Shown here piece by piece: positions 1 through 54,049 of a stretch of DNA of 54,049 nucleotides. Every line of letters begins with the position of its first letter. The first letter of the stretch is position 1. The translations under genes and the position numbers were made by a program. The stretch is taken from NCBI RefSeq assembly GCF_026241755.1, contig NZ_JAPJDA010000026.1, forward strand, positions 1-54,049. The letters run 5' to 3'. This DNA comes from Salinimicrobium profundisediminis. Its GTDB lineage: Bacteria > Bacteroidota > Bacteroidia > Flavobacteriales > Flavobacteriaceae. Under the pieces are notes generated by a model. The model made no database searches, was not told the DNA's origin, and saw nothing but the letters and a program-made list of their open reading frames with translations.

Positions 1-44
1 TTTCTGCTCATAGCCTAAAAATAAGCAGCTATAACTTTTTATAC

Positions 45-80
45 AAAAAAGAGGCTGCCTTTTCAGACAGCCTCTTTCGC
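45..80 (-). terminator. Intrinsic terminator of the M1 peptidase gene
   Basis: A perfect 10-bp stem, AAAGAGGCTG at 48-57 and CAGCCTCTTT at 68-77, is followed on the minus strand by a run of T residues. It lies about 40 bp past the stop codon of the leftward M1 peptidase gene. The same stem sequence recurs at 45125-45257. Confidence 0.85.
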
Positions 81-118
81 AATTGATTTTGGAACAGGAT
101 TTCTTCGGAAAGACCAGG

Positions 119-2428
119 TTAACCTTGTGTTCTCTCCTTAAATTCCTGAAATTTATCTACCTCTGCCTCCTGTGGCCATGAATTGTTATTCACATTTACA
201 TCGGCAGTTTCAAGATCGGGGTCAACTACAATTTTAGTAATCTCTTTATCGGTAGCCAGCGCCCTGCTGACTTCCTGATCGTTCTTTCTCCAGATTTGTG
301 CCGGATAAGTCACTTTTTCGGAAGTACCATCAGCATAAGTATACTCAACTATAATAGGCATTACCAATCCGCCCGGTTTATTGAAAGTCACCTGATAAAA
401 ATATTTCGGCATTTTCATCTCTGCTCTTTGCTGCGGCGTAAAGTTGTCCATTAAATACTCATTCAAAGTTGTTGAATTTTCCGCAGGTGATTTTCCTTTT
501 AAAGACGCCTCAAATTCTTCACTGTCTTCTTCAACCACATAAAGAATATCCATACTAGAAGGGTCTTCTACCCCATAACGTTGTAGCAAAGCTGTTCCCT
601 CTTTGGTAGGTTGATCTGTAACATAATATTTCTTTACTTCTGAAACCCCTATGTCCACATTATCTGTAGTATAGAACCAGCCTCTCCAAAACCAGTCAAG
701 ATCTACAGCCGATGCATCTTCCATTGTTCTGAAAAAATCTTCGGGGGTTGGGTGCTTAAACATCCATCTTTGGGCATAGGTTTTAAAAGCATAATCAAAA
801 AGCTCTTTCCCCATTACAGTCTCCCGCAGAATATTTAGTGCAGTTGCCGGTTTCCCATAGGCATTATTTCCTAACTGATAAACATTTTCGGGGTTCGACA
901 TAATAGGAGAGATGTATTTCTGATCTCCCTTCATATAATCTACAATCTTTGAAGGCTCTCCCCTTCTTGAAGGATATTTGGTATGCGGTTCAATATCACT
1001 CGGAAATTTTTCACCGTATTCCTGTTCGGCCACATACTGCATAAAGGTGTCAAGCCCTTCATCCATCCAGCCCCACTGGCGCTCATCAGAATTTACTATC
1101 ATAGGGAAGAAGTTGTGACCTACTTCGTGGATAATCACACTCATCATTCCATATTTCACACGGTCACTGTACGTACCATCTTCGTTAGGCCTCCCATAGT
1201 TCCAGCAAATCATGGGATATTCCATTCCCTGGTTTTTGGCATGTACCGAGATAGCCTTTGGGTAAGGATAAGCAAAAGTGTGATCTGAATATGATTTTAA
1301 GGTATGTGCAACAACTTTGGTAGAATAATCTTCCCAAAGCGGGTTTCCTTCTTTTGGGTACAGAGATACGGCCATCACATCTTTCTCTCCAAGATCTACA
1401 GCCATCATGTCCCATATAAATTTTCGGGAGGTAGCAAAAGCAAAATCCCTTACCATCTCCGCTTTAAGCTTCCAGGTTTTCTTTTTGTCAGAAAAACCTT
1501 TTTCGGCTGCTTCAGCTTCTTCCTGAGTCACGATCATCACAGGCTTATCATAAGACTTCTTAGCCTGCTCATAGCGACGCATCATTTCTTTTGAAAAAAC
1601 CTCTTTTCGGTTTACCAGCTCTCCGGTCCCGTCAAGAATATGATCTGCAGGTACAGTAATATTTACCTCGTAGTCTCCAAAAGGAAGCGCGAACTCACCA
1701 TTTCCCCAAAACTGGTAATTCTGCCATCCTTCTACATCATTATAAACTGCCATACGGGGAAAAAACTGTGCTATCACATAACTGTTGTTCCCATCTTCCG
1801 GAAAATGTTCAAATCCAGAACGGCCCCTGTCTTCAAGATGATTGTTAATATTGTACCACCAGGCAATGTCAAAAGTGAATTTTTCTCCTGCCTTTAATGG
1901 CTGCGGAAGATCTACCCGCATCATAGTATTGTTGATAACTGTTTTTAAAGGCTTGCCATCTGCACTTACTTCAGTGATATTAAAACCTCCATCAAAAGGT
2001 TCCTGCATATATTCTGAAACAAAATTCCCCGGCTGCGCCACCGGTGCTATGCCATTCCCATCTTTTAATTTGGCTACAGATTCTTTAGATCGAATATTTT
2101 GATCAAGTTGTACCCAAAGGTATTCAAGTACATCGGGAGAATTATTGTGGTAAGTGATGGTCTCGTGCCCCGTTAACTTTTGATTTTTATCATCGAGCTC
2201 AATGTCCATTTTATAATCGGCTTCATTCTGATAATAAGCAGGACCGGGTGCACCACTACCGGTGCGATATTGGTTTGGCGTTGAAAATTCCTGGTACAAC
2301 TGCCGGAATTTATTCTCATTGAGGTGGCCTCCCTCCTTTTGCTCTGCTTGTTGCTCTGCCTCCTGCGCATAAAGGCCGGCCGACATTAAAATAAAAAAAG
2401 CCACAAAGGCAGTTTTAATAGATTTCAT
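119..2428 (-). CDS. M1 family zinc metallopeptidase, exported
   Basis: This is a 769-residue gluzincin aminopeptidase-type protein. An N-terminal signal peptide (about residues 1-21, ending SAGLYAQ) sends it to the periplasm or outer membrane. The zinc site is HEVGH at residues 434-438, with the third ligand Glu457 in WMDEG, giving the HEXXH-18-E spacing of family M1. The substrate-binding loop reads GMEYP where canonical aminopeptidases have GxMEN, so exopeptidase activity is plausible but the exact specificity is open. The N-terminal beta domain and C-terminal extension match the long Bacteroidota members. It follows the DUF6702 gene by 56 bp on the same strand, a pairing common in flavobacteria, and ends at a strong terminator. 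The physiological substrate cannot be read from sequence. Confidence 0.93.
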   Translation of the reverse strand: MKSIKTAFVAFFILMSAGLYAQEAEQQAEQKEGGHLNENKFRQLYQEFSTPNQYRTGSGAPGPAYYQNEADYKMDIELDDKNQKLTGHETITYHNNSPDVLEYLWVQLDQNIRSKESVAKLKDGNGIAPVAQPGNFVSEYMQEPFDGGFNITEVSADGKPLKTVINNTMMRVDLPQPLKAGEKFTFDIAWWYNINNHLEDRGRSGFEHFPEDGNNSYVIAQFFPRMAVYNDVEGWQNYQFWGNGEFALPFGDYEVNITVPADHILDGTGELVNRKEVFSKEMMRRYEQAKKSYDKPVMIVTQEEAEAAEKGFSDKKKTWKLKAEMVRDFAFATSRKFIWDMMAVDLGEKDVMAVSLYPKEGNPLWEDYSTKVVAHTLKSYSDHTFAYPYPKAISVHAKNQGMEYPMICWNYGRPNEDGTYSDRVKYGMMSVIIHEVGHNFFPMIVNSDERQWGWMDEGLDTFMQYVAEQEYGEKFPSDIEPHTKYPSRRGEPSKIVDYMKGDQKYISPIMSNPENVYQLGNNAYGKPATALNILRETVMGKELFDYAFKTYAQRWMFKHPTPEDFFRTMEDASAVDLDWFWRGWFYTTDNVDIGVSEVKKYYVTDQPTKEGTALLQRYGVEDPSSMDILYVVEEDSEEFEASLKGKSPAENSTTLNEYLMDNFTPQQRAEMKMPKYFYQVTFNKPGGLVMPIIVEYTYADGTSEKVTYPAQIWRKNDQEVSRALATDKEITKIVVDPDLETADVNVNNNSWPQEAEVDKFQEFKERTQG

Positions 2429-2484
2429 ATGTAGTTTCTGAGTTTAGATTGCTAAAAATAACTGAATTTATAAGTTTCACAATT

Positions 2485-2988
2485 TTAATTGCTGAATTTT
2501 AACGTGCCACCCGGCGAATCACGCATGAGTAAGAGACTTTTTATCTTCCCACCGTACTCTACTTTTATTACATTTTTTTGCTCCGGAAAAAGATCTGTCA
2601 AAATGCTATTTTCGACACCTATGCTTTTTATAGGTTCCACGTCTTCCACTTCCAGGTACACCAGTAGCTGGTCTTTATCATATTCTTTACCTATGTAGTT
2701 CACAGCACGTTGCCCGCCATTTACAGTGATACGGAATTTATCCCCAAAATATTTCTGAATAAATTCATCGGCCGCAGGGTGTTCATTTCCTTTGATAAGC
2801 GTTAAACTCTCGCTGTAACGGGTTTGCAGAAGATCTTCTAAATCATCAGCAAAAATGTGGGAGATAATCTGGAGGGAACGCTGTTTTTCGTTGTATTCTA
2901 TGTTTGTCGCACTAACATAGAATTTATGCACAGTAGTAAAAGCCAGTAAAGGCAGGGCAACTAAAAAAAGTAAAATTGTTCTTTTCAT
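2485..2988 (-). CDS. DUF6702 family exported protein
   Basis: The 167-residue protein starts at the ATG before KRTILLFLVALPLLAFT, a clear signal peptide; a 15-codon upstream extension is possible but would put the hydrophobic segment inside the protein. The mature part contains the family's conserved N-terminal stretch (KFYVSATNIEYNEK), then a region predicted as beta-rich. No catalytic motif is visible. It is co-oriented with and directly upstream of the M1 peptidase gene, so the two may be cotranscribed and act together in the periplasm. Family function is unknown to me; the assignment rests on recognising the family and its genomic partner. Confidence 0.8.
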   Translation of the reverse strand: MKRTILLFLVALPLLAFTTVHKFYVSATNIEYNEKQRSLQIISHIFADDLEDLLQTRYSESLTLIKGNEHPAADEFIQKYFGDKFRITVNGGQRAVNYIGKEYDKDQLLVYLEVEDVEPIKSIGVENSILTDLFPEQKNVIKVEYGGKIKSLLLMRDSPGGTLKFSN

Positions 2989-3231
2989 GGATTCTTCTAT
3001 ACCTGAAGTTGTCTTCTGTGTAACAAAGACCATTCCACAGCAGGTGTGGTAAATGAGACTGAAGCAAACCGAAAAGGTTTAAAGCCAGTAAGAAATTGTG
3101 GTTTGGATATGGGAGATTTCTTAAAAATGCCTGGTCATTTGGCTAGAACGCAGCAGAACTCAGTATCTTTTCTGAAAAGAAAATCTTCTAAAGATGCTCT
3201 TTCCTTAGGAGAGGAGGAAAAAAAGGAAGAA

Positions 3232-3253
3232 AAAAATGACATTTTTGACACCC
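3232..3253. repeat. Dispersed palindrome, copy 1
   Basis: The core AAAAATG-A-CATTTTT occupies 3232-3246 and is followed by GACACCC, matching the extended right half (GACACC) seen in other copies. It is intergenic. Confidence 0.7.
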
Positions 3254-3322
3254 ACTCCAGGTTGTAAGCCTCAAATCATTCAGCTCAAATTTATCCGTTA
3301 ATAAGCTGATTTTAAAAGTAGT

Positions 3323-3340
3323 TCAAAATGCCATTTTTGA
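3323..3340. repeat. Dispersed palindrome, copy 2
   Basis: TCAAAATG-C-CATTTTTGA is centred on 3331, with one A missing in the left arm. It lies 43 bp beyond the toxin stop codon. Confidence 0.7.
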
Positions 3341-3382
3341 GAGGAATTCTGTAAATTGTGTTAGCTTGTTATGCTGAGTCTT

Positions 3383-3685
3383 TTAAAAATCTTTCTTTAG
3401 CTTTTCAGGATCCTGTCGCGTATCAAAAAAAGTCAACAGGTGAACTTCAATATCATTAAATTGATAATATAAAGTAGTTTGTTTAGTAATTACACACTTT
3501 CTCAAACCACTTTCCTCATCTGATTCCGGAAAAACATCTGGCTGATCTTTAATGATTTGAATGTTCTTATCCAGCTCTTTTATAAAGTCCGATTTTACTT
3601 TAAAAGACCATTCTTCCATTAAATATTCAAAAAGAGATTCTAATCTTTTTTCCGCTATTTCTGAAATTATAATCTTTCTACTCAT
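3383..3685 (-). CDS. RelE/ParE-superfamily toxin
   Basis: This 100-residue protein has the layout of RelE/ParE toxins: an N-terminal helical pair (SEIAEKRLESLFEYLMEEW), a central segment ending in conserved Arg/Lys positions (LRKCVITKQTTLYYQF) and a C-terminal beta-strand with DTRQDPEKL. Such toxins act as ribosome-dependent mRNA interferases or gyrase poisons; the sequence favours the ParE-like subgroup, but the target is not decided. Its start codon overlaps the antitoxin stop by one base (TAATG), so translation is coupled to the antitoxin. Both genes point left, downstream of the response-regulator unit. The ORF looks intact. Confidence 0.85.
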   Translation of the reverse strand: MSRKIIISEIAEKRLESLFEYLMEEWSFKVKSDFIKELDKNIQIIKDQPDVFPESDEESGLRKCVITKQTTLYYQFNDIEVHLLTFFDTRQDPEKLKKDF

Positions 3686-3906
3686 TATCTATGTTTGCTC
3701 ATAAATGACTCATAGTCTGACGATTTTTCTTCCTTTATCTGTTTTTTTGCAGCTTTAATTTCTTTCTTTTGATCAGAAGTGAGTTCTTCCCAAAAATCAG
3801 CAGTTTTTTCTTTTTTGAAGATCTGTTTGATAGATTGAATAATCTTTGGATTGTTAGTGTTTAATAACAATTTTGCCAATTCTATCTTCTCAGCTTGAAT
3901 ATCCAT
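3685..3906 (-). CDS. Antitoxin of the RelE/ParE-type pair
   Basis: The 73-residue protein starts at the ATG giving MDIQAEKIELAKLLLNT; a longer 87-residue form would add a hydrophobic N-terminus that seems unlikely. It is highly charged and probably helical, with a C-terminal tail rich in Lys and Glu (KKQIKEEKSSDYESFMSK) typical of toxin-wrapping antitoxins. A small N-terminal fold (IQAEKIELAKLLLNTNNPKIIQSIKQIF) may bind DNA and autoregulate the pair, but I cannot assign it to a named antitoxin class. The gene precedes the toxin and overlaps it by one base, the usual arrangement for type II systems. Confidence 0.8.
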   Translation of the reverse strand: MDIQAEKIELAKLLLNTNNPKIIQSIKQIFKKEKTADFWEELTSDQKKEIKAAKKQIKEEKSSDYESFMSKHR

Positions 3907-4010
3907 CTTTACGTCCTTTATTACAAATAATAATATTTTTTGTTTCAAATTAAATTCTTCTTCGGTTGGTCTTCAATGCAGCATAACTCCTCAATACTCA
4001 CTACTAATTA

Positions 4011-5174
4011 CTATTTGCTCGCAAACAACCTGACATCTTCTTCGCTGACTTCCTGCCCCCCTAGAATAATGAGCCGTTCTACCACATTTCGCAGTTCCCG
4101 GATGTTCCCTGTCCAATTATATTCTTTTAACAAATTAAGTGCGTCTTCAGTAAAGGTCTTTTTATTCACTCCCTGTTCTTCAGAAATTTTTTCTGAGAAA
4201 AAATTCACGAGTAACGGGATGTCATCCCTCCTTTCGTTGAGCCCGGGAACTTTGATGAGGATTACCGCCAACCTGTGATAAAGGTCTTCCCGAAAGTTGT
4301 TCTCTTCAATCTCTTTTTTGAGGTCTTTATTGGTAGCTGCAATTACGCGAACGTTTACCTTGATGTCTTTGTCGCTCCCTACTCTTGAAATCTTGCTCTC
4401 CTGCAGTGCACGTAAGACCTTAGCCTGCGCTGAGAGGCTCATATCCCCTACCTCATCAAGAAAAATAGTACCACCATTAGCGGCTTCAAATTTCCCGGCC
4501 CGGTCTTTATTTGCCGAAGTAAATGCCCCTTTCACGTGCCCAAAAAGTTCACTTTCAATCAATTCGGAAGGAATAGCAGCGCAATTCACTTCAATCATAG
4601 GTCCGGCTGAACGATCACTTTTTTGATGCAGCCAGTGGGCCACCAGTTCTTTACCCGTCCCGTTGGGACCGGTAACAAGCACTCTTGCATCTGTAGGAGC
4701 TACCTTCTCAATAATATCCTTGATCCTGGTAATGGCTTCAGATTCACCAATCATCTCGTAATTTTTCCCAACTTTTTTCTTAAGACGGGTATTTTCAACC
4801 ATCAGCTCTTTCCTGTCGAGGGCGTTGCGTACCGTGTTGAGTAACCTGTTAAGATCGGGCGGCTTAGAGATATAATCAAAGGCCCCGAGCCGCATGGTGT
4901 TCACTGCAGTGTCTAGATCGCCATGACCAGAGATCATGACTATAGGAATTTCAGGTTTTAGTTTTTTAGCTGCTTCCAGTACCTCTACCCCATCCATTTT
5001 TGGCATCTTGATATCGCACAGGACAAGATCGTAGTCCTGGTCTTTTATTTTTTCAACCCCCTCAAGGCCATCGGCAGCCTCGTCGACCTCATAAGTAGCA
5101 TTTTCTTCAGTAAGTATTTTTATCAAAACCCTTCTAATAGCGGCTTCGTCTTCAATCAATAGTATTTTTGGCAT
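4011..5174 (-). CDS. Sigma-54-type response regulator lacking the DNA-binding domain
   Basis: The 387-residue protein has a receiver domain (phospho-acceptor Asp54 in LCDIKMP, Lys104) and an AAA+ domain with Walker A GPNGTGKE (169-176), the sigma-54 contact loop GAFTSA (216-221) and Walker B GGTIFLDEVGD. The canonical loop is GAFTGA, so Gly to Ser is a departure. The chain ends at SEEDVRLFASK, right after the C-terminal helical bundle of the AAA+ module, without the Fis-type helix-turn-helix of NtrC-like proteins. It therefore probably activates RpoN holoenzyme from solution. It starts 4 bp after the DUF6268 gene and is the last gene of a likely four-gene operon; no partner histidine kinase is adjacent. 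Confidence 0.92.
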   Translation of the reverse strand: MPKILLIEDEAAIRRVLIKILTEENATYEVDEAADGLEGVEKIKDQDYDLVLCDIKMPKMDGVEVLEAAKKLKPEIPIVMISGHGDLDTAVNTMRLGAFDYISKPPDLNRLLNTVRNALDRKELMVENTRLKKKVGKNYEMIGESEAITRIKDIIEKVAPTDARVLVTGPNGTGKELVAHWLHQKSDRSAGPMIEVNCAAIPSELIESELFGHVKGAFTSANKDRAGKFEAANGGTIFLDEVGDMSLSAQAKVLRALQESKISRVGSDKDIKVNVRVIAATNKDLKKEIEENNFREDLYHRLAVILIKVPGLNERRDDIPLLVNFFSEKISEEQGVNKKTFTEDALNLLKEYNWTGNIRELRNVVERLIILGGQEVSEEDVRLFASK

Positions 5175-5178
5175 GCTT

Positions 5179-6072
5179 CTAAATTTTAAATTTTATTCCG
5201 CTTCGGCCATAAAAAGTGTTGGTTTTGTTGATCTCATAAACATCATCCTTATCCCCATCTCTAAGCCTTATATCGTTCATAATAGTATGACCGGCGTAGA
5301 GGTAATATACTAAATGTTTGATAAAGTTATACTCATAACCAATCCCTCCCAGCACTATGGTCATCGAAATATTCTCTGCAACCTGCCCGGTGGTTGACAT
5401 CACCCTGTTGTTCTGGATATTAGCAAAAAAGCCATCTAAGGTAGCAAAGAGTTGCAGGTGATGTTTTTCATTAAAAGAGTACTTAAGATTTGACTTTGGA
5501 ACCCCTGCCGAGTAAGACCAGTTGGGTGAAATTTCCCGATAATAGTTCACCACCGGTAACGGGAAAGGCATTCCTGAAGTTGTGGAATAATGCAGCCCCA
5601 GTATCAACCTCCAGGGCTTAAGGGTTTCTTCGCCGTTCTCATCTTTAATAAAGAATACTGAACCTGTATAAAGGAGGTCGTCATTTAGCGCCTCTCCTAA
5701 TTCAAAGTTAGAGGCCAGCATTACTCCTGCTGTGGCCGCAAATCTCCAGTTCTTCTGCATTTTAAAGGTATAGCCCAGGCTGGCAGTAAAGGACTGGTAC
5801 CTGTCTAAGTCCTCTCTTCCGGTAACCGGAGCCTTATCTTCATATTTGAAGTTTATGTTCTCGTACTCTATTCCCGGAAACAGGTAACTGCCTTCTTTCT
5901 TCAGTTTTATGGGAAAGTTGGCAAAGGTCCTGAACCTCCTGAAAGAGTTGTCTGAATCTGACTGTGGAAAGTATGTATATTCAATTCTGGCAAGATCTGT
6001 ATTTTGCCCCTGCATGTTGTAAATTCCAGAAACGAGCAGGGCAATAATGAGATAAAAGGTTAAATTTTTCAT
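5179..6072 (-). CDS. DUF6268 family outer-membrane beta-barrel protein
   Basis: This 297-residue protein has a signal peptide (about 1-22, ending YNMQGQ). The rest is a string of alternating amphipathic strands with aromatic girdle residues, for example SFTASLGYTFKMQKNWRFA and YNFIKHLVYYLYAGH, as expected of an outer-membrane barrel. It resembles the DUF6268 family of Bacteroidota, whose function is unknown. It lies between the ABC permease gene (63 bp upstream) and the response-regulator gene (4 bp downstream), so it is probably cotranscribed with them. No transport substrate can be inferred. Confidence 0.75.
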   Translation of the reverse strand: MKNLTFYLIIALLVSGIYNMQGQNTDLARIEYTYFPQSDSDNSFRRFRTFANFPIKLKKEGSYLFPGIEYENINFKYEDKAPVTGREDLDRYQSFTASLGYTFKMQKNWRFAATAGVMLASNFELGEALNDDLLYTGSVFFIKDENGEETLKPWRLILGLHYSTTSGMPFPLPVVNYYREISPNWSYSAGVPKSNLKYSFNEKHHLQLFATLDGFFANIQNNRVMSTTGQVAENISMTIVLGGIGYEYNFIKHLVYYLYAGHTIMNDIRLRDGDKDDVYEINKTNTFYGRSGIKFKI

Positions 6073-6135
6073 TTTTTGTTTGGGTTGCTAGTGTAAAGTA
6101 ACACAAGCTTCATGGGGAACCCTCTCAAAAAAATC

Positions 6136-7428
6136 TTAATATTTCAGCCATTTATATAAATCCTTATATCCGGGTTTTTTACCGTACATCAAAATCCCGA
6201 CTCTGTAGATCTTTGCAGCTACCCATACCACACCTGCTATAGTAAGGAAAAGAATAGCTATAGAAATAGCTATTTCCCACCATGCTACCCCAAATGGTAT
6301 GCGCATAAGCATCACGATTGGCGAAGTAAGCGGGATCATTGAAAATACTGTGGAAACCACCCCATGCGGATTTTCAATTACAGCAAAGAAGCCTACGTAG
6401 ATCCCCAGCATTAAAGGCAGTATTACCGGAAGCATGAACTGCTGCGTATCGGTTTCATTATCTACAGCGGCACCAATCGCCGCATATATGGCGCTGTATA
6501 AAAAGTAACCTCCAATAAAATAGACCAAAAAACTCACGAGTAGCAATAACATAGGTAAATTTGCAATGTCTATAACCAGTTGCTGAAGTTCATTATCGCT
6601 AATCTGTTCCATTGCCTGCTGCTGCGGGCCGTGGAGTTCGGCCATGCTCATCCCAGAAATTGCAGTAATTACAGTAAGCATTACTCCTCCCAGGATCACC
6701 CAGATAAGAAACTGAGTAATTCCGGCAAGAGAAGTGCCCAGTATTTTACCCAGCATAAGATGTATAGGTTTTACAGAAGAAATTATGATCTCAATAATGC
6801 GGTTGGTCTTTTCTTCAATCACACTGCGCATTACCATGTTTCCGTAGATAATAATGAACATCATCAACAGGTAACCGGCTGCCCCGCCAAAGAACATCTT
6901 TACGTAAGTTGACATTTTTGAAGTCTTTTCACCCGAAAAATTCTGGATACCAATATCCACCTTTGCCCTCGAAGACGCAATAACTTCCAGGTCAATTCCG
7001 CGGGCCAGCAGCTGCCTGTTGGTAAGTTTTTCGGCAATGGTCTTCTCTATCTCGCTCAAAAACCCAAAGGCCGGGGCTTCTTTGGCAAAGAACTCAATCT
7101 CGGGAACCTTGTTCTCCTGCAGTTGCGGGATATGCAGCAATCCGTAATATTCTTTTTCTTTTACAATGGTCTTAGCTGCTTCAAGTTCAATATTTGATAG
7201 GTCAATAAACTTAACATCTTTAGAACTGTCAAAATCCTCTACAAAGATCCCGCTTTCATCATTGACTCCAATTACGTGCTGCTCTTCGGAATTTAGGTTT
7301 ACCAGGTAAGCAATAAGCACGATCATCCCCACGAGGATAAGAGGGCTCAAAAATGTCATTACGATGAAGGCTTTATTTTTGACCCTTGCCAGGTATTCCC
7401 TCCTGATAATTAGTTTTAGGTTACGCAT
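6136..7428 (-). CDS. ABC-2 type transporter permease, NatB-like
   Basis: This 430-residue inner-membrane protein has one N-terminal transmembrane helix (about 22-45), a periplasmic domain of roughly 130 residues, and a cluster of five or six helices from about residue 180 onward. That is the NatB/YhaP-type ABC-2 layout. The loop VMRSVIEEKTNRIIEIIISSVKP is the conserved cytoplasmic coupling segment of this family. Its start overlaps the end of the ATPase gene by 8 bp, so the two make one exporter. NatAB-type systems are linked to sodium or small-molecule efflux in Bacillus, but the substrate here is undetermined. Confidence 0.9.
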   Translation of the reverse strand: MRNLKLIIRREYLARVKNKAFIVMTFLSPLILVGMIVLIAYLVNLNSEEQHVIGVNDESGIFVEDFDSSKDVKFIDLSNIELEAAKTIVKEKEYYGLLHIPQLQENKVPEIEFFAKEAPAFGFLSEIEKTIAEKLTNRQLLARGIDLEVIASSRAKVDIGIQNFSGEKTSKMSTYVKMFFGGAAGYLLMMFIIIYGNMVMRSVIEEKTNRIIEIIISSVKPIHLMLGKILGTSLAGITQFLIWVILGGVMLTVITAISGMSMAELHGPQQQAMEQISDNELQQLVIDIANLPMLLLLVSFLVYFIGGYFLYSAIYAAIGAAVDNETDTQQFMLPVILPLMLGIYVGFFAVIENPHGVVSTVFSMIPLTSPIVMLMRIPFGVAWWEIAISIAILFLTIAGVVWVAAKIYRVGILMYGKKPGYKDLYKWLKY

Positions 7429-8350
7429 TGGTGGTAACGGTTTTTATGAATATATCATTTACTGAAGGAATCACTTCCACAAAATGGTTTACCTCTGCCC
7501 GGGAGGTGAGAAAAGTAAGGAGTTCGTTTGGTGAAGCATCGCCTTCAATCTGAATCTGCAGCTTAAGATCGTCATTGATGCTTTTAAACTCGGTGTCAGA
7601 AATGCGGAATTTCTCCTCCAGTTCCTTCCTTAGATTTTCGGGCCGGGCAGCCATTAGCCCCACTTCATAGGTATTCGATTTGTACTGCCTTTTTATCTCG
7701 TTCACTTCGCCGTCAAGCAATTTGTTTCCCCGATGTATCAACGCCATATAGTCACACATCTCTTCCACGCTTTCCATTCTATGGGTAGAGAACAGGATCG
7801 TGGCACCATCGCGCCGCAACTGCAAAATTTCGTCTTTGATCAAATTTGCATTCACAGGGTCAAAACCACTAAAGGGTTCATCAAAGATCAGCAATTTTGG
7901 GCGATGCAAAACCGTGACCACAAACTGCACTTTTTGGGCCATCCCTTTTGAAAGCTCCTGAATCTTTTTACCCCACCAGTCTTCAATATTCAGTCTCTTA
8001 AACCAATACTGAAGCCGCTCTTTGGCTTCAGCTTTTGAAAGGCCTTTGAGCTGTGCAAGGTACAGGGCCTGCTCTCCCACTTTCATAGATTTATAAAGCC
8101 CCCGCTCTTCCGGAAGGTAACCTATATGCTGAATATCGTTTGGTTGTAGCGCCCGCCCGTCAAGTAACATCCTGCCACTGTCGGGCAGGGTTATTTGATT
8201 GATGATCCTTATAAAAGTAGTCTTCCCTGCTCCATTAGGCCCCAAAAGGCCAAAGATGCTTCCTCTTGGAATTTCCAGAGAAATATTGTTGAGTGCTGTG
8301 AAGTTACCAAACTGTTTTGAAACATTTTCGGCTACCAAAAGGTTATTCAT
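7421..8350 (-). CDS. ABC transporter ATP-binding protein, NatA-like
   Basis: The 309-residue ATPase has Walker A GPNGAGKTT (about 38-46), signature LSKGMAQKVQ, Walker B LLIFDEPFSG and a switch His in FSTHRMES. The C-terminal ~80 residues form the DUF4162-type extension usual in ABC-2 exporters. It partners the overlapping permease gene downstream. It is the first gene of the likely operon that ends with the response regulator. A 220-bp AT-rich spacer separates it from dnaJ. Confidence 0.93.
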   Translation of the reverse strand: MNNLLVAENVSKQFGNFTALNNISLEIPRGSIFGLLGPNGAGKTTFIRIINQITLPDSGRMLLDGRALQPNDIQHIGYLPEERGLYKSMKVGEQALYLAQLKGLSKAEAKERLQYWFKRLNIEDWWGKKIQELSKGMAQKVQFVVTVLHRPKLLIFDEPFSGFDPVNANLIKDEILQLRRDGATILFSTHRMESVEEMCDYMALIHRGNKLLDGEVNEIKRQYKSNTYEVGLMAARPENLRKELEEKFRISDTEFKSINDDLKLQIQIEGDASPNELLTFLTSRAEVNHFVEVIPSVNDIFIKTVTTNA

Positions 8351-8456
8351 ATACGGGCTTTGTGTAAAGATAGAGTTTTGAAAAAAGCTTTATCGCCATT
8401 AGGAAGAATTTAAGATTCTCGAAAATGCGAAAAACGTTATCCCATTAAATGCAAAA

Positions 8457-8483
8457 CCCACCCTTAATAGACTTAAGGATGGG
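8457..8483 (-). terminator. Intrinsic terminator of the grpE-dnaJ operon
   Basis: CCCACCCTTAA at 8457-8467 pairs with TTAAGGATGGG at 8473-8483 with one mismatch, and the minus-strand transcript continues into a short T run. It lies about 90 bp past the dnaJ stop codon. Confidence 0.65.
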
Positions 8484-8570
8484 AAAAAAATTGCTATGAA
8501 AAAGAAAAATTTACCACTAACCTGAATTAGTGATGCTCAAATATATGCAAAAATTTTTAACAAATGCAAA

Positions 8571-9695
8571 TTATGTAAACATATCTTTAACTTTTTCAAA
8601 AAATGATTTATCAGATTTTTCGGGCTTCGGCTGGAAGTGTTCATCATTTGCCATACGCTCAAAAAAGTCTTTTTGTTCCTTGTTAAGCGTTTTTGGAGTC
8701 CACACATTTACGTGCACTAAAAGATCGCCTTTTCCGTAGCCATTTATGTTCGGGATACCTTTGCCCCTAAGGCGCAAAATCTTTCCAGATTGTACACCTT
8801 CATCTATTTTAATACGCACCTTTCCCGATACTGTATCAATTTCTCTTGAGGTTCCCAACACGGCTTCAGAAAGGCTGATGTAAAGGTCATAATGGAGATT
8901 ATCTCCTTCCCGTTGCAATACAGGATGCTCTTTTTCTTCAATGGCTACCAGGAGGTCTCCGGGAACACCATTGCCGGGTGCTTCGTTACCTTTCCCTGAA
9001 ACTTTGAGCTGCATCCCTTCTACTACCCCTGCAGGAATTTTAATAGCAACGGTCTCTTCGTTTACTACAAGCCCCTGAGCATCGGCATCGGCAGGACGAT
9101 TATTGATCATTTGCCCGCTTCCTCCACAAGTAGTACAGGGGGTAGCGGTTTGCATACGCCCTAAAATAGTATTTGTCACACGGGTCACCTGGCCTGTACC
9201 GTTACATGTTGAACATGTTTTATAGGTAGTACCCGGAGCCTGGACTTTTCTTTTAACCTTTATCTTTTTCTCGGTACCATTGGCAATTTCTTCGAGGGTG
9301 AGGGCTACGCGAATTCGCAGGTTACTACCTTTAGCCCTTCGCTGGCCGCCAAAGCCGCCACCAAAGCCCGAGAAACCTCCGCCGCCGCCAAAAGCACCGC
9401 CAAAAATATCTCCAAACTGGCTAAAAATATCATCCATATTCATTCCGCCACCACCGCCACCAAAGCCGCCATTCTCGAATGCCTGGTGACCAAAGCGATC
9501 ATATCGTGCCCGCTTATCTTCATTGCTTAGAACTTCATATGCCTCGGCAGCTTTTTTAAACATTTCCTCTGCCTTAGAGTCTCCCGGATTTTTGTCGGGA
9601 TGAAATTCTATAGCTTTCTTGCGGTACGCCTTTTTGATTTCGGCTGTGGTCGCGTTCTTGCTTAATCCTAATATTTCGTAATAGTCCTCTTTCAT
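8571..9695 (-). CDS. dnaJ: Chaperone DnaJ (Hsp40), flavobacterial type
   Basis: The 374-residue co-chaperone stimulates DnaK ATP hydrolysis and delivers unfolded clients. The J domain is at residues 1-70 with HPD at 32-34. A Gly/Phe-rich linker (about 75-118) follows, then a cysteine cluster, then the two beta-barrel client domains ([20 protein letters not shown] and later). The cysteine region has only two CxxCxGxG motifs (CSTCNGTG and CTTCGGSG) instead of the four in E. coli DnaJ; the second pair is replaced by a short [11 protein letters not shown] segment. The same shortened form is, to my knowledge, usual in flavobacteria, so this is a lineage trait rather than damage. It is 28 bp downstream of grpE. 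Confidence 0.97.
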
Positions 9696-9723
9696 GATAT
9701 TTTTAAAGTTCTCAGATTAAAAG

Positions 9724-10302
9724 TTACTTACCGGTCACCACTTTTGGATAACGAATAATGCGGTCGCCCAGTTTGTATCCTTTTTCAACCACGTCAACAA
9801 TCTTGCCTTTTAATTTATCTTTGGGGGCAGGAATTTGAGTGATAGCTTCATGGATCTCAGAGTCAAAAGTATCTCCCTCTTTTACCTCCATTTGCTCAAG
9901 GCCCTTAGCTCGTAAGGTCTCCCTGAATTTATTGCTAATAAGCTCTACGCCTTTCAATAATTCCTTGTCTTTTGCTTTGTTGATCTCATTAATGGCTCGA
10001 TCAAAATCGTCAAGCACGGGCAACATTGCCACAATGACGTCCTGGCTGGCAGTCTTGAACAGTTCTACCCGCTCTTTACTGGTACGTCGCTTGTAATTTT
10101 CAAATTCGGCAAAGAGCCTCAGGAATTTATCTTTTTCTTTCTCAAGTTCGTTTTTGAGGGTTTCTTTTTCTGAAACCTCCTCATCCTTACTGTCTTCCTG
10201 AGTATCGGCTTTTTCTATGGCCTCGTCAAGTATGTCCTCTACCTGATCTTTTATAACTTCTTCTTCTGAAATATTTTCCTCTTTATGTTCTTTCTCGCTC
10301 AT
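9724..10302 (-). CDS. grpE: Nucleotide exchange factor GrpE
   Basis: The 192-residue protein releases ADP from DnaK. The first ~55 residues are acidic and disordered, followed by the long coiled-coil helix (LKNELEKEKDKFLRLFAEFE, then NYKRRTSKER) and the small beta domain with the family hallmark around GVELISNKFRETLRAKGLEQ and a C-terminal VEKGYKLGDRIIRYPKVVV-like stretch. It is the first gene of a grpE-dnaJ operon. A palindrome with GG-N10-GC spacing lies 29-47 bp upstream of its start codon (10331-10349). Confidence 0.97.
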   Translation of the reverse strand: MSEKEHKEENISEEEVIKDQVEDILDEAIEKADTQEDSKDEEVSEKETLKNELEKEKDKFLRLFAEFENYKRRTSKERVELFKTASQDVIVAMLPVLDDFDRAINEINKAKDKELLKGVELISNKFRETLRAKGLEQMEVKEGDTFDSEIHEAITQIPAPKDKLKGKIVDVVEKGYKLGDRIIRYPKVVTGK

Positions 10303-10330
10303 GTGATACGTATTTTATTCCGTGACACAA

Positions 10331-10349
10331 TTGGCAAAAGTTCTGCCAA
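10331..10349. promoter_or_regulatory. Palindrome with sigma-54 spacing upstream of grpE
   Basis: TTGGCA-N7-TGCCAA. Read on the minus strand, GG and GC are separated by 10 bp (TTGGCAGAACTTTTGCCAA), the geometry of a -24/-12 RpoN promoter. The implied start site would be about 20 bp before the grpE ATG. Being palindromic, it has the same geometry towards the YceI gene. Outer TGACA and TGTCA copies extend the symmetry. A repressor operator is the main alternative. Confidence 0.45.
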
Positions 10350-10420
10350 GAAATTTGAAATGCCAAAATGTCACAGGAAAGTTTTAATATACTTTTAGGA
10401 TAAAGGCCCGGTGAAAAAAC

Positions 10421-10428
10421 TAATTTTG
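10421..10428 (+). promoter_or_regulatory. Putative -7 box (TAnnTTTG) for the YceI gene
   Basis: TAATTTTG lies 24 bp before the chosen ATG at 10453 and matches the Bacteroidota housekeeping -7 consensus. No good -33 TTTG is found at the usual 19-bp spacing. Confidence 0.35.
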
Positions 10429-10452
10429 CCGGTCAAACAATTAAATATCCAG

Positions 10453-11133
10453 ATGAAAAAAAGATTTTTAAATTTCGTACTTGTTGCAGGAGTTGCCATG
10501 GGAACCGTGGCCTGTAAAAACAATAATGAAAATAAAGTTGAACCGGGCGAAGCCCAGGAAGCAGCTGTTGCGACAGAAGAAGCGATGACTTACGAGATAG
10601 ATACTACTGCATCTACTATAGAGTGGAGAGGTACAAAACCTACCGGTGAGCACGTGGGAACCATCAACATTGAAGACGGAACCCTCATGGCTACGACTGA
10701 AGAAATTACCAGCGGACGTGTTGTTATCGACATGAATTCTATCACCGTGACCGATGAAGGTATGGAAGAGAAAGACAAAAGAAGTCTTGAAGACCACCTT
10801 AAAGGAACTGTTGAAGGCAAAGAAACTGACTTTTTTAATGTGAATAAATACCCAACAGCTACTTTTGAAATTACCGGAGTGACCGAGGAAAACGGACAAA
10901 AAGTACTTCAGGGAAATCTTACCCTTAAAGAGGAAACTAAAAACATCCAGTTCCCCGTAAATACTGAAATTAATGGTGAAACAATTACTCTTAAGAGTGA
11001 GACTTTCATTATTGACAGAACTAATTGGGGAGTGAACTACGGTTCAAAATCTGTTTTTGATAACCTTGGAGACAAGTTTATTAGTGACGAAATGGAGCTA
11101 ACAGTTAATGTTACCGCTCGCAAAACAAACTAA
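10453..11133 (+). CDS. YceI family lipoprotein
   Basis: The 226-residue protein starts at the ATG giving MKKRFLNFVLVAGVAMGTVAC; a start 14 codons earlier would bury the signal peptide. Cys21 in GTVAC is a lipobox, so the protein is likely lipid-anchored. An acidic linker (about 22-45) precedes a YceI beta-barrel (IDTTASTIEWRGTKPTGEHV to the end), a lipocalin-like fold that binds long polyisoprenoid or amphipathic ligands in characterised members. The C-terminal pattern (TNWGVNYGSKSVFDNLGD) fits the Bacteroidota subgroup. It is divergent from grpE and monocistronic, ending at a bidirectional terminator. Confidence 0.9.
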   Translation: MKKRFLNFVLVAGVAMGTVACKNNNENKVEPGEAQEAAVATEEAMTYEIDTTASTIEWRGTKPTGEHVGTINIEDGTLMATTEEITSGRVVIDMNSITVTDEGMEEKDKRSLEDHLKGTVEGKETDFFNVNKYPTATFEITGVTEENGQKVLQGNLTLKEETKNIQFPVNTEINGETITLKSETFIIDRTNWGVNYGSKSVFDNLGDKFISDEMELTVNVTARKTN

Positions 11134-11156
11134 GATCCTCTTCAAATAGGAACTAA

Positions 11157-11188
11157 GAAAAGCCGGCTTCATTTAGCCGGCTTTTTTA
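11157..11188. terminator. Bidirectional terminator between YceI and the epimerase-like gene
   Basis: AGCCGGCT at 11161-11168 pairs with the second AGCCGGCT at 11175-11182, with A residues before and T residues after, so both strands end in a U tract. The minus-strand gene's last codons (Lys-Lys-Ala-Gly-stop) lie inside the right arm. Confidence 0.9.
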
Positions 11189-12090
11189 TTGATCAAATCT
11201 TTAATGGTAGGCCTTAAATTTACAAAGGAAAACTCAAAGCCTTTTTCCTGGATTTTTGAGCTGCTCACCAGCTGGCTCCCCAACACCACGCCAGACATTT
11301 CTCCCATCACTGCTTTTAATGCCAGCCCCGGAACTTTGGGAAGCCACAATTTCTTATCGAGAGCATTTGCTATTTCTTTTGTGAGCTCTTCATTGGTAGC
11401 AGGATTTGGCGCTACCCCATTATACACACCCTGTAAACCATTAGTGATTATAAAGAGGAAGATACTGGCGAGATCCTTTATGTGAATCCACGATTGCCAC
11501 TGCTTCCCTGAACCCAAAGGTGCTCCCAGGTTCAACTTCACTGGCTTCATAATTTGAGGTAGTGCGCCGCCCTCGGCCGAGAGCACAATACCTATCCTCA
11601 CTTTGGCAACCCGCAGGCTAAGATCCTGGAATTTATCAGCGGCTGCTTCCCACTGCTGCGTCACCTCTCCTAAAAAGTCATTGGCCACCACAGTATCCTT
11701 TTCCTCGTACATCTTGCTTCTTGAGCTGGGGTAGATACCAATAGCACTCGCAGAAACCAGCTGCCCTACCTGGTGAGAATTCTGTTCAAGGGTTTTATTC
11801 AGTAGATTTAAAGAATCCAGCCTGCTGTTAAGAATTTTCTCCTTGTTAGATTTCGTCCAGGGTTGGAAGACACTTGCCCCGGCAAGATTGATAATTGCAC
11901 CCACGCCATCCAGGCATTTGGCATCTATCTCTTCGGTTGAGGGGTTCCAGTAGTAGCCACGGTAGGCCTCACTCTTTTCAATTTTCCCCTTGCTCGTGGT
12001 TAGAAAATTGACATTGATGCCCTTTTCACGACACAATCGGGTAATTTCGGAACCTACCAGGCCGGTGGCTCCGGTAATAAGAATTCGCAT
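11173..12090 (-). CDS. TIGR01777 family epimerase-like oxidoreductase
   Basis: This 305-residue protein has an N-terminal NAD(P)-binding Rossmann motif GATGLVGSEI (about 7-16) of the extended SDR type. The middle has LVSASAIGIYPSS, with the SDR Tyr at the expected place but without a clear YxxxK pair. The last ~50 residues match the DUF1731 C-terminal module (PKVPGLALKAVMGEMSGVVLGSQ). Members are annotated as nucleoside-diphosphate-sugar epimerase-like (SDR39U1), and no substrate is established. It follows the mnmD gene by 64 bp. The stop codon sits inside the terminator stem shared with the YceI gene. Confidence 0.9.
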   Translation of the reverse strand: MRILITGATGLVGSEITRLCREKGINVNFLTTSKGKIEKSEAYRGYYWNPSTEEIDAKCLDGVGAIINLAGASVFQPWTKSNKEKILNSRLDSLNLLNKTLEQNSHQVGQLVSASAIGIYPSSRSKMYEEKDTVVANDFLGEVTQQWEAAADKFQDLSLRVAKVRIGIVLSAEGGALPQIMKPVKLNLGAPLGSGKQWQSWIHIKDLASIFLFIITNGLQGVYNGVAPNPATNEELTKEIANALDKKLWLPKVPGLALKAVMGEMSGVVLGSQLVSSSKIQEKGFEFSFVNLRPTIKDLINKKAG

Positions 12091-12154
12091 TTTTATTTTG
12101 AATTTACGGCATTATCCTCAAACAGCCCCGCTGTTTATTAAAGGTTTAACAGCG

Positions 12155-12829
12155 CTATTTTTTGACAGCACGTAGCATCTCCCGCTTTCCCGGTGGCCCA
12201 GGTAAACGTGACACTTCAAAACCTGCCGCCTGCATAGCCCGCCGCACATCACCTTTGGCAGAGTAGGTTACCAAAACACCGTTGGTTTTTAAGGCCGCAT
12301 ACATGTTCCTGAATACCTCTTCACTCCATAGATCAGGCTGCACCCGCGGACCAAAGGCATCAAAATAAATTAGATCAAATTCCTGCACTGCAGATATTTC
12401 GCTGAAGAATTTCTTTTCCTTCTGAAGTCTGAAAAATGGCGAAATTTCAACAGACTTTTCCCAGGGAGTTTCATGTACCTTTTGAAAAACTTCTGAAGCC
12501 ACTTCTTCCCCTACAACTTCCGAATAATCTAATACCTGAAGTTCTTCTGCCTCCACGGGATATGCTTCAACGCCTGTATAATTTACGTGTATCCTATCTT
12601 TTTCAGCTTCAATTAAAGTGAGGAGCGCGTTAAGGCCTGTTCCAAATCCTATTTCAAGAATTGAAAGTTGTGTGGGCTCATGGCTTGAAAGGTAGAATTG
12701 ATAACCACTTTTGATAAAGACATGCAATGCCTCCTGCAAGGCACCGTGTTTGGAGTGGTAATGCTCGTTCCAGTCGGGCAGAAAAATGGTGGAAGAACCA
12801 TCACCGGTTTTTATAATCTCACGTTTCAA
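12155..12829 (-). CDS. mnmD: tRNA 5-methylaminomethyl-2-thiouridine methyltransferase, MnmD-type
   Basis: This 224-residue stand-alone methyltransferase matches the N-terminal (DUF752) half of bifunctional MnmC. It has the SAM-binding motif ILEIGFGTGLNALL, an acidic motif VEAYPVE after the second strand, and the family block LIYFDAFGPRVQPDLWSEEVF, which carries the catalytic/target-binding Asp-Ala-Phe. It would perform the last methylation in making mnm5s2U34 of tRNAs, using glycyl-pathway intermediates produced by MnmE/MnmG. The MnmC oxidase half is absent, as in other Bacteroidota. It starts 3 bp after the DUF4920 gene, suggesting cotranscription. Confidence 0.88.
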   Translation of the reverse strand: MKREIIKTGDGSSTIFLPDWNEHYHSKHGALQEALHVFIKSGYQFYLSSHEPTQLSILEIGFGTGLNALLTLIEAEKDRIHVNYTGVEAYPVEAEELQVLDYSEVVGEEVASEVFQKVHETPWEKSVEISPFFRLQKEKKFFSEISAVQEFDLIYFDAFGPRVQPDLWSEEVFRNMYAALKTNGVLVTYSAKGDVRRAMQAAGFEVSRLPGPPGKREMLRAVKK

Positions 12830-12832
12830 GAC

Positions 12833-13324
12833 CTAGTTTTTAATTTTAACTCCATCGGCAACAAATGAGAGTGTAAGCTCGGGAGTGGTTATAGCTTTGA
12901 CTTCAGCAGGGGTTTTTCCTGCGTCTTCGGCATAATGCTGCCGGTCTTCAACAGATATTTCAGTCACAAAAGCCTTTCCTTGGACTATTACTTCCTTATC
13001 CTCAATATCTTTAGGAACAAAAAAGGCATAATCTTTAAATTTTACCATAACTTCACGATCATCCTCGAGAGCTACTTTCATCCAGCAACCCTTGCTTTTA
13101 CAAACCGAAGCCACATTTCCCCTGAAAGCTACATTGACGGTATCGCCGGGTTTGAGGGTATTATAGTGCTCCTGCATACGCTGTGCAGAAAGTGCCGAAA
13201 CCAGCTCAAACTCCTCTCCTACAGAAACATAACCTCCCGCTTCACCCAATTTCTTATCCTGTGCAAAACAGGATATTGTCATCATTAAAGAAGATAACAG
13301 CAGCAATAAATTAATTTTCTTCAT
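12833..13324 (-). CDS. DUF4920 domain exported protein
   Basis: The 163-residue protein has a signal peptide (about 1-21, MTISCFAQ) and a compact domain with two conserved cysteines in VCKSKGCWMKV, followed by DDREVMVKFKDYAFFVPKDI. This is the DUF4920 pattern, an OB-like fold with a CxxxC that may bind a metal or form a disulfide. Cys19 just before FAQ could be read as a lipobox, but SPase I cleavage after FAQ is equally plausible. It lies upstream of mnmD with 3 bp between them and is divergent from ilvE. Function is unknown. Confidence 0.8.
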   Translation of the reverse strand: MKKINLLLLLSSLMMTISCFAQDKKLGEAGGYVSVGEEFELVSALSAQRMQEHYNTLKPGDTVNVAFRGNVASVCKSKGCWMKVALEDDREVMVKFKDYAFFVPKDIEDKEVIVQGKAFVTEISVEDRQHYAEDAGKTPAEVKAITTPELTLSFVADGVKIKN

Positions 13325-13383
13325 TGTGTTCCTGTTAAAGGTTTGTAAATTTCAAATTAAAATAAAATTAGTTAAAACACATC

Positions 13384-13414
13384 TTTAGAACCTGTATTTA
13401 TTTCGGTAAATTTG
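13384..13414 (+). promoter_or_regulatory. Putative ilvE promoter
   Basis: TTTA at 13384-13387 and TAAATTTG at 13407-13414 are separated by 19 bp. This is close to the Bacteroidota TTTG-N19-TAnnTTTG consensus. The -7 box ends 16 bp before the ATG at 13431. Confidence 0.5.
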
Positions 13415-13430
13415 CTTCAAATAGATATCC

Positions 13431-14504
13431 ATGAAAAATACACCTCTCGCAATCGATGTAATTGAAACTAAAACTTCAAATATCGATTCGGTTGATTTTG
13501 ATAACCTGGTCTTCGGAAATGTATTTGCAGATCATATGATGGAATGCGATTATCACGACGGTCAATGGCAAAATCCCACGATAAAACCTTATGGTCCCAT
13601 TCAGCTGGATCCTTCAGCTAAAGTCTTCCATTACGGGCAGGCTATTTTTGAGGGAATGAAAGCCTTTAAAGATGATGACGACCAGGTGTGGCTATTTCGT
13701 CCTGTCGCCAATATTGAGCGTTTTAATAAATCTTCGCAAAGACTTGCGATCCCAGAATTTCCACAAGATGTCTTTCTTGAAGGTCTTGAAGCCCTTCTAA
13801 ATTTAGATCGTGACTGGATCAAAAAAGGCTTCGGAAATTCCCTTTATATAAGGCCTTTCGTAATTGCTACTGAAAAAGGGGTTTCGGCCTCTCCTTCAAA
13901 ATCTTATAAATTCATGATCATCTGTTCTCCTGCCAAGTCTTATTACAGCGGGGAAGTAAGGGTGTTCTTTGCAGATAAATTTAGCCGTGCTGCCGATGGT
14001 GGTGTGGGATATGCCAAAGCGGCCGGAAATTACGGAGCGCAATTTTATCCTACCAATCTTGCCAAAGAGGAAGGCTACCAGCAAATCGTATGGACCGATG
14101 CCAATTCTCACGAATATTTGGAAGAAGCCGGTACCATGAACATTTTCTTCAGGGTTGGAGACAAACTTATTACGGCTCCTACAAGTGATCGTATCCTTGA
14201 CGGGGTAACCCGAAAAAGTGTGCTCACCCTTGCCGAAGAGTTAGGAATTGAAGCAGAAGTAAGACGTATTAAAGTTTCTGAAATTGTAGAAGCTGCCGAA
14301 AAAGGTGAACTCAAGGAGATCTTTGGATCGGGTACCGCCGCAACCATTAACCCCGTAAGAGGTTTTGGAAACAAAGGCAAAAAATATGAACTGCCACAAT
14401 TGGAAGATTCTTATGCTTCACTTTTAAAACAGAAGTTAATGGAAATACAGTACAACAAAGCCGAAGATAAATTTGGCTGGAGATATGCTGTCAAAAAGAA
14501 TTAA
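13431..14504 (+). CDS. ilvE: Branched-chain amino acid aminotransferase
   Basis: The 357-residue PLP enzyme transfers the amino group between Val/Leu/Ile and 2-oxoglutarate. It is the fold-type IV class: FHYGQAIFEGMKAFK near the N-terminus, YIRPFVIATE with the phosphate-binding region, and the PLP lysine in GYAKAAGNYGAQF. EYLEEAGTMNIFF and IFGSGTAATINPVR are the other conserved blocks. Length and the RRIKVSEIVEAAEKGEL segment fit the long bacterial/eukaryotic IlvE subgroup. It is monocistronic; the last 4 bp overlap the tail of the convergent lipoprotein gene. Confidence 0.96.
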   Translation: MKNTPLAIDVIETKTSNIDSVDFDNLVFGNVFADHMMECDYHDGQWQNPTIKPYGPIQLDPSAKVFHYGQAIFEGMKAFKDDDDQVWLFRPVANIERFNKSSQRLAIPEFPQDVFLEGLEALLNLDRDWIKKGFGNSLYIRPFVIATEKGVSASPSKSYKFMIICSPAKSYYSGEVRVFFADKFSRAADGGVGYAKAAGNYGAQFYPTNLAKEEGYQQIVWTDANSHEYLEEAGTMNIFFRVGDKLITAPTSDRILDGVTRKSVLTLAEELGIEAEVRRIKVSEIVEAAEKGELKEIFGSGTAATINPVRGFGNKGKKYELPQLEDSYASLLKQKLMEIQYNKAEDKFGWRYAVKKN

Positions 14505-15520
14505 TTAAATACTACCGGAATCCGAAGCATCCTGTCATGCTCCGGTTTTCCTGAAGCATTCGCGCGGCTAAAGATCAAATAGCCGCGCTTTTCTTTTGTC
14601 TTAAATTCAAACTGCCCGCTAAACGGCACCCAATCTTCGGTCATCCAGTCCCCTTTTGCTTCAAGATAACTTTCGGCCAGTACTTTCCCGCTTTCGGTCA
14701 CCAGTTTTACCGGCGCATTCGCTTCAAAAAACCAGGTGCCTCTTGCCCTACCTTCTATTTGCAGCGGCGAAGTCACAGTAGCGTTTCTTTCGGGTACTTC
14801 AGGCTTAATTAAATTCCCAATCTCTTCGCGTTCCCGGTTGGGATCAATAAAATGTAAACTCTCTAAAATGGTATTTAAGGCTGCCCTTTTTTCTTCGGAA
14901 ACCTTTCCGTAGAACTTCATGGCATCCCCTCCTAAAGGATCACATTGATCCATAGTTATTTTTTCACCGGTGTTACTGCTGAAGCATTCTGCTCTAAAAT
15001 CATTTACCTCATAAAAAACATAGATGGTTCCATACTCATTCCAGCCCGGTGGTGGCGAATTAAAGCTGATACTTATTGCCCACGGCTCCCCACTTTCCAG
15101 CAAATAGGCGTAGGAATCGTTTTTATTGATGTTGAACGACAAAGGCAGGTTCCCTTCCCAAACTTTTAATGATTTACGCGGCCCACCAGGTGCATCGACA
15201 CCAAAACCCTGCGGTAACAAGATTATATAGGCCATAGAGGCATCATTATGAATACCAAACGGCGGTTCCTTCTCAATTTCGCCATCGTAGAGATTAATTA
15301 CAGGCGACTCCCCCGGAAGTTGCCCTTCAAAAACCTCAAATCCCTGCGGAATTTCTGCTGAAAAATGCCATTTTTGGGAGGTGTAGGTTTGCTGCTTCGG
15401 GTTTTGCTCCTCCTGTACAGTTTCCTCTCCTGACGTAGACGCCTGCACCTCTTCACCTCCCCCGGAATTACGACAGGACATAAAGACAAGGCTTATAAAA
15501 ATGAAATATATTGCTCTCAT
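14501..15520 (-). CDS. Lipoprotein with C-terminal Gmad2 domain
   Basis: This 339-residue protein has a lipobox (SLVFMSC, Cys16) and a low-complexity Glu/Gln/Thr linker. A middle domain with HFSAEIPQGFEVFEG and INLYDGEI follows. The last ~100 residues (PERNATVTSPLQIEGRARGTW onward) match the Gmad2 immunoglobulin-like domain of cell-surface and spore-germination proteins. The middle domain is not recognised. It is predicted to sit on the periplasmic or outer surface. Its tail overlaps ilvE by 4 bp, and one copy of the dispersed palindrome falls inside the gene at 15361-15375, encoding part of KWHFSAE. Confidence 0.75.
   Translation of the reverse strand: MRAIYFIFISLVFMSCRNSGGGEEVQASTSGEETVQEEQNPKQQTYTSQKWHFSAEIPQGFEVFEGQLPGESPVINLYDGEIEKEPPFGIHNDASMAYIILLPQGFGVDAPGGPRKSLKVWEGNLPLSFNINKNDSYAYLLESGEPWAISISFNSPPPGWNEYGTIYVFYEVNDFRAECFSSNTGEKITMDQCDPLGGDAMKFYGKVSEEKRAALNTILESLHFIDPNREREEIGNLIKPEVPERNATVTSPLQIEGRARGTWFFEANAPVKLVTESGKVLAESYLEAKGDWMTEDWVPFSGQFEFKTKEKRGYLIFSRANASGKPEHDRMLRIPVVFN
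15361..15375. repeat. Dispersed palindrome, copy 3 (inside a gene)
   Basis: AAAAATG-C-CATTTTT, perfect 7+1+7, lies within the Gmad2 lipoprotein gene. Confidence 0.7.
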
Positions 15521-15653
15521 TTTTATAAGATACTAAAATTTCAAAATATGAAAAAGGATGGCAAGTTACCTGTTGCCGGCTCTCGTTTTTCTTCTGCCTT
15601 TTTTAATATTACGATCTACCTGATCAACTGGGGAAATTACTGGTCGAAGCGAG

Positions 15654-15675
15654 GTGTCAAAAATGGCATATTAGA
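15654..15675. repeat. Dispersed palindrome, copy 4 (right arm decayed)
   Basis: GTGTCAAAAATG-G-CAT is intact on the left; the right arm reads ATTAGA. It lies 10 bp past the MazG-like gene. Confidence 0.6.
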
Positions 15676-15684
15676 CCTACAATT

Positions 15685-16068
15685 CTAACCCAGAATTTTC
15701 TCAAAGTTCGGCCTGAAATAATTTGGTCCTTTAAGCACCTTTCCGTCTTCTCTGTAAATCGGTTTCCCATCTTCGCCAAGTTTGCTCATATTGCTGCGCT
15801 GTATCTCATCAAAAACTTCAGAAATTTTGTGCTGCAGGCCGTGCTCTAAAATCGTACCGCACAAAATGTACAACATATCGCCCAGGGCATCTGCAATTTC
15901 TGGCAGGTCACCATTTTTTGCTGCTTCCAGGTATTCCTCGTTCTCCTCCTTCATCAATTCGTATCGCAACTGTGTTTTTCCGTCTTCGAGCCTGGCTATG
16001 GGCTGTTGTTTCACTCCCAAACCAAAAGCTTCATGAAACTCCTGTACTGCTTTTAAGCTTTTTTTCAT
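15685..16068 (-). CDS. MazG-like nucleoside triphosphate pyrophosphohydrolase
   Basis: The 127-residue all-alpha protein has the metal-binding pattern of the MazG/PRA-PH superfamily: EExxE in YELMKEENEEYLEAAK and ExxD-like in EIADALGDMLYI. Near the N-terminus VQEFHEAFGLG is typical of the small phosphoribosyl-ATP-pyrophosphohydrolase-like subgroup found in phages and Bacteroidota. The C-terminus (SKLGEDGKPIYREDGKVLKGPNY, about 20 residues) is a conserved tail of that subgroup. The likely role is hydrolysis of (possibly aberrant) NTPs to NMP and PPi. It stands alone, divergent from the small membrane protein. Confidence 0.85.
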   Translation of the reverse strand: MKKSLKAVQEFHEAFGLGVKQQPIARLEDGKTQLRYELMKEENEEYLEAAKNGDLPEIADALGDMLYILCGTILEHGLQHKISEVFDEIQRSNMSKLGEDGKPIYREDGKVLKGPNYFRPNFEKILG

Positions 16069-16112
16069 CCTAATACTTTAAATTCGCATAAAATTAGAAA
16101 AATTAAGGCCCT

Positions 16113-16307
16113 ATGGAAATGTTTAGCACAGGACAATGGATTTTTGCCGCATTGTTCTTTGTGGCCTTTGTGGGAGTGATCATCTTCAGCTATCGAAAAG
16201 ACATCAAACTGCACCGCAAATACTATAAAGGCACAATCTTCATCTTACTTGGGTTTATTGCTTTTATCCTGCTCCTGTTTGTTCTTAAAAGCTTTTTAAA
16301 AGGATAA
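16113..16307 (+). CDS. Small two-helix membrane protein
   Basis: The 64-residue protein has two hydrophobic helices (about 9-26 and 43-61) separated by a basic loop SYRKDIKLHRKYYKG, predicting both termini on the same side. I recognise similar short proteins in flavobacteria but no function. A start at the third codon (Met3) is possible. It is divergent from the MazG-like gene (44 bp) and convergent with the M49 peptidase gene. Confidence 0.7.
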   Translation: MEMFSTGQWIFAALFFVAFVGVIIFSYRKDIKLHRKYYKGTIFILLGFIAFILLLFVLKSFLKG

Positions 16308-16317
16308 AATTCAGCAT

Positions 16318-16350
16318 AAAAAAACCGCCACTCTTTGCAGAATGGCGGCT
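16318..16350 (-). terminator. Terminator of the M49 peptidase gene
   Basis: CCGCCA at 16325-16330 pairs with TGGCGG at 16343-16348, and the minus-strand transcript ends in seven T residues. It is probably also used by the convergent small membrane protein gene. Confidence 0.75.
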
Positions 16351-16371
16351 TATATTAATTTGGTGCTCTAA

Positions 16372-18411
16372 CTAGTTTTCCAGAGGAAGTACATCAAATT
16401 CTTCTGAATACTTAAGCATTTGCTCTTCAAAAGAAGTTGGCTGTACCACTTTAATAGCTGTAATCTCACCATTATCATCTGTCTCAGGAACAAGAATAGG
16501 ATTCACAAATCCGCTATAAGCAGCAGATTTGAACTGTGCATTTCTTTCAAGAACTTCGGTGTGAATATCCTGATCTACTTTTACACCGTAGTTCTCTACA
16601 AGGTCTTTTGCCGCCTGGTAATCTCCTTCAGATTTAATTCTTTGGGTCTCTTTTAGCAGTTGACCGAAAAGATCACGAAGTGCAGCGTAATCTGTAATGT
16701 TGAAATAGGTTTTTCCATCTCTGGTTACCTTCTCAATAATGCCTTTTTCCTGGCCTTTTTCAAACACCCATGCACTCACCCACTGGCGGTTTCTCATGTG
16801 TGCTTCTTCAATATCGGCTCCCGGCTCCAGGCGGATAAGCTGTGTCATTAATCCGTTTCTAATGTACCCGTCGTAAGCAGCTTTCCCTACTTTTTCATAA
16901 TCATCAACCAAACCGAATTCTTCCAGTTTTGGATCCATAAGGTAGTAAAGACCTACAAGGTCGGCACGTCCTTCTTCCAAAGTAGAAGCATAGCTCTTTA
17001 AGGTTTCTTTGGTTTCTCCAACTCCAGGATTAAGTTGCCCTGAAGCATGACCTACCACTTCGTGAAGTGCGGTATGAAGCTTATCGGCAAGTTGCCCGTA
17101 TTCTTTTTCAAGAGCGATCTCTTCCTCGTCGTGAGCAAATTCTTCAAGCCTGCCAGTGCTGCCGGCATTGTTGTAGGAGTTGATGATATTTCCAAGAGAG
17201 ACAGATTTACTACCGTGCTCTTTTCTTATCCAGTTAGAGTTAGGAAGGTTTACACCAATAGGAGTAGCCGGCGAAGCATCTCCTGCCTCTCCTGCAACGA
17301 TCACTGTTTTGTAAGTAACTCCTACCACAGAATCTTTCTTGTGCTCTTCCATCAAAGGTGCATTGTCTTCAAACCACTGCACGTTTTCTTCAAGCACCTG
17401 CATCTTCTTGCTCATATCAAAATCTTTGATCTGCACAATAGTTTCATAAGAACCTGTGTAACCAAGCGGGTCGTTATAAACTTCGATAAAACTGTTGATG
17501 TAGTCAATATTTCCTTCGGTAGCTTCAACCCAGGCGATATTGTAGTCATCCCAGGTTTGAAGATCTCCGGTTGTGTAATACTTTATTAACAGCCCAAGTG
17601 CATCTGCTTGCTGCTGATTTTCGGCAACTCCTTTTGCCTTTTCCAACCAGAAGATGATCTTGTCTATTGCAGGGCCATACATGCCGCCACTCTTGTAAAC
17701 TTTTTCAACGATTTGCCCGTTTTCCTTTACAAGTTTTGAATTAAGACCAAACGCCAAAGGTCTGTTTGGGTTTGGGGATTTTTTGTTGGCATAGAACTGC
17801 TCAACATCTTTTGCAGTGATGCCTTCACCATAAAAGTTAACCGCAGAACCTTCAACCAAACCTTTAGATTCATCAAGGTTCACCTTTTTAGCGTCTTTAT
17901 CATTAAAGATCACTTCATACGCCTCTCCTGTAAGCTGAGTGTTGGTCTCGCTAAGAAGGGTATCAAAATATTCTTTGCTGAATTCAGGTTTCAGCTTGTC
18001 CATTGAGTAATGGTGGTGAATCCCATTAGAGAACCACACCCTCTTAAGGTAGGTTTCAAAATTCTTCCAGTCATCGGTAGTTTTATCTCCTTCGTAACTG
18101 GCGTAGATATTTTCAAGGGCTTCCCTTATTTTAAGATTGTGTTTATAGTTCTGGTCCCAAATAATATCTCTTCCGCTAAGACCGGCCTGTACAAGGTAAT
18201 ACACCAGTTTTTGCTCCTTTAGGCTAAGATCTTCCCAGCCGGGAATCTGGTACCGCAAGATCTTGATATCTGCAAATTCATCTACCTGATAATCAAAATC
18301 ATCGGTTTGATCAACTTCTCCCACAGCTGCAGGATTTTCCATCTTGGAATCTGCGCAGGAAAAAAGAATTGTTGCCGCAAAAAACAGCATCAAATAAGCT
18401 TTAATTTTCAT
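16372..18411 (-). CDS. M49 family (DPP III-type) metallopeptidase, lipoprotein
   Basis: The 679-residue protein starts at the ATG giving MKIKAYLMLFFAATILFSC; an extra 32 codons upstream would mask this lipoprotein signal. The zinc motif is HEVVGH at 450-455, the HEXXGH form unique to family M49, with the third ligand region EEGRAD at 479-484. Dipeptidyl-peptidase III cleaves dipeptides from the N-termini of oligopeptides. Bacteroidota members like this are exported and lipid-anchored, unlike the cytosolic eukaryotic enzymes. The gene is monocistronic with its own terminator. Confidence 0.92.
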   Translation of the reverse strand: MKIKAYLMLFFAATILFSCADSKMENPAAVGEVDQTDDFDYQVDEFADIKILRYQIPGWEDLSLKEQKLVYYLVQAGLSGRDIIWDQNYKHNLKIREALENIYASYEGDKTTDDWKNFETYLKRVWFSNGIHHHYSMDKLKPEFSKEYFDTLLSETNTQLTGEAYEVIFNDKDAKKVNLDESKGLVEGSAVNFYGEGITAKDVEQFYANKKSPNPNRPLAFGLNSKLVKENGQIVEKVYKSGGMYGPAIDKIIFWLEKAKGVAENQQQADALGLLIKYYTTGDLQTWDDYNIAWVEATEGNIDYINSFIEVYNDPLGYTGSYETIVQIKDFDMSKKMQVLEENVQWFEDNAPLMEEHKKDSVVGVTYKTVIVAGEAGDASPATPIGVNLPNSNWIRKEHGSKSVSLGNIINSYNNAGSTGRLEEFAHDEEEIALEKEYGQLADKLHTALHEVVGHASGQLNPGVGETKETLKSYASTLEEGRADLVGLYYLMDPKLEEFGLVDDYEKVGKAAYDGYIRNGLMTQLIRLEPGADIEEAHMRNRQWVSAWVFEKGQEKGIIEKVTRDGKTYFNITDYAALRDLFGQLLKETQRIKSEGDYQAAKDLVENYGVKVDQDIHTEVLERNAQFKSAAYSGFVNPILVPETDDNGEITAIKVVQPTSFEEQMLKYSEEFDVLPLEN

Positions 18412-18574
18412 TTTTAAGAGTTTAATTATTAAAAGTGTCGGAGAAACTTTCAGGAAGGAAAGCAGTATAAATTTCCAACCTGCAAGACTTTCACCATTAG
18501 TTAACAAATGTAAGAATTAACATTTTCAAATTATTTATATTAGCATAATAAATACTATAAACCCGCCTCACATC

Positions 18575-19603
18575 ATGAAGATCTTAAAGTACCTTCTTTT
18601 CCTGCTGTTAATCCTCTTTATCGCAGGCTCCATATACATTGCCACTCAAGATGGCCAATACAAAGTTGAGACCAGCAAGCTCATTAATGCGCCTGCGCCA
18701 ATGCTATTTCGCGAGGTAGCCGATTTTTCGAACTGGAAATCCTGGGAAGCCTGGACCCAAATTGAAGGAATGGATCTCAATGTTGCCGGAGCGACTTCTG
18801 AAAAAGACACAGTTATTTCATGGCAGGCAGAGGCCATAAGAGATGGACGTATAGTAACGACAGCAGCAATCCCCTATTCAAATATTGAACAAATACTGAA
18901 GACTCAAACCATAATTGGTGAAGCCGAAGGTAAAATCACCTGGACCTTCACTCCCGAAGATGAAGGCACACGGGTCACCTGGAAGCTGGAAGGCAATCAA
19001 AGCTTTAAGGAAAAACTGGCTTTTACCGTGCAGGATGAAGAACTCGCCGAAGTTTTTCTTCCCATCTTTGAACAGAGTATTGAGAACCTGGAACAGCACG
19101 TCACCAGAAAGATGGAGGCCTATTCCATTAATGTAGACGGGGTGACCGAACATGGTGGAGGATATTATATGTACACCACTACCGCCTCACGCATGGGTGA
19201 GGTTAATACCCGTGCAGCCAGTATGATTGAACAGGTGAAACTGTACATGAACCAGAACAACATTTCAATAAGCGGGCAGCCTCTTATTATTTATAATCAG
19301 CGGGATGACCGCAATGGAACTACGATATTTTCTGCCGGCGTTCCTACCCCAAGCCAGGTGATTACTCCTGCCGGAAGTGAGATCCTCAATGGCTATCTCG
19401 AGCCTCAAAAAGTGGTTAAAACCACTCTTAATGGGCATCACAAGAATGCTTCCGAAGCCTGGGAGCGCACTTACCGTTATATTGAAGAAAACGGTTTAAT
19501 TGTAAATGCACAAGGCCAACCTTTTGAGATGCTGATTACCGACCCTACTAAAATTGACAATCCGGCGCTCTGGGTCACAGAAATTTATATTCCGGTAGAA
19601 TAA
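18575..19603 (+). CDS. SRPBCC plus GyrI-like effector-binding domain protein
   Basis: This 342-residue protein has an N-terminal hydrophobic anchor (about 4-22). A START/SRPBCC domain follows (KLINAPAPMLFREVADFSNWKSW to about 175), then a GyrI-like/AraC effector-binding domain (about 185-342; GGGYYMYTTTASRMGEV and DPALWVTEIYIPV-like end). Both folds bind small hydrophobic ligands, but no DNA-binding domain is present, so it is not a transcription factor in itself. The stop overlaps the fluC start by one base (TAATG), which implies translational coupling. The ligand is unknown. Confidence 0.85.
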   Translation: MKILKYLLFLLLILFIAGSIYIATQDGQYKVETSKLINAPAPMLFREVADFSNWKSWEAWTQIEGMDLNVAGATSEKDTVISWQAEAIRDGRIVTTAAIPYSNIEQILKTQTIIGEAEGKITWTFTPEDEGTRVTWKLEGNQSFKEKLAFTVQDEELAEVFLPIFEQSIENLEQHVTRKMEAYSINVDGVTEHGGGYYMYTTTASRMGEVNTRAASMIEQVKLYMNQNNISISGQPLIIYNQRDDRNGTTIFSAGVPTPSQVITPAGSEILNGYLEPQKVVKTTLNGHHKNASEAWERTYRYIEENGLIVNAQGQPFEMLITDPTKIDNPALWVTEIYIPVE

Positions 19604-19971
19604 TGAAACAGGTGCTACTGGTTTTTCTTGGCGGGGGATTTGGCAGTGCCCTTCGATTTCTAATTTCAAAAAACCTCAACTCAGTTTCTTCCATCCCGCT
19701 GGGCACGCTGCTGGTTAATTTCTTCGGAAGTCTTTTGATAGGGTTCATATTAGGATTGGGAATGAAACAGGAGGCCATTTCCCCTAACACAACTTTGCTG
19801 CTCGCCACCGGATTCTGTGGCGGGTTCACCACCTTTTCGGCATTTAGCTTTGAAAACCAGGCTTTGCTGAAAGCAGGAGATTACATCAACTTTGGGATAT
19901 ATTCTGCCGGAAGTATCTTCCTGGGAATTGCTGCCGTTTTAATCGGAATCTGGTTATCTAAACTGAGCTAG
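19603..19971 (+). CDS. crcB: Fluoride exporter Fluc/CrcB
   Basis: The 122-residue four-helix membrane protein has the family blocks GGGFGSALRFLIS, GTLLVNFFGSLLIGFILG (with the conserved Asn) and GFCGGFTTFSAFSFE, which contains the Thr/Ser and Phe residues lining the fluoride path. Fluc forms a dual-topology dimer that lets fluoride leave the cell passively. No fluoride riboswitch is seen: the gene is translationally coupled to the upstream SRPBCC gene. Its last 4 bp overlap the convergent DUF1684 gene. Confidence 0.95.
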   Translation: MKQVLLVFLGGGFGSALRFLISKNLNSVSSIPLGTLLVNFFGSLLIGFILGLGMKQEAISPNTTLLLATGFCGGFTTFSAFSFENQALLKAGDYINFGIYSAGSIFLGIAAVLIGIWLSKLS

Positions 19972-20564
19972 TGCTCCTTGTACTTCTTCACCCCTGCGGT
20001 TACAGGTATTCCCAGCTTGTTTTCGGCTGGCGGAATGGGACAGGAATAGCCACCGCTATAAGCACAATACGGATTGTAAGCTTTATTGAAATCCAGCTGA
20101 ACCACCTTGGTGGCAGGGATCGTTAAATCAAGATACCTTCCTCCTCCATAAGTAGTCACTCCGTTAGTAGGATCTGTAAAAGGCAAAAACAGGTAGTCTT
20201 TGTATTCTTCAGTTTGTGAGAGTGCCAGGCTCTGGTAAACATTCAGTTTAAATTCTTTTCCTTTAAGAGTAAAATACAATTCGCCATACTTCACATACAT
20301 CTTCTTTTTTTCAGAAGTAGTGGGCATAGCAAAAGGAACTTCCTGAGAAGTTCTCAAAAATTCAGCTTCAACCCTGAAGTCGGGATCAAACGGAAAAAAA
20401 TCCAGAGCTTCAAAACTTTCCCGATCCTTTTCTGACAAAGGAGAAGTAGCCGCATCTTTAAATTCTGAATTGATCTCTTCCTGAAATGCAATAAATGCAG
20501 AGTCCTGCTGCCCAATGGCCACACCCGGGAACAACAGAAACAGAAAAATGCCTAAAAACCTCAT
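19968..20564 (-). CDS. DUF1684 domain exported protein
   Basis: This 198-residue protein has a signal peptide (about 1-18, GVAIGQ). The DUF1684 domain shows its typical C-terminal block: TTYGGGRYLDLTIPATK, then LDFNKAYNPYCAYSGGYSCP, then PPAENKLGIPVTAGVKKY. The invariant Asn-Pro-Tyr-Cys-Ala-Tyr segment is intact. The function of the family is unknown. Its start overlaps the stop of the esterase-like gene by 4 bp (ATGA), so the two form an operon. Confidence 0.88.
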   Translation of the reverse strand: MRFLGIFLFLLFPGVAIGQQDSAFIAFQEEINSEFKDAATSPLSEKDRESFEALDFFPFDPDFRVEAEFLRTSQEVPFAMPTTSEKKKMYVKYGELYFTLKGKEFKLNVYQSLALSQTEEYKDYLFLPFTDPTNGVTTYGGGRYLDLTIPATKVVQLDFNKAYNPYCAYSGGYSCPIPPAENKLGIPVTAGVKKYKEH

Positions 20565-21973
20565 TTTTGAGACTCTTCTTTAGAATCATAAAATTTCGAG
20601 GCGCCCAGGTAATTTTCAATGATCTGATTGTATTCAGGGGTTAGGCGTAAGCCCAAAGTTCCTTCAATGTTGTATAATCCCTGCATGTCTTTATAACCGT
20701 GCTTCAGCATTTCTTCAAGGTAGAAGTAGGCTGTGGAGAAATCATTGTCCTGCGCGCTTAGAGAAATGATATTTTTATAGGCGCCAAAGGCTTTGGGATC
20801 AAAAATGGTCTGAATCATATTCGTTATGAGTTCACTCTCCAGAGGCACACGAGAATTATTCATGTCCTGGCGTTTAAGATGAATATATTCTTTTATAAAA
20901 TCTTTTAACCGAAGTGCCATTTTTGCCTCCCCATCTTTTCTTTGGGCGAGGGAATCCAACTGATTTTTCTGATAATTCCACCAGCCAAGATTTTCAAAAT
21001 TTGCGGTGCGAATATCATCTTCCAGGTAATAAACAAAATCATCCAGCAGTCTCGATTCTTTTTGAAGAATGCTTACTTGCTGGCGTTTTTGCTGGTCGTA
21101 ATTCCGGGAACGCAACAACTGGTCCTGTTTTGACCTTATTTCGGCCATATTCACCAGCTTATCGTACTTTTCTTCCATCACCTCCAGAAGAACTTCGGCA
21201 TTTATAAGTTGATTTTGGCTCATTAGCCTGTTTACGCGGGAAAGATCGTTACGGTACAACTGTTCAATGAGCTGATTATCTAAAGGGCGATTCCCTTCGC
21301 GCATAGCTTCAAGCGTAAGAGAGCCCACCGCACTGGAAATGATCTCTGGAACAGGCCAGTCTTCCCCTCCGGAATAAGTATAGATCTGTGTGGGAAACCT
21401 GAGTTGGGAAAGAGCAGCTGCAGTGCTATTCATTGCCCGACCCGAAAATTGTTCATCTCCTACTATTCCAATAAAGAGGAAATTCTTTTTATTATCAAGC
21501 AGGTTAAAATTCACCCAGTGGTCTCCAACTGCCACAACACCAAGAAAATTATCAAAAATAAGAGGCAGCGAACTTGCCACCTTACCGCCGGTCATAGAAC
21601 CTGCAGCGGCTATTTGCCGGGAATCTAAAGGTAAAATATTCGCGGCTCGTTGTAACAACCTCGCGGCAATAACGGCATTTTCCTTTAATTCATTTTGTTC
21701 ACTTATATTATTTGAAGAGACAAGGATGTACCCCTGCTCCTCGGCAGTAGACTGGAATAATTGTGCAGCAGCCTTCCCTCTGCCCTCTCCGTCAAACAAG
21801 AAAAGTACCGGCCATAATTTGTTATTTTGATACGTTGTGGGAAGATAAAGGGCATAACTTTCCTGGAGGGTGTCAGAGACCTTGAAGTCATCTACGACAA
21901 TTCCTTTTTTTATCATCAATTCCTGGGCGGATACCTGCAGGCTCAGGAACAAAAAAAAGATAATTCTTTTCAT
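20561..21973 (-). CDS. Exported esterase-like alpha/beta hydrolase fold protein
   Basis: The 470-residue protein has a signal peptide (about 1-16, LQVSAQ). The first ~210 residues resemble the esterase D/PHB-depolymerase fold: YALYLPTTYQNNKLWPVLFLFDG as the entry strands and AAAGSMTGGKVASSLP at the nucleophile elbow. The elbow reads A-G-S-M-T rather than G-x-S-x-G, so catalytic competence is uncertain. The C-terminal ~230 residues are helical, TPR-like, and end in a segment similar to tetratricopeptide proteins (LYNIEGTLGLRLTPEYNQII). It overlaps the DUF1684 gene downstream. Confidence 0.7.
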   Translation of the reverse strand: MKRIIFFLFLSLQVSAQELMIKKGIVVDDFKVSDTLQESYALYLPTTYQNNKLWPVLFLFDGEGRGKAAAQLFQSTAEEQGYILVSSNNISEQNELKENAVIAARLLQRAANILPLDSRQIAAAGSMTGGKVASSLPLIFDNFLGVVAVGDHWVNFNLLDNKKNFLFIGIVGDEQFSGRAMNSTAAALSQLRFPTQIYTYSGGEDWPVPEIISSAVGSLTLEAMREGNRPLDNQLIEQLYRNDLSRVNRLMSQNQLINAEVLLEVMEEKYDKLVNMAEIRSKQDQLLRSRNYDQQKRQQVSILQKESRLLDDFVYYLEDDIRTANFENLGWWNYQKNQLDSLAQRKDGEAKMALRLKDFIKEYIHLKRQDMNNSRVPLESELITNMIQTIFDPKAFGAYKNIISLSAQDNDFSTAYFYLEEMLKHGYKDMQGLYNIEGTLGLRLTPEYNQIIENYLGASKFYDSKEESQK

Positions 21974-22027
21974 GGAATTAAGGTAATAAAAATTCCAGCA
22001 TCCACAGATGTATTTTCGGGTAAGGCA

Positions 22028-22059
22028 TAAAAAAAGCCTTACTAAATAGCAAGGCTTAA
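22028..22059 (-). terminator. Terminator of the cold-shock gene
   Basis: AAGCCTT at 22034-22040 pairs with AAGGCTT at 22051-22057, with a seven-T run on the minus strand. Confidence 0.8.
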
Positions 22060-22083
22060 GAATATAAATATCAAAAATTGAGA

Positions 22084-22275
22084 CTAAGCTTGTCTCACGT
22101 TTACTGCATTTACACCTTTTCTACCTTCTTCAAGGTCGAAAGTTACTTCGTCATCCTGTCTAATCTCATCTACAAGACCATTAGCATGTACGAAATACTC
22201 ATCATTTGACTCTTCGTCCTTAATAAATCCGTAACCTTTTGATTCGTTAAAGAACTTAACTGTACCTTTATTCAT
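22084..22275 (-). CDS. Cold-shock domain protein, CspA family
   Basis: This 63-residue single OB-fold protein has the RNA-binding motifs RNP1 KGYGFI and RNP2-like YFVHA, and binds single-stranded RNA or DNA. It ends in GVNAVNVRQA, the usual Csp tail. The Trp/Phe pair in KGTVKFFNE is intact. The gene sits 75 bp after marC on the same strand with its own terminator, so it probably has its own promoter in that spacer; no long cold-box leader is evident there. Confidence 0.95.
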   Translation of the reverse strand: MNKGTVKFFNESKGYGFIKDEESNDEYFVHANGLVDEIRQDDEVTFDLEEGRKGVNAVNVRQA

Positions 22276-22350
22276 TATATAAATTTAAATTGGAGGCGAA
22301 GGTACAACTATAAAACCGATAACCTACTAAAAACCAATTTATTATTTATT

Positions 22351-22965
22351 TTATTCCATAAAGGCGATGTGAATCCCTTCTATCAGCATGTTAACGCCAA
22401 TAATTGCAATGATAAGACCCATAATTTTCTCTACCACCACAATTTTATTGGCTCCAATATAGCGCACAAGGTATTCACTTGAGAGAAATGCCAGGTGATT
22501 TAGCCACATTACCAGCGCAAACATCACCAGGATTATGCCCAATTGCAGGTAGGTGGCGGTAGTAGTAAAGTTCATTGCTGTTACAATAGTACCGGGACCG
22601 GCAAGGATAGGAATCCCAAGCGGTGAAATAGATATTTCTTCGTTGAAGTTTATTTCTGTCTGGTTGTCAATACTTGATACCTGCGCGCGAATCATTTCAA
22701 AACCTACAAAAAATACCAGGATGCCCCCGGTAATCTTAAAGGCAGGAATGGTAAGCCCGAAAAAATCGAAGATATATTTACCCAGGATTATAAATCCAGA
22801 GACAATAACAAAGGCTGTAAAAGTGGCCTTTTTAGAAATTTTCTTTTTGGTAGGCCTATCGGCCTGGCGGGTAAGGCTAAGGAAAATAGGCACATTTCCT
22901 ACAGGATTATTGATAGCAATAAACCCTGTAAACACCGCAATGGCAAATACCCAAATTCCTTCCAT
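22351..22965 (-). CDS. MarC family integral membrane protein
   Basis: The 204-residue protein has six predicted helices and the MarC/UPF0056 blocks AINNPVGNVPIFLSLT near the N-terminus and GIPILAGPGTIVTAM in the middle. These proteins were once linked to multiple antibiotic resistance, but that link was not upheld. They are now described loosely as NAAT-type transporters with unknown substrate. It is upstream of the cold-shock gene and divergent from the ligD genes. Confidence 0.92.
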   Translation of the reverse strand: MEGIWVFAIAVFTGFIAINNPVGNVPIFLSLTRQADRPTKKKISKKATFTAFVIVSGFIILGKYIFDFFGLTIPAFKITGGILVFFVGFEMIRAQVSSIDNQTEINFNEEISISPLGIPILAGPGTIVTAMNFTTTATYLQLGIILVMFALVMWLNHLAFLSSEYLVRYIGANKIVVVEKIMGLIIAIIGVNMLIEGIHIAFME

Positions 22966-23145
22966 TTAATTAGTTTGGTGCTAAAGATTACACGCGACAA
23001 AAGTATCTAAAATAAACTTCATGCAAAAACAACCTTCCATCCATATTCATTTTATTTCAGAATAAGTTTTGAGACTTCTTTAACGAAGGTGCAGAAGCAT
23101 TTTTTGTACATTTTCCAACCTGCGGGATGTGCAAAAATGAATAGC

Positions 23146-23742
23146 ATGAAAAGTTATAATGAAAAAAGGGATTTCAGCAAGACCGGTGAGCCGCGGGATG
23201 TGCCATCTAAGAAGAAAAATGAGCAACCCATATTTGTAATTCAGAAGCACGATGCCACCAACCTTCATTACGACTTTAGGCTGGAAATTGACAACACCCT
23301 TAAATCATGGTCGGTACCCAAAGGCCCAAGCACAGATCCTTCAGTAAAGAGAATGGCGATCCCCACCGAAGATCATCCAATTGCCTATGCCGATTTTGAG
23401 GGAGTAATCCCAAAAGGAGAATATGGCGGGGGTACGGTAATGATTTGGGACACCGGCACCATTGAGAGCAATAAAAAAGATGAAGATGGTAAGCTTATTT
23501 CCCTGGAAGAAAGTTTTAATGCAGGCAGTATTGAGGTCACCCTTCACGGAAAAAAGCTTAAAGGCGGATATAATCTTGTAGAAATGAAAAGCGGAAAGAT
23601 GAAGGGAAACTGGCTGCTTATGAAGCAGGATGATGCCGAAGCCGATGCCCGCCGCAACCCTGTAAGCACTCAGTCTAAAAGCGTCACTTCAGGAAGGACA
23701 CTGAAGCAAATAGCACAAGAAGAATCTAAAAATCTGCAGTAA
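23146..23742 (+). CDS. LigD-type 3'-phosphoesterase domain protein
   Basis: The 198-residue protein is the phosphoesterase (PE) module of bacterial DNA ligase D. All six active-site residues of characterised PE domains can be placed: His35, His41, Asp43 and Arg45 in KHDATNLHYDFRLE, and His77 and Tyr81 in DHPIAYADF. PE removes 3'-terminal ribonucleotides and phosphates during end processing. The start was placed at MKSYNEKRDF; MNSMKSY at 23137 is equally possible. The stop codon abuts the ATG of the polymerase-domain gene with no gap, while a ligase domain is absent. No Ku gene is in the window. Confidence 0.92.
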   Translation: MKSYNEKRDFSKTGEPRDVPSKKKNEQPIFVIQKHDATNLHYDFRLEIDNTLKSWSVPKGPSTDPSVKRMAIPTEDHPIAYADFEGVIPKGEYGGGTVMIWDTGTIESNKKDEDGKLISLEESFNAGSIEVTLHGKKLKGGYNLVEMKSGKMKGNWLLMKQDDAEADARRNPVSTQSKSVTSGRTLKQIAQEESKNLQ

Positions 23743-24567
23743 ATGACAGTGGCCGGGGTAGAGATTTCAAATTATGACAAGATCATTTTTCCGAAGAAAA
23801 AGATCACCAAGGGAGACATGGTGACTTATTATAAAAAAGTGGCCCCTCTCATGCTTCCTTATCTAAAGGACAGGCCATTTACCCTGCACCGATTTCCAAA
23901 CGGGATTGACAACAACGGATTCTATCAAAAAAGCATTTCAGATTATTTTCCTGGTTTTATAAAGACTATAGAAATTGAAACCGAAGAAGGATCAAACACA
24001 CAAATTCTTTGCAATGACACCAAAACGCTTGTGTACCTCGCCAACCAGGGCACCGTGGCATTTCATATATGGTTGAGCAAAAAGGACAAATTGCGGCAGC
24101 CCGATAAAGTCATCTTTGACCTGGATCCTTCCGATGATGATTTTGAAAAAATAAAGAAAGGGGCTAAGGCACTGCGGGAATTATTAAATGTGAAAGACAT
24201 AGACCCTTCCCTTATGACCAGCGGGAAAAGCGGCTTACATTTATACTACAAGATAAGAAGAGGAAAAGATTTTGACCAGGTAAAAGCAACTGCCCGCGAA
24301 ATAGCAGAAGAAGCAGAAAAGCGCCATCCCGAATTATTCACTACGGAAATAAGAAAAGAAAAGCGCGGATCAAAAATTTTTGTAGATTATCTGCGGAATG
24401 CATATGCCCAAACCGCTGTATGCCCTTACTCTTTAAGAGCCACTGAAGATGCAGGTGTTGCGACACCAATTGAATGGCGGGAGCTCTCAAAGATTAAAAG
24501 TGCTGCGGAATATACCATTGACAATATATTAAGAAGAACCGGACAACTAAACCAAAATAAAAATTAA
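23743..24567 (+). CDS. LigD-type polymerase domain (primase-polymerase)
   Basis: The 274-residue protein is the archaeo-eukaryotic-primase-like POL module of LigD, which adds ribo- or deoxynucleotides at broken ends. It contains ISNYDKIIFPKKKITKGD at the start, the metal-binding DLD at 126-128 (VIFDLDPSDD), and the block TSGKSGLHLYYKI with the conserved Ser-Gly-Lys-Ser-Gly-Leu-His. The C-terminal FVDYLRNAYAQTAVCPYSLR is a further hallmark. It begins at the base after the PE gene's stop, so both are made from one mRNA. Together they look like a LigD that has lost its ligase domain and been split. Confidence 0.93.
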   Translation: MTVAGVEISNYDKIIFPKKKITKGDMVTYYKKVAPLMLPYLKDRPFTLHRFPNGIDNNGFYQKSISDYFPGFIKTIEIETEEGSNTQILCNDTKTLVYLANQGTVAFHIWLSKKDKLRQPDKVIFDLDPSDDDFEKIKKGAKALRELLNVKDIDPSLMTSGKSGLHLYYKIRRGKDFDQVKATAREIAEEAEKRHPELFTTEIRKEKRGSKIFVDYLRNAYAQTAVCPYSLRATEDAGVATPIEWRELSKIKSAAEYTIDNILRRTGQLNQNKN

Positions 24568-24579
24568 GATCAAACAATT

Positions 24580-25008
24580 ATGAAAGACATTAGCCCCGAA
24601 GAGGCAAATCGCGCTCTTAATGAACAGGCAGAGAAGGTAGAACAAAAGGACCTTAAAAAGGTACTTGCAAAAGAGCAAAAAATTGAAGACAAATTCCGTA
24701 ACAATGAATCGATGAGCGGATACCTGGCCAAGGCAAAAAGTATGTTTAGCCTTGTTCGGGATTACTGGAACGGCAATTACAGGGAAGTGCCCTGGAAAAC
24801 TATTGCTGCAGTTGTGGGAGCTTTGCTCTACGTACTCATGCCCCTGGACCTCATCCCCGATTTTATTCCCGTCGCCGGTTTTCTTGATGACGCAGGAGTA
24901 ATTGCGGCCTGCCTTGCACTGGTAAGTGATGATCTTGTAGACTACGAGAAGTGGAAACTTCACCAGGACAATTCCGCCAGTAACATTGAAGACGAGTCTC
25001 CAGCCTAA
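24580..25008 (+). CDS. DUF1232 (YkvA-like) membrane protein
   Basis: The 142-residue protein has a charged, helical N-terminal ~70 residues and then the DUF1232 segment VPWKTIAAVVGALLYVLMP, LDLIPDFIPVAGFLDDAGVI, with the invariant Asp-Leu-Ile-Pro-Asp. It lies 12 bp after the POL-domain gene and is likely part of the same transcription unit; any link to DNA repair is only contextual. Function of the family is unknown. Confidence 0.88.
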   Translation: MKDISPEEANRALNEQAEKVEQKDLKKVLAKEQKIEDKFRNNESMSGYLAKAKSMFSLVRDYWNGNYREVPWKTIAAVVGALLYVLMPLDLIPDFIPVAGFLDDAGVIAACLALVSDDLVDYEKWKLHQDNSASNIEDESPA

Positions 25009-25019
25009 CGCCCTGCGTT

Positions 25020-25496
25020 GTGAATAAAGACAAACTGGAGCGTATGCCATTGTACCGTAAGGCAATGGAAATTCTTGAAATTGTAGAGCGCATAATACAA
25101 CTGGTGCCCGAAGAAGACGAATTCACTACTGCGGTAGCCCATAATATGTATACCGATGCTCTACAGCTCGCGCCTAAAATAGCCGGAGCAGAAGGTGTCG
25201 ACCTCTATGACATAAAGATGGAGAATGCAGCGATCATTCGAAAATGCGCCCGCGAAATATACGTGGGTTGTAATGGGTTTGTCATGGAAGGTTTTAAGGA
25301 AGTTGAATATCTGGAAATGCTAAGAGGAGAGGTTGAAGAATTCCGGGTGCTTTTCGCAGAATGGGTAAAGAATTTTGACCAATGGAATTACATAATTGAC
25401 CGCTGGGGATTATTTAATCCGCCGGGAGTGAATTATGATGATGTAGACCCAGATGACAATATTCCTTTCGATAACCCATTTGACGACGAAGAATAG
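25020..25496 (+). CDS. Conserved helical protein of unknown function
   Basis: This 158-residue acidic protein is almost entirely helical and reminiscent of four-helix-bundle proteins (ALQLAPKIAGAEGVDLYDIK and ENAAIIRKCAREIYVGC). Its disordered tail is rich in Asp and Pro (DDVDPDDNIPFDNPFDDEE). The start shown is a GTG 11 bp after the DUF1232 stop; the ATG at 25044 (MPLYRKAME) is a good alternative and would shorten it by eight residues. It is the last gene of the ligD-type cluster. I do not recognise a family with known function. Confidence 0.7.
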   Translation: MNKDKLERMPLYRKAMEILEIVERIIQLVPEEDEFTTAVAHNMYTDALQLAPKIAGAEGVDLYDIKMENAAIIRKCAREIYVGCNGFVMEGFKEVEYLEMLRGEVEEFRVLFAEWVKNFDQWNYIIDRWGLFNPPGVNYDDVDPDDNIPFDNPFDDEE

Positions 25497-25532
25497 CGCA
25501 AATTTTATTTCTGAAGATTTAAAGAATTATGG

Positions 25533-25569
25533 AAAGGGGTCTCAAAAATGCCATTTTTGAGACCCCTTT
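25533..25569. repeat. Dispersed palindrome, copy 5, extended to 18-bp arms
   Basis: The arms AAAGGGGTCTCAAAAATG (25533-25550) and its exact complement (25552-25569) are centred on a single C at 25551. It is the longest version of the AAAAATGNCATTTTT family here, and may act as a bidirectional terminator. Confidence 0.8.
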
Positions 25570-25793
25570 TCAAATCAATCATATCAGGTGAATAACTACT
25601 TCTCCTAAAGTTTATCTTGTTATATATCTGCCTACAGAAGTATGGTCTGGAGGACTGGAATTCCTATTATCTAAGGACCATATGAATCCTTCTCCTGTAA
25701 AACATACATGGTCCAAAAGAGACCTTGCAGGTTTGGCTGGAAAAAGGGAAGGCAGTTATTGTAGCCCTTTAAAAATAAAAAACTTCTCACAAA

Positions 25794-25826
25794 AAACCTC
25801 ACAGGTTTTTAAAACCTGTGAGGTTT
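25794..25826. repeat. Palindrome with 16-bp perfect arms, REP-like
   Basis: AAACCTCACAGGTTTT and its complement are separated by one T. I recall similar AAACCTGTGAGGTTT units scattered in flavobacterial genomes. It lies 55 bp beyond the icmF stop and could serve as its terminator. Confidence 0.75.
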
Positions 25827-25880
25827 GAATATAAATTTTCAAGAGGTTCCCGACGTCGCTGTCGCACATCGGCTCTCTGC

Positions 25881-28800
25881 TTACATATTTCTCCTGTACT
25901 GCCCTCCTACTTCAAATAAAGCTGTAGTGATCTGTCCTAATGAACAAACCTTTGTAGCTTCCATAAGCACCTCAAAAATATTCTCATTCTGAATGGCAGC
26001 ATTTTTCACCTTTTCAAGGGTTGCATGTTCCAGTTCCTTCTTCGCCTCATGCAGGTCCTGCAATGTTTGGATCTGACTCTGTTTTTCCTCCTCGGTGGCA
26101 CGGATTACTTCTCCGGGAGTCACAGTTGGGGAACCTGTAGAGCTAAGGAAAGTATTTACTCCAATGATCGGGAAATCTCCATTGTGTTTTAGGGTTTCGT
26201 AGTAAAGACTCTCCTCCTGAATTTTACTCCGCTGGTACATGGTTTCCATTGCACCAAGAACGCCGCCTCTTTCGGTGATGCGGTCAAATTCCTGAAGTAC
26301 TGCTTCTTCCACAAGATCGGTAAGCTCTTCTATTATAAATGCTCCCTGGATTGGATTCTCATTCTTTGTTAACCCCAATTCTTTATTGATGATCAACTGT
26401 ATAGCCATCGCTCTTCTTACTGAAGCCTCTGTAGGCGTAGTAATAGCTTCATCGTAAGCATTGGTGTGCAAAGAATTACAGTTGTCATAAATAGCATAAA
26501 GCGCCTGAAGTGTGGTTCTTATGTCATTAAAATCAATTTCCTGTGCATGCAGTGATCTTCCGGAAGTCTGGATGTGGTACTTCAGCATCTGCGCCCGCGG
26601 ATTCGCACCGTACTTATACTTCAGGGCTTTTGCCCAGATCTTTCTCGCTACCCTTCCAATCACCGCATATTCGGGATCAACCCCGTTAGAGAAAAAGAAC
26701 GATAAATTCGGCCCGAATTTATTAATGTCCATTCCCCTGCTCAGGTAATATTCTACATAGGTGAATCCATTGGCAAGCGTTAGGGCGAGCTGCGTAATTG
26801 GGTTAGCCCCGGCTTCAGCGATGTGATAACCTGAAATAGAAACTGAATAGAAATTCCGTACATTTTCCTGAATGAAATATTCCTGTACGTCACCCATCAA
26901 CCTCAAAGCGAATTCTGTTGAAAAGATACAGGTGTTCTGCGCCTGATCTTCCTTCAGGATATCTGCCTGTACAGTTCCCCGCACCTGGCTAAGGGTCCTT
27001 TTTTTAATATCTTCATAAACATCTGCCGGCAACACCTGATCTCCGGTAACACCCAATAATATGAGTCCGAGTCCGTCATTTCCTTCCGGGAGTTCGCCTC
27101 TGTATTTTGGCTGCCCCATTCCTTTTTCAGCATAGATCTTATCGATCTTTTCCTGCACCTCTTTCTCAAGACCGTTCTCTTTGATGTATTTCTCACACTG
27201 CTGATCTATAGCAGCGTTCATAAAGAACCCAAGCAACATTGGCGCAGGACCGTTAATGGTCATACTTACGGAAGTCATAGGGTCGGCAAGATCAAAACCA
27301 GAATATAACTTCTTCGCATCATCGAGACAGCAGATTGACACTCCGGCATTCCCTATCTTTCCATAGATATCAGGGCGATGATCAGGATCGTTTCCGTAAA
27401 GCGTGACCGAATCAAATGCCGTAGAAAGTCGCTTTGCCGGTAAGCCCATACTCACGTAATGGAAACGGCGGTTGGTACGTTCCGGCGAACCTTCTCCCGC
27501 AAACATCCTGGTAGGATCTTCCCCCTGTCTTTTAAAAGGATACAATCCGGCAGTATAAGGGAATTCTCCCGGCACATTTTCCTGCAGGCACCATCTTAAA
27601 ATGTCACCCCAGGCCTGGTATTTTGGTAATGCAACCTTCGGGATCTGGGTATGGGAAAGGGATTCGGTATGGGTTTCAATTTTAATCTCCTTATCGCGCA
27701 CCTTAAAGGAGTAGATAGGATCTTTATATTTATTCACTTTTTCATCCCACCCGGTAACGATCTCCCAGTTGTAAGGATCGAGGTCCATTTTAACTTTATC
27801 AAACTCTTTCTTCAGTAGGTTTACCAGCTCCTCATTTTCTGAAGTTGTGGCATCCTTCAGCTCATCTTCTTCGAATCCGTATTGATTTAGACCGACCTTA
27901 GTTCCGGTTACCGATTCAATGGTTTTATATATTCCGTAGAGCTTTTGAGCAACTTCAGCCTGTGAGGCCGTTTTTTCATCATAGCTGCGGTTATTTTCTG
28001 AAATTTCAGAAAGATATCGCGTCCTGTTTGGCGGGATCACAAAGATCTTTTCACTCATTTCCTTTGAGATGTTGAAAGTAGAACTAAACTTACTTCCAAC
28101 TTTCTCATCGATCCTGTCCATGATCTGCTTGTAAAGCGTGTTCATACCGGGATCGTTGAATTGAGAAGCAATAGTTCCAAAAACAGGAAGACTATCAGGG
28201 TTTTCATGCCACAACCCGTGGTTGCGCTGATATTGTTTTTTCACATCGCGAAGGGCGTCTAGAGCACCACGTTTATCGAATTTGTTGATCGCTACAAGAT
28301 CGGCAAAGTCGAGCATATCGATCTTTTCCAGCTGAGTAGCTGCCCCAAATTCGGGCGTCATCACATAAAGTGAAACATCAGAATGCTCCAGGATCTCTGT
28401 ATCACTTTGCCCAATTCCCGAAGTTTCCAGAACAATAAGGTCATAACTCGCGGCTTTTAGCACCTCAATGGCTTCAGCAACATATTTTGACAGGGCAAGA
28501 TTAGATTGACGGGTAGCCAAAGACCTCATATAAACCCGTGGATTGTTGATCGCATTCATCCTGATACGATCTCCTAAAAGGGCTCCGCCAGTCTTCCTTT
28601 TTGAAGGGTCTACAGAAATAATCCCAATAGTTTTTTCAGGAAAATCCATAAGGTAGCGCCGCACAAGCTCATCTACCAAAGAAGATTTTCCGGCACCTCC
28701 TGTTCCGGTAATTCCCAGCACGGGGATCTCTTTTTCTTTATTTTCAGAATGGATCCTATCAAGAGTTTCTTTGGCAACTTCAGGAAAATTCTCGGCAGCC

Positions 28801-29318
28801 GAAATCACCCTCGCAATAGCTCCCGGGGTTTTCTTCTCCAACTCTTCTACCTCCCCGTTGAGGCTGTCCCCCAGCGGGTAATCAGATTTTTTCACCAGGT
28901 CGTTGATCATTCCCTGCAGCCCAAGTTCGCGGCCATCATCGGGAGAATAGATCCTGGTAATTCCGTATTCTTCAAGCTCTTTGATCTCTTCAGGCAGAAT
29001 TACACCGCCACCGCCGCCAAAGATCTTGATGTGCCCGGCCCCTTTTTCTTTAAGCAGATCGTGCATATATTTAAAGTATTCGGTATGCCCACCCTGGTAG
29101 GAGGTCATGGCAATGGCATTGGCATCTTCCTGGATTGCACAATTCACCACCTCCTCCACACTGCGGTCATGCCCCAGGTGAATTACCTCTACTCCCGTAG
29201 ACTGGATGATACGGCGCATAATATTTATGGCGGCATCATGCCCGTCAAAGAGCGAAGCTGCGGTTACAATTCTTACTTTATTATTAGGTTTATAAGGAGC
29301 TTGTTGTTCCATGTTCAA
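25881..29318 (-). CDS. icmF: Fused isobutyryl-CoA-type mutase IcmF
   Basis: This 1145-residue adenosylcobalamin enzyme combines three modules. The N-terminal B12-binding domain has His27 in DGHDAA as the expected lower axial ligand. A MeaB-like G-protein chaperone has a P-loop at 205-212 (GTGGAGKS) and NKFD near 345. The large mutase barrel starts at about residue 560 and ends in [19 protein letters not shown]. Residues equivalent to the substrate-discriminating Tyr and Arg of methylmalonyl-CoA mutase are Phe595 and Gln794, as in characterised IcmF, so isobutyryl/n-butyryl-CoA interconversion is the better call; relatives also act on pivalyl/isovaleryl-CoA. An insert at about 705-780 makes it ~50 residues longer than the proteobacterial enzyme I compared from memory. 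It is monocistronic. Confidence 0.9.
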
Positions 29319-29453
29319 TTTTATGATCTATTTAAGCATGCAATTTACGAAAATTGAAATAGTTGGTAACTAGATTTACAAATAGCACAAAGTCTACCTC
29401 GTATTAGTGCAAATGCTATGATTTATCTACTTTTAAAGGCCCAAATATAAGCC

Positions 29454-30305
29454 ATGTCAAGTTTCATACTCTTAATTCATTGCCCCGATAAAGCCGGAAT
29501 TATTTCAAAGGTCACCTCCTTCATTTTTAATCGTAAAGGAAACATAGTATACATTGATCAATATGTAGATGTAGAAAATTCAATATTTGTAATGAGGCTG
29601 GAATGTGAATTTTTAGACGCTACAAATATTGACTCGCTTAAGCAAGCATTTTCTGAAGAACTGGCAGTGCCATATCAAATGTTTTGGCGAATATATTCAG
29701 CAGAAGCTAAATTGAGAATGGGCATTTTTGTATCAAAATATGACCATTGCCTTTATGACCTTTTGGGAAGACACAAAGCCGGGGAACTTCCCGTAGATAT
29801 TCCTTTGATCATTAGCAACCACGAATACTTGCGTTCTACAGCCGAAAAATTTGATATTCCTTTTTATCATGTCCCCATTACCAAAAACAATAAACCCGAA
29901 GCTGAAAAAAGACATTTAGAATTGCTGCGACAGGAAAAAATAGACTTTTTTGTTCTGGCCAGATATATGCAAATTATTCCCGATGGGCTTATTGAAGCAT
30001 ATCCAAATCGCATTATCAATATCCACCACTCTTTCCTGCCGGCTTTTGCAGGGGCCAAACCTTATCATTCTGCTTATAAACGCGGAGTAAAAATCATTGG
30101 TGCTACTTCACATTACGTCACCGCCCAGTTAGATGAGGGGCCAATTATTGAACAGGATATTACCCGAATTTCTCACACCCATTCTATAAAAGATCTTATC
30201 CTCAAAGGCAGGGACCTGGAAAAAGTAGTTCTGGCAAGGGCGATAAAATTACATATTGACCGAAAAACGCTCGTGTACAATAACAAGACCATAGTATTTA
30301 TATAA
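29454..30305 (+). CDS. purU: Formyltetrahydrofolate deformylase
   Basis: The 283-residue enzyme hydrolyses 10-formyl-THF to formate and THF. It has an N-terminal ACT domain (ILLIHCPDKAGIISKVTSFI) and a C-terminal formyltransferase-like domain. The active-site block NIHHSFLPAFAGAKPYHSAY carries the catalytic His, and the conserved Asp is in GATSHYVTAQLDEGPIIEQD. It is divergent from icmF and monocistronic. Confidence 0.95.
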   Translation: MSSFILLIHCPDKAGIISKVTSFIFNRKGNIVYIDQYVDVENSIFVMRLECEFLDATNIDSLKQAFSEELAVPYQMFWRIYSAEAKLRMGIFVSKYDHCLYDLLGRHKAGELPVDIPLIISNHEYLRSTAEKFDIPFYHVPITKNNKPEAEKRHLELLRQEKIDFFVLARYMQIIPDGLIEAYPNRIINIHHSFLPAFAGAKPYHSAYKRGVKIIGATSHYVTAQLDEGPIIEQDITRISHTHSIKDLILKGRDLEKVVLARAIKLHIDRKTLVYNNKTIVFI

Positions 30306-30349
30306 TTAAGAGTAAAATTCGCCCGGCAAATAGCGGGAATTTTAATAAC

Positions 30350-30357
30350 TATCTTTG
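30350..30357 (+). promoter_or_regulatory. Putative -7 box for the DUF4197 gene
   Basis: TATCTTTG ends 12 bp before the ATG at 30370, implying a leader of only about 6-8 nt. No clear -33 element is visible. Confidence 0.4.
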
Positions 30358-30369
30358 AAAAAAATTATC

Positions 30370-31074
30370 ATGAAAAAATTTGTAACCCTTATATTTCTCC
30401 CGCTTTTTTTCGGCTGTGCCGAATTACAACAAATAGCCGATTCGCTTCCGCAGGAAGGAACAGGGATTTCTAATGCCGAAGTAGCTGCAGGCCTGCGACA
30501 GGCGCTCAATTTTGGGATAGACAAGCAGGTGACCAAACTAACACAGGAAGATGGTTTCTTTAAGAATGAACTGGTGCGCATTGGGCTTCCTCCCGAATTA
30601 CAAAAAGTAGATCAAACCCTACGCGACATTGGGTTGAGTTCTCTGGCCGATGAAGGTTTACGTGTGCTCAACCGGGCCGCTGAAGATGCGGTACAGGAAG
30701 CTACACCTATTTTTGTAGATGCCGTAAAGCAAATCACCTTTACCGATGCTAAAAATATTTTACTGGGAGACGACATTGCTGCAACAACTTACCTGGCCAA
30801 TAAAACCACAGAGCCTCTCTATTCAAAATTCAACCCTGTGATCACCAATTCCCTTGAAAAAGTGGGAGCCACCCAGGTATGGACAAAAATTATTGAAAGA
30901 TACAACGCCATTCCGCTTACCAATAACGTCAATCCCGATCTTGCCGATTATGTGACACAACAAGCTCTTCAAGGGGTTTACACCATGATCGCAGTTGAAG
31001 AAAAGGAAATAAGGAACGACTTTTCTGCCCGTACCACCAATCTGCTGAAGCGCGTTTTTGCTTTGCAGGACTAG
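30370..31074 (+). CDS. DUF4197 lipoprotein
   Basis: This 234-residue protein has a lipobox (LPLFFGC) at about residue 16. The DUF4197 domain covers the rest: EVAAGLRQALNFGIDKQV, FFKNELVRIGLPPELQKVDQ and the C-terminal VNPDLADYVTQQALQGVYTM. It is predicted to be mostly helical. The start was placed at the ATG giving MKKFVTLIF; a TTG five codons earlier is less likely because it falls inside the putative -7 box. Function is unknown. Confidence 0.87.
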   Translation: MKKFVTLIFLPLFFGCAELQQIADSLPQEGTGISNAEVAAGLRQALNFGIDKQVTKLTQEDGFFKNELVRIGLPPELQKVDQTLRDIGLSSLADEGLRVLNRAAEDAVQEATPIFVDAVKQITFTDAKNILLGDDIAATTYLANKTTEPLYSKFNPVITNSLEKVGATQVWTKIIERYNAIPLTNNVNPDLADYVTQQALQGVYTMIAVEEKEIRNDFSARTTNLLKRVFALQD

Positions 31075-31227
31075 AAAAGACTAAGGTTTAAGGATTAAAG
31101 TTTAATCCATTTTAGCTGTACAAAAAGTCTCGATTCTGTTGAAGCATTGCTGTTGCGAGTTGTGGGTTTTTCCTGTTGCAGGTTGCGCGCTGAAAATCTT
31201 TAATTACCTAAAGGTTAGAAAGAGGTT

Positions 31228-31247
31228 CCAAAAATGGCATTTTAAGG
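31228..31247. repeat. Dispersed palindrome, copy 6 (imperfect)
   Basis: CCAAAAATG-G-CATTTTAAGG; the centre is 31237. The right arm has lost one T. Confidence 0.6.
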
Positions 31248-31456
31248 AGGAACAGTAATTTAAAATTTACTCCCTATACCTTAAGCATTACTCATTGAAA
31301 AATGGGGTTATGAACAGTGAATAATTCCTTTAAACCCTTGTAGAACCTCAACTCTATGAGTCTGCCTTATAACTTTTTAACAAGAGAGACCAGGGTTCAA
31401 CACAGTTTTACCATTAAGTTAACTTTCAGTTATGAATTCTTCGAAAAACTGCAGGA

Positions 31457-31464
31457 TATCTTTG
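31457..31464 (+). promoter_or_regulatory. Putative -7 box for the Lacal_2735-type gene
   Basis: TATCTTTG lies 18 bp before the ATG at 31483; no clear -33 element. Confidence 0.4.
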
Positions 31465-31482
31465 CAGTATTAATATAAGTAT

Positions 31483-31668
31483 ATGTTTCGATTATTTGAA
31501 CCCAGATCTACGTTGGAAAGGCTTCGTGAGAAGTACTGTTTTCTCATGCGCCGTTCTTTTGAGCTCGCTTTAGTGGATAAGCTGCGAAGTGACATGCTCA
31601 ATGATAAGGCGTGCAAGATCTTAAAAGAGATCCGTCGTATGGAGCAGAGTCAGGATAAAACAGCCTGA
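31483..31668 (+). CDS. Lacal_2735 family small protein
   Basis: The 61-residue protein resembles the Lacal_2735 family of short helical Bacteroidota proteins: MFRLFEPRSTLERLREKY at the start, a helix with basic face, and KACKILKEIRRME near the end. It is somewhat divergent: the usual poly-Lys after the N-terminal MFxLF is missing and it carries two Cys residues. No function is known. Its last 19 bp overlap the convergent BtuF-like gene. Confidence 0.7.
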   Translation: MFRLFEPRSTLERLREKYCFLMRRSFELALVDKLRSDMLNDKACKILKEIRRMEQSQDKTA

Positions 31669-32447
31669 ACTTTCCTGAAGTAGGTAAAAGCAGCCTTAAG
31701 GCGCGACCCATACCAGCTAAAGTATTCCCCGTCCACAACCTGGATGCAGCCCAACTTCACTTCTTTTTTCAAAGCTTCTACATCTTTCTCTTTAAAAGGA
31801 AATGGTTCTGTAGAAAGCAGTACCACCTCCACCTCTCTTTCATCGAGCTGTGCCAGGGATATTTCGGGGTAACGGGAGTCCTCTTCTAAAAAGGCATTTT
31901 TGAAGCGGTTAAGTTCCAGCAGGTGATCTATAAAAGTATCTTTCCCTGCCACCATCCACGGATTTTTCCAGATAAAGTACGCCACTTTTCGCTCCGGAAA
32001 ATCTTTGACGTATTCCTGAAAATCTGCTTTTTCTAGCTCTATCTTTTCAATTATTTCTGAAGCTTTGTCGATCACTTGAAAGATTTCGCCGTATTGCCTG
32101 ATGAGTTCGAGGGAATCATCTATAGTGTAGATATCTGAAACATGAACGGGAGCGATCTTTTCAAGCTCCGTAACCATTTCTTGGGTGTTTTCTTCCTTAT
32201 TACAGAGGATGATATCGGGTTGCAGTGCTGCTATGCGGTCAAAATGCACCTGTTTGGTACCCCCAACCACCTTTTTCTGCTTCCTGAGGTCTTCGGGATG
32301 CACACAGAATTTTGTTATTCCCAAAATTTGCTGCTCAAGCCCAAGATCAACCAGCAATTCCGTCTGGCTGGGCACCAGGCTCACAATTCGTTGCGGAGTT
32401 TCCTTCAGCTCAATTTTTCGGTTTAACTGGTCGTAGAAGGTGTTCAT
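31650..32447 (-). CDS. BtuF-like helical-backbone metal/cobalamin-binding protein, no signal peptide
   Basis: The 265-residue protein has the two-lobed helical-backbone receptor fold of cobalamin and iron-chelate binding proteins: RIVSLVPSQTELLVDLGL near the N-terminus, then HFDRIAALQPDIILCNKEEN and the C-terminal YFSWYGSRLKAAFTYF. It starts at an ATG giving MNTFYDQLNRKIEL and has neither signal peptide nor lipobox, so it is predicted to be cytoplasmic, unlike transporter-linked BtuF. No permease or ATPase genes are adjacent. It may be a cytosolic corrinoid-binding protein; the B12-dependent icmF lies 2.3 kb away, which is only circumstantial. Confidence 0.82.
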   Translation of the reverse strand: MNTFYDQLNRKIELKETPQRIVSLVPSQTELLVDLGLEQQILGITKFCVHPEDLRKQKKVVGGTKQVHFDRIAALQPDIILCNKEENTQEMVTELEKIAPVHVSDIYTIDDSLELIRQYGEIFQVIDKASEIIEKIELEKADFQEYVKDFPERKVAYFIWKNPWMVAGKDTFIDHLLELNRFKNAFLEEDSRYPEISLAQLDEREVEVVLLSTEPFPFKEKDVEALKKEVKLGCIQVVDGEYFSWYGSRLKAAFTYFRKVQAVLS

Positions 32448-32462
32448 GATCAAAAAATATGA

Positions 32463-32489
32463 GGTGCCAAAAATGCCATTTTTGACAGG
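32463..32489. repeat. Dispersed palindrome, copy 7
   Basis: GGTGCC, AAAAATG-C-CATTTTT, GACAGG; the centre is 32476. It lies in the 59-bp gap between pyrF and the BtuF-like gene. Confidence 0.75.
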
Positions 32490-32506
32490 TCTTTCCGAAG
32501 AAATTC

Positions 32507-33316
32507 CTATAAAAATGTTGCCATTTCCTGCTGTAGCTTTTCTGCTTCTGCCGCAGCTGCTTCAGCAAAATCCATTCCTTCCGAAGCATAGATAATAGCA
32601 CGGGACGCATTTACGAGCAGGCCTACATTACGGTTCATCCCGAATTTACATACTTCTTCCAAACTTCCGCCCTGGGCACCAACTCCCGGCACCAGGAGGA
32701 AACTTTCAGGAATAATTTTTCGAATATCCTTTAAAAATTCTGCTTTTGTAGCACCAACCACGTACATGAGATTTTGCCCATTATTCCATTTTTTAGAGGT
32801 TTTGATCACTTCTTTATAAAGTTCCTCTCCATTTATGGTTTGTGTCTGAAAATCATAAGCCCCGGCGTTAGAAGTCAGGGCCAGTAAAATGGTGTGTTTA
32901 TCTTCATAGGCCAAAAATGGCTCTACGGAATCTTTTCCCATGTAAGGGGCCACGGTGACCGAATCAAACTGCAAATCTTCAAAAAAGGCCTTTGCATACA
33001 TGCCCGAAGTATTGCCAATATCCCCCCTTTTTGCATCGGCAATGGTAAAGATATCGGGGTGATTTTCGTTCAGGTAATTAATGGTTTTTTCCAGTGCTTT
33101 CCAGCCCTTTATTCCATGTGCTTCGTAAAAAGCCAGGTTGGGCTTGTAAGCCACAGCCAGGTGATGGGTGGCATCAATAATGGCCTTGTTAAAAGCGAAA
33201 ACAGGATCTTCTTCTTTTAAAAGATGTTGAGGAATCTTCTCAAGGTCTACATCAAGCCCCACGCATAAAAAGGACTTTTTGAGGCGTATTTGTTCGGTAA
33301 GCTGGGAAGTGGTCAT
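32507..33316 (-). CDS. pyrF: Orotidine 5'-phosphate decarboxylase
   Basis: The 269-residue enzyme makes UMP from OMP, the last step of pyrimidine biosynthesis. It is the longer type 2 form: [12 protein letters not shown] near the start, the catalytic Lys-Asp cluster in [20 protein letters not shown], and [16 protein letters not shown] for phosphate binding. It is downstream of prfA, with an intrinsic terminator hairpin ending about 14 bp before its start codon; expression must come from readthrough or a promoter inside prfA. Confidence 0.96.
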
Positions 33317-33325
33317 TGGCTGGAA

Positions 33326-33357
33326 ATAAAAAAAGCTGCCGGAGTGCGGCAGCTTTT
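33326..33357 (-). terminator. Terminator between prfA and pyrF
   Basis: AAAAGCTGCCG at 33331-33341 pairs with CGGCAGCTTTT at 33347-33357, followed by seven T residues on the minus strand. It is strong in appearance and sits directly in the pyrF leader. Confidence 0.88.
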
Positions 33358-33368
33358 GGAATTATGTT

Positions 33369-34445
33369 CTAAAAAACGTCGGAATTCTCTTTCAGTTTTT
33401 CTGTGTTTTCTACTAGTTGTAATTCGTCGAGGATCTTCTGGATATCTCCGTTGATGATGTTCCCAAGATCGTAAAGGGTAAGACCAATTCGGTGATCGGT
33501 TACACGGCCCTGTGCATAATTGTAAGTTCGGATCTTTGCACTCCTGTCTCCGCTGGAAACCATAGAGTTTCTCTTGGCTGCATCGGCTTCCATTTTCTTG
33601 GCCAGCTCCTGCTCATAAAGCCTTGACCTCAACACGCGGAATGCCTTTTCCTTGTTCTTATGCTGGGATTTTTGATCCTGGCACTGCGCCACCAATCCTG
33701 TAGGGATGTGAGTTAAACGCACCGCGGAATAAGTGGTGTTCACCGACTGCCCACCTGGTCCTGAAGAACAGAAATAGTCAATTCGCACCTCTTTTGGATC
33801 GATCTCCACATCAAATTCTTCGGCTTCTGGTAATACCATAACCGTAGCGGCAGAGGTATGTACCCGCCCCTGGGTTTCAGTTTGCGGTACCCGTTGCACA
33901 CGGTGTACCCCGGCTTCAAATTTTAATGTTCCGTAGACATCTTCGCCGGTCACGTCAAAAATGATTTCTTTGAATCCGCCGCTGGTACCCTCGCTAAAAT
34001 CAACAATCTGGTGTTTCCAGCCTTTGCTTTCAATATATTTGGTGTACATGCGATAAAGGTCTCCTGCAAAAATACTGGCCTCGTCCCCACCTGTACCGGC
34101 ACGAATCTCCATCACCACGTTCTTGGCGTCTTCGGGATCTTTTGGCACAAGCATCATCCTTATCTTCTCCTCCATTCCGGGAATCTGCTCTTTGGCTTCT
34201 TCGAGTTGAAGTTTGGCCATATCTGTCATCTCGGGATCACTGCCATCGGCGATGATCTCTTCGGCCTCTTTTTTATTCTCGATAAGGCTCACGTACTCGG
34301 CGCGAACGTCCATCAATTTCTTTAACTCCTTGTACTCTTTATTTAGCTCTATATAGCGCTTTTGATCGGCAATCACGTCGGGCTGAATGATCAGGTCATT
34401 CACCTCGTCAAAACGCTGCTTCACAATATTCAATTTCTCGATCAT
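33369..34445 (-). CDS. prfA: Peptide chain release factor 1
   Basis: The 358-residue factor reads UAA and UAG and triggers peptide release. The GGQ motif is in [20 protein letters not shown], the PCRF domain has [20 protein letters not shown], and the anticodon-like loop is around [15 protein letters not shown]. Length and the C-terminal helix match RF1 rather than RF2. It ends at the terminator that precedes pyrF. Confidence 0.97.
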
Positions 34446-34623
34446 AACATCTCCTTAAAGCAGCAAATTTACGATAAATCTGTCGGATTTCTGAAAAGGA
34501 TTTGTGCTGGAGATAAAAATTATTCAGCAAGGACATGTTCGATATTGCGAAGATATTTCTCGCAGAGTCTGCAAAGGAAAAAGCGCATAGATCGCAAAGT
34601 AATTCTAAATGATGCTTCTTTTG

Positions 34624-34631
34624 TATCTTTA
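34624..34631 (+). promoter_or_regulatory. Putative -7 box for msrA
   Basis: TATCTTTA ends 5 bp before the first possible ATG (34637) and 14 bp before the second (34646). If real, it favours the second start. A similar TACTTTAGAATAATG string precedes the GxxExxY gene. Confidence 0.35.
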
Positions 34632-34636
34632 GAACA

Positions 34637-35125
34637 ATGAGTAAAATGAACAAAATAGGCCTGGGCGGAGGTTGTCACTGGTGTACCGAAGCAGTTTTCC
34701 AGTCGGTGGAAGGCGTGCTGAAGGTGGAGCAGGGATATATTGCTTCTGAAGCTCCAGCCGATACATTCTCTGAAGCTGTCATTGTGCATTACCTTCCAAA
34801 AATGACAAATTTGGAGCGGCTTTTAGAGGTGCATCTTCATACGCACAATTCCACTTCAAATCATTCGTTTCGGGATAAATATCGTAGTGCTGTTTACTTT
34901 TTCTCTTCGGAAGATGAAGTGGAAATTAGAAAGATCCTGAAAAAACTTCAGCAGCAATTTAAGGAACTCCTGGTGACGCAGGTATTGGCGTTCAATGAAT
35001 TTAAGGCTTCGAGGGAGCAGATACAGGATTACTACCGAAAAAATCCGGATGCTCCTTTTTGTAGGAGATATATTGAACCGAAGTTGGAGGTTCTGGACAA
35101 AATTTCTCGCAAAGGGCGCAATTAA
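34637..35125 (+). CDS. msrA: Peptide-methionine (S)-S-oxide reductase, divergent MsrA
   Basis: The 162-residue protein repairs Met-S-oxide if active. The catalytic Cys is in GLGGGCHWCTEAVFQSVEGV (classical GCFWG becomes GCHWC), and the later conserved block is HLHTHNSTSNHSFRDKYRSA with the Tyr-Arg-Ser. This two-Cys, His-containing variant is typical of a flavobacterial subgroup. A start at Met4 is possible. The last codons (SRKGRN) run into repetitive CTCGCAAAG-type sequence, and the stop codon touches the left inverted repeat of the GxxExxY cassette. Confidence 0.85.
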   Translation: MSKMNKIGLGGGCHWCTEAVFQSVEGVLKVEQGYIASEAPADTFSEAVIVHYLPKMTNLERLLEVHLHTHNSTSNHSFRDKYRSAVYFFSSEDEVEIRKILKKLQQQFKELLVTQVLAFNEFKASREQIQDYYRKNPDAPFCRRYIEPKLEVLDKISRKGRN

Positions 35126-35648
35126 AATTTTCACACGAAGAGCACGAAGCAAAATAAATGAAGATCACAAAGAAAGGCAGTTAAGAAGAAACTGTTGTAC
35201 TTTAGAATAATGAAGGAACAGGATTTATCATACCGGATCATTGGAATTGCACTTGAGCTTCACAAAATTTTGGGGCCGGGCCTGTTAGAATCGACTTATG
35301 AAAATGCTTTAGCTTATGACTTACGTGCTGCCGGTTTGGAAGTGAAACAACAACATCCCATGCCATTTTTCTATAAAGAAATTAAAATGGATGTAGGCTA
35401 CAGAATTGACCTACTGGTTGAGAGTAAAATAATCATTGAAGTAAAATCTCTAGAAAATCTTGCTCCTGTACATTTTGCACAATTACTCACTTATTTAAAA
35501 TTTTCGGAATTAAAAGTGGGTCTACTAATAAATTTCAATACAAAAATGCTCAAAGATGGCATTCACCGAATAGTTAATTGAAAAAATCAATTTTTCCTTC
35601 AATTTCTCTGTGCCCTTATTTAATCTTATTTTGCTTCGTGTGAAAATT
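35124..35648. mobile_element. Inverted-repeat-bounded GxxExxY cassette
   Basis: The gene between msrA and purM is flanked by imperfect inverted repeats. AATTTTCACACGAAG at 35126-35140 is the exact complement of CTTCGTGTGAAAATT at 35634-35648. Inside both arms CAAAATAA and then CACA(A/G)AGAAA recur in the same order; a 9-nt AGCACGAAG duplication in the left arm accounts for the length difference. The unit is about 525 bp and carries a single ORF. No target-site duplication is evident to me. Confidence 0.6.
35210..35581 (+). CDS. GxxExxY protein, PD-(D/E)XK nuclease-like
   Basis: The 123-residue protein has the family signature G24-P-G-x-x-E27-x-x-Y30 in KILGPGLLESTYENAL and a PD-(D/E)XK-type core: Asp67 in YRIDLLVES followed by Glu77-x-Lys79 in IIIEVKSLE. 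The catalytic residues expected of this nuclease-like fold are therefore intact, although no activity is established for the family. The ATG at 35210 was chosen; a TTG five codons earlier is possible. It is the only gene of the inverted-repeat cassette between msrA and purM. Confidence 0.9.
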   Translation: MKEQDLSYRIIGIALELHKILGPGLLESTYENALAYDLRAAGLEVKQQHPMPFFYKEIKMDVGYRIDLLVESKIIIEVKSLENLAPVHFAQLLTYLKFSELKVGLLINFNTKMLKDGIHRIVN

Positions 35649-35657
35649 GAAAACCTA

Positions 35658-36836
35658 TTAGTATTCAAACTCCCCAAACTCACTTCTAATTGTCAATTTT
35701 TTCTCTTCTGAAGCTTCTACCCTACCCACTATTTTGGCATCTACGTTGAATGATTTTGAAATTTCAATAATATCTTCAGCTACTTTTTCATCAACATATA
35801 ATTCCATTCTATGTCCCATATTGAACACCTGGTACATCTCCTTCCACTCGGTTTTGCTTTCCTGCTGAATGAGTTTGAATAAAGGCGGAACTTCAAATAG
35901 ATTGTCTTTGACTACATGAACGTTATCTACAAAATGCAGGACTTTGGTTTGTGCGCCCCCGCTGCAATGAACTATGCCAAAAATGTCATTTTTAGAGTAC
36001 TTTTCCAGGATCTTCTTAATTACCGGAGCATATGTTCTTGTAGGAGAAAGCACAAGTTTACCAGCATCCAGCGGACTGCCCTCAACTGCATCGGTGAGGT
36101 CTTTTGAGCCGCTGTAGATCAATTCAGCGGGAATTGAAGCATCAAAACTTTCAGGATATTTTTGAGCTAAACTCTTTCCGAAGACATCGTGACGTGCAGA
36201 GGTGAGTCCGTTACTGCCCATGCCACCGTTGTACTCTTTTTCGTAAGTTGCCTGTCCAAAAGAAGCCAGTCCAACGATCACATTTCCCGGTTTAATGTTT
36301 GCATTGTCTATCACATCACTCCGCTTCATGCGTGCAGTCACGGTAGAATCTACAATAATGGTGCGTACAAGATCACCAACATCGGCAGTTTCGCCGCCGG
36401 TAGAATGGATTTTTATTCCGAAGCCTTTGAGATCATGGAGCAATTCTTCGGTACCATTGATAATGGCAGAGATCACTTCACCCGGCACCAGGTTCTTGTT
36501 ACGACCAATTGTAGAAGAAAGCATGATGTTATCTACCGCACCAACGCACAGCAGGTCATCAATATTCATGATCAATGCATCTTGGGCTATTCCTTTCCAC
36601 ACCTCAAGATCCCCTGTTTCTTTCCAGTACATATAGGCCAGGGAAGACTTTGTACCAGCGCCATCGGCGTGCATGATGAGGCAATAATCTTCATCACCTG
36701 TGAGATGATCGGGCACAATTTTGCAAAATGCTTTTGGAAAAAGCCCTTTATTGACATTCTTAATGGCATTGTGCACGTCTTCTTTCCCGGCAGAAACTCC
36801 GCGGCCGGCATATCTTTTACTTATTTCCTGGCTCAT
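35658..36836 (-). CDS. purM: PurM-type AIR synthase
   Basis: The 392-residue protein starts at MSQEISKRYAGRGVSAGKED; a 26-codon extension upstream has no family similarity. It is the Bacteroidota form of phosphoribosylformylglycinamidine cyclo-ligase, which closes the imidazole ring of AIR using ATP. Family blocks are HADGAGTKSSLAYMYW, MNIDDLLCVGAVDNIM, HSTGGETADVGDLVRT and the C-terminal MGHRMELYV. It is about 45 residues longer than E. coli PurM. One dispersed palindrome (35979-35993) is encoded in YSKNDIFGIVHC. Its stop is 10 bp from the cassette's right repeat. Confidence 0.93.
   Translation of the reverse strand: MSQEISKRYAGRGVSAGKEDVHNAIKNVNKGLFPKAFCKIVPDHLTGDEDYCLIMHADGAGTKSSLAYMYWKETGDLEVWKGIAQDALIMNIDDLLCVGAVDNIMLSSTIGRNKNLVPGEVISAIINGTEELLHDLKGFGIKIHSTGGETADVGDLVRTIIVDSTVTARMKRSDVIDNANIKPGNVIVGLASFGQATYEKEYNGGMGSNGLTSARHDVFGKSLAQKYPESFDASIPAELIYSGSKDLTDAVEGSPLDAGKLVLSPTRTYAPVIKKILEKYSKNDIFGIVHCSGGAQTKVLHFVDNVHVVKDNLFEVPPLFKLIQQESKTEWKEMYQVFNMGHRMELYVDEKVAEDIIEISKSFNVDAKIVGRVEASEEKKLTIRSEFGEFEY
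35979..35993. repeat. Dispersed palindrome, copy 8 (inside purM)
   Basis: AAAAATG-T-CATTTTT, perfect 7+1+7, centre 35986, in coding sequence. Confidence 0.7.
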
Positions 36837-36897
36837 GTAGATAGATTTACGGTCAAAGATAATTAGTTTAGTTTTTTTGATCGTAGATTTATATAAT

Positions 36898-36925
36898 AAA
36901 AAAGGCACTCCCATTGGAAGTGCCT
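36898..36925 (-). terminator. Terminator of glnN
   Basis: AGGCACT at 36903-36909 pairs with AGTGCCT at 36919-36925, and a run of T follows on the minus strand. It lies between the glnN stop and the purM start. Confidence 0.85.
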
Positions 36926-36945
36926 ATAAGTCTATTGAATACAAA

Positions 36946-39132
36946 TTATCGGGTAAACAATAATTCCCTGTACTTGGTTAAGGTCCAGATCTCATCGTCT
37001 ATTACCAGCTCGAGCTTATCGCAATGGTAGCGAATGGTCTCAAAGAATGGCTTCACATCATTACAGTATGCAAAGGCTTTTTCTTCGGCATCCTCCAGTT
37101 TGTTAGCTTTCTTACGGGCTTCGATCATTTCGGTAATGCCAGAATTGATCTTCTCGATACGTTCGGAGATTTCTTTAATGATCTCGAGTTGCTCTTTGGA
37201 GTGTTCTTTGAAATCATCAGCAAAGATCTCTTTAAGTCCGCGTACGTTTTTGATCAAAATGTTTTGGTACCTAATCGCGGTTGGGATCACGTGGTTGCGG
37301 GCAATATCACCAAGGATACGGCTCTCAATTTGCACTTTCATGATGTATTCCTCTAACTGAATTTCATGACGGGCTTCAATTTCCACATTATTCATGATCT
37401 CCAGCTCCTTATACATATCCATCGTCTTCTTGCTAACAAGAGCTTTAAGAGCTTCAGGAGTATTTCGATTGTTACTTAGACCTCTTTTTGCGGCTTCTTT
37501 TTCCCATTCTTCGGAATAACCATCACCTTCAAAACGAATATTCTTAGAGTCTTTGATGTATTCTCTCAGAACATTGAAGATGGCGTCATCCTTCTTCATC
37601 TTCTTATTCTTGATAAGACCATCAACCTTTTTCTTGAAATCTATCAGCTGCTTGGCAACAATTGCATTTAGAGCGGTCATGGGCTCTGCACAGTTTGCAG
37701 TGGAGCCTACTGCACGGAATTCAAATTTATTCCCGGTAAAAGCGAAGGATGAAGTTCTGTTCCTGTCGGTATTATCCAGAAGGATCTCAGGGATCTTTCC
37801 AACCACATTAAGTTTAAGTTCGGTCTTTTCTGCCGGAGAAAGTTTCCCATCGGTAACTTTTTCGAGTTCGTCAAGCACCTGGGTCAATTGAGAACCAATA
37901 AAAGTAGAGATGATAGCCGGCGGAGCCTCATTAGCACCTAACCTGAAGTCATTTGAAGCGCTGGCAATTGTAGCCCTTAACAGCTCCTCATTTTCATTTA
38001 CAGCTTTTATGGTATTGATGAAAAAAGTCAAAAACTGAAGATTTTTCATCGGTGTAGAACCGGGTCCTAAAAGATTTACACCTGTATCTGTACTTAAAGA
38101 CCAGTTGTTATGCTTCCCACTTCCGTTAATGCCTGCAAATGGCTTTTCATGGAACAACACGGTGAAGTTATGGCGCTCTGCTACTTTATGCATTACATCC
38201 ATCAAAAGGGAGTTGTGATCTACTGCCAGGTTGGCTTCTTCAAAGATTGGAGCAAGTTCAAACTGGTTTGGTGCCACCTCGTTGTGCCTGGTTTTAACAG
38301 GTACTCCAAGAAGCATACATTCTTTTTCAAGATCGCGCATATAAGAAAGTACCCGCGAAGGAATAGAACCAAAATAATGATCGTCTAACTGCTGACCTTT
38401 AGCCGGAGAGTGCCCCAGCAAAGTTCTTCCAGCCAGCTGAATATCGGGCCTTGATGCTGCCAAAGCCGAATCTATAAGAAAATATTCCTGCTCCCATCCA
38501 AGAGTAGCCTGAACTTTACTTACATTTTTGTCGAAATATTTTGCCACATCGGTAGCAGCCTGGTCAACAGCCTGCAACGCTCTTAAAAGTGGCGTTTTAT
38601 AATCCAGTGCATCTCCTGTGTAAGAAACGAATACACTGGGAATACACAAAGTAGTTCCATATATAAATGCGGGAGAAGTAGGATCCCATGCGGTATAGCC
38701 ACGGGCTTCAAACGTATTTCTTATCCCCCCGTTCGGGAAACTTGAAGCATCGGGTTCTTGTTGTACAAGTTGCCCGCCTCCAAATTTTTCAATTGCAAGG
38801 CCATCACCAATAGTTTCAAAGAAAGCATCATGTTTTTCGGCAGTGCTTCCGGTAAGGGGTTGAAACCAGTGTGTATAGTGGGTGGCCCCTTTAGAAATGG
38901 CCCATTCCTTCATTCCGGTAGAGATATGATCGGCAATAGTACGGTCAATCTTTTTACCGGTGGCATTTGCTTCCTTTACACTCTGGTATGCTTCTTTAGT
39001 TAGAAATTGTCGCATTACGCTTTCGCTGAAAACATTGCGGCCAAAAAGTTCTGAACGCCGTTCGTTTTCTTCAATTTCTACAGGTTTGCGGTTCAAAGTC
39101 TCCTTGAGTGCCTGGAATCTTAAAGTTGCCAT
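36946..39132 (-). CDS. glnN: Glutamine synthetase type III
   Basis: The 728-residue enzyme makes glutamine from glutamate, ammonia and ATP. It is the long GSIII form: QPLTGSTAEKHDAFFE, then ATLGWEQEYFLID, then KTRHNEVAPNQFELAP, and the glutamate-binding FHEKPFAGINGSGKHNNWSL. The C-terminal ~200 residues are the helical extension unique to GSIII. It is monocistronic, with a strong terminator and an upstream region carrying repeated TGTAAACA elements. Confidence 0.96.
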   Translation of the reverse strand: MATLRFQALKETLNRKPVEIEENERRSELFGRNVFSESVMRQFLTKEAYQSVKEANATGKKIDRTIADHISTGMKEWAISKGATHYTHWFQPLTGSTAEKHDAFFETIGDGLAIEKFGGGQLVQQEPDASSFPNGGIRNTFEARGYTAWDPTSPAFIYGTTLCIPSVFVSYTGDALDYKTPLLRALQAVDQAATDVAKYFDKNVSKVQATLGWEQEYFLIDSALAASRPDIQLAGRTLLGHSPAKGQQLDDHYFGSIPSRVLSYMRDLEKECMLLGVPVKTRHNEVAPNQFELAPIFEEANLAVDHNSLLMDVMHKVAERHNFTVLFHEKPFAGINGSGKHNNWSLSTDTGVNLLGPGSTPMKNLQFLTFFINTIKAVNENEELLRATIASASNDFRLGANEAPPAIISTFIGSQLTQVLDELEKVTDGKLSPAEKTELKLNVVGKIPEILLDNTDRNRTSSFAFTGNKFEFRAVGSTANCAEPMTALNAIVAKQLIDFKKKVDGLIKNKKMKKDDAIFNVLREYIKDSKNIRFEGDGYSEEWEKEAAKRGLSNNRNTPEALKALVSKKTMDMYKELEIMNNVEIEARHEIQLEEYIMKVQIESRILGDIARNHVIPTAIRYQNILIKNVRGLKEIFADDFKEHSKEQLEIIKEISERIEKINSGITEMIEARKKANKLEDAEEKAFAYCNDVKPFFETIRYHCDKLELVIDDEIWTLTKYRELLFTR

Positions 39133-39162
39133 TTATTAATTGGTTTTATGGGTTAACAGCAA

Positions 39163-39216
39163 CAAATATATTTAATAATTGTTTACACCCCCTAAAAAAT
39201 TGGGGGATGTTTACAA
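39163..39216 (-). promoter_or_regulatory. glnN promoter region with repeated TGTAAACA and a C5/G5 hairpin
   Basis: TATATTTG (39170-39163 on the minus strand) is a -7 box about 30 bp before the glnN ATG. Just upstream, two TGTAAACA elements in direct orientation flank CCCCC-N9/10-GGGGG, which can form a hairpin. The layout looks like an operator, perhaps for nitrogen control. Confidence 0.4.
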
Positions 39217-39255
39217 AAATTTTATATTTTCTTAAGAAGACCCCTCAGGCAAAGC

Positions 39256-40203
39256 CTATCCTACAAAGGCAAGGCTTACAAACACAGCATAACCGGCAAA
39301 AAGCAGAAAACCTTTCCACCTGTTTAATGAATAACGCTTCGGAAGAAAAGCCAACGGAACCAGAATAAAAGCAATACCAATCATCCATAGAATATCGCTG
39401 CTTAATATCTCTGCTGAACTTACTACCACAGGCTGAATTAAGGCAGTAATACCCAGCACCGAGGCTATGTTGAAAATGTTAGAACCAATCAGGTTTCCAA
39501 GGGAAATGGCTTTTTCCTGTTTCATAGCTGCAATGACCGATGCTGCCAGCTCGGGCACACTCGTTCCTACGGCGATCATAGTAACCGAGATCACCCTCTC
39601 ACTCACTCCCAAAGCCGATGCCAGGTCTACCGCACCCGAAACCAAAAATTCTGATCCAAAGTAAAGAGCAGCACCTCCAATGACCAACCAAAGAACAGTC
39701 TTAAAATTTGAAGCCACTTTTAAATCGGGATCTACTTCATCGGGCTGAAGTTCCGGTTTCCGGCGGGCGCGACGAATCAATAAAACAAGGTAAAGCACAA
39801 TAGCCCCTACCAAAACAACACCTTCTAAGCGCGATAATATATGTTCTGTAGAAAGAAAATAAAACAGCCCCAGGGAAAAAAGCATCATTATTGGCCAGTT
39901 GAACCTGTAGAATTCCCGGTCAATGATTAAAGGCGAGATCATGGCCGTAATACCAAGAACCAAACCTATGTTAGCAATATTAGAGCCGATGACATTACCC
40001 AGGGAAATATCTGAAAATCCTTCAAGGGCGGCCTGCAGACTCACCAGTAGCTCTGGCGCCGAGGTTGCAAAGGACACCACTGTAAGGCCAATTACCATTC
40101 GGGAAAGTTTCAGTTTCAAAGAAATCGCTACAGACGATCTCACGAGGAATTCACCTCCAACTACTAACAGAATAAAACCAAGGATAATAAATAGAATGCT
40201 CAT
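39256..40203 (-). CDS. Calcium/sodium antiporter, CaCA (YrbG) family
   Basis: The 315-residue membrane protein has about ten helices and two inverted alpha-repeat motifs: VVSFATSAPELLVSLQAALEG and GNVIGSNIANIGLVLG in the first half, VGTSVPELAASVIAA and GNLIGSNIFNIASVLG in the second. These carry the ion-binding Glu/Asn residues of the exchanger family. The start was placed at MSILFIILGFILLVVGG; an upstream extension is unsupported. It is monocistronic. Confidence 0.94.
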   Translation of the reverse strand: MSILFIILGFILLVVGGEFLVRSSVAISLKLKLSRMVIGLTVVSFATSAPELLVSLQAALEGFSDISLGNVIGSNIANIGLVLGITAMISPLIIDREFYRFNWPIMMLFSLGLFYFLSTEHILSRLEGVVLVGAIVLYLVLLIRRARRKPELQPDEVDPDLKVASNFKTVLWLVIGGAALYFGSEFLVSGAVDLASALGVSERVISVTMIAVGTSVPELAASVIAAMKQEKAISLGNLIGSNIFNIASVLGITALIQPVVVSSAEILSSDILWMIGIAFILVPLAFLPKRYSLNRWKGFLLFAGYAVFVSLAFVG

Positions 40204-40341
40204 CAATTTTTTTTGCGAAGATATGAGATTCTCAACGAATAGGCTTGTTTGAACCGTTTTGCAGAGCTTCACCTACACCAAAACCAGGACTTTAAGAGAG
40301 AATAAACCAGAGATTCGTTATTGGCGGTATTGAATGATCTC

Positions 40342-40366
40342 CCAAAAATGCCATTTTTGACACACC
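40342..40366. repeat. Dispersed palindrome, copy 9
   Basis: CCAAAAATG-C-CATTTTTGACACACC, centre 40351, intergenic between the antiporter gene and the 49-aa gene. Confidence 0.75.
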
Positions 40367-40437
40367 TTCCGGGAAGACCTTCGGAAGGCGATTTTGCTCC
40401 TATACCTTTCAAAAAGGGGAAATTGGGAACTAATTTC

Positions 40438-40445
40438 TATCTTTG
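40438..40445 (+). promoter_or_regulatory. Putative -7 box for the 49-aa gene
   Basis: TATCTTTG ends 16 bp before the ATG at 40462. Confidence 0.4.
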
Positions 40446-40461
40446 ATAGAAACCAACCGAC

Positions 40462-40611
40462 ATGAAAAAGACATTTTTCAAGACACTTTCGAAGATCAAC
40501 AAAAAGGTTCTTCCCAGCTATTCAAAGCGACAGCTGGACCTGGCTAAAGCAACTAAATTTCAGAAAGCCCTTATCGGCTGGAAAACCTGGGTCACAAAGA
40601 ACTCACTCTAA
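40462..40611 (+). CDS. Conserved 49-residue basic protein
   Basis: The 49-codon frame encodes a very basic protein beginning MKKTFFKTLSKINKKVLPSY, continuing SKRQLDLAKATKFQKALIGW and ending KTWVTKNSL. I recognise near-identical short proteins in many flavobacteria, sometimes labelled SsrA-binding protein although they lack the SmpB fold. Conservation, a TATCTTTG box upstream and a clean start-to-stop frame support a real gene. Charge suggests RNA, DNA or ribosome contact, but nothing more can be said. Confidence 0.75.
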   Translation: MKKTFFKTLSKINKKVLPSYSKRQLDLAKATKFQKALIGWKTWVTKNSL

Positions 40612-40650
40612 AGGTTCAAGGTTCAAGGTTTAAGGTTTAAGGTTTAAGGT
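40611..40650. repeat. 7-bp tandem repeat array 1
   Basis: Five copies of AAGGTT(C/T)A-type heptamers run directly after the stop codon of the 49-aa gene. Confidence 0.85.
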
Positions 40651-40675
40651 AAAAAAGGAAAACTTTACTACAACT

Positions 40676-40738
40676 ATTAACCATTAACTATTAACTATTA
40701 ACTGTTAACTGTTAACTGTTAACTACGAACTAATAGCT
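40676..40738. repeat. 7-bp tandem repeat array 2, reaching into the apt 3' end
   Basis: ATTAACC once, ATTAACT three times and GTTAACT three times (40676-40724), then two decayed units. The apt stop codon (40730-40732) lies in the decayed part. Confidence 0.85.
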
Positions 40739-41245
40739 AACCAGCGAAACCACCTTATATGAATCCAGTTTTTCCTTTCCTTTTAAGAAGCTGAGATCCA
40801 TTAAGAAACTGCACTGTACAATTTCCCCTCCCATTTTCTCGACCAGTTTACACGCAGCCGCAGCAGTACCTCCCGTTGCCAGCACATCATCGTGCACAAG
40901 GATCTTTTCACCTTTTTGTATTGCATCGCTATGCACCTCAAGTGTATCTTCCCCATATTCTAATGAATAGCTCTCCCGGTATGTATCGTAGGGCAATTTA
41001 CCCGGCTTTCTAATGGGCACAAAACCTGCATTTAACTCCTGCGCCAAAAGTGTCGCAAAAAAGAAGCCGCGTGATTCTATTCCTACAACTTTATCTATTT
41101 TCTCACCTTCCAAAAATGACAAAAAAGCAGCCACTGTTTCTCTAGTAGCAGTGGCATCCTGCAGCAGGGGTGTTATATCCTTATAAACGATCCCTTTTTT
41201 GGGAAAATCATGTATATCTCTAATGTAAGCTTCAATATTAAACAT
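40730..41245 (-). CDS. apt: Adenine phosphoribosyltransferase
   Basis: The 171-residue salvage enzyme makes AMP from adenine and PRPP. It starts at MFNIEAYIRDIHDFPKKGI; a further 19 codons upstream are not conserved. The PRPP-binding motif is LVHDDVLATGGTAAAACKLVE, and VVGIESRGFFFATLLAQELN plus FVPIRKPGKLPY are further family blocks. The end of the gene has been reached by a heptamer array, with SLVSY as the last residues. It is monocistronic. Confidence 0.95.
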   Translation of the reverse strand: MFNIEAYIRDIHDFPKKGIVYKDITPLLQDATATRETVAAFLSFLEGEKIDKVVGIESRGFFFATLLAQELNAGFVPIRKPGKLPYDTYRESYSLEYGEDTLEVHSDAIQKGEKILVHDDVLATGGTAAAACKLVEKMGGEIVQCSFLMDLSFLKGKEKLDSYKVVSLVSY

Positions 41246-41401
41246 ATGCGCGGTTTCCTGCGAAGATAATAAGAAAAAAGCGTCTCTTCCCATTACCTCC
41301 ATTACTCCTTTAGTAAAAATTCAACAAAGATTTATTACTCATTTAACTGGCACAAGTCTCTTCCATATATATTTTAGACTGAACCAAAAAAAGCCTGAAA
41401 A

Positions 41402-41887
41402 ATGAAAAACTTAAAAGATCTATTCGAACATCAGCTAAAGGATTTGTACAGCGCCGAGACCCAACTGGTAGACGCTCTCCCAAAGTTGCAGAAAAATGCC
41501 AATGATGATAAACTTAAAAAAGCTTTTGAGAAGCACCTCAAAGAAACCGAGGGGCATGTAAAGCGCCTCGAGGAAATTTGTGACAAACTGGGCATTAAAC
41601 CTACGGGAGAAACCTGTAAGGCTATGCAGGGTCTTGTGAAAGAAGCTGAATCTTTTCTGAAAGAAGACACCGAAAAAGATGTGCAGGATGCAGGACTAAT
41701 TGCCGAGGCCCAGAGAGTAGAACACTACGAGATCTCGGGATATGGTACGGCTGTACGTTATGCTAAAGAACTGGGACATGACGACATTGCTGCAAAACTT
41801 CAAAAAACTCTTGATGAAGAATACAAAGCCGACAATCTTCTCACCGACATGGCCGAAGATCGCCTGAACAGAAAGGCTAAATCCTAA
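41402..41887 (+). CDS. DUF892 ferritin-like protein (YciE-type)
   Basis: This 161-residue four-helix protein starts LKDLFEHQLKDLYSAETQLV and has the repeated Glu/His positions of the ferritin-like DUF892 family: KHLKETEGHVKRLEEI, QRVEHYEISGYGTAVRYAKE and LDEEYKADNLLTDMAE. Such proteins are stress- or stationary-phase induced and bind metal. It is monocistronic with a strong terminator. A DUF2383 stress-type gene follows on the same strand. Confidence 0.92.
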   Translation: MKNLKDLFEHQLKDLYSAETQLVDALPKLQKNANDDKLKKAFEKHLKETEGHVKRLEEICDKLGIKPTGETCKAMQGLVKEAESFLKEDTEKDVQDAGLIAEAQRVEHYEISGYGTAVRYAKELGHDDIAAKLQKTLDEEYKADNLLTDMAEDRLNRKAKS

Positions 41888-41905
41888 TTTGGAACCAGAA
41901 ATCTT

Positions 41906-41940
41906 AAAAACCGCCTGCACTTTCGCAGGCGGTTTTGTTT
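41906..41940 (+). terminator. Terminator of the DUF892 gene
   Basis: CCGCCTGC at 41911-41918 pairs with GCAGGCGG at 41925-41932, with A-rich and T-rich flanks. Confidence 0.9.
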
Positions 41941-42118
41941 TTTCATCCTAATAAATGCCTCAAAAAACATCTTTTTAAGAAAGTTTTTGTCGTCTTCTTC
42001 TTCAACTGTCAAAACGGAGTTAACCATCCAATTTTACGAAAACGATTGAGCAAATTTGCTTAAATTAAAGTGTTAGTAAAAGAGTTGGAAAAGAGACAGA
42101 AATATAGATCAAGAAATC

Positions 42119-42628
<510 letters not shown>

Positions 42629-42653
42629 AAACTGCTAATAAAATGTACGTGTA

Positions 42654-42690
42654 AAAAGCACCTTCGGTCCATCAGGGGGTGCTTTTACTT
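42654..42690 (+). terminator. Terminator of the DUF2383 gene
   Basis: AAAAGCACC at 42654-42662 pairs with GGTGCTTTT at 42678-42686, followed by a T-rich tail. Confidence 0.85.
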
Positions 42691-42743
42691 TTAAAACTAT
42701 CCTCGGGTTTTTTTATATTGCCAATCCAATTTCAATCTTACCT

Positions 42744-45107
42744 ATGAACAAAAAATACTTCCTCTACATTCTGGCATTTTTGAGCCTGCAGGCAGCCTAT
42801 GCCCAAACGTCTGATCTCACTGTAGAAAAGATCATGCAGGATCCTTCCTGGATGGGTACTTTTCCTTCAAACGTGCAGTGGGGCCCGCACAGCGAATACA
42901 TTTATTTTAATTACAACCCCGATAACAGTCCTGCCGATTCCCTCTACAGGATATCCAGAAAAGACCTGAACAAGATAGAAAAGGTTTCATGGCAGGATGA
43001 GCAAAAACTCCTTCCGCAGAGAGGGGATTTTAACCAGGCGCGCAATAAAAAGGTGTACACCCGCGATGGAGATCTCTTCCTGTACGACCTGCGTAAAAAA
43101 AAGGAGGAAAAGTTACTGGAACTCAGCGGGAGCCTATCAGACCCTCAGTTTTTGTACAATGAAAATAAAATTAGTTTCGTCTTTGACAATAACGCATTCG
43201 TTTATGATCTAAGTACGGGAAAGATCACTCAACTCACCAATATCCAGACGGGTAGCCAAAAAGAGCAAAAAGACAAAGAGCTTTCTGCACAAGATCAATG
43301 GCTGCAAGATGAAAACCTGCAACTGCTCGAAGAAGTAAGAAAGCGGAAAGAAAACAAAGAAGCACAAAAAACTTACCGTGACATGACTGCAAAGCCGGAA
43401 GTGTTTACCTTTTACACCGGCGACAAGCACCTGCGAAACCTACAGGTATCCCCCAATGGCGAATATGTGACTTTTCAGCTTATCACTACCGCCGAAGCAA
43501 AAGATACTGATGTTCCCGATTACACCAATCTTACAGGTTACACAGTGAATCTTCCTGCCCGTAGCAAAGTAGGCAGCGAGCAGGCAAAACTGGAAGCCAT
43601 GGTGTACAACCTGGAAAAGGACACTGTTTTCAAAGTAGATACAGAAAATCTTCCCGGAATTAAAGATCTGCCCGATTTTGTAAAAGATTATCCCGATAAA
43701 GAATGGGAAGAAGAAGTAAGGGAAGTGTACCCCAACGGCGCCTGGTTCTCGAATGATGGAAATAAGGCTGTGATGGTAATTCGCTCCAAAGACAATAAAG
43801 ATCGATGGATTGCCGCATTAGACCCTAAAACAGGAAGCTTGAAATCCCTGGACAGGCAGAGAGATGAAGCCTGGATCTCCGGCCCCGGAATAGGCTATTC
43901 CTGGAGTGGTGGTAATATTGGCTGGCTAAACGACAATAAGACCATTTATTTTCAAAGTGAAGAAACTGGGTATTCACACCTCTATCTTCTCGATGTTAAT
44001 TCGGGCAAAAAAACACAGTTGACCAAAGGTGATTTTGAAGTTTTTGACCCCATTCTTTCCAATGACGGAAAAAGCTGGTATCTCACTACTTCGGAAGTTA
44101 ATGCCGGCCAGAGACATTTTTACAAAATGCCGGTAAGTGGGGGTAAAATGCAGCAACTTACTACACTTACCGGAAATAATGAAGTCTCCCTGTCGCCAGA
44201 TGAAGATTATATGGCAATACGATATTCGTACTCCAATAAGCCCTGGGAACTTTATTTGAAGAAAACTTCTGCTTCAGCCGAAGCTAAACAGGTGACCACA
44301 GGCCAGTCTGAAGAATTTCAGCAGTATAACTGGAGAGAACCGGAGCTTGTAAAGTTCGAAGCCACAGATGGTGCCATGGTTCCTGCCCGGTTGTACAAAC
44401 CTTCAGCCAAGGCAAAGAATGGTGCTGCGGTGGTATTTGTTCATGGTGCCGGTTACTTACAAAACGCACATAGCTGGTGGTCCAGCTACTTCAGGGAATA
44501 TATGTTCCACAACCTGCTGGCCGATCTTGGCTACACGGTTCTCGACATAGATTACCGCGGAAGTGCAGGTTATGGCCGTGACTGGCGCACCGGCATTTAC
44601 AGGCATATGGGCGGTAAAGACCTTAGCGACCAGGTAGACGGTGTAAAATATTTAATTGCTGAACATGGCGTAAACCCAGAGAAAGTCGGAATTTACGGCG
44701 GCAGTTACGGTGGGTTCATCACTCTCATGGCTATGTTTACTGAAGCCGAAACATTTGAATCTGGCGCTGCTTTGCGTTCAGTGACAGACTGGGCTCACTA
44801 CAACCATGGCTATACCTCAAACATACTCAACGAGCCGGTAAATGACCCTATTGCCTACAGGCGCTCTTCCCCTATTTATTTTGCTGAAGGTCTTGAAGGG
44901 AACCTGCTAATAGCACACGGTATGATAGATGTTAATGTGCATTTTCAGGATGTAGTGAGATTAGCCCAGAGGCTCATCGAACTTAAAAAAGAGAATTGGG
45001 AAATGGCCGTGTATCCGGTAGAAGATCACGGTTTTACCGAACCAAGCAGCTGGACCGATGAATACAGGAGAATCCTGAAGTTATTTAATGAAACCCTGTT
45101 AGATTAA
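42744..45107 (+). CDS. S9 family prolyl oligopeptidase-type peptidase, exported
   Basis: This 787-residue serine peptidase has a signal peptide (about 1-20, LQAAYAQ), a central beta-propeller and a C-terminal alpha/beta hydrolase domain. The catalytic triad is Ser654 in GGSYGGF, Asp729 in HGMIDVNVHFQD and His762 in VEDHGF. It resembles the DPP IV/acylaminoacyl-peptidase branch, which acts after Pro or Ala on small peptides. It is monocistronic and followed by a 133-bp inverted-repeat element. Confidence 0.95.
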   Translation: MNKKYFLYILAFLSLQAAYAQTSDLTVEKIMQDPSWMGTFPSNVQWGPHSEYIYFNYNPDNSPADSLYRISRKDLNKIEKVSWQDEQKLLPQRGDFNQARNKKVYTRDGDLFLYDLRKKKEEKLLELSGSLSDPQFLYNENKISFVFDNNAFVYDLSTGKITQLTNIQTGSQKEQKDKELSAQDQWLQDENLQLLEEVRKRKENKEAQKTYRDMTAKPEVFTFYTGDKHLRNLQVSPNGEYVTFQLITTAEAKDTDVPDYTNLTGYTVNLPARSKVGSEQAKLEAMVYNLEKDTVFKVDTENLPGIKDLPDFVKDYPDKEWEEEVREVYPNGAWFSNDGNKAVMVIRSKDNKDRWIAALDPKTGSLKSLDRQRDEAWISGPGIGYSWSGGNIGWLNDNKTIYFQSEETGYSHLYLLDVNSGKKTQLTKGDFEVFDPILSNDGKSWYLTTSEVNAGQRHFYKMPVSGGKMQQLTTLTGNNEVSLSPDEDYMAIRYSYSNKPWELYLKKTSASAEAKQVTTGQSEEFQQYNWREPELVKFEATDGAMVPARLYKPSAKAKNGAAVVFVHGAGYLQNAHSWWSSYFREYMFHNLLADLGYTVLDIDYRGSAGYGRDWRTGIYRHMGGKDLSDQVDGVKYLIAEHGVNPEKVGIYGGSYGGFITLMAMFTEAETFESGAALRSVTDWAHYNHGYTSNILNEPVNDPIAYRRSSPIYFAEGLEGNLLIAHGMIDVNVHFQDVVRLAQRLIELKKENWEMAVYPVEDHGFTEPSSWTDEYRRILKLFNETLLD

Positions 45108-45124
45108 CCTGCCAAAAAGGGCAA

Positions 45125-45257
45125 AAAGAGGCTGTCTTTAAAGCTGTAAAATGTCATTCTGAATTTATTCAGAAGCATACTTCACTCACCTTCAGAAGCA
45201 TACAATATCTGAGACGTTTAAAGGAGCACAAAACAGAGCTTTAAGGGCAGCCTCTTT
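45125..45257. repeat. 133-bp inverted-repeat element, terminator-like ends
   Basis: AAAGAGGCTGTCTTTAAAGC at 45125-45144 pairs with GCTTTAAGGGCAGCCTCTTT at 45238-45257, with two mismatches. The same outer 10 bp form a compact terminator at 48-77. The interior has CATTCTGAATTTATTCAGAA, and TTCAGAAGCATAC twice (45168-45180, 45191-45203). It follows the S9 peptidase gene and probably ends its transcript. Confidence 0.75.
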
Positions 45258-45330
45258 GCATTCGCCCCAGCCTTTCGCTTCCAGATTTACAGTATTTTTC
45301 CTACCTTTAATAATCTAATTTACTTCTACC

Positions 45331-45777
45331 ATGAAAAAGATCCTCGTAGCGATCAACATTGAGAAAAATGCCGATCGTTTAATAGCCAAAGCCGAAGAAA
45401 TTGCTCAGGCTTTCGGATCCAAGATTTGGATCCTTCACGTAAGCGAACCCGACCCCGACGATTACCTTGGGCTGGAAGCCGGACCACAATACGCTCAGGA
45501 CAAAAGAGTGGAAAACCGGAAAAAAGAAGGCGAACTTGTTAAGCGCATGGCCGAAAACCTGCGCCAAAAGAACATTGAAGCCGAAGCTGTACAACTTAAA
45601 GGGTCAACGGTAAAAATGATCAAAAAAGAAGTGCAGAATATCAATGCCGACCTGCTTATTGCCGGACACCACAAAAAGAACTTTTTCTACGATATGTTTG
45701 TAGGAAGCATAAAACAGGAACTAATTGACGATCTGGATGTTCCCGTTCTACTGGTGCCTGTAAAACATAGATCTTAA
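45331..45777 (+). CDS. Universal stress protein, UspA family
   Basis: The 148-residue single-domain protein has the Usp fold: MKKILVAINIEKNADRLIAK at the start, IWILHVSEPD in the second strand, and a C-terminal ATP-binding-like segment GHHKKNFFYDMFVGSIKQEL and DDLDVPVLLVP. The usual G-2x-G-9x-G(S/T) motif is only partly kept, so nucleotide binding is uncertain. It is monocistronic. Preceding it is the 133-bp element and following it is the multi-PAS gene. Confidence 0.9.
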   Translation: MKKILVAINIEKNADRLIAKAEEIAQAFGSKIWILHVSEPDPDDYLGLEAGPQYAQDKRVENRKKEGELVKRMAENLRQKNIEAEAVQLKGSTVKMIKKEVQNINADLLIAGHHKKNFFYDMFVGSIKQELIDDLDVPVLLVPVKHRS

Positions 45778-45927
45778 TCTGTTTGAAGAAAGGACTACAA
45801 TGAATTTCCAGCTAATTTGTAGGAATTTTCTTCATTTATTTATTACCCTACAGGTCAAAGAGGACTTTTTTGTCGCCTAACGACCCAACTTCGTAGTTTT
45901 CAATAGGTCGAGGGAATATATTTTGTT

Positions 45928-45935
45928 TATATTTG
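45928..45935 (+). promoter_or_regulatory. Putative -7 box for the multi-PAS gene
   Basis: TATATTTG lies 59 bp before the chosen ATG (45995); no clear -33 element. Confidence 0.35.
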
Positions 45936-45994
45936 TTTCGCCTTTAACAAAAAATTAGGAGCAAAGGCAGGTTTTATACTTGTGTCCCCCTGCG

Positions 45995-48748
45995 ATGAGA
46001 GAAAACTGCTGGAAAGAAATTTTTGAAGCCATTCCCTTTGCCTGTTTGGTTTTAGAACCTCAAGAGTGCAGTGCATTCATGATGGTAGAGGCTAATACGG
46101 CCTATCTTGAATTATTGGGTAGATCCCGGGAAGATCTATTAGGCAAAGACAGCAGGGAAATCTTCTCTTCCAATCCCAACCTCAGCGAATATGGACCTGA
46201 CTCTTTCTTTGCAACTTTAGAAAAAGTTATAAGGTTAGGAGAAAAAGAAGAGGTAAACGACCTCCGGTACGACGTAGAAAATAAAGTTACGGGAGAACTT
46301 GAAGAACGCTATTTCAGTTCTCAGAATTTCCCAATAAAGAACGAAGCCGGAAAAGTGGAAGTGATCCTGCACTGCGCCCGGGAAGTTACGGCAGAGAATA
46401 AACGCAAGAAACGCGATAAAGAAATTGAAGAAGAGCTCAGTTTAAGCCGCCAACAATTCAAGAACTTTATAAGGAGTAACCCTGACGGGCTTTACAGGCT
46501 TGACATGCAGGGAAATTTTCTACATGTCAATGAGAGCCTTGCCATGATGGCCGGCTTACCTGCAGAAGAGTTAATCAAAAGTAACTTTATAAATTTTTGC
46601 ACCCCTCATGACCAGGACCTCGTTATTGAACATTTTGAAAGGTCCCGTCAAGGAAAAGTAACCTCATTTGAAGCCGAATTCCTAGCGGCTACAGGCAACC
46701 TGGTTGCTCTTAAGATCCTGCTAATGCCTATGTTTTTAGAGGGCAGTGTAGCCGAGGTTCATGGAATTGCTAAAGATATCACTCAGCTAAAGCACAGCGA
46801 AAAGGTGATTATGGAGAAAAGCCGTTTTCTTGAAGTGAACGCAGCTTTTGTAAGTTCCCTCCTTGAAAAAGAAATTAATCAGGAAGCACTTCAACAAACT
46901 TTTGGAGTCATAGCCGAAACCGTTGAAGTCGACAGGATGTACTATTTTGAGGCAAACTCCGACCCTGAAACCGGTGAAATATTGATAAGTCAAAAGGTAG
47001 AATGGTGCAGCGAAAAAACCATTCCTCAAATTGATAATAAGGAGCTGCAGAATATGCCAATAAAGAAGGTACAGGAAATTACTGGTCCCCTTGTAAAAAA
47101 CCTTCCATTTACTGCTATTTTAGACGAACTTGCTCCTGGTGAGCTAAGAGAAATTTTTATTGAGCAGCAAATAAAATCTATGTTGTTACTGCCAGTTTTC
47201 GTAGGAGATTCACTTACCGGCTTTGTGGGGTTTGACGACTGTACGTATCAGCGCATCTGGAAAGAAGAAGAAATTACCTTTTTAAAGGGTCTTACCCAAA
47301 ACCTGACTAATGCTTTTGAACGTAATGCCGCTCTTAAGAAAGCCAAACAAAGCGAGGAAGAACTTAAATTGAGTGAACAAAAATTTCGGGCTCTGGTTCA
47401 GGAAGGTGCCGATCTTATTGGGATTTTAGATATTTATGGATGCTATTCTTTTGTAAGTGAGAACTACAAGAAGATTCTTGGTTTAGATCCGCAGGAGCTC
47501 ATAGGGAAGAATGCACAATATTTCATTCATCCTGAAGACTGGCCCAGGGTAAACCAACAGTTCTACCAGTTAAAGAATCAAAAACAGGTGAAAATCTCAC
47601 CTTTTAGATTTAAGAATAAAAATGGTGAATATCGGTGGGTACAGACCACCGCTACCAATCTATTAAACGATTCTGCCGTTAAAGGAATTGTAGCCAATTC
47701 TCTTGATATTACCATGGTGATTGAGCAGGCCAGGGAAATTGAGCATATTAACGAACGCTATCAATTGGCAGCAACGGCCACGCAAGATCTTATTTACGAT
47801 TGGGATCTTGTGAAAAACAAAGTCACCCGTTTCCACAGAGGACCACAGGAGTTGTTTGGCTATTCTGCGGAAGCAGTAGATCAATATGATTTCTGGAGAA
47901 ATAATGTGCACCCCGAAGATAAACAGGCTGAAAAGAAAAAACTGGCAATTGTAATTTCCAATCCAAACGAAAATTTTATAAAAACAGAATACCGCTTTAG
48001 GAAAGCCGACGGCACTTATGCCCGGGTGGTAGATCGCGGTTACATCATTAGAGATTATACCGGTAAGGCACTACGGCTTATTGGTGCCACCAGCGATATT
48101 TCAGAAATAATCACAAAAAGGGAGGCCTTAAAGGTCGCCAACAAACGTTTTAAGATGGCCATGAAAGCCACCAATGAAATGATTTGGGACTGGGAGATAG
48201 ATACCGATTCGGTAACACGAAGTAAAGGCTATAAGAAGATCTTTGGTTATGACACCAACGAAGCCACAACAGTACACGCCTTTTGGCTCAGGAAAGTGGT
48301 TGACGAAGACAGGGGTAAGGTACAACGCTCTCTTGCCGATGCCATAAACAATACCGGGGTCAAAAAATGGAAACTGGAATACAGGTTTGTAAAAGCCGAT
48401 GGCATGATTGCCCACATCATAGATCGCGGTTATATTTTACGGGACAGCAACGGCAAAGCAACGAGAATGGTGGGCGCGGTGCTCGATGTAACGAACTCCA
48501 GAAGGCTTTTGCAGAAAGTTCAAAAACAAAATAAGGTGCTAAAGGAAATTGCCTGGGAACAGTCTCACGTGGTAAGAGCCCCACTGGCACGCATAAAAGG
48601 CCTTTTACACCTGCTGGAAGAAGAGTTGTTTGAGGAAATGTCAAAAAAAGAGATCCTATTTCACATGAAAGAATCGGCTAACGAGCTCGATGATATTATT
48701 CGGAATATTGTAGAAAAAACTGAAAAGATTAATGTTGAAGCCAGATAA
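45995..48748 (+). CDS. Multi-PAS/GAF sensor with H-box but no ATPase domain
   Basis: This 917-residue cytoplasmic protein contains, in order, PAS1 (~1-130), PAS2 (~155-270), GAF (~280-450), PAS3 (~465-585), PAS4 (~595-715) and PAS5 (~720-840). A short coiled-coil and a dimerisation/phospho-acceptor helix follow, with His858 in EQSHVVRAPLARI. It then ends at NVEAR: no N, G1, F or G2 boxes of an HATPase domain are present. No transmembrane segment is seen. ATG at 45995 was chosen over an upstream TTG. Its last 17 bp overlap the response-regulator gene, so the two are translationally coupled. It could receive phosphate from another kinase or act as a scaffold. Confidence 0.88.
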   Translation: MRENCWKEIFEAIPFACLVLEPQECSAFMMVEANTAYLELLGRSREDLLGKDSREIFSSNPNLSEYGPDSFFATLEKVIRLGEKEEVNDLRYDVENKVTGELEERYFSSQNFPIKNEAGKVEVILHCAREVTAENKRKKRDKEIEEELSLSRQQFKNFIRSNPDGLYRLDMQGNFLHVNESLAMMAGLPAEELIKSNFINFCTPHDQDLVIEHFERSRQGKVTSFEAEFLAATGNLVALKILLMPMFLEGSVAEVHGIAKDITQLKHSEKVIMEKSRFLEVNAAFVSSLLEKEINQEALQQTFGVIAETVEVDRMYYFEANSDPETGEILISQKVEWCSEKTIPQIDNKELQNMPIKKVQEITGPLVKNLPFTAILDELAPGELREIFIEQQIKSMLLLPVFVGDSLTGFVGFDDCTYQRIWKEEEITFLKGLTQNLTNAFERNAALKKAKQSEEELKLSEQKFRALVQEGADLIGILDIYGCYSFVSENYKKILGLDPQELIGKNAQYFIHPEDWPRVNQQFYQLKNQKQVKISPFRFKNKNGEYRWVQTTATNLLNDSAVKGIVANSLDITMVIEQAREIEHINERYQLAATATQDLIYDWDLVKNKVTRFHRGPQELFGYSAEAVDQYDFWRNNVHPEDKQAEKKKLAIVISNPNENFIKTEYRFRKADGTYARVVDRGYIIRDYTGKALRLIGATSDISEIITKREALKVANKRFKMAMKATNEMIWDWEIDTDSVTRSKGYKKIFGYDTNEATTVHAFWLRKVVDEDRGKVQRSLADAINNTGVKKWKLEYRFVKADGMIAHIIDRGYILRDSNGKATRMVGAVLDVTNSRRLLQKVQKQNKVLKEIAWEQSHVVRAPLARIKGLLHLLEEELFEEMSKKEILFHMKESANELDDIIRNIVEKTEKINVEAR

Positions 48749-49181
48749 TTCAGGTCGTTTGGAAATTCTGGTAGTAGATGACGATAAAGTAGTGACTTTA
48801 TTGCACAAGAGCAGTCTGAAATCTTCCAGAATTGAACATTCTCCGGTACTTTGCTACAACGGTAAGGAAGCGCTTGACTATCTTAGGAAGCACGACAAAC
48901 CCGGAAAACACTTCCTGGTTTTGCTCGACCTCAACATGCCCGTACTTGACGGCTGGAAGGTGTTGAAAAGACTCAAAAAAGAACCTATGCAGGCCCAGGT
49001 ATTCGTAGTGGTGGTGACATCTTCAATCAACCATCAGGATGCTGTAAAAGCCCAAAAGTTTGAGCACGTAATTCATTTTTGCCGCAAACCTTTAACAGTG
49101 GCGTGCACTCTTAAGATCAAAAATCTGGAGCCTCTTCGAAAATTCTTCTTTCAGAACGTGGAGGAAAATCAGAAAAAATAA
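48732..49181 (+). CDS. Single-domain response regulator
   Basis: The 149-residue protein is a stand-alone receiver: acidic VVDDDKVV, phospho-acceptor Asp in LVLLDLNMPVLDGW, Thr/Ser in VVVTSSINH and Lys in FCRKPLTV. No output domain follows, so it acts as a CheY-like protein or a phosphate shuttle. Its gene starts inside the 3' end of the multi-PAS gene (17-bp overlap, different frame), making it the likely partner of that sensor. Confidence 0.93.
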   Translation: MLKPDNSGRLEILVVDDDKVVTLLHKSSLKSSRIEHSPVLCYNGKEALDYLRKHDKPGKHFLVLLDLNMPVLDGWKVLKRLKKEPMQAQVFVVVVTSSINHQDAVKAQKFEHVIHFCRKPLTVACTLKIKNLEPLRKFFFQNVEENQKK

Positions 49182-49186
49182 AGAAG

Positions 49187-49212
49187 GGTGTCAAAAATGG
49201 CATTTTAAGAGC
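49187..49212. repeat. Dispersed palindrome, copy 10
   Basis: GGTGTC, AAAAATG-G-CATTTT, AAGAG; centre 49200; right arm slightly decayed. Intergenic. Confidence 0.7.
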
Positions 49213-49248
49213 CCAATATTCTTCAGAAATTTTTATCTTGAAACAAAA

Positions 49249-50295
49249 ATGAAGCAGGTAAATACTGCCTTTGCAGGTTATGGCTCCGGCGGGAGCATCT
49301 ATAATGCCCCAATCCTATCGAGCGTTGATGGATTTACAGTAAAAAAGATCCTCACCTCCAACCCTACCAATGTTGAAGCCGCAAAAAAAGACTTTCCGGA
49401 GGTTGAGATCGTAGGAGAGTATTCAGAAATACTGGAAGATCCCGAAATTGATCTCATCATTTTAGTATTACCCAACCATCTCCATTATACTTTTGCTGAA
49501 AAAGCCTTAAAAGCAAGGAAAAATGTACTGGTTGAAAAACCCTTTACTCCCAATGTACGAGAAGCAAATGAACTTATAAAACTGGCACATCAACAAAATT
49601 TACTGCTCACCGTGCACCACAACCGGCGTTGGGACAGTGATTTTTTAACTGTAAAAAAGGTAGTTGAAAATGGCCTTTTAGGAAGGGTGGTTGAATATGA
49701 AGCCCATTTTGATCGCTTTAGAAACAAAGTAAAAACCGGCTGGAAAGAGGATAAAGAGAACCCCGGAAGCGGAATTCTCTATGATTTGGGAAGTCATCTA
49801 ATTGATCAGGCGCTTTGTCTCTTCGGACTTCCTCATGAAGTATTTGCCGATATTAGGACCCAGCGGGACAACGCCACGGTACCCGATGCTTTTGAACTTC
49901 TCCTCTTCTACCCTAACCTGAAAGTTACTTTAAAAGCAGGAATGCTTGTAAAGGAAAAAGGCCCCACTTACCAGCTCTCTGGTACGAAGGGAAGTTTTGT
50001 GAAATATGGTGTTGACCCCCAGGAAGAATATCTTAAAAAAGGTGCTAAACCACAAAACACTTCAGAATGGGGTGTGGAACCCAAAGATATTTGGGGCAGG
50101 CTAAATACTGTTGAAGAAGAAAAGTTTTTAGAAAGTGAGCGCGGCAATTACCCTTTCCTGTACCAAAACCTGTATAACGCCCTTACCCAGGCAGAAGCTC
50201 TTGCAGTGTCACCTCAACAGGCCAGAGACGTCATAAAGGTCATAGAAGCGGCGCAACAAAGTCATGATGAGCGTAGGGTGATTACCTTTGGTTAA
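49249..50295 (+). CDS. Gfo/Idh/MocA family oxidoreductase
   Basis: The 348-residue NAD(P)-dependent dehydrogenase has an N-terminal Rossmann motif AGYGSGGSIYNAPI, the signature EKPFTPN with the conserved Lys-Pro and a C-terminal alpha/beta domain containing GSGILYDLGSHLIDQALCLFG with the catalytic Asp/His pair. It resembles YdgJ/YvaA-type members acting on inositols or other sugars; the substrate is unknown. Its last 14 bp overlap the convergent symporter gene. Confidence 0.93.
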   Translation: MKQVNTAFAGYGSGGSIYNAPILSSVDGFTVKKILTSNPTNVEAAKKDFPEVEIVGEYSEILEDPEIDLIILVLPNHLHYTFAEKALKARKNVLVEKPFTPNVREANELIKLAHQQNLLLTVHHNRRWDSDFLTVKKVVENGLLGRVVEYEAHFDRFRNKVKTGWKEDKENPGSGILYDLGSHLIDQALCLFGLPHEVFADIRTQRDNATVPDAFELLLFYPNLKVTLKAGMLVKEKGPTYQLSGTKGSFVKYGVDPQEEYLKKGAKPQNTSEWGVEPKDIWGRLNTVEEEKFLESERGNYPFLYQNLYNALTQAEALAVSPQQARDVIKVIEAAQQSHDERRVITFG

Positions 50296-51676
50296 GAGGT
50301 TTTCCCGACTCCTTCAGTTTTAAAAAATATCTTTTTGCCTCCTTCAGTACCCGAGGTGCCATGATTAGTGTGGCTGTCATTGTAGGAATAGCCATTAAAG
50401 CAAAAAATCCGTCGATGAGGTTTATCATCATACTTAGGGATGTTGTTGCCCCCAGGAGTATACTCAGAATATAGAAGTAGTTGTAGTAATGCTTGTTTTT
50501 GGCCCCAATTAAGAAGGAAAGACATTTGCTTCCGTAGTAAGAATAAGAAAACAGGGAAGATATACTAAAGATGGCGATACAAATGAGCAGCAGATAATTT
50601 CCGTAGAAAGGTATAGATGCATCAAAGGCGGCAGCGGTTAAACTCACCCCATTCACATCGTGGGTTTGCCAAACCCCGGTGACAAGAATCGCCATTCCGG
50701 TTAAGGAGCACACAACGAGCGTATCTATTGCCGGCCCCAGCATAGCGACCAGGCCTTCGCGTACTGGCTCGGCGGTTTTAGCAGCTCCGTGTGCCATGGG
50801 AGCGGTTCCAATCCCGGCTTCATTTGAAAAAGCACCACGCCGTATACCCAGAATTATGAGTCCGCCAAGCATACCTCCCAAAAATGGCTCTCCGGCGTAA
50901 TTTTCTGCTGCAAATGCATCAGTAAAAATAAGTTTGAAGTAGTATGGCACCTGCTCAAGATTTACGAACAAAATAATAAGCACGGCCACAAAATAAAGCC
51001 CCACCATAACCGGAACCATTCTTGAAACCGTATTACTTATTCTATTAAGACCCCCGTAAATCACCACTGCAGTAATTATGGCCAGAATCACTCCAATGAT
51101 AAGGTTGGATGTTAGCGTGACTTCAACCCCATTAGGTGTTAAAAGAATATAATTTATAGCCTGGGTAAGTTGGTTGACATTAAAGACCGGTAAAGCCCCC
51201 ACAAGGCCTGCTACACTGAAAAAAGCTGCCATGATCCACCATTTTTTCCCGAGTCCTTCGGTAATAAAATACATGGGGCCACCCTGTAGCTTCCCTTCAG
51301 AATCTTTTCCGCGGTACATGACGGCCAGGGTATTGGTGAAAAATTTGGTAGCCATACCTATAATGGCACTTATCCACAACCAGAACATGGCACCCGGACC
51401 TCCAATAGCGATAGCCACTGCAACGCCGGCAATATTCCCCATCCCAATGGTAGAAGAAAGTGCCGTAGAAAGCGCCTTGAAATGATTGATCTCGCCGGGA
51501 TCGTTTGGATCATCATACTTTCCCCGAAGTACCTCTATGGAATGCCCCAGGTAACGAAAGGGAAGAAATTTTGAAAGAATAAGAAGGTATAATCCTCCAC
51601 CGGTAAGTAAGATTAAAAGCGGAAGGCCCCATACGAAGGAGGCGAATTGAGCAATGAACTCATCTAGTGTTGCCAT
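50282..51676 (-). CDS. Sodium:alanine symporter, AGCS family
   Basis: The 464-residue protein has 10-11 helices and the AGCS hallmarks: STALSSTIGMGNIAGVAVAI, GPGAMFWLWISAIIGMATKF and the central GIRRGAFSNEAGIGTAPMAH. It cotransports alanine or glycine with sodium. A TATATTTG box on the minus strand (51688-51681) ends just 5 bp before the start codon, suggesting an almost leaderless mRNA. Confidence 0.95.
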   Translation of the reverse strand: MATLDEFIAQFASFVWGLPLLILLTGGGLYLLILSKFLPFRYLGHSIEVLRGKYDDPNDPGEINHFKALSTALSSTIGMGNIAGVAVAIAIGGPGAMFWLWISAIIGMATKFFTNTLAVMYRGKDSEGKLQGGPMYFITEGLGKKWWIMAAFFSVAGLVGALPVFNVNQLTQAINYILLTPNGVEVTLTSNLIIGVILAIITAVVIYGGLNRISNTVSRMVPVMVGLYFVAVLIILFVNLEQVPYYFKLIFTDAFAAENYAGEPFLGGMLGGLIILGIRRGAFSNEAGIGTAPMAHGAAKTAEPVREGLVAMLGPAIDTLVVCSLTGMAILVTGVWQTHDVNGVSLTAAAFDASIPFYGNYLLLICIAIFSISSLFSYSYYGSKCLSFLIGAKNKHYYNYFYILSILLGATTSLSMMINLIDGFFALMAIPTMTATLIMAPRVLKEAKRYFLKLKESGKPLNQR

Positions 51677-51679
51677 ATA

Positions 51680-51696
51680 GCAAATATAGTATTTGC
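51680..51696 (-). promoter_or_regulatory. Palindrome overlapping the AGCS symporter -7 box
   Basis: GCAAATA-TAG-TATTTGC is a perfect 7-3-7 palindrome. Its left half, read on the minus strand, supplies TATATTTG. A regulator bound here would block the promoter. Confidence 0.4.
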
Positions 51697-51866
51697 AGGG
51701 TACTATACAAGCCCAGCAGGCTTATCACCAGATCATTTCTTTAATTTTCACAACTTTAGCGCTTCAGACTTTTCTTTTAGTACCCCCACTAACAAGAGAT
51801 TATATCTCAGTGAGAACAGCAACAGAAACGCGGTAGACAAAAAATACTTTATTTTGCACAAAAATA

Positions 51867-51897
51867 TTTTCGTTTTTTATAAAATAGCCTATATTTG
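51867..51897 (+). promoter_or_regulatory. Putative promoter of tRNA-Arg
   Basis: TTTT at 51867-51870 and TATATTTG at 51890-51897 are 19 bp apart. The -7 box ends 12 bp before the tRNA 5' end. Confidence 0.5.
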
Positions 51898-51909
51898 CAC
51901 CCGCAAAAC

Positions 51910-51983
51910 GGCCTCGTGGCGCAACTGAATAGCGCATCTGATTACGGCTCAGAAGGTTACAGGTTTGAATCCTGTCGAGGTCA
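51910..51983 (+). tRNA. tRNA-Arg(ACG)
   Basis: A 74-nt cloverleaf: acceptor stem GGCCTCG with CGAGGTC (one G-U), D-arm GCGC/GCGC, anticodon stem TCTGA/TCAGA with loop TTACGGC (anticodon ACG), variable loop AGGTT, T-arm ACAGG/CCTGT, discriminator A73. The CCA end is not encoded. It is followed at 18 bp by a terminator and by an integrase gene, so its 3' end is the likely attachment site. Confidence 0.95.
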
Positions 51984-52000
51984 CTATATCCACTTCAACA

Positions 52001-52036
52001 AACCCTGTAACTCACTGATTTACAGGGTTTTTTATT
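52001..52036 (+). terminator. Terminator of tRNA-Arg
   Basis: AACCCTGTAA at 52001-52010 pairs exactly with TTACAGGGTT at 52020-52029, followed by a long T run. Confidence 0.9.
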
Positions 52037-52087
52037 TTTTTTGATGTTAATTAATGTTAAAAAATATTGATTAATATCGAATTACGA

Positions 52088-52135
52088 GGTCAACAAATCG
52101 GTCAACAAAAATAGTTTTAAGAAATTTGTTGACCG
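52088..52135. repeat. Cluster of GGTCAACAAA sites upstream of the integrase gene
   Basis: GGTCAACAAA at 52088-52097, CGGTCAACAAA at 52099-52109 and the inverted TTTGTTGACCG at 52125-52135. The inner pair is a perfect 11-bp inverted repeat with a 15-bp spacer. Likely arm-type integrase sites or an operator. Confidence 0.6.
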
Positions 52136-52216
52136 CTTTGTTAAAATTATTAACTTTCTTATATAGTTGATTTGACTTTCGTCTTTACTGATTATTCACC
52201 TTTAAGACGAACAACT

Positions 52217-53476
52217 ATGACTTCAAAACAAACATTTTCTATCTTGTTCTGGGTTAACTCCTCCAGAGCTAAAGACAATATGGCCGAAATTTATGCCCGA
52301 ATTGTCGTCAACCGGAAAAGAGTTAATATCAGTTTAAAAACAAAAGTTGACATAAAAAAATGGGATAAAAACAAAGGACGATTAAAATCCAAAGATCCAG
52401 GTTCACTCCAGATAAATCGGTTCATCGAACAAACAAGGACGCAAATTTTTCAGTCTTACATGGACCTCCAAGCCAACAATGAGGCAGTTAGCGCTACATC
52501 CGTAAAATCTCGTTTTTTAGGAGAAGATGAGAATCATACCTCAATAAAGGAATTAATAGCATATCATAATGAAAAGATGCAACACGTTCTGAATCCTGCT
52601 ACTATGCGCCACTTCAAGACGAGTCAAAACTATATTATGGAGTACATTCAAAAAGAGTATAAATCTAAAGACTACCTACTTAAAAATCTTGATTATGGTT
52701 TTATAATTGGTTTCGAAAGCTTTTTGCGCTCCTATAAGCCGAAACATTATCAAGCACAAATTGGCAACAACACCATCATGAAACATATTCAGAGATTGAG
52801 AAAGATGGTAACCATGGCCTTTCATATGGAATGGATTACAAAAGATCCATTTGTAAAATTCAAACCTAAAATAATCAAGAAAGAAAGAGATTTCCTTACA
52901 CAAAACGAACTGGAAAGATTAGAAAAACTATCCTGCTCAGTGGAAAGGTTAACTCAGGTTAAGGATCTATTTGTTTTTAGCTGCTATACCGGAATCTCCT
53001 TTGGGGATATTATGTTACTAACCAAGAAAAACATTGTAGAAGGAGAGGACGGAAATCTTTGGATTATAACCAGTCGTCAAAAGACTTCTACCTCTGTAAA
53101 AGTTCCTCTACTACCTCAGGCTCTTGAGGTAATAGAAAAGTATCAAAAATGTCGTCGAACATCAATTACTGGAACGCTATTGCCCACATTATCGAACCAA
53201 AAGGTAAATTCATACTTAAAAGAAATAGCCTATCTATGTCAAATAAAGAAAAATCTCACTTTTCATATGGCACGACATACCTTTGCAACCACAGTTACTT
53301 TAACAAATGGGGTGCCGTTGGAAACAGTCTCTAAGCTTCTAGGTCACAATAAGTTATCCACCACACAAATTTACGCTAGGGTTATTGAAAAAAAGGTTAG
53401 CGAAGACATGCAAAATCTCAAAATGAAAATGGCCAGGAAAACAACAGACGAGTGTTCAGACAAGAAGAATCAGTGA
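52217..53476 (+). CDS. Tyrosine recombinase/integrase of Bacteroidota type
   Basis: The 419-residue protein has an N-terminal arm-DNA-binding domain (about 1-100; AEIYARIVVNRKRVNISLKT), a SAM-like core-binding domain (about 105-215) and a catalytic domain. Active-site residues are Lys289, His350, Arg353, His377 and nucleophile Tyr386 (TTQIYARV). The first Arg of the pentad is replaced by Ser261 (CYTGISFGD), as in IntDOT-like enzymes of conjugative elements. The ATG at 52217 was chosen; a TTG 15 codons earlier is possible. It points away from the adjacent tRNA-Arg, consistent with an integrated element starting here and running past the window edge. Confidence 0.93.
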   Translation: MTSKQTFSILFWVNSSRAKDNMAEIYARIVVNRKRVNISLKTKVDIKKWDKNKGRLKSKDPGSLQINRFIEQTRTQIFQSYMDLQANNEAVSATSVKSRFLGEDENHTSIKELIAYHNEKMQHVLNPATMRHFKTSQNYIMEYIQKEYKSKDYLLKNLDYGFIIGFESFLRSYKPKHYQAQIGNNTIMKHIQRLRKMVTMAFHMEWITKDPFVKFKPKIIKKERDFLTQNELERLEKLSCSVERLTQVKDLFVFSCYTGISFGDIMLLTKKNIVEGEDGNLWIITSRQKTSTSVKVPLLPQALEVIEKYQKCRRTSITGTLLPTLSNQKVNSYLKEIAYLCQIKKNLTFHMARHTFATTVTLTNGVPLETVSKLLGHNKLSTTQIYARVIEKKVSEDMQNLKMKMARKTTDECSDKKNQ

Positions 53477-54011
53477 TATCAGGAGGCTCTTAATGAGAAA
53501 AATATAATTCTCGTAATTCAGGTTGTTAAACTGCCAATACTCCTATTGATCCAATGGTTCTTCTTCTGAATTTTGACTGTGAAAGTCAAATCCACTAAAA
53601 TTTAGAATAATACAACCAGAGAAATTTTATTGTTATGCAATACTTTTTGCGATTTCAATCTCAATTTAATTATGACGTTATTCTAAATTATTGAAAGATA
53701 AATTTCGAAATATGAGAATAGGATAAGGAGAAATAAGGGACATTTTGTTTATGCATAAAATGATTGTTTACACCCTAAAGCACTTTTACTTGATATAGAA
53801 AAACATCTTATTCTTGACTTGAAAAAGCCCCTTCTACAGGTTCCTATAGATTATTATGTTTACACCTTGCATTTAAGGAATAAGCACGTATCCAAATTCA
53901 ATTTGAATACATCATTTGTAGGATTATAACTTCATTAACTTTTTTTTAGGGTTTTTTTTGCGGATCTGTTTTGCTCATTTCTTTCCGAAAAATGTCCCAA
54001 AAATTTTAATA
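53477..54011. other. AT-rich non-coding stretch behind the integrase
   Basis: I find no gene of credible length in these 535 bp. GTTTACACC occurs twice (53766-53774 and 53858-53866). The sequence is visibly richer in A and T than the rest of the window. Confidence 0.6.
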
Positions 54012-54049
54012 ATGAAGAACAACTACATCTTGAAATTTATATTATTTTC
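54012..54049 (+). CDS. Start of a gene cut by the window edge
   Basis: An ATG at 54012 opens a frame MKNNYILKFILF that runs off the end. The basic-then-hydrophobic start resembles a signal peptide, so an exported protein is likely. Only 12 codons are visible and no family can be named. Confidence 0.4.
   Translation, partial: MKNNYILKFILF

Follow-up and report, generated by a model that had tools for sequence, protein, structure and literature searches.

GxxExxY genes between matched inverted arrays of 7-bp units: a probable protein partner for a common family of wandering repeats

Introduction

Between the convergent genes msrA and purM of Salinimicrobium profundisediminis, a GxxExxY gene is enclosed by an inverted repeat, within a stretch of 54,049 nucleotides that was analysed as a whole and is referred to here as the window. 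An earlier note on this DNA had proposed that gene and repeats form a possible minimal mobile cassette, comparable to REP-associated systems. The locus raises the question of whether the two belong together, and what the protein may do to the repeats. We think it probable that the GxxExxY protein is the partner that a common family of wandering repeats has lacked, a reading founded on sequence comparison and favoured because the gene with matching arms, and gene-free arms as well, recur across many bacteria.

Methods

GxxExxY loci were gathered in three batches (30 + 80 + 60), and the resulting 170 loci were reduced to 167 upon removal of gene copies more than 95% identical, and to 161 when both flanks were required; nearly all of these loci with full flanks are from Bacteroidota. 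Units were defined by the consensus CRCNRAK and a tandem pair by a distance of 8-11 bp start to start, scored in a near zone within 160 bp of the gene and a control zone 700-860 bp away. The protein tree, with few columns and many weak forks, comprises 143 loci and the window; to be included, a locus needed at least three units and a gene free of internal stops. Ten loci with internal stops were judged by eye and left unmended.

Results

The features of the region are compiled in Table 1, where the arm ends of the window cassette were judged against 81 two-armed loci. The earlier note's perfect 15-bp inverted repeat (35126-35140 and 35634-35648) was recovered, and its imperfect continuation proved real: local alignment of the 87-bp left gap with the 76-bp right gap scores 23, a value matched by 2 of 5000 dinucleotide-preserving shuffle pairs. 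The left arm reads TTTTCACACGAAG-AG-CACGAAG-CAAAATAA...CACAAAGAAA, and the right arm, as reverse complement, TTTTCACACGAAG-CAAAATAA...CACAGAGAAA. Two points go beyond the earlier note, namely the composition of the arms from 7-bp units (CACGAAG, CACGAAG and CACAAAG on the left, CACGAAG and CACAGAG on the right) and a second, different array outside the left arm. As had been described, the unit fills the gap between the two genes, the left arm starting directly after the msrA stop codon and the right arm terminating 10 bp short of the purM ORF end at 35658; its length compares with a median of 464 bp between the outermost units of the 81 two-armed loci. Folded separately as single-stranded DNA, the window arms gave no hairpin signal (z -0.03 and 0.61), and a search of 34400-35800 against Rfam gave nothing at E 0.1 or better. 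Part of a CGCAAAG-type array (35108-35125) supplies the codons for the MsrA C-terminus (..SRKGRN).

Table 1. Coordinates of the cassette and its surroundings in the window
Feature	Position	Strand	Description
degenerate gene-free units	34561..34599	+	CGCAGAG ... CGCAAAG; prfA-msrA gap
msrA	34637..35125	+	stop codon 35123-35125; convergent with purM
partial array of another type	35108..35121	+	CGCAAAGGGCGCAA; outside left arm, within msrA 3' end
whole cassette	35126..35648	+	523 bp, fills msrA-purM gap
left arm	35126..35172	+	AATTTTCA + CACGAAG (35134-35140), CACGAAG (35143-35149), CACAAAG (35166-35172), inward-pointing
GxxExxY gene	35210..35581	+	123 aa; ATG at 35210, stop 35579-35581; TIGR04256 / PF13366 PDDEXK_3; D67, E77, K79, Q91, Y95 conserved
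right arm, inverted	35606..35648	-	CTCTGTG (35606-35612), CTTCGTG (35634-35640), then TGAAAATT
purM ORF	35658..36914	-	convergent with msrA

The assignment of the gene as GxxExxY, PD-(D/E)XK-like, was confirmed by matches to TIGR04256 (E 4.7e-43, 146.2 bits vs a cut-off of 35) and, in a Pfam scan, to PF13366 (PDDEXK_3; E 4.6e-41), with no transposase family found in that scan. The G-x-x-E-x-x-Y motif (G24, E27, Y30) is kept in 158, 159 and 158 of 159 proteins. The catalytic D ... E-x-K of the PD-(D/E)XK superfamily is present as D67, E77 and K79, the residues whose conservation had been pointed out before, in 159, 158 and 159 of the 159 aligned proteins; Q91 and Y95, too, are each retained in at least 158. 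Compared with its copy in the congener G004, the window gene has a dN/dS of 0.037; towards G011, synonymous sites are saturated. The weak Cas4 matches of the window protein (Cas4b, E 0.0045; Cas_Cas4, E 0.044, below cut-off) and its Q91-x3-Y95, the Q-x3-Y motif being that of RecB-like enzymes, may point to a RecB/Cas4-type nuclease. The second protein of the own genome, L002, gave no Cas4-type match, and a sequence search returned no relatives of solved structure (best E 0.52). An anti-phage system was considered and rejected, the matches being only weakly Cas4-like. A residue-base code at position 122 (I with CAC, V with CGC) was likewise set aside as a lead only: all nine informative pairs, of 19 independent ones, fit (p 0.004 before correction, 81 tests), and the window itself (V, CAC) is an exception.

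The TIGR04256 family was present in 149 of 296 sampled genomes of the phylum Bacteroidota, with up to 11 copies per genome. A search of the own genome, as the earlier note had advised, uncovered the second GxxExxY gene (L002), also located between inverted units of related type, CACGAATACACGAAT and its near inverse. We then counted all 7-mers, with no preset motif, in inward orientation within 120 bp of the gene, using far flanks as control. CGCAAAG was found at 66 of 162 loci vs 1 of 152 far flanks, CACAGAG at 58 vs 5, CGCAGAG at 53 vs 1 and CACAAAG at 45 vs 3. Inward tandem units occur on at least one side of 136 of the 161 loci and on both sides of 79, as compared with 3 and 0 of 151 far flanks, and 25 of the 161 have no tandem pair at either side. 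In an alignment test, 65 of 161 loci lie above the 95th percentile of mismatched pairs, and 48 do likewise in direct orientation, because the arms often hold hairpins of their own. The anticipated finding of several copies between the same repeats was thus borne out in part: arms recur, but they are the same only within a subfamily, units and spacing varying between loci.

Comparison of the loci bears out a cassette anatomy with sharp ends, matching ends and an arm type that follows the protein lineage. Unit sequence and spacing, which vary even within one genome, agree between the ends of one locus. For 104 loci with at least two units on each side, the end-to-end agreement of letters reaches r 0.92, 0.81 and 0.88 at unit positions 2, 5 and 7 (0 of 2000 permutations each) and is weaker at position 4 (r 0.24, 18 of 2000). 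Within genomes, the mean difference is 0.27 between the ends of a single locus and 1.19 between ends of different loci (0 of 5000 within-genome permutations; 29 loci from 14 genomes, each contributing two or three). End matching is therefore not a property of the host genome, since the loci of one genome differ while the ends of each agree. Outermost pairs are spaced by 8, 9 or 10 bp, and in 71 of 79 loci the two ends share one spacing, where 31 are expected (0 of 5000). Four-unit runs, present in 63 of 322 arms, are mostly symmetric, 10-11-10 being the commonest form (24 of 63), and have steps of 10.3 bp on average, close to one turn of the DNA helix; in 106 of the 322 arms no run goes beyond a single unit. 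Mapped on the protein tree, arm type requires 47 changes vs 85 with shuffled labels (0 of 200 shuffles as low), and spacing, for 69 loci, 11 vs 28.7 (lowest of 100 shuffles, 23). The inverted symmetry extends five bases beyond the outermost unit (52, 62, 55, 47 and 44 of 81 loci matching) and then drops to 21-32 of 81, marking sharp ends. Among these 81 two-armed loci no fixed target was found, and compared with mismatched pairs no target-site duplication stands out at any offset or length. The largest excesses are 2-base matches (13 vs 6.3 and 15 vs 8.8 of 81) at offsets that misfit the ends; old insertions could conceal a duplication.

Across genomes, comparison also ties the abundance of arms to the gene. 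Counted with one pattern, gene-borne arms included and relatedness between genomes uncorrected, CRCARAGNNCRCARAG gave 1701 matches in the 149 gene-bearing genomes (reversed control 50) and 117 in the 147 gene-less ones (reversed control 66). At least 10 matches were present in 42 of 149 genomes with the gene vs 2 of 147 without, four of the 147 having 4 to 12; the highest count in one genome is 126, and there are 3.4 matches per gene copy, for this one pattern only. Eleven gene-free stretches were chosen for close opposite-strand matches or clusters. Seven of these have arms facing each other across a short loop, with 44-95 bp between the outermost units, two (L261, L266) have arms that point outward and two (L267, L268) are mosaics. 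Of six stretches folded as single-stranded DNA, the window arms among them, L264 and L265, taken whole, form near-perfect hairpins (z about -14). The values for L258 and L260, z -1.05 and +1.09, come from stretches that left out part of their arms. In L267 (G310:C1:494250-494850), the arm pair is amplified within a tandem repeat of about 185 bp. Dense gene-free unit mosaics were seen in long intergenic stretches, with several types in L006 and L007 (G000:C90, about 133-139 kb), and again in L268 (G000:C14:56500-57000); the unit types of these three mosaics are CACAAAGCTCACGAAG, CACAGATGCACAGAT and CGCAGATTTCGCAGAT.

Turnover at fixed junctions likewise emerges from comparison. At prfA-msrA-purM, the window, G004 and G011 have CAC-type elements in the orientation of msrA, with genes 93% (G004) and 89% (G011) identical. 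G002 carries a CGC-type element in the same orientation, its gene 72% identical to that of the window, and G009 and G006 carry CGC-type elements in the opposite orientation (genes 74% and 76%). The elements of G007 and G010 are of CGCAGAT type, with genes 47% and 54% identical to the window's, the former in the prfA-msrA gap and the latter after prfA, with no msrA found; G005 has no element around prfA-msrA-purM. The nearest congener of the window is G009, as judged by Cca and msrA identity and purM score, and its element differs from the window's in orientation, type and gene. The partial array CGCAAAGGGCGCAA outside the left arm gives the impression that a CGC-type element was replaced or invaded by one of CAC type; at this place G009 carries its CGC-type element.

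The second own copy lies in the Sua5-Cca gap, where the own genome, G007, G005 and G002 have the gene with CACGAAT arms. In 12 genomes, four have the gene at this place and seven do not, the contig of G011 ending there. Five of the seven gene-less gaps keep a one-sided unit, as judged by eye, and therefore some absences are losses. Four gene-less congener gaps (L189, L191, L193, L195) contain a hairpin, GACCTNACAGG..CCTGTNAGGTC, and have a one-sided ATTCGTG-like unit before cca.

A third junction (g30) belongs to another genus of the family, probably Flavobacterium, because named Flavobacterium loci share the neighbour gene. Among the best-matching 30 of 61 genomes, 18 are occupied and 12 empty; the upstream stop codon overlaps the downstream ATG in five of the 12 empty junctions, which hold 0 or 1 unit within 230 bases. 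The contrast of empty and occupied sites that the earlier note had looked for at msrA-purM is accordingly found in a relative genus, with the msrA-purM congeners varying. In the same best 30 of 61 genomes, subfamily 1 occupies 10 junctions, including the gene remnants L308 and L317, and subfamily 2, with proteins 37-41% identical to subfamily 1, the other eight; units ending in T make up 2 of 65 around the ten subfamily-1 copies, where the remainder end in G, and 58 of 60 around the eight of subfamily 2. The downstream-gene tree for these best 30 of 61 genomes, with strong support on 7 of 27 inner branches, requires at least 10 changes between the three states. A subfamily-2 protein (L302) is identical to L002 at 52 of 108 positions and to the window protein at 41 of 109. 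L002, located in another genus and at another place, has T-ending CACGAAT arms. Arm type thus goes with the protein, not with the site, as L002 is nearer to subfamily 2 and has T-ending arms elsewhere.

Arms were found in Bacteroidota, Gemmatimonadota and Alphaproteobacteria, and more weakly in Spirochaetota. In Sphingomonas, as seen by eye, the gene has fabD and fabG as neighbours and CGCGAAG-type units around it, the right arm lying within, and encoding, the end of the annotated GxxExxY gene; S. paeninsulae and Rhizobium indigoferae have fabD-fabG without a GxxExxY gene. The Treponema copy has a single unit on each side, and the units of the Fusobacteria copy are direct, not inverted, misfitting the pattern. 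Spread by phages or plasmids was rejected, as tblastn returned 0 of 50,697 phage records and plasmid-borne relatives in 8 of 72,556 plasmid records. The 290 candidate stretches from a pattern-seeded scan of viral contigs included no relative when tested by tblastn. Five of the eight plasmid-borne relatives were examined, namely the Sphingomonas, Treponema and Fusobacteria copies described above and those of Gemmatirosa and Bernardetia, which have clear inverted arrays.

Discussion

Judged from the compared sequences, the 523-bp unit is likely to be a mobile cassette whose protein recognises its own arms, a RAYT-like design with a PD-(D/E)XK protein. The idea of a minimal mobile cassette comparable to REP-associated systems thereby gains support, and most of what had been expected in its favour was found: the repeats recur at many loci and in many genomes rather than only here, and the gene without repeats is not ancestral in all relatives. 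We infer binding, cleavage and mobilisation of the arms by the GxxExxY protein, and indeed every reaction step. The arm would be read as 7-bp units (CRCNRAK), at its most complete two pairs of equal spacing with a mean step of 10.3 bp, and the protein would most likely bind arms of its own type on a single face of the helix and cut or nick at the arms. The cassette, or a gene-free arm pair, would be copied or moved into intergenic junctions, and host replication and repair would complete the transfer without target-site duplication. The seven gene-free pairs of facing arms (44-95 bp) may then be non-autonomous derivatives, as REPs and REPINs are to RAYT transposases.

Homing, in which the nuclease would cut pre-existing gene-free arms and the gene would be copied in by recombination through the shared arms, is an unlikely alternative with some points to recommend it: the CACGAAG element of the window adjoins a partial CGCAAAG array, the prfA-msrA-purM region has been occupied repeatedly by different subfamilies, and homing endonucleases include PD-(D/E)XK enzymes. 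A recognition sequence would be expected in empty sites, but at the one junction surveyed the 12 empty copies (best 30 of 61 genomes) hold 0 or 1 unit in 230 bases, so that arms were absent beforehand or leave no trace. Furthermore, the unit type differs between neighbours at one site, and homing through shared arms would keep the type. The arms may instead be sites of a chromosome-organising or regulatory protein, with GxxExxY a self-regulating DNA binder or lapsed nuclease, the gene-free arms its regulon and horizontal transfer accounting for the spread. The mean step of the four-unit arms is indeed as for DNA binding on one face, and in the retrieved passages of a Geobacter metallireducens study tandem 7-8-mer pairs on opposite strands are read as 'global regulator binding sites' (PMC2700814). 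We nevertheless regard this as improbable, since a pure binder would not need the almost invariant D/E/K triad, and since sharp symmetric ends, occupied, empty and replaced junctions, and both orientations at one place are element-like.

That the gene is a passenger, sometimes caught between arm pairs spread by another host enzyme (a recombinase, transposase, or one of replication or repair), appears rather improbable as well. It would accommodate the lack of a target-site duplication, a protein without a known transposase family, and arm units that outnumber the gene (3.4 matches per gene copy for the one pattern). Against it, arm type tracks the protein lineage and not the genome, with differing end-matched types in one genome; two protein subfamilies have two unit types at one junction; and gene-less genomes barely exceed the reversed-pattern control (117 vs 66). 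Least of all do we expect the arms to be simple mRNA hairpins or terminators of transcription that arose separately, with a symmetry at msrA-purM due to local coincidence. Convergent genes are a fitting site and isolated hairpins could stop transcription, but end-matched types occur among 136 of 161 loci (not all independent junctions), upstream arms precede the start codon, the gene association holds across genomes and Rfam gave no match; chance or a terminator origin was ruled out by the shuffles (2 of 5000) and the recurrence across loci.

The closest known design is that of REP and RAYT. In the retrieved passages of Nunvar 2010 (PMC2817692), rayt genes invariably lie between a pair of inverted REPs that coevolve with them, the abundance of REPs correlates with the presence of rayt, and REPs also occur apart from the gene, as doublets and in other forms. 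The GxxExxY gene similarly sits between two inverted, coevolving repeats, the abundance of dispersed repeats correlates with it (one pattern; relatedness uncorrected), and gene-free arm copies exist. As far as those passages go, two differences are evident: GxxExxY is PD-(D/E)XK-like and not an IS200/IS605-type tyrosine transposase, and its arms consist of 7-bp units repeated every 8-13 bp, REPs being single palindromes headed by GT(A/G)G. The cassette is thus not a REP/RAYT member, because its enzyme is a PD-(D/E)XK protein. REPINs, in the retrieved part of Bertels and Rainey 2011 (PMC3116915), share the inverted pairs of short repeats, the hairpins and the character of miniature non-autonomous DNA, and differ in repeat sequence and in the enzyme proposed. 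With insertion sequences and MITEs the cassette shares one gene, sharp inverted ends, multiple copies, possible non-autonomous derivatives and occupied as well as empty sites; unlike these, it has no transposase family match, no target-site duplication was found, and its ends are composite with a type that varies between loci. The G. metallireducens sites, in the retrieved passages of PMC2700814, are also tandem 7-9-mers in opposite-strand pairs at variable distance (24, 21 and 8 pairs or locations), and their class 2 consensus, TCTCCGTS, is similar to a CACGGAGA unit in reverse complement; there they are read as sites of IHF/HU-type regulators, and those passages name no enclosed gene as partner.

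In the open-licence PMC literature we found no link between a GxxExxY gene and such repeats, and no mention of PDDEXK_3. The mentions of GxxExxY found there (PMC8934634, PMC12085832) do not, as far as retrieved, concern such a link, and six tandem unit strings led only to unrelated papers. TAACTGA repeats appear in the retrieved text of PMC4679880.

The link between gene and repeats provides the orphan family TIGR04256 with a testable job and the repeat family with a likely cause. If the protein moves the arms, a REP/RAYT-like system would exist on a different enzyme class. If so, modular 7-bp recognition, with natural variation among loci and a duplicate at the other end of each, would offer a data set for a protein-DNA code, and the build-up of arrays between genes and their uptake into neighbouring coding ends, as in msrA, would be explained.

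More tentatively, a PD-(D/E)XK nuclease, and no transposase, could be the dedicated mobility enzyme of the CACAGAG/CGCAAAG-type repeats and one of several unrelated single-gene systems. The arms would be read by 7-bp units one helical turn apart, and gene and gene-free hairpins would be moved with no target duplication, within a convergent class of 'one protein plus cognate repeats' that might include PF05635 with heptamer arrays and GIY-YIG with repeats of its own.

Genes of PF05635 (23S rRNA intervening-sequence protein) in the own genome also tend to lie between inverted tandem-heptamer arrays; the protein is unrelated to GxxExxY and the units, of period 7, are of other types, and these genes may represent a second, unrelated system of the same design. 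Among the 15 own-genome genes for this four-helix bundle (L033-L040, L282-L288), each locus with arrays has a heptamer of its own; 8 of the 15 score above the 95th percentile of mismatched pairs, arrays were seen by eye at several more, and L288 has none. Three of seven own-genome PF01541 matches were examined, of which L275 is without such repeats. Stand-alone GIY-YIG genes, L276 and L277 in the own genome and L059 (called GIY-YIG by eye) in the msrA-purM gap of another genus, have other short inverted repeats near both ends: CTCGACTCCGCTCG, TCACTCGAACTGACGG and TTCTCGACTGCGCTC.
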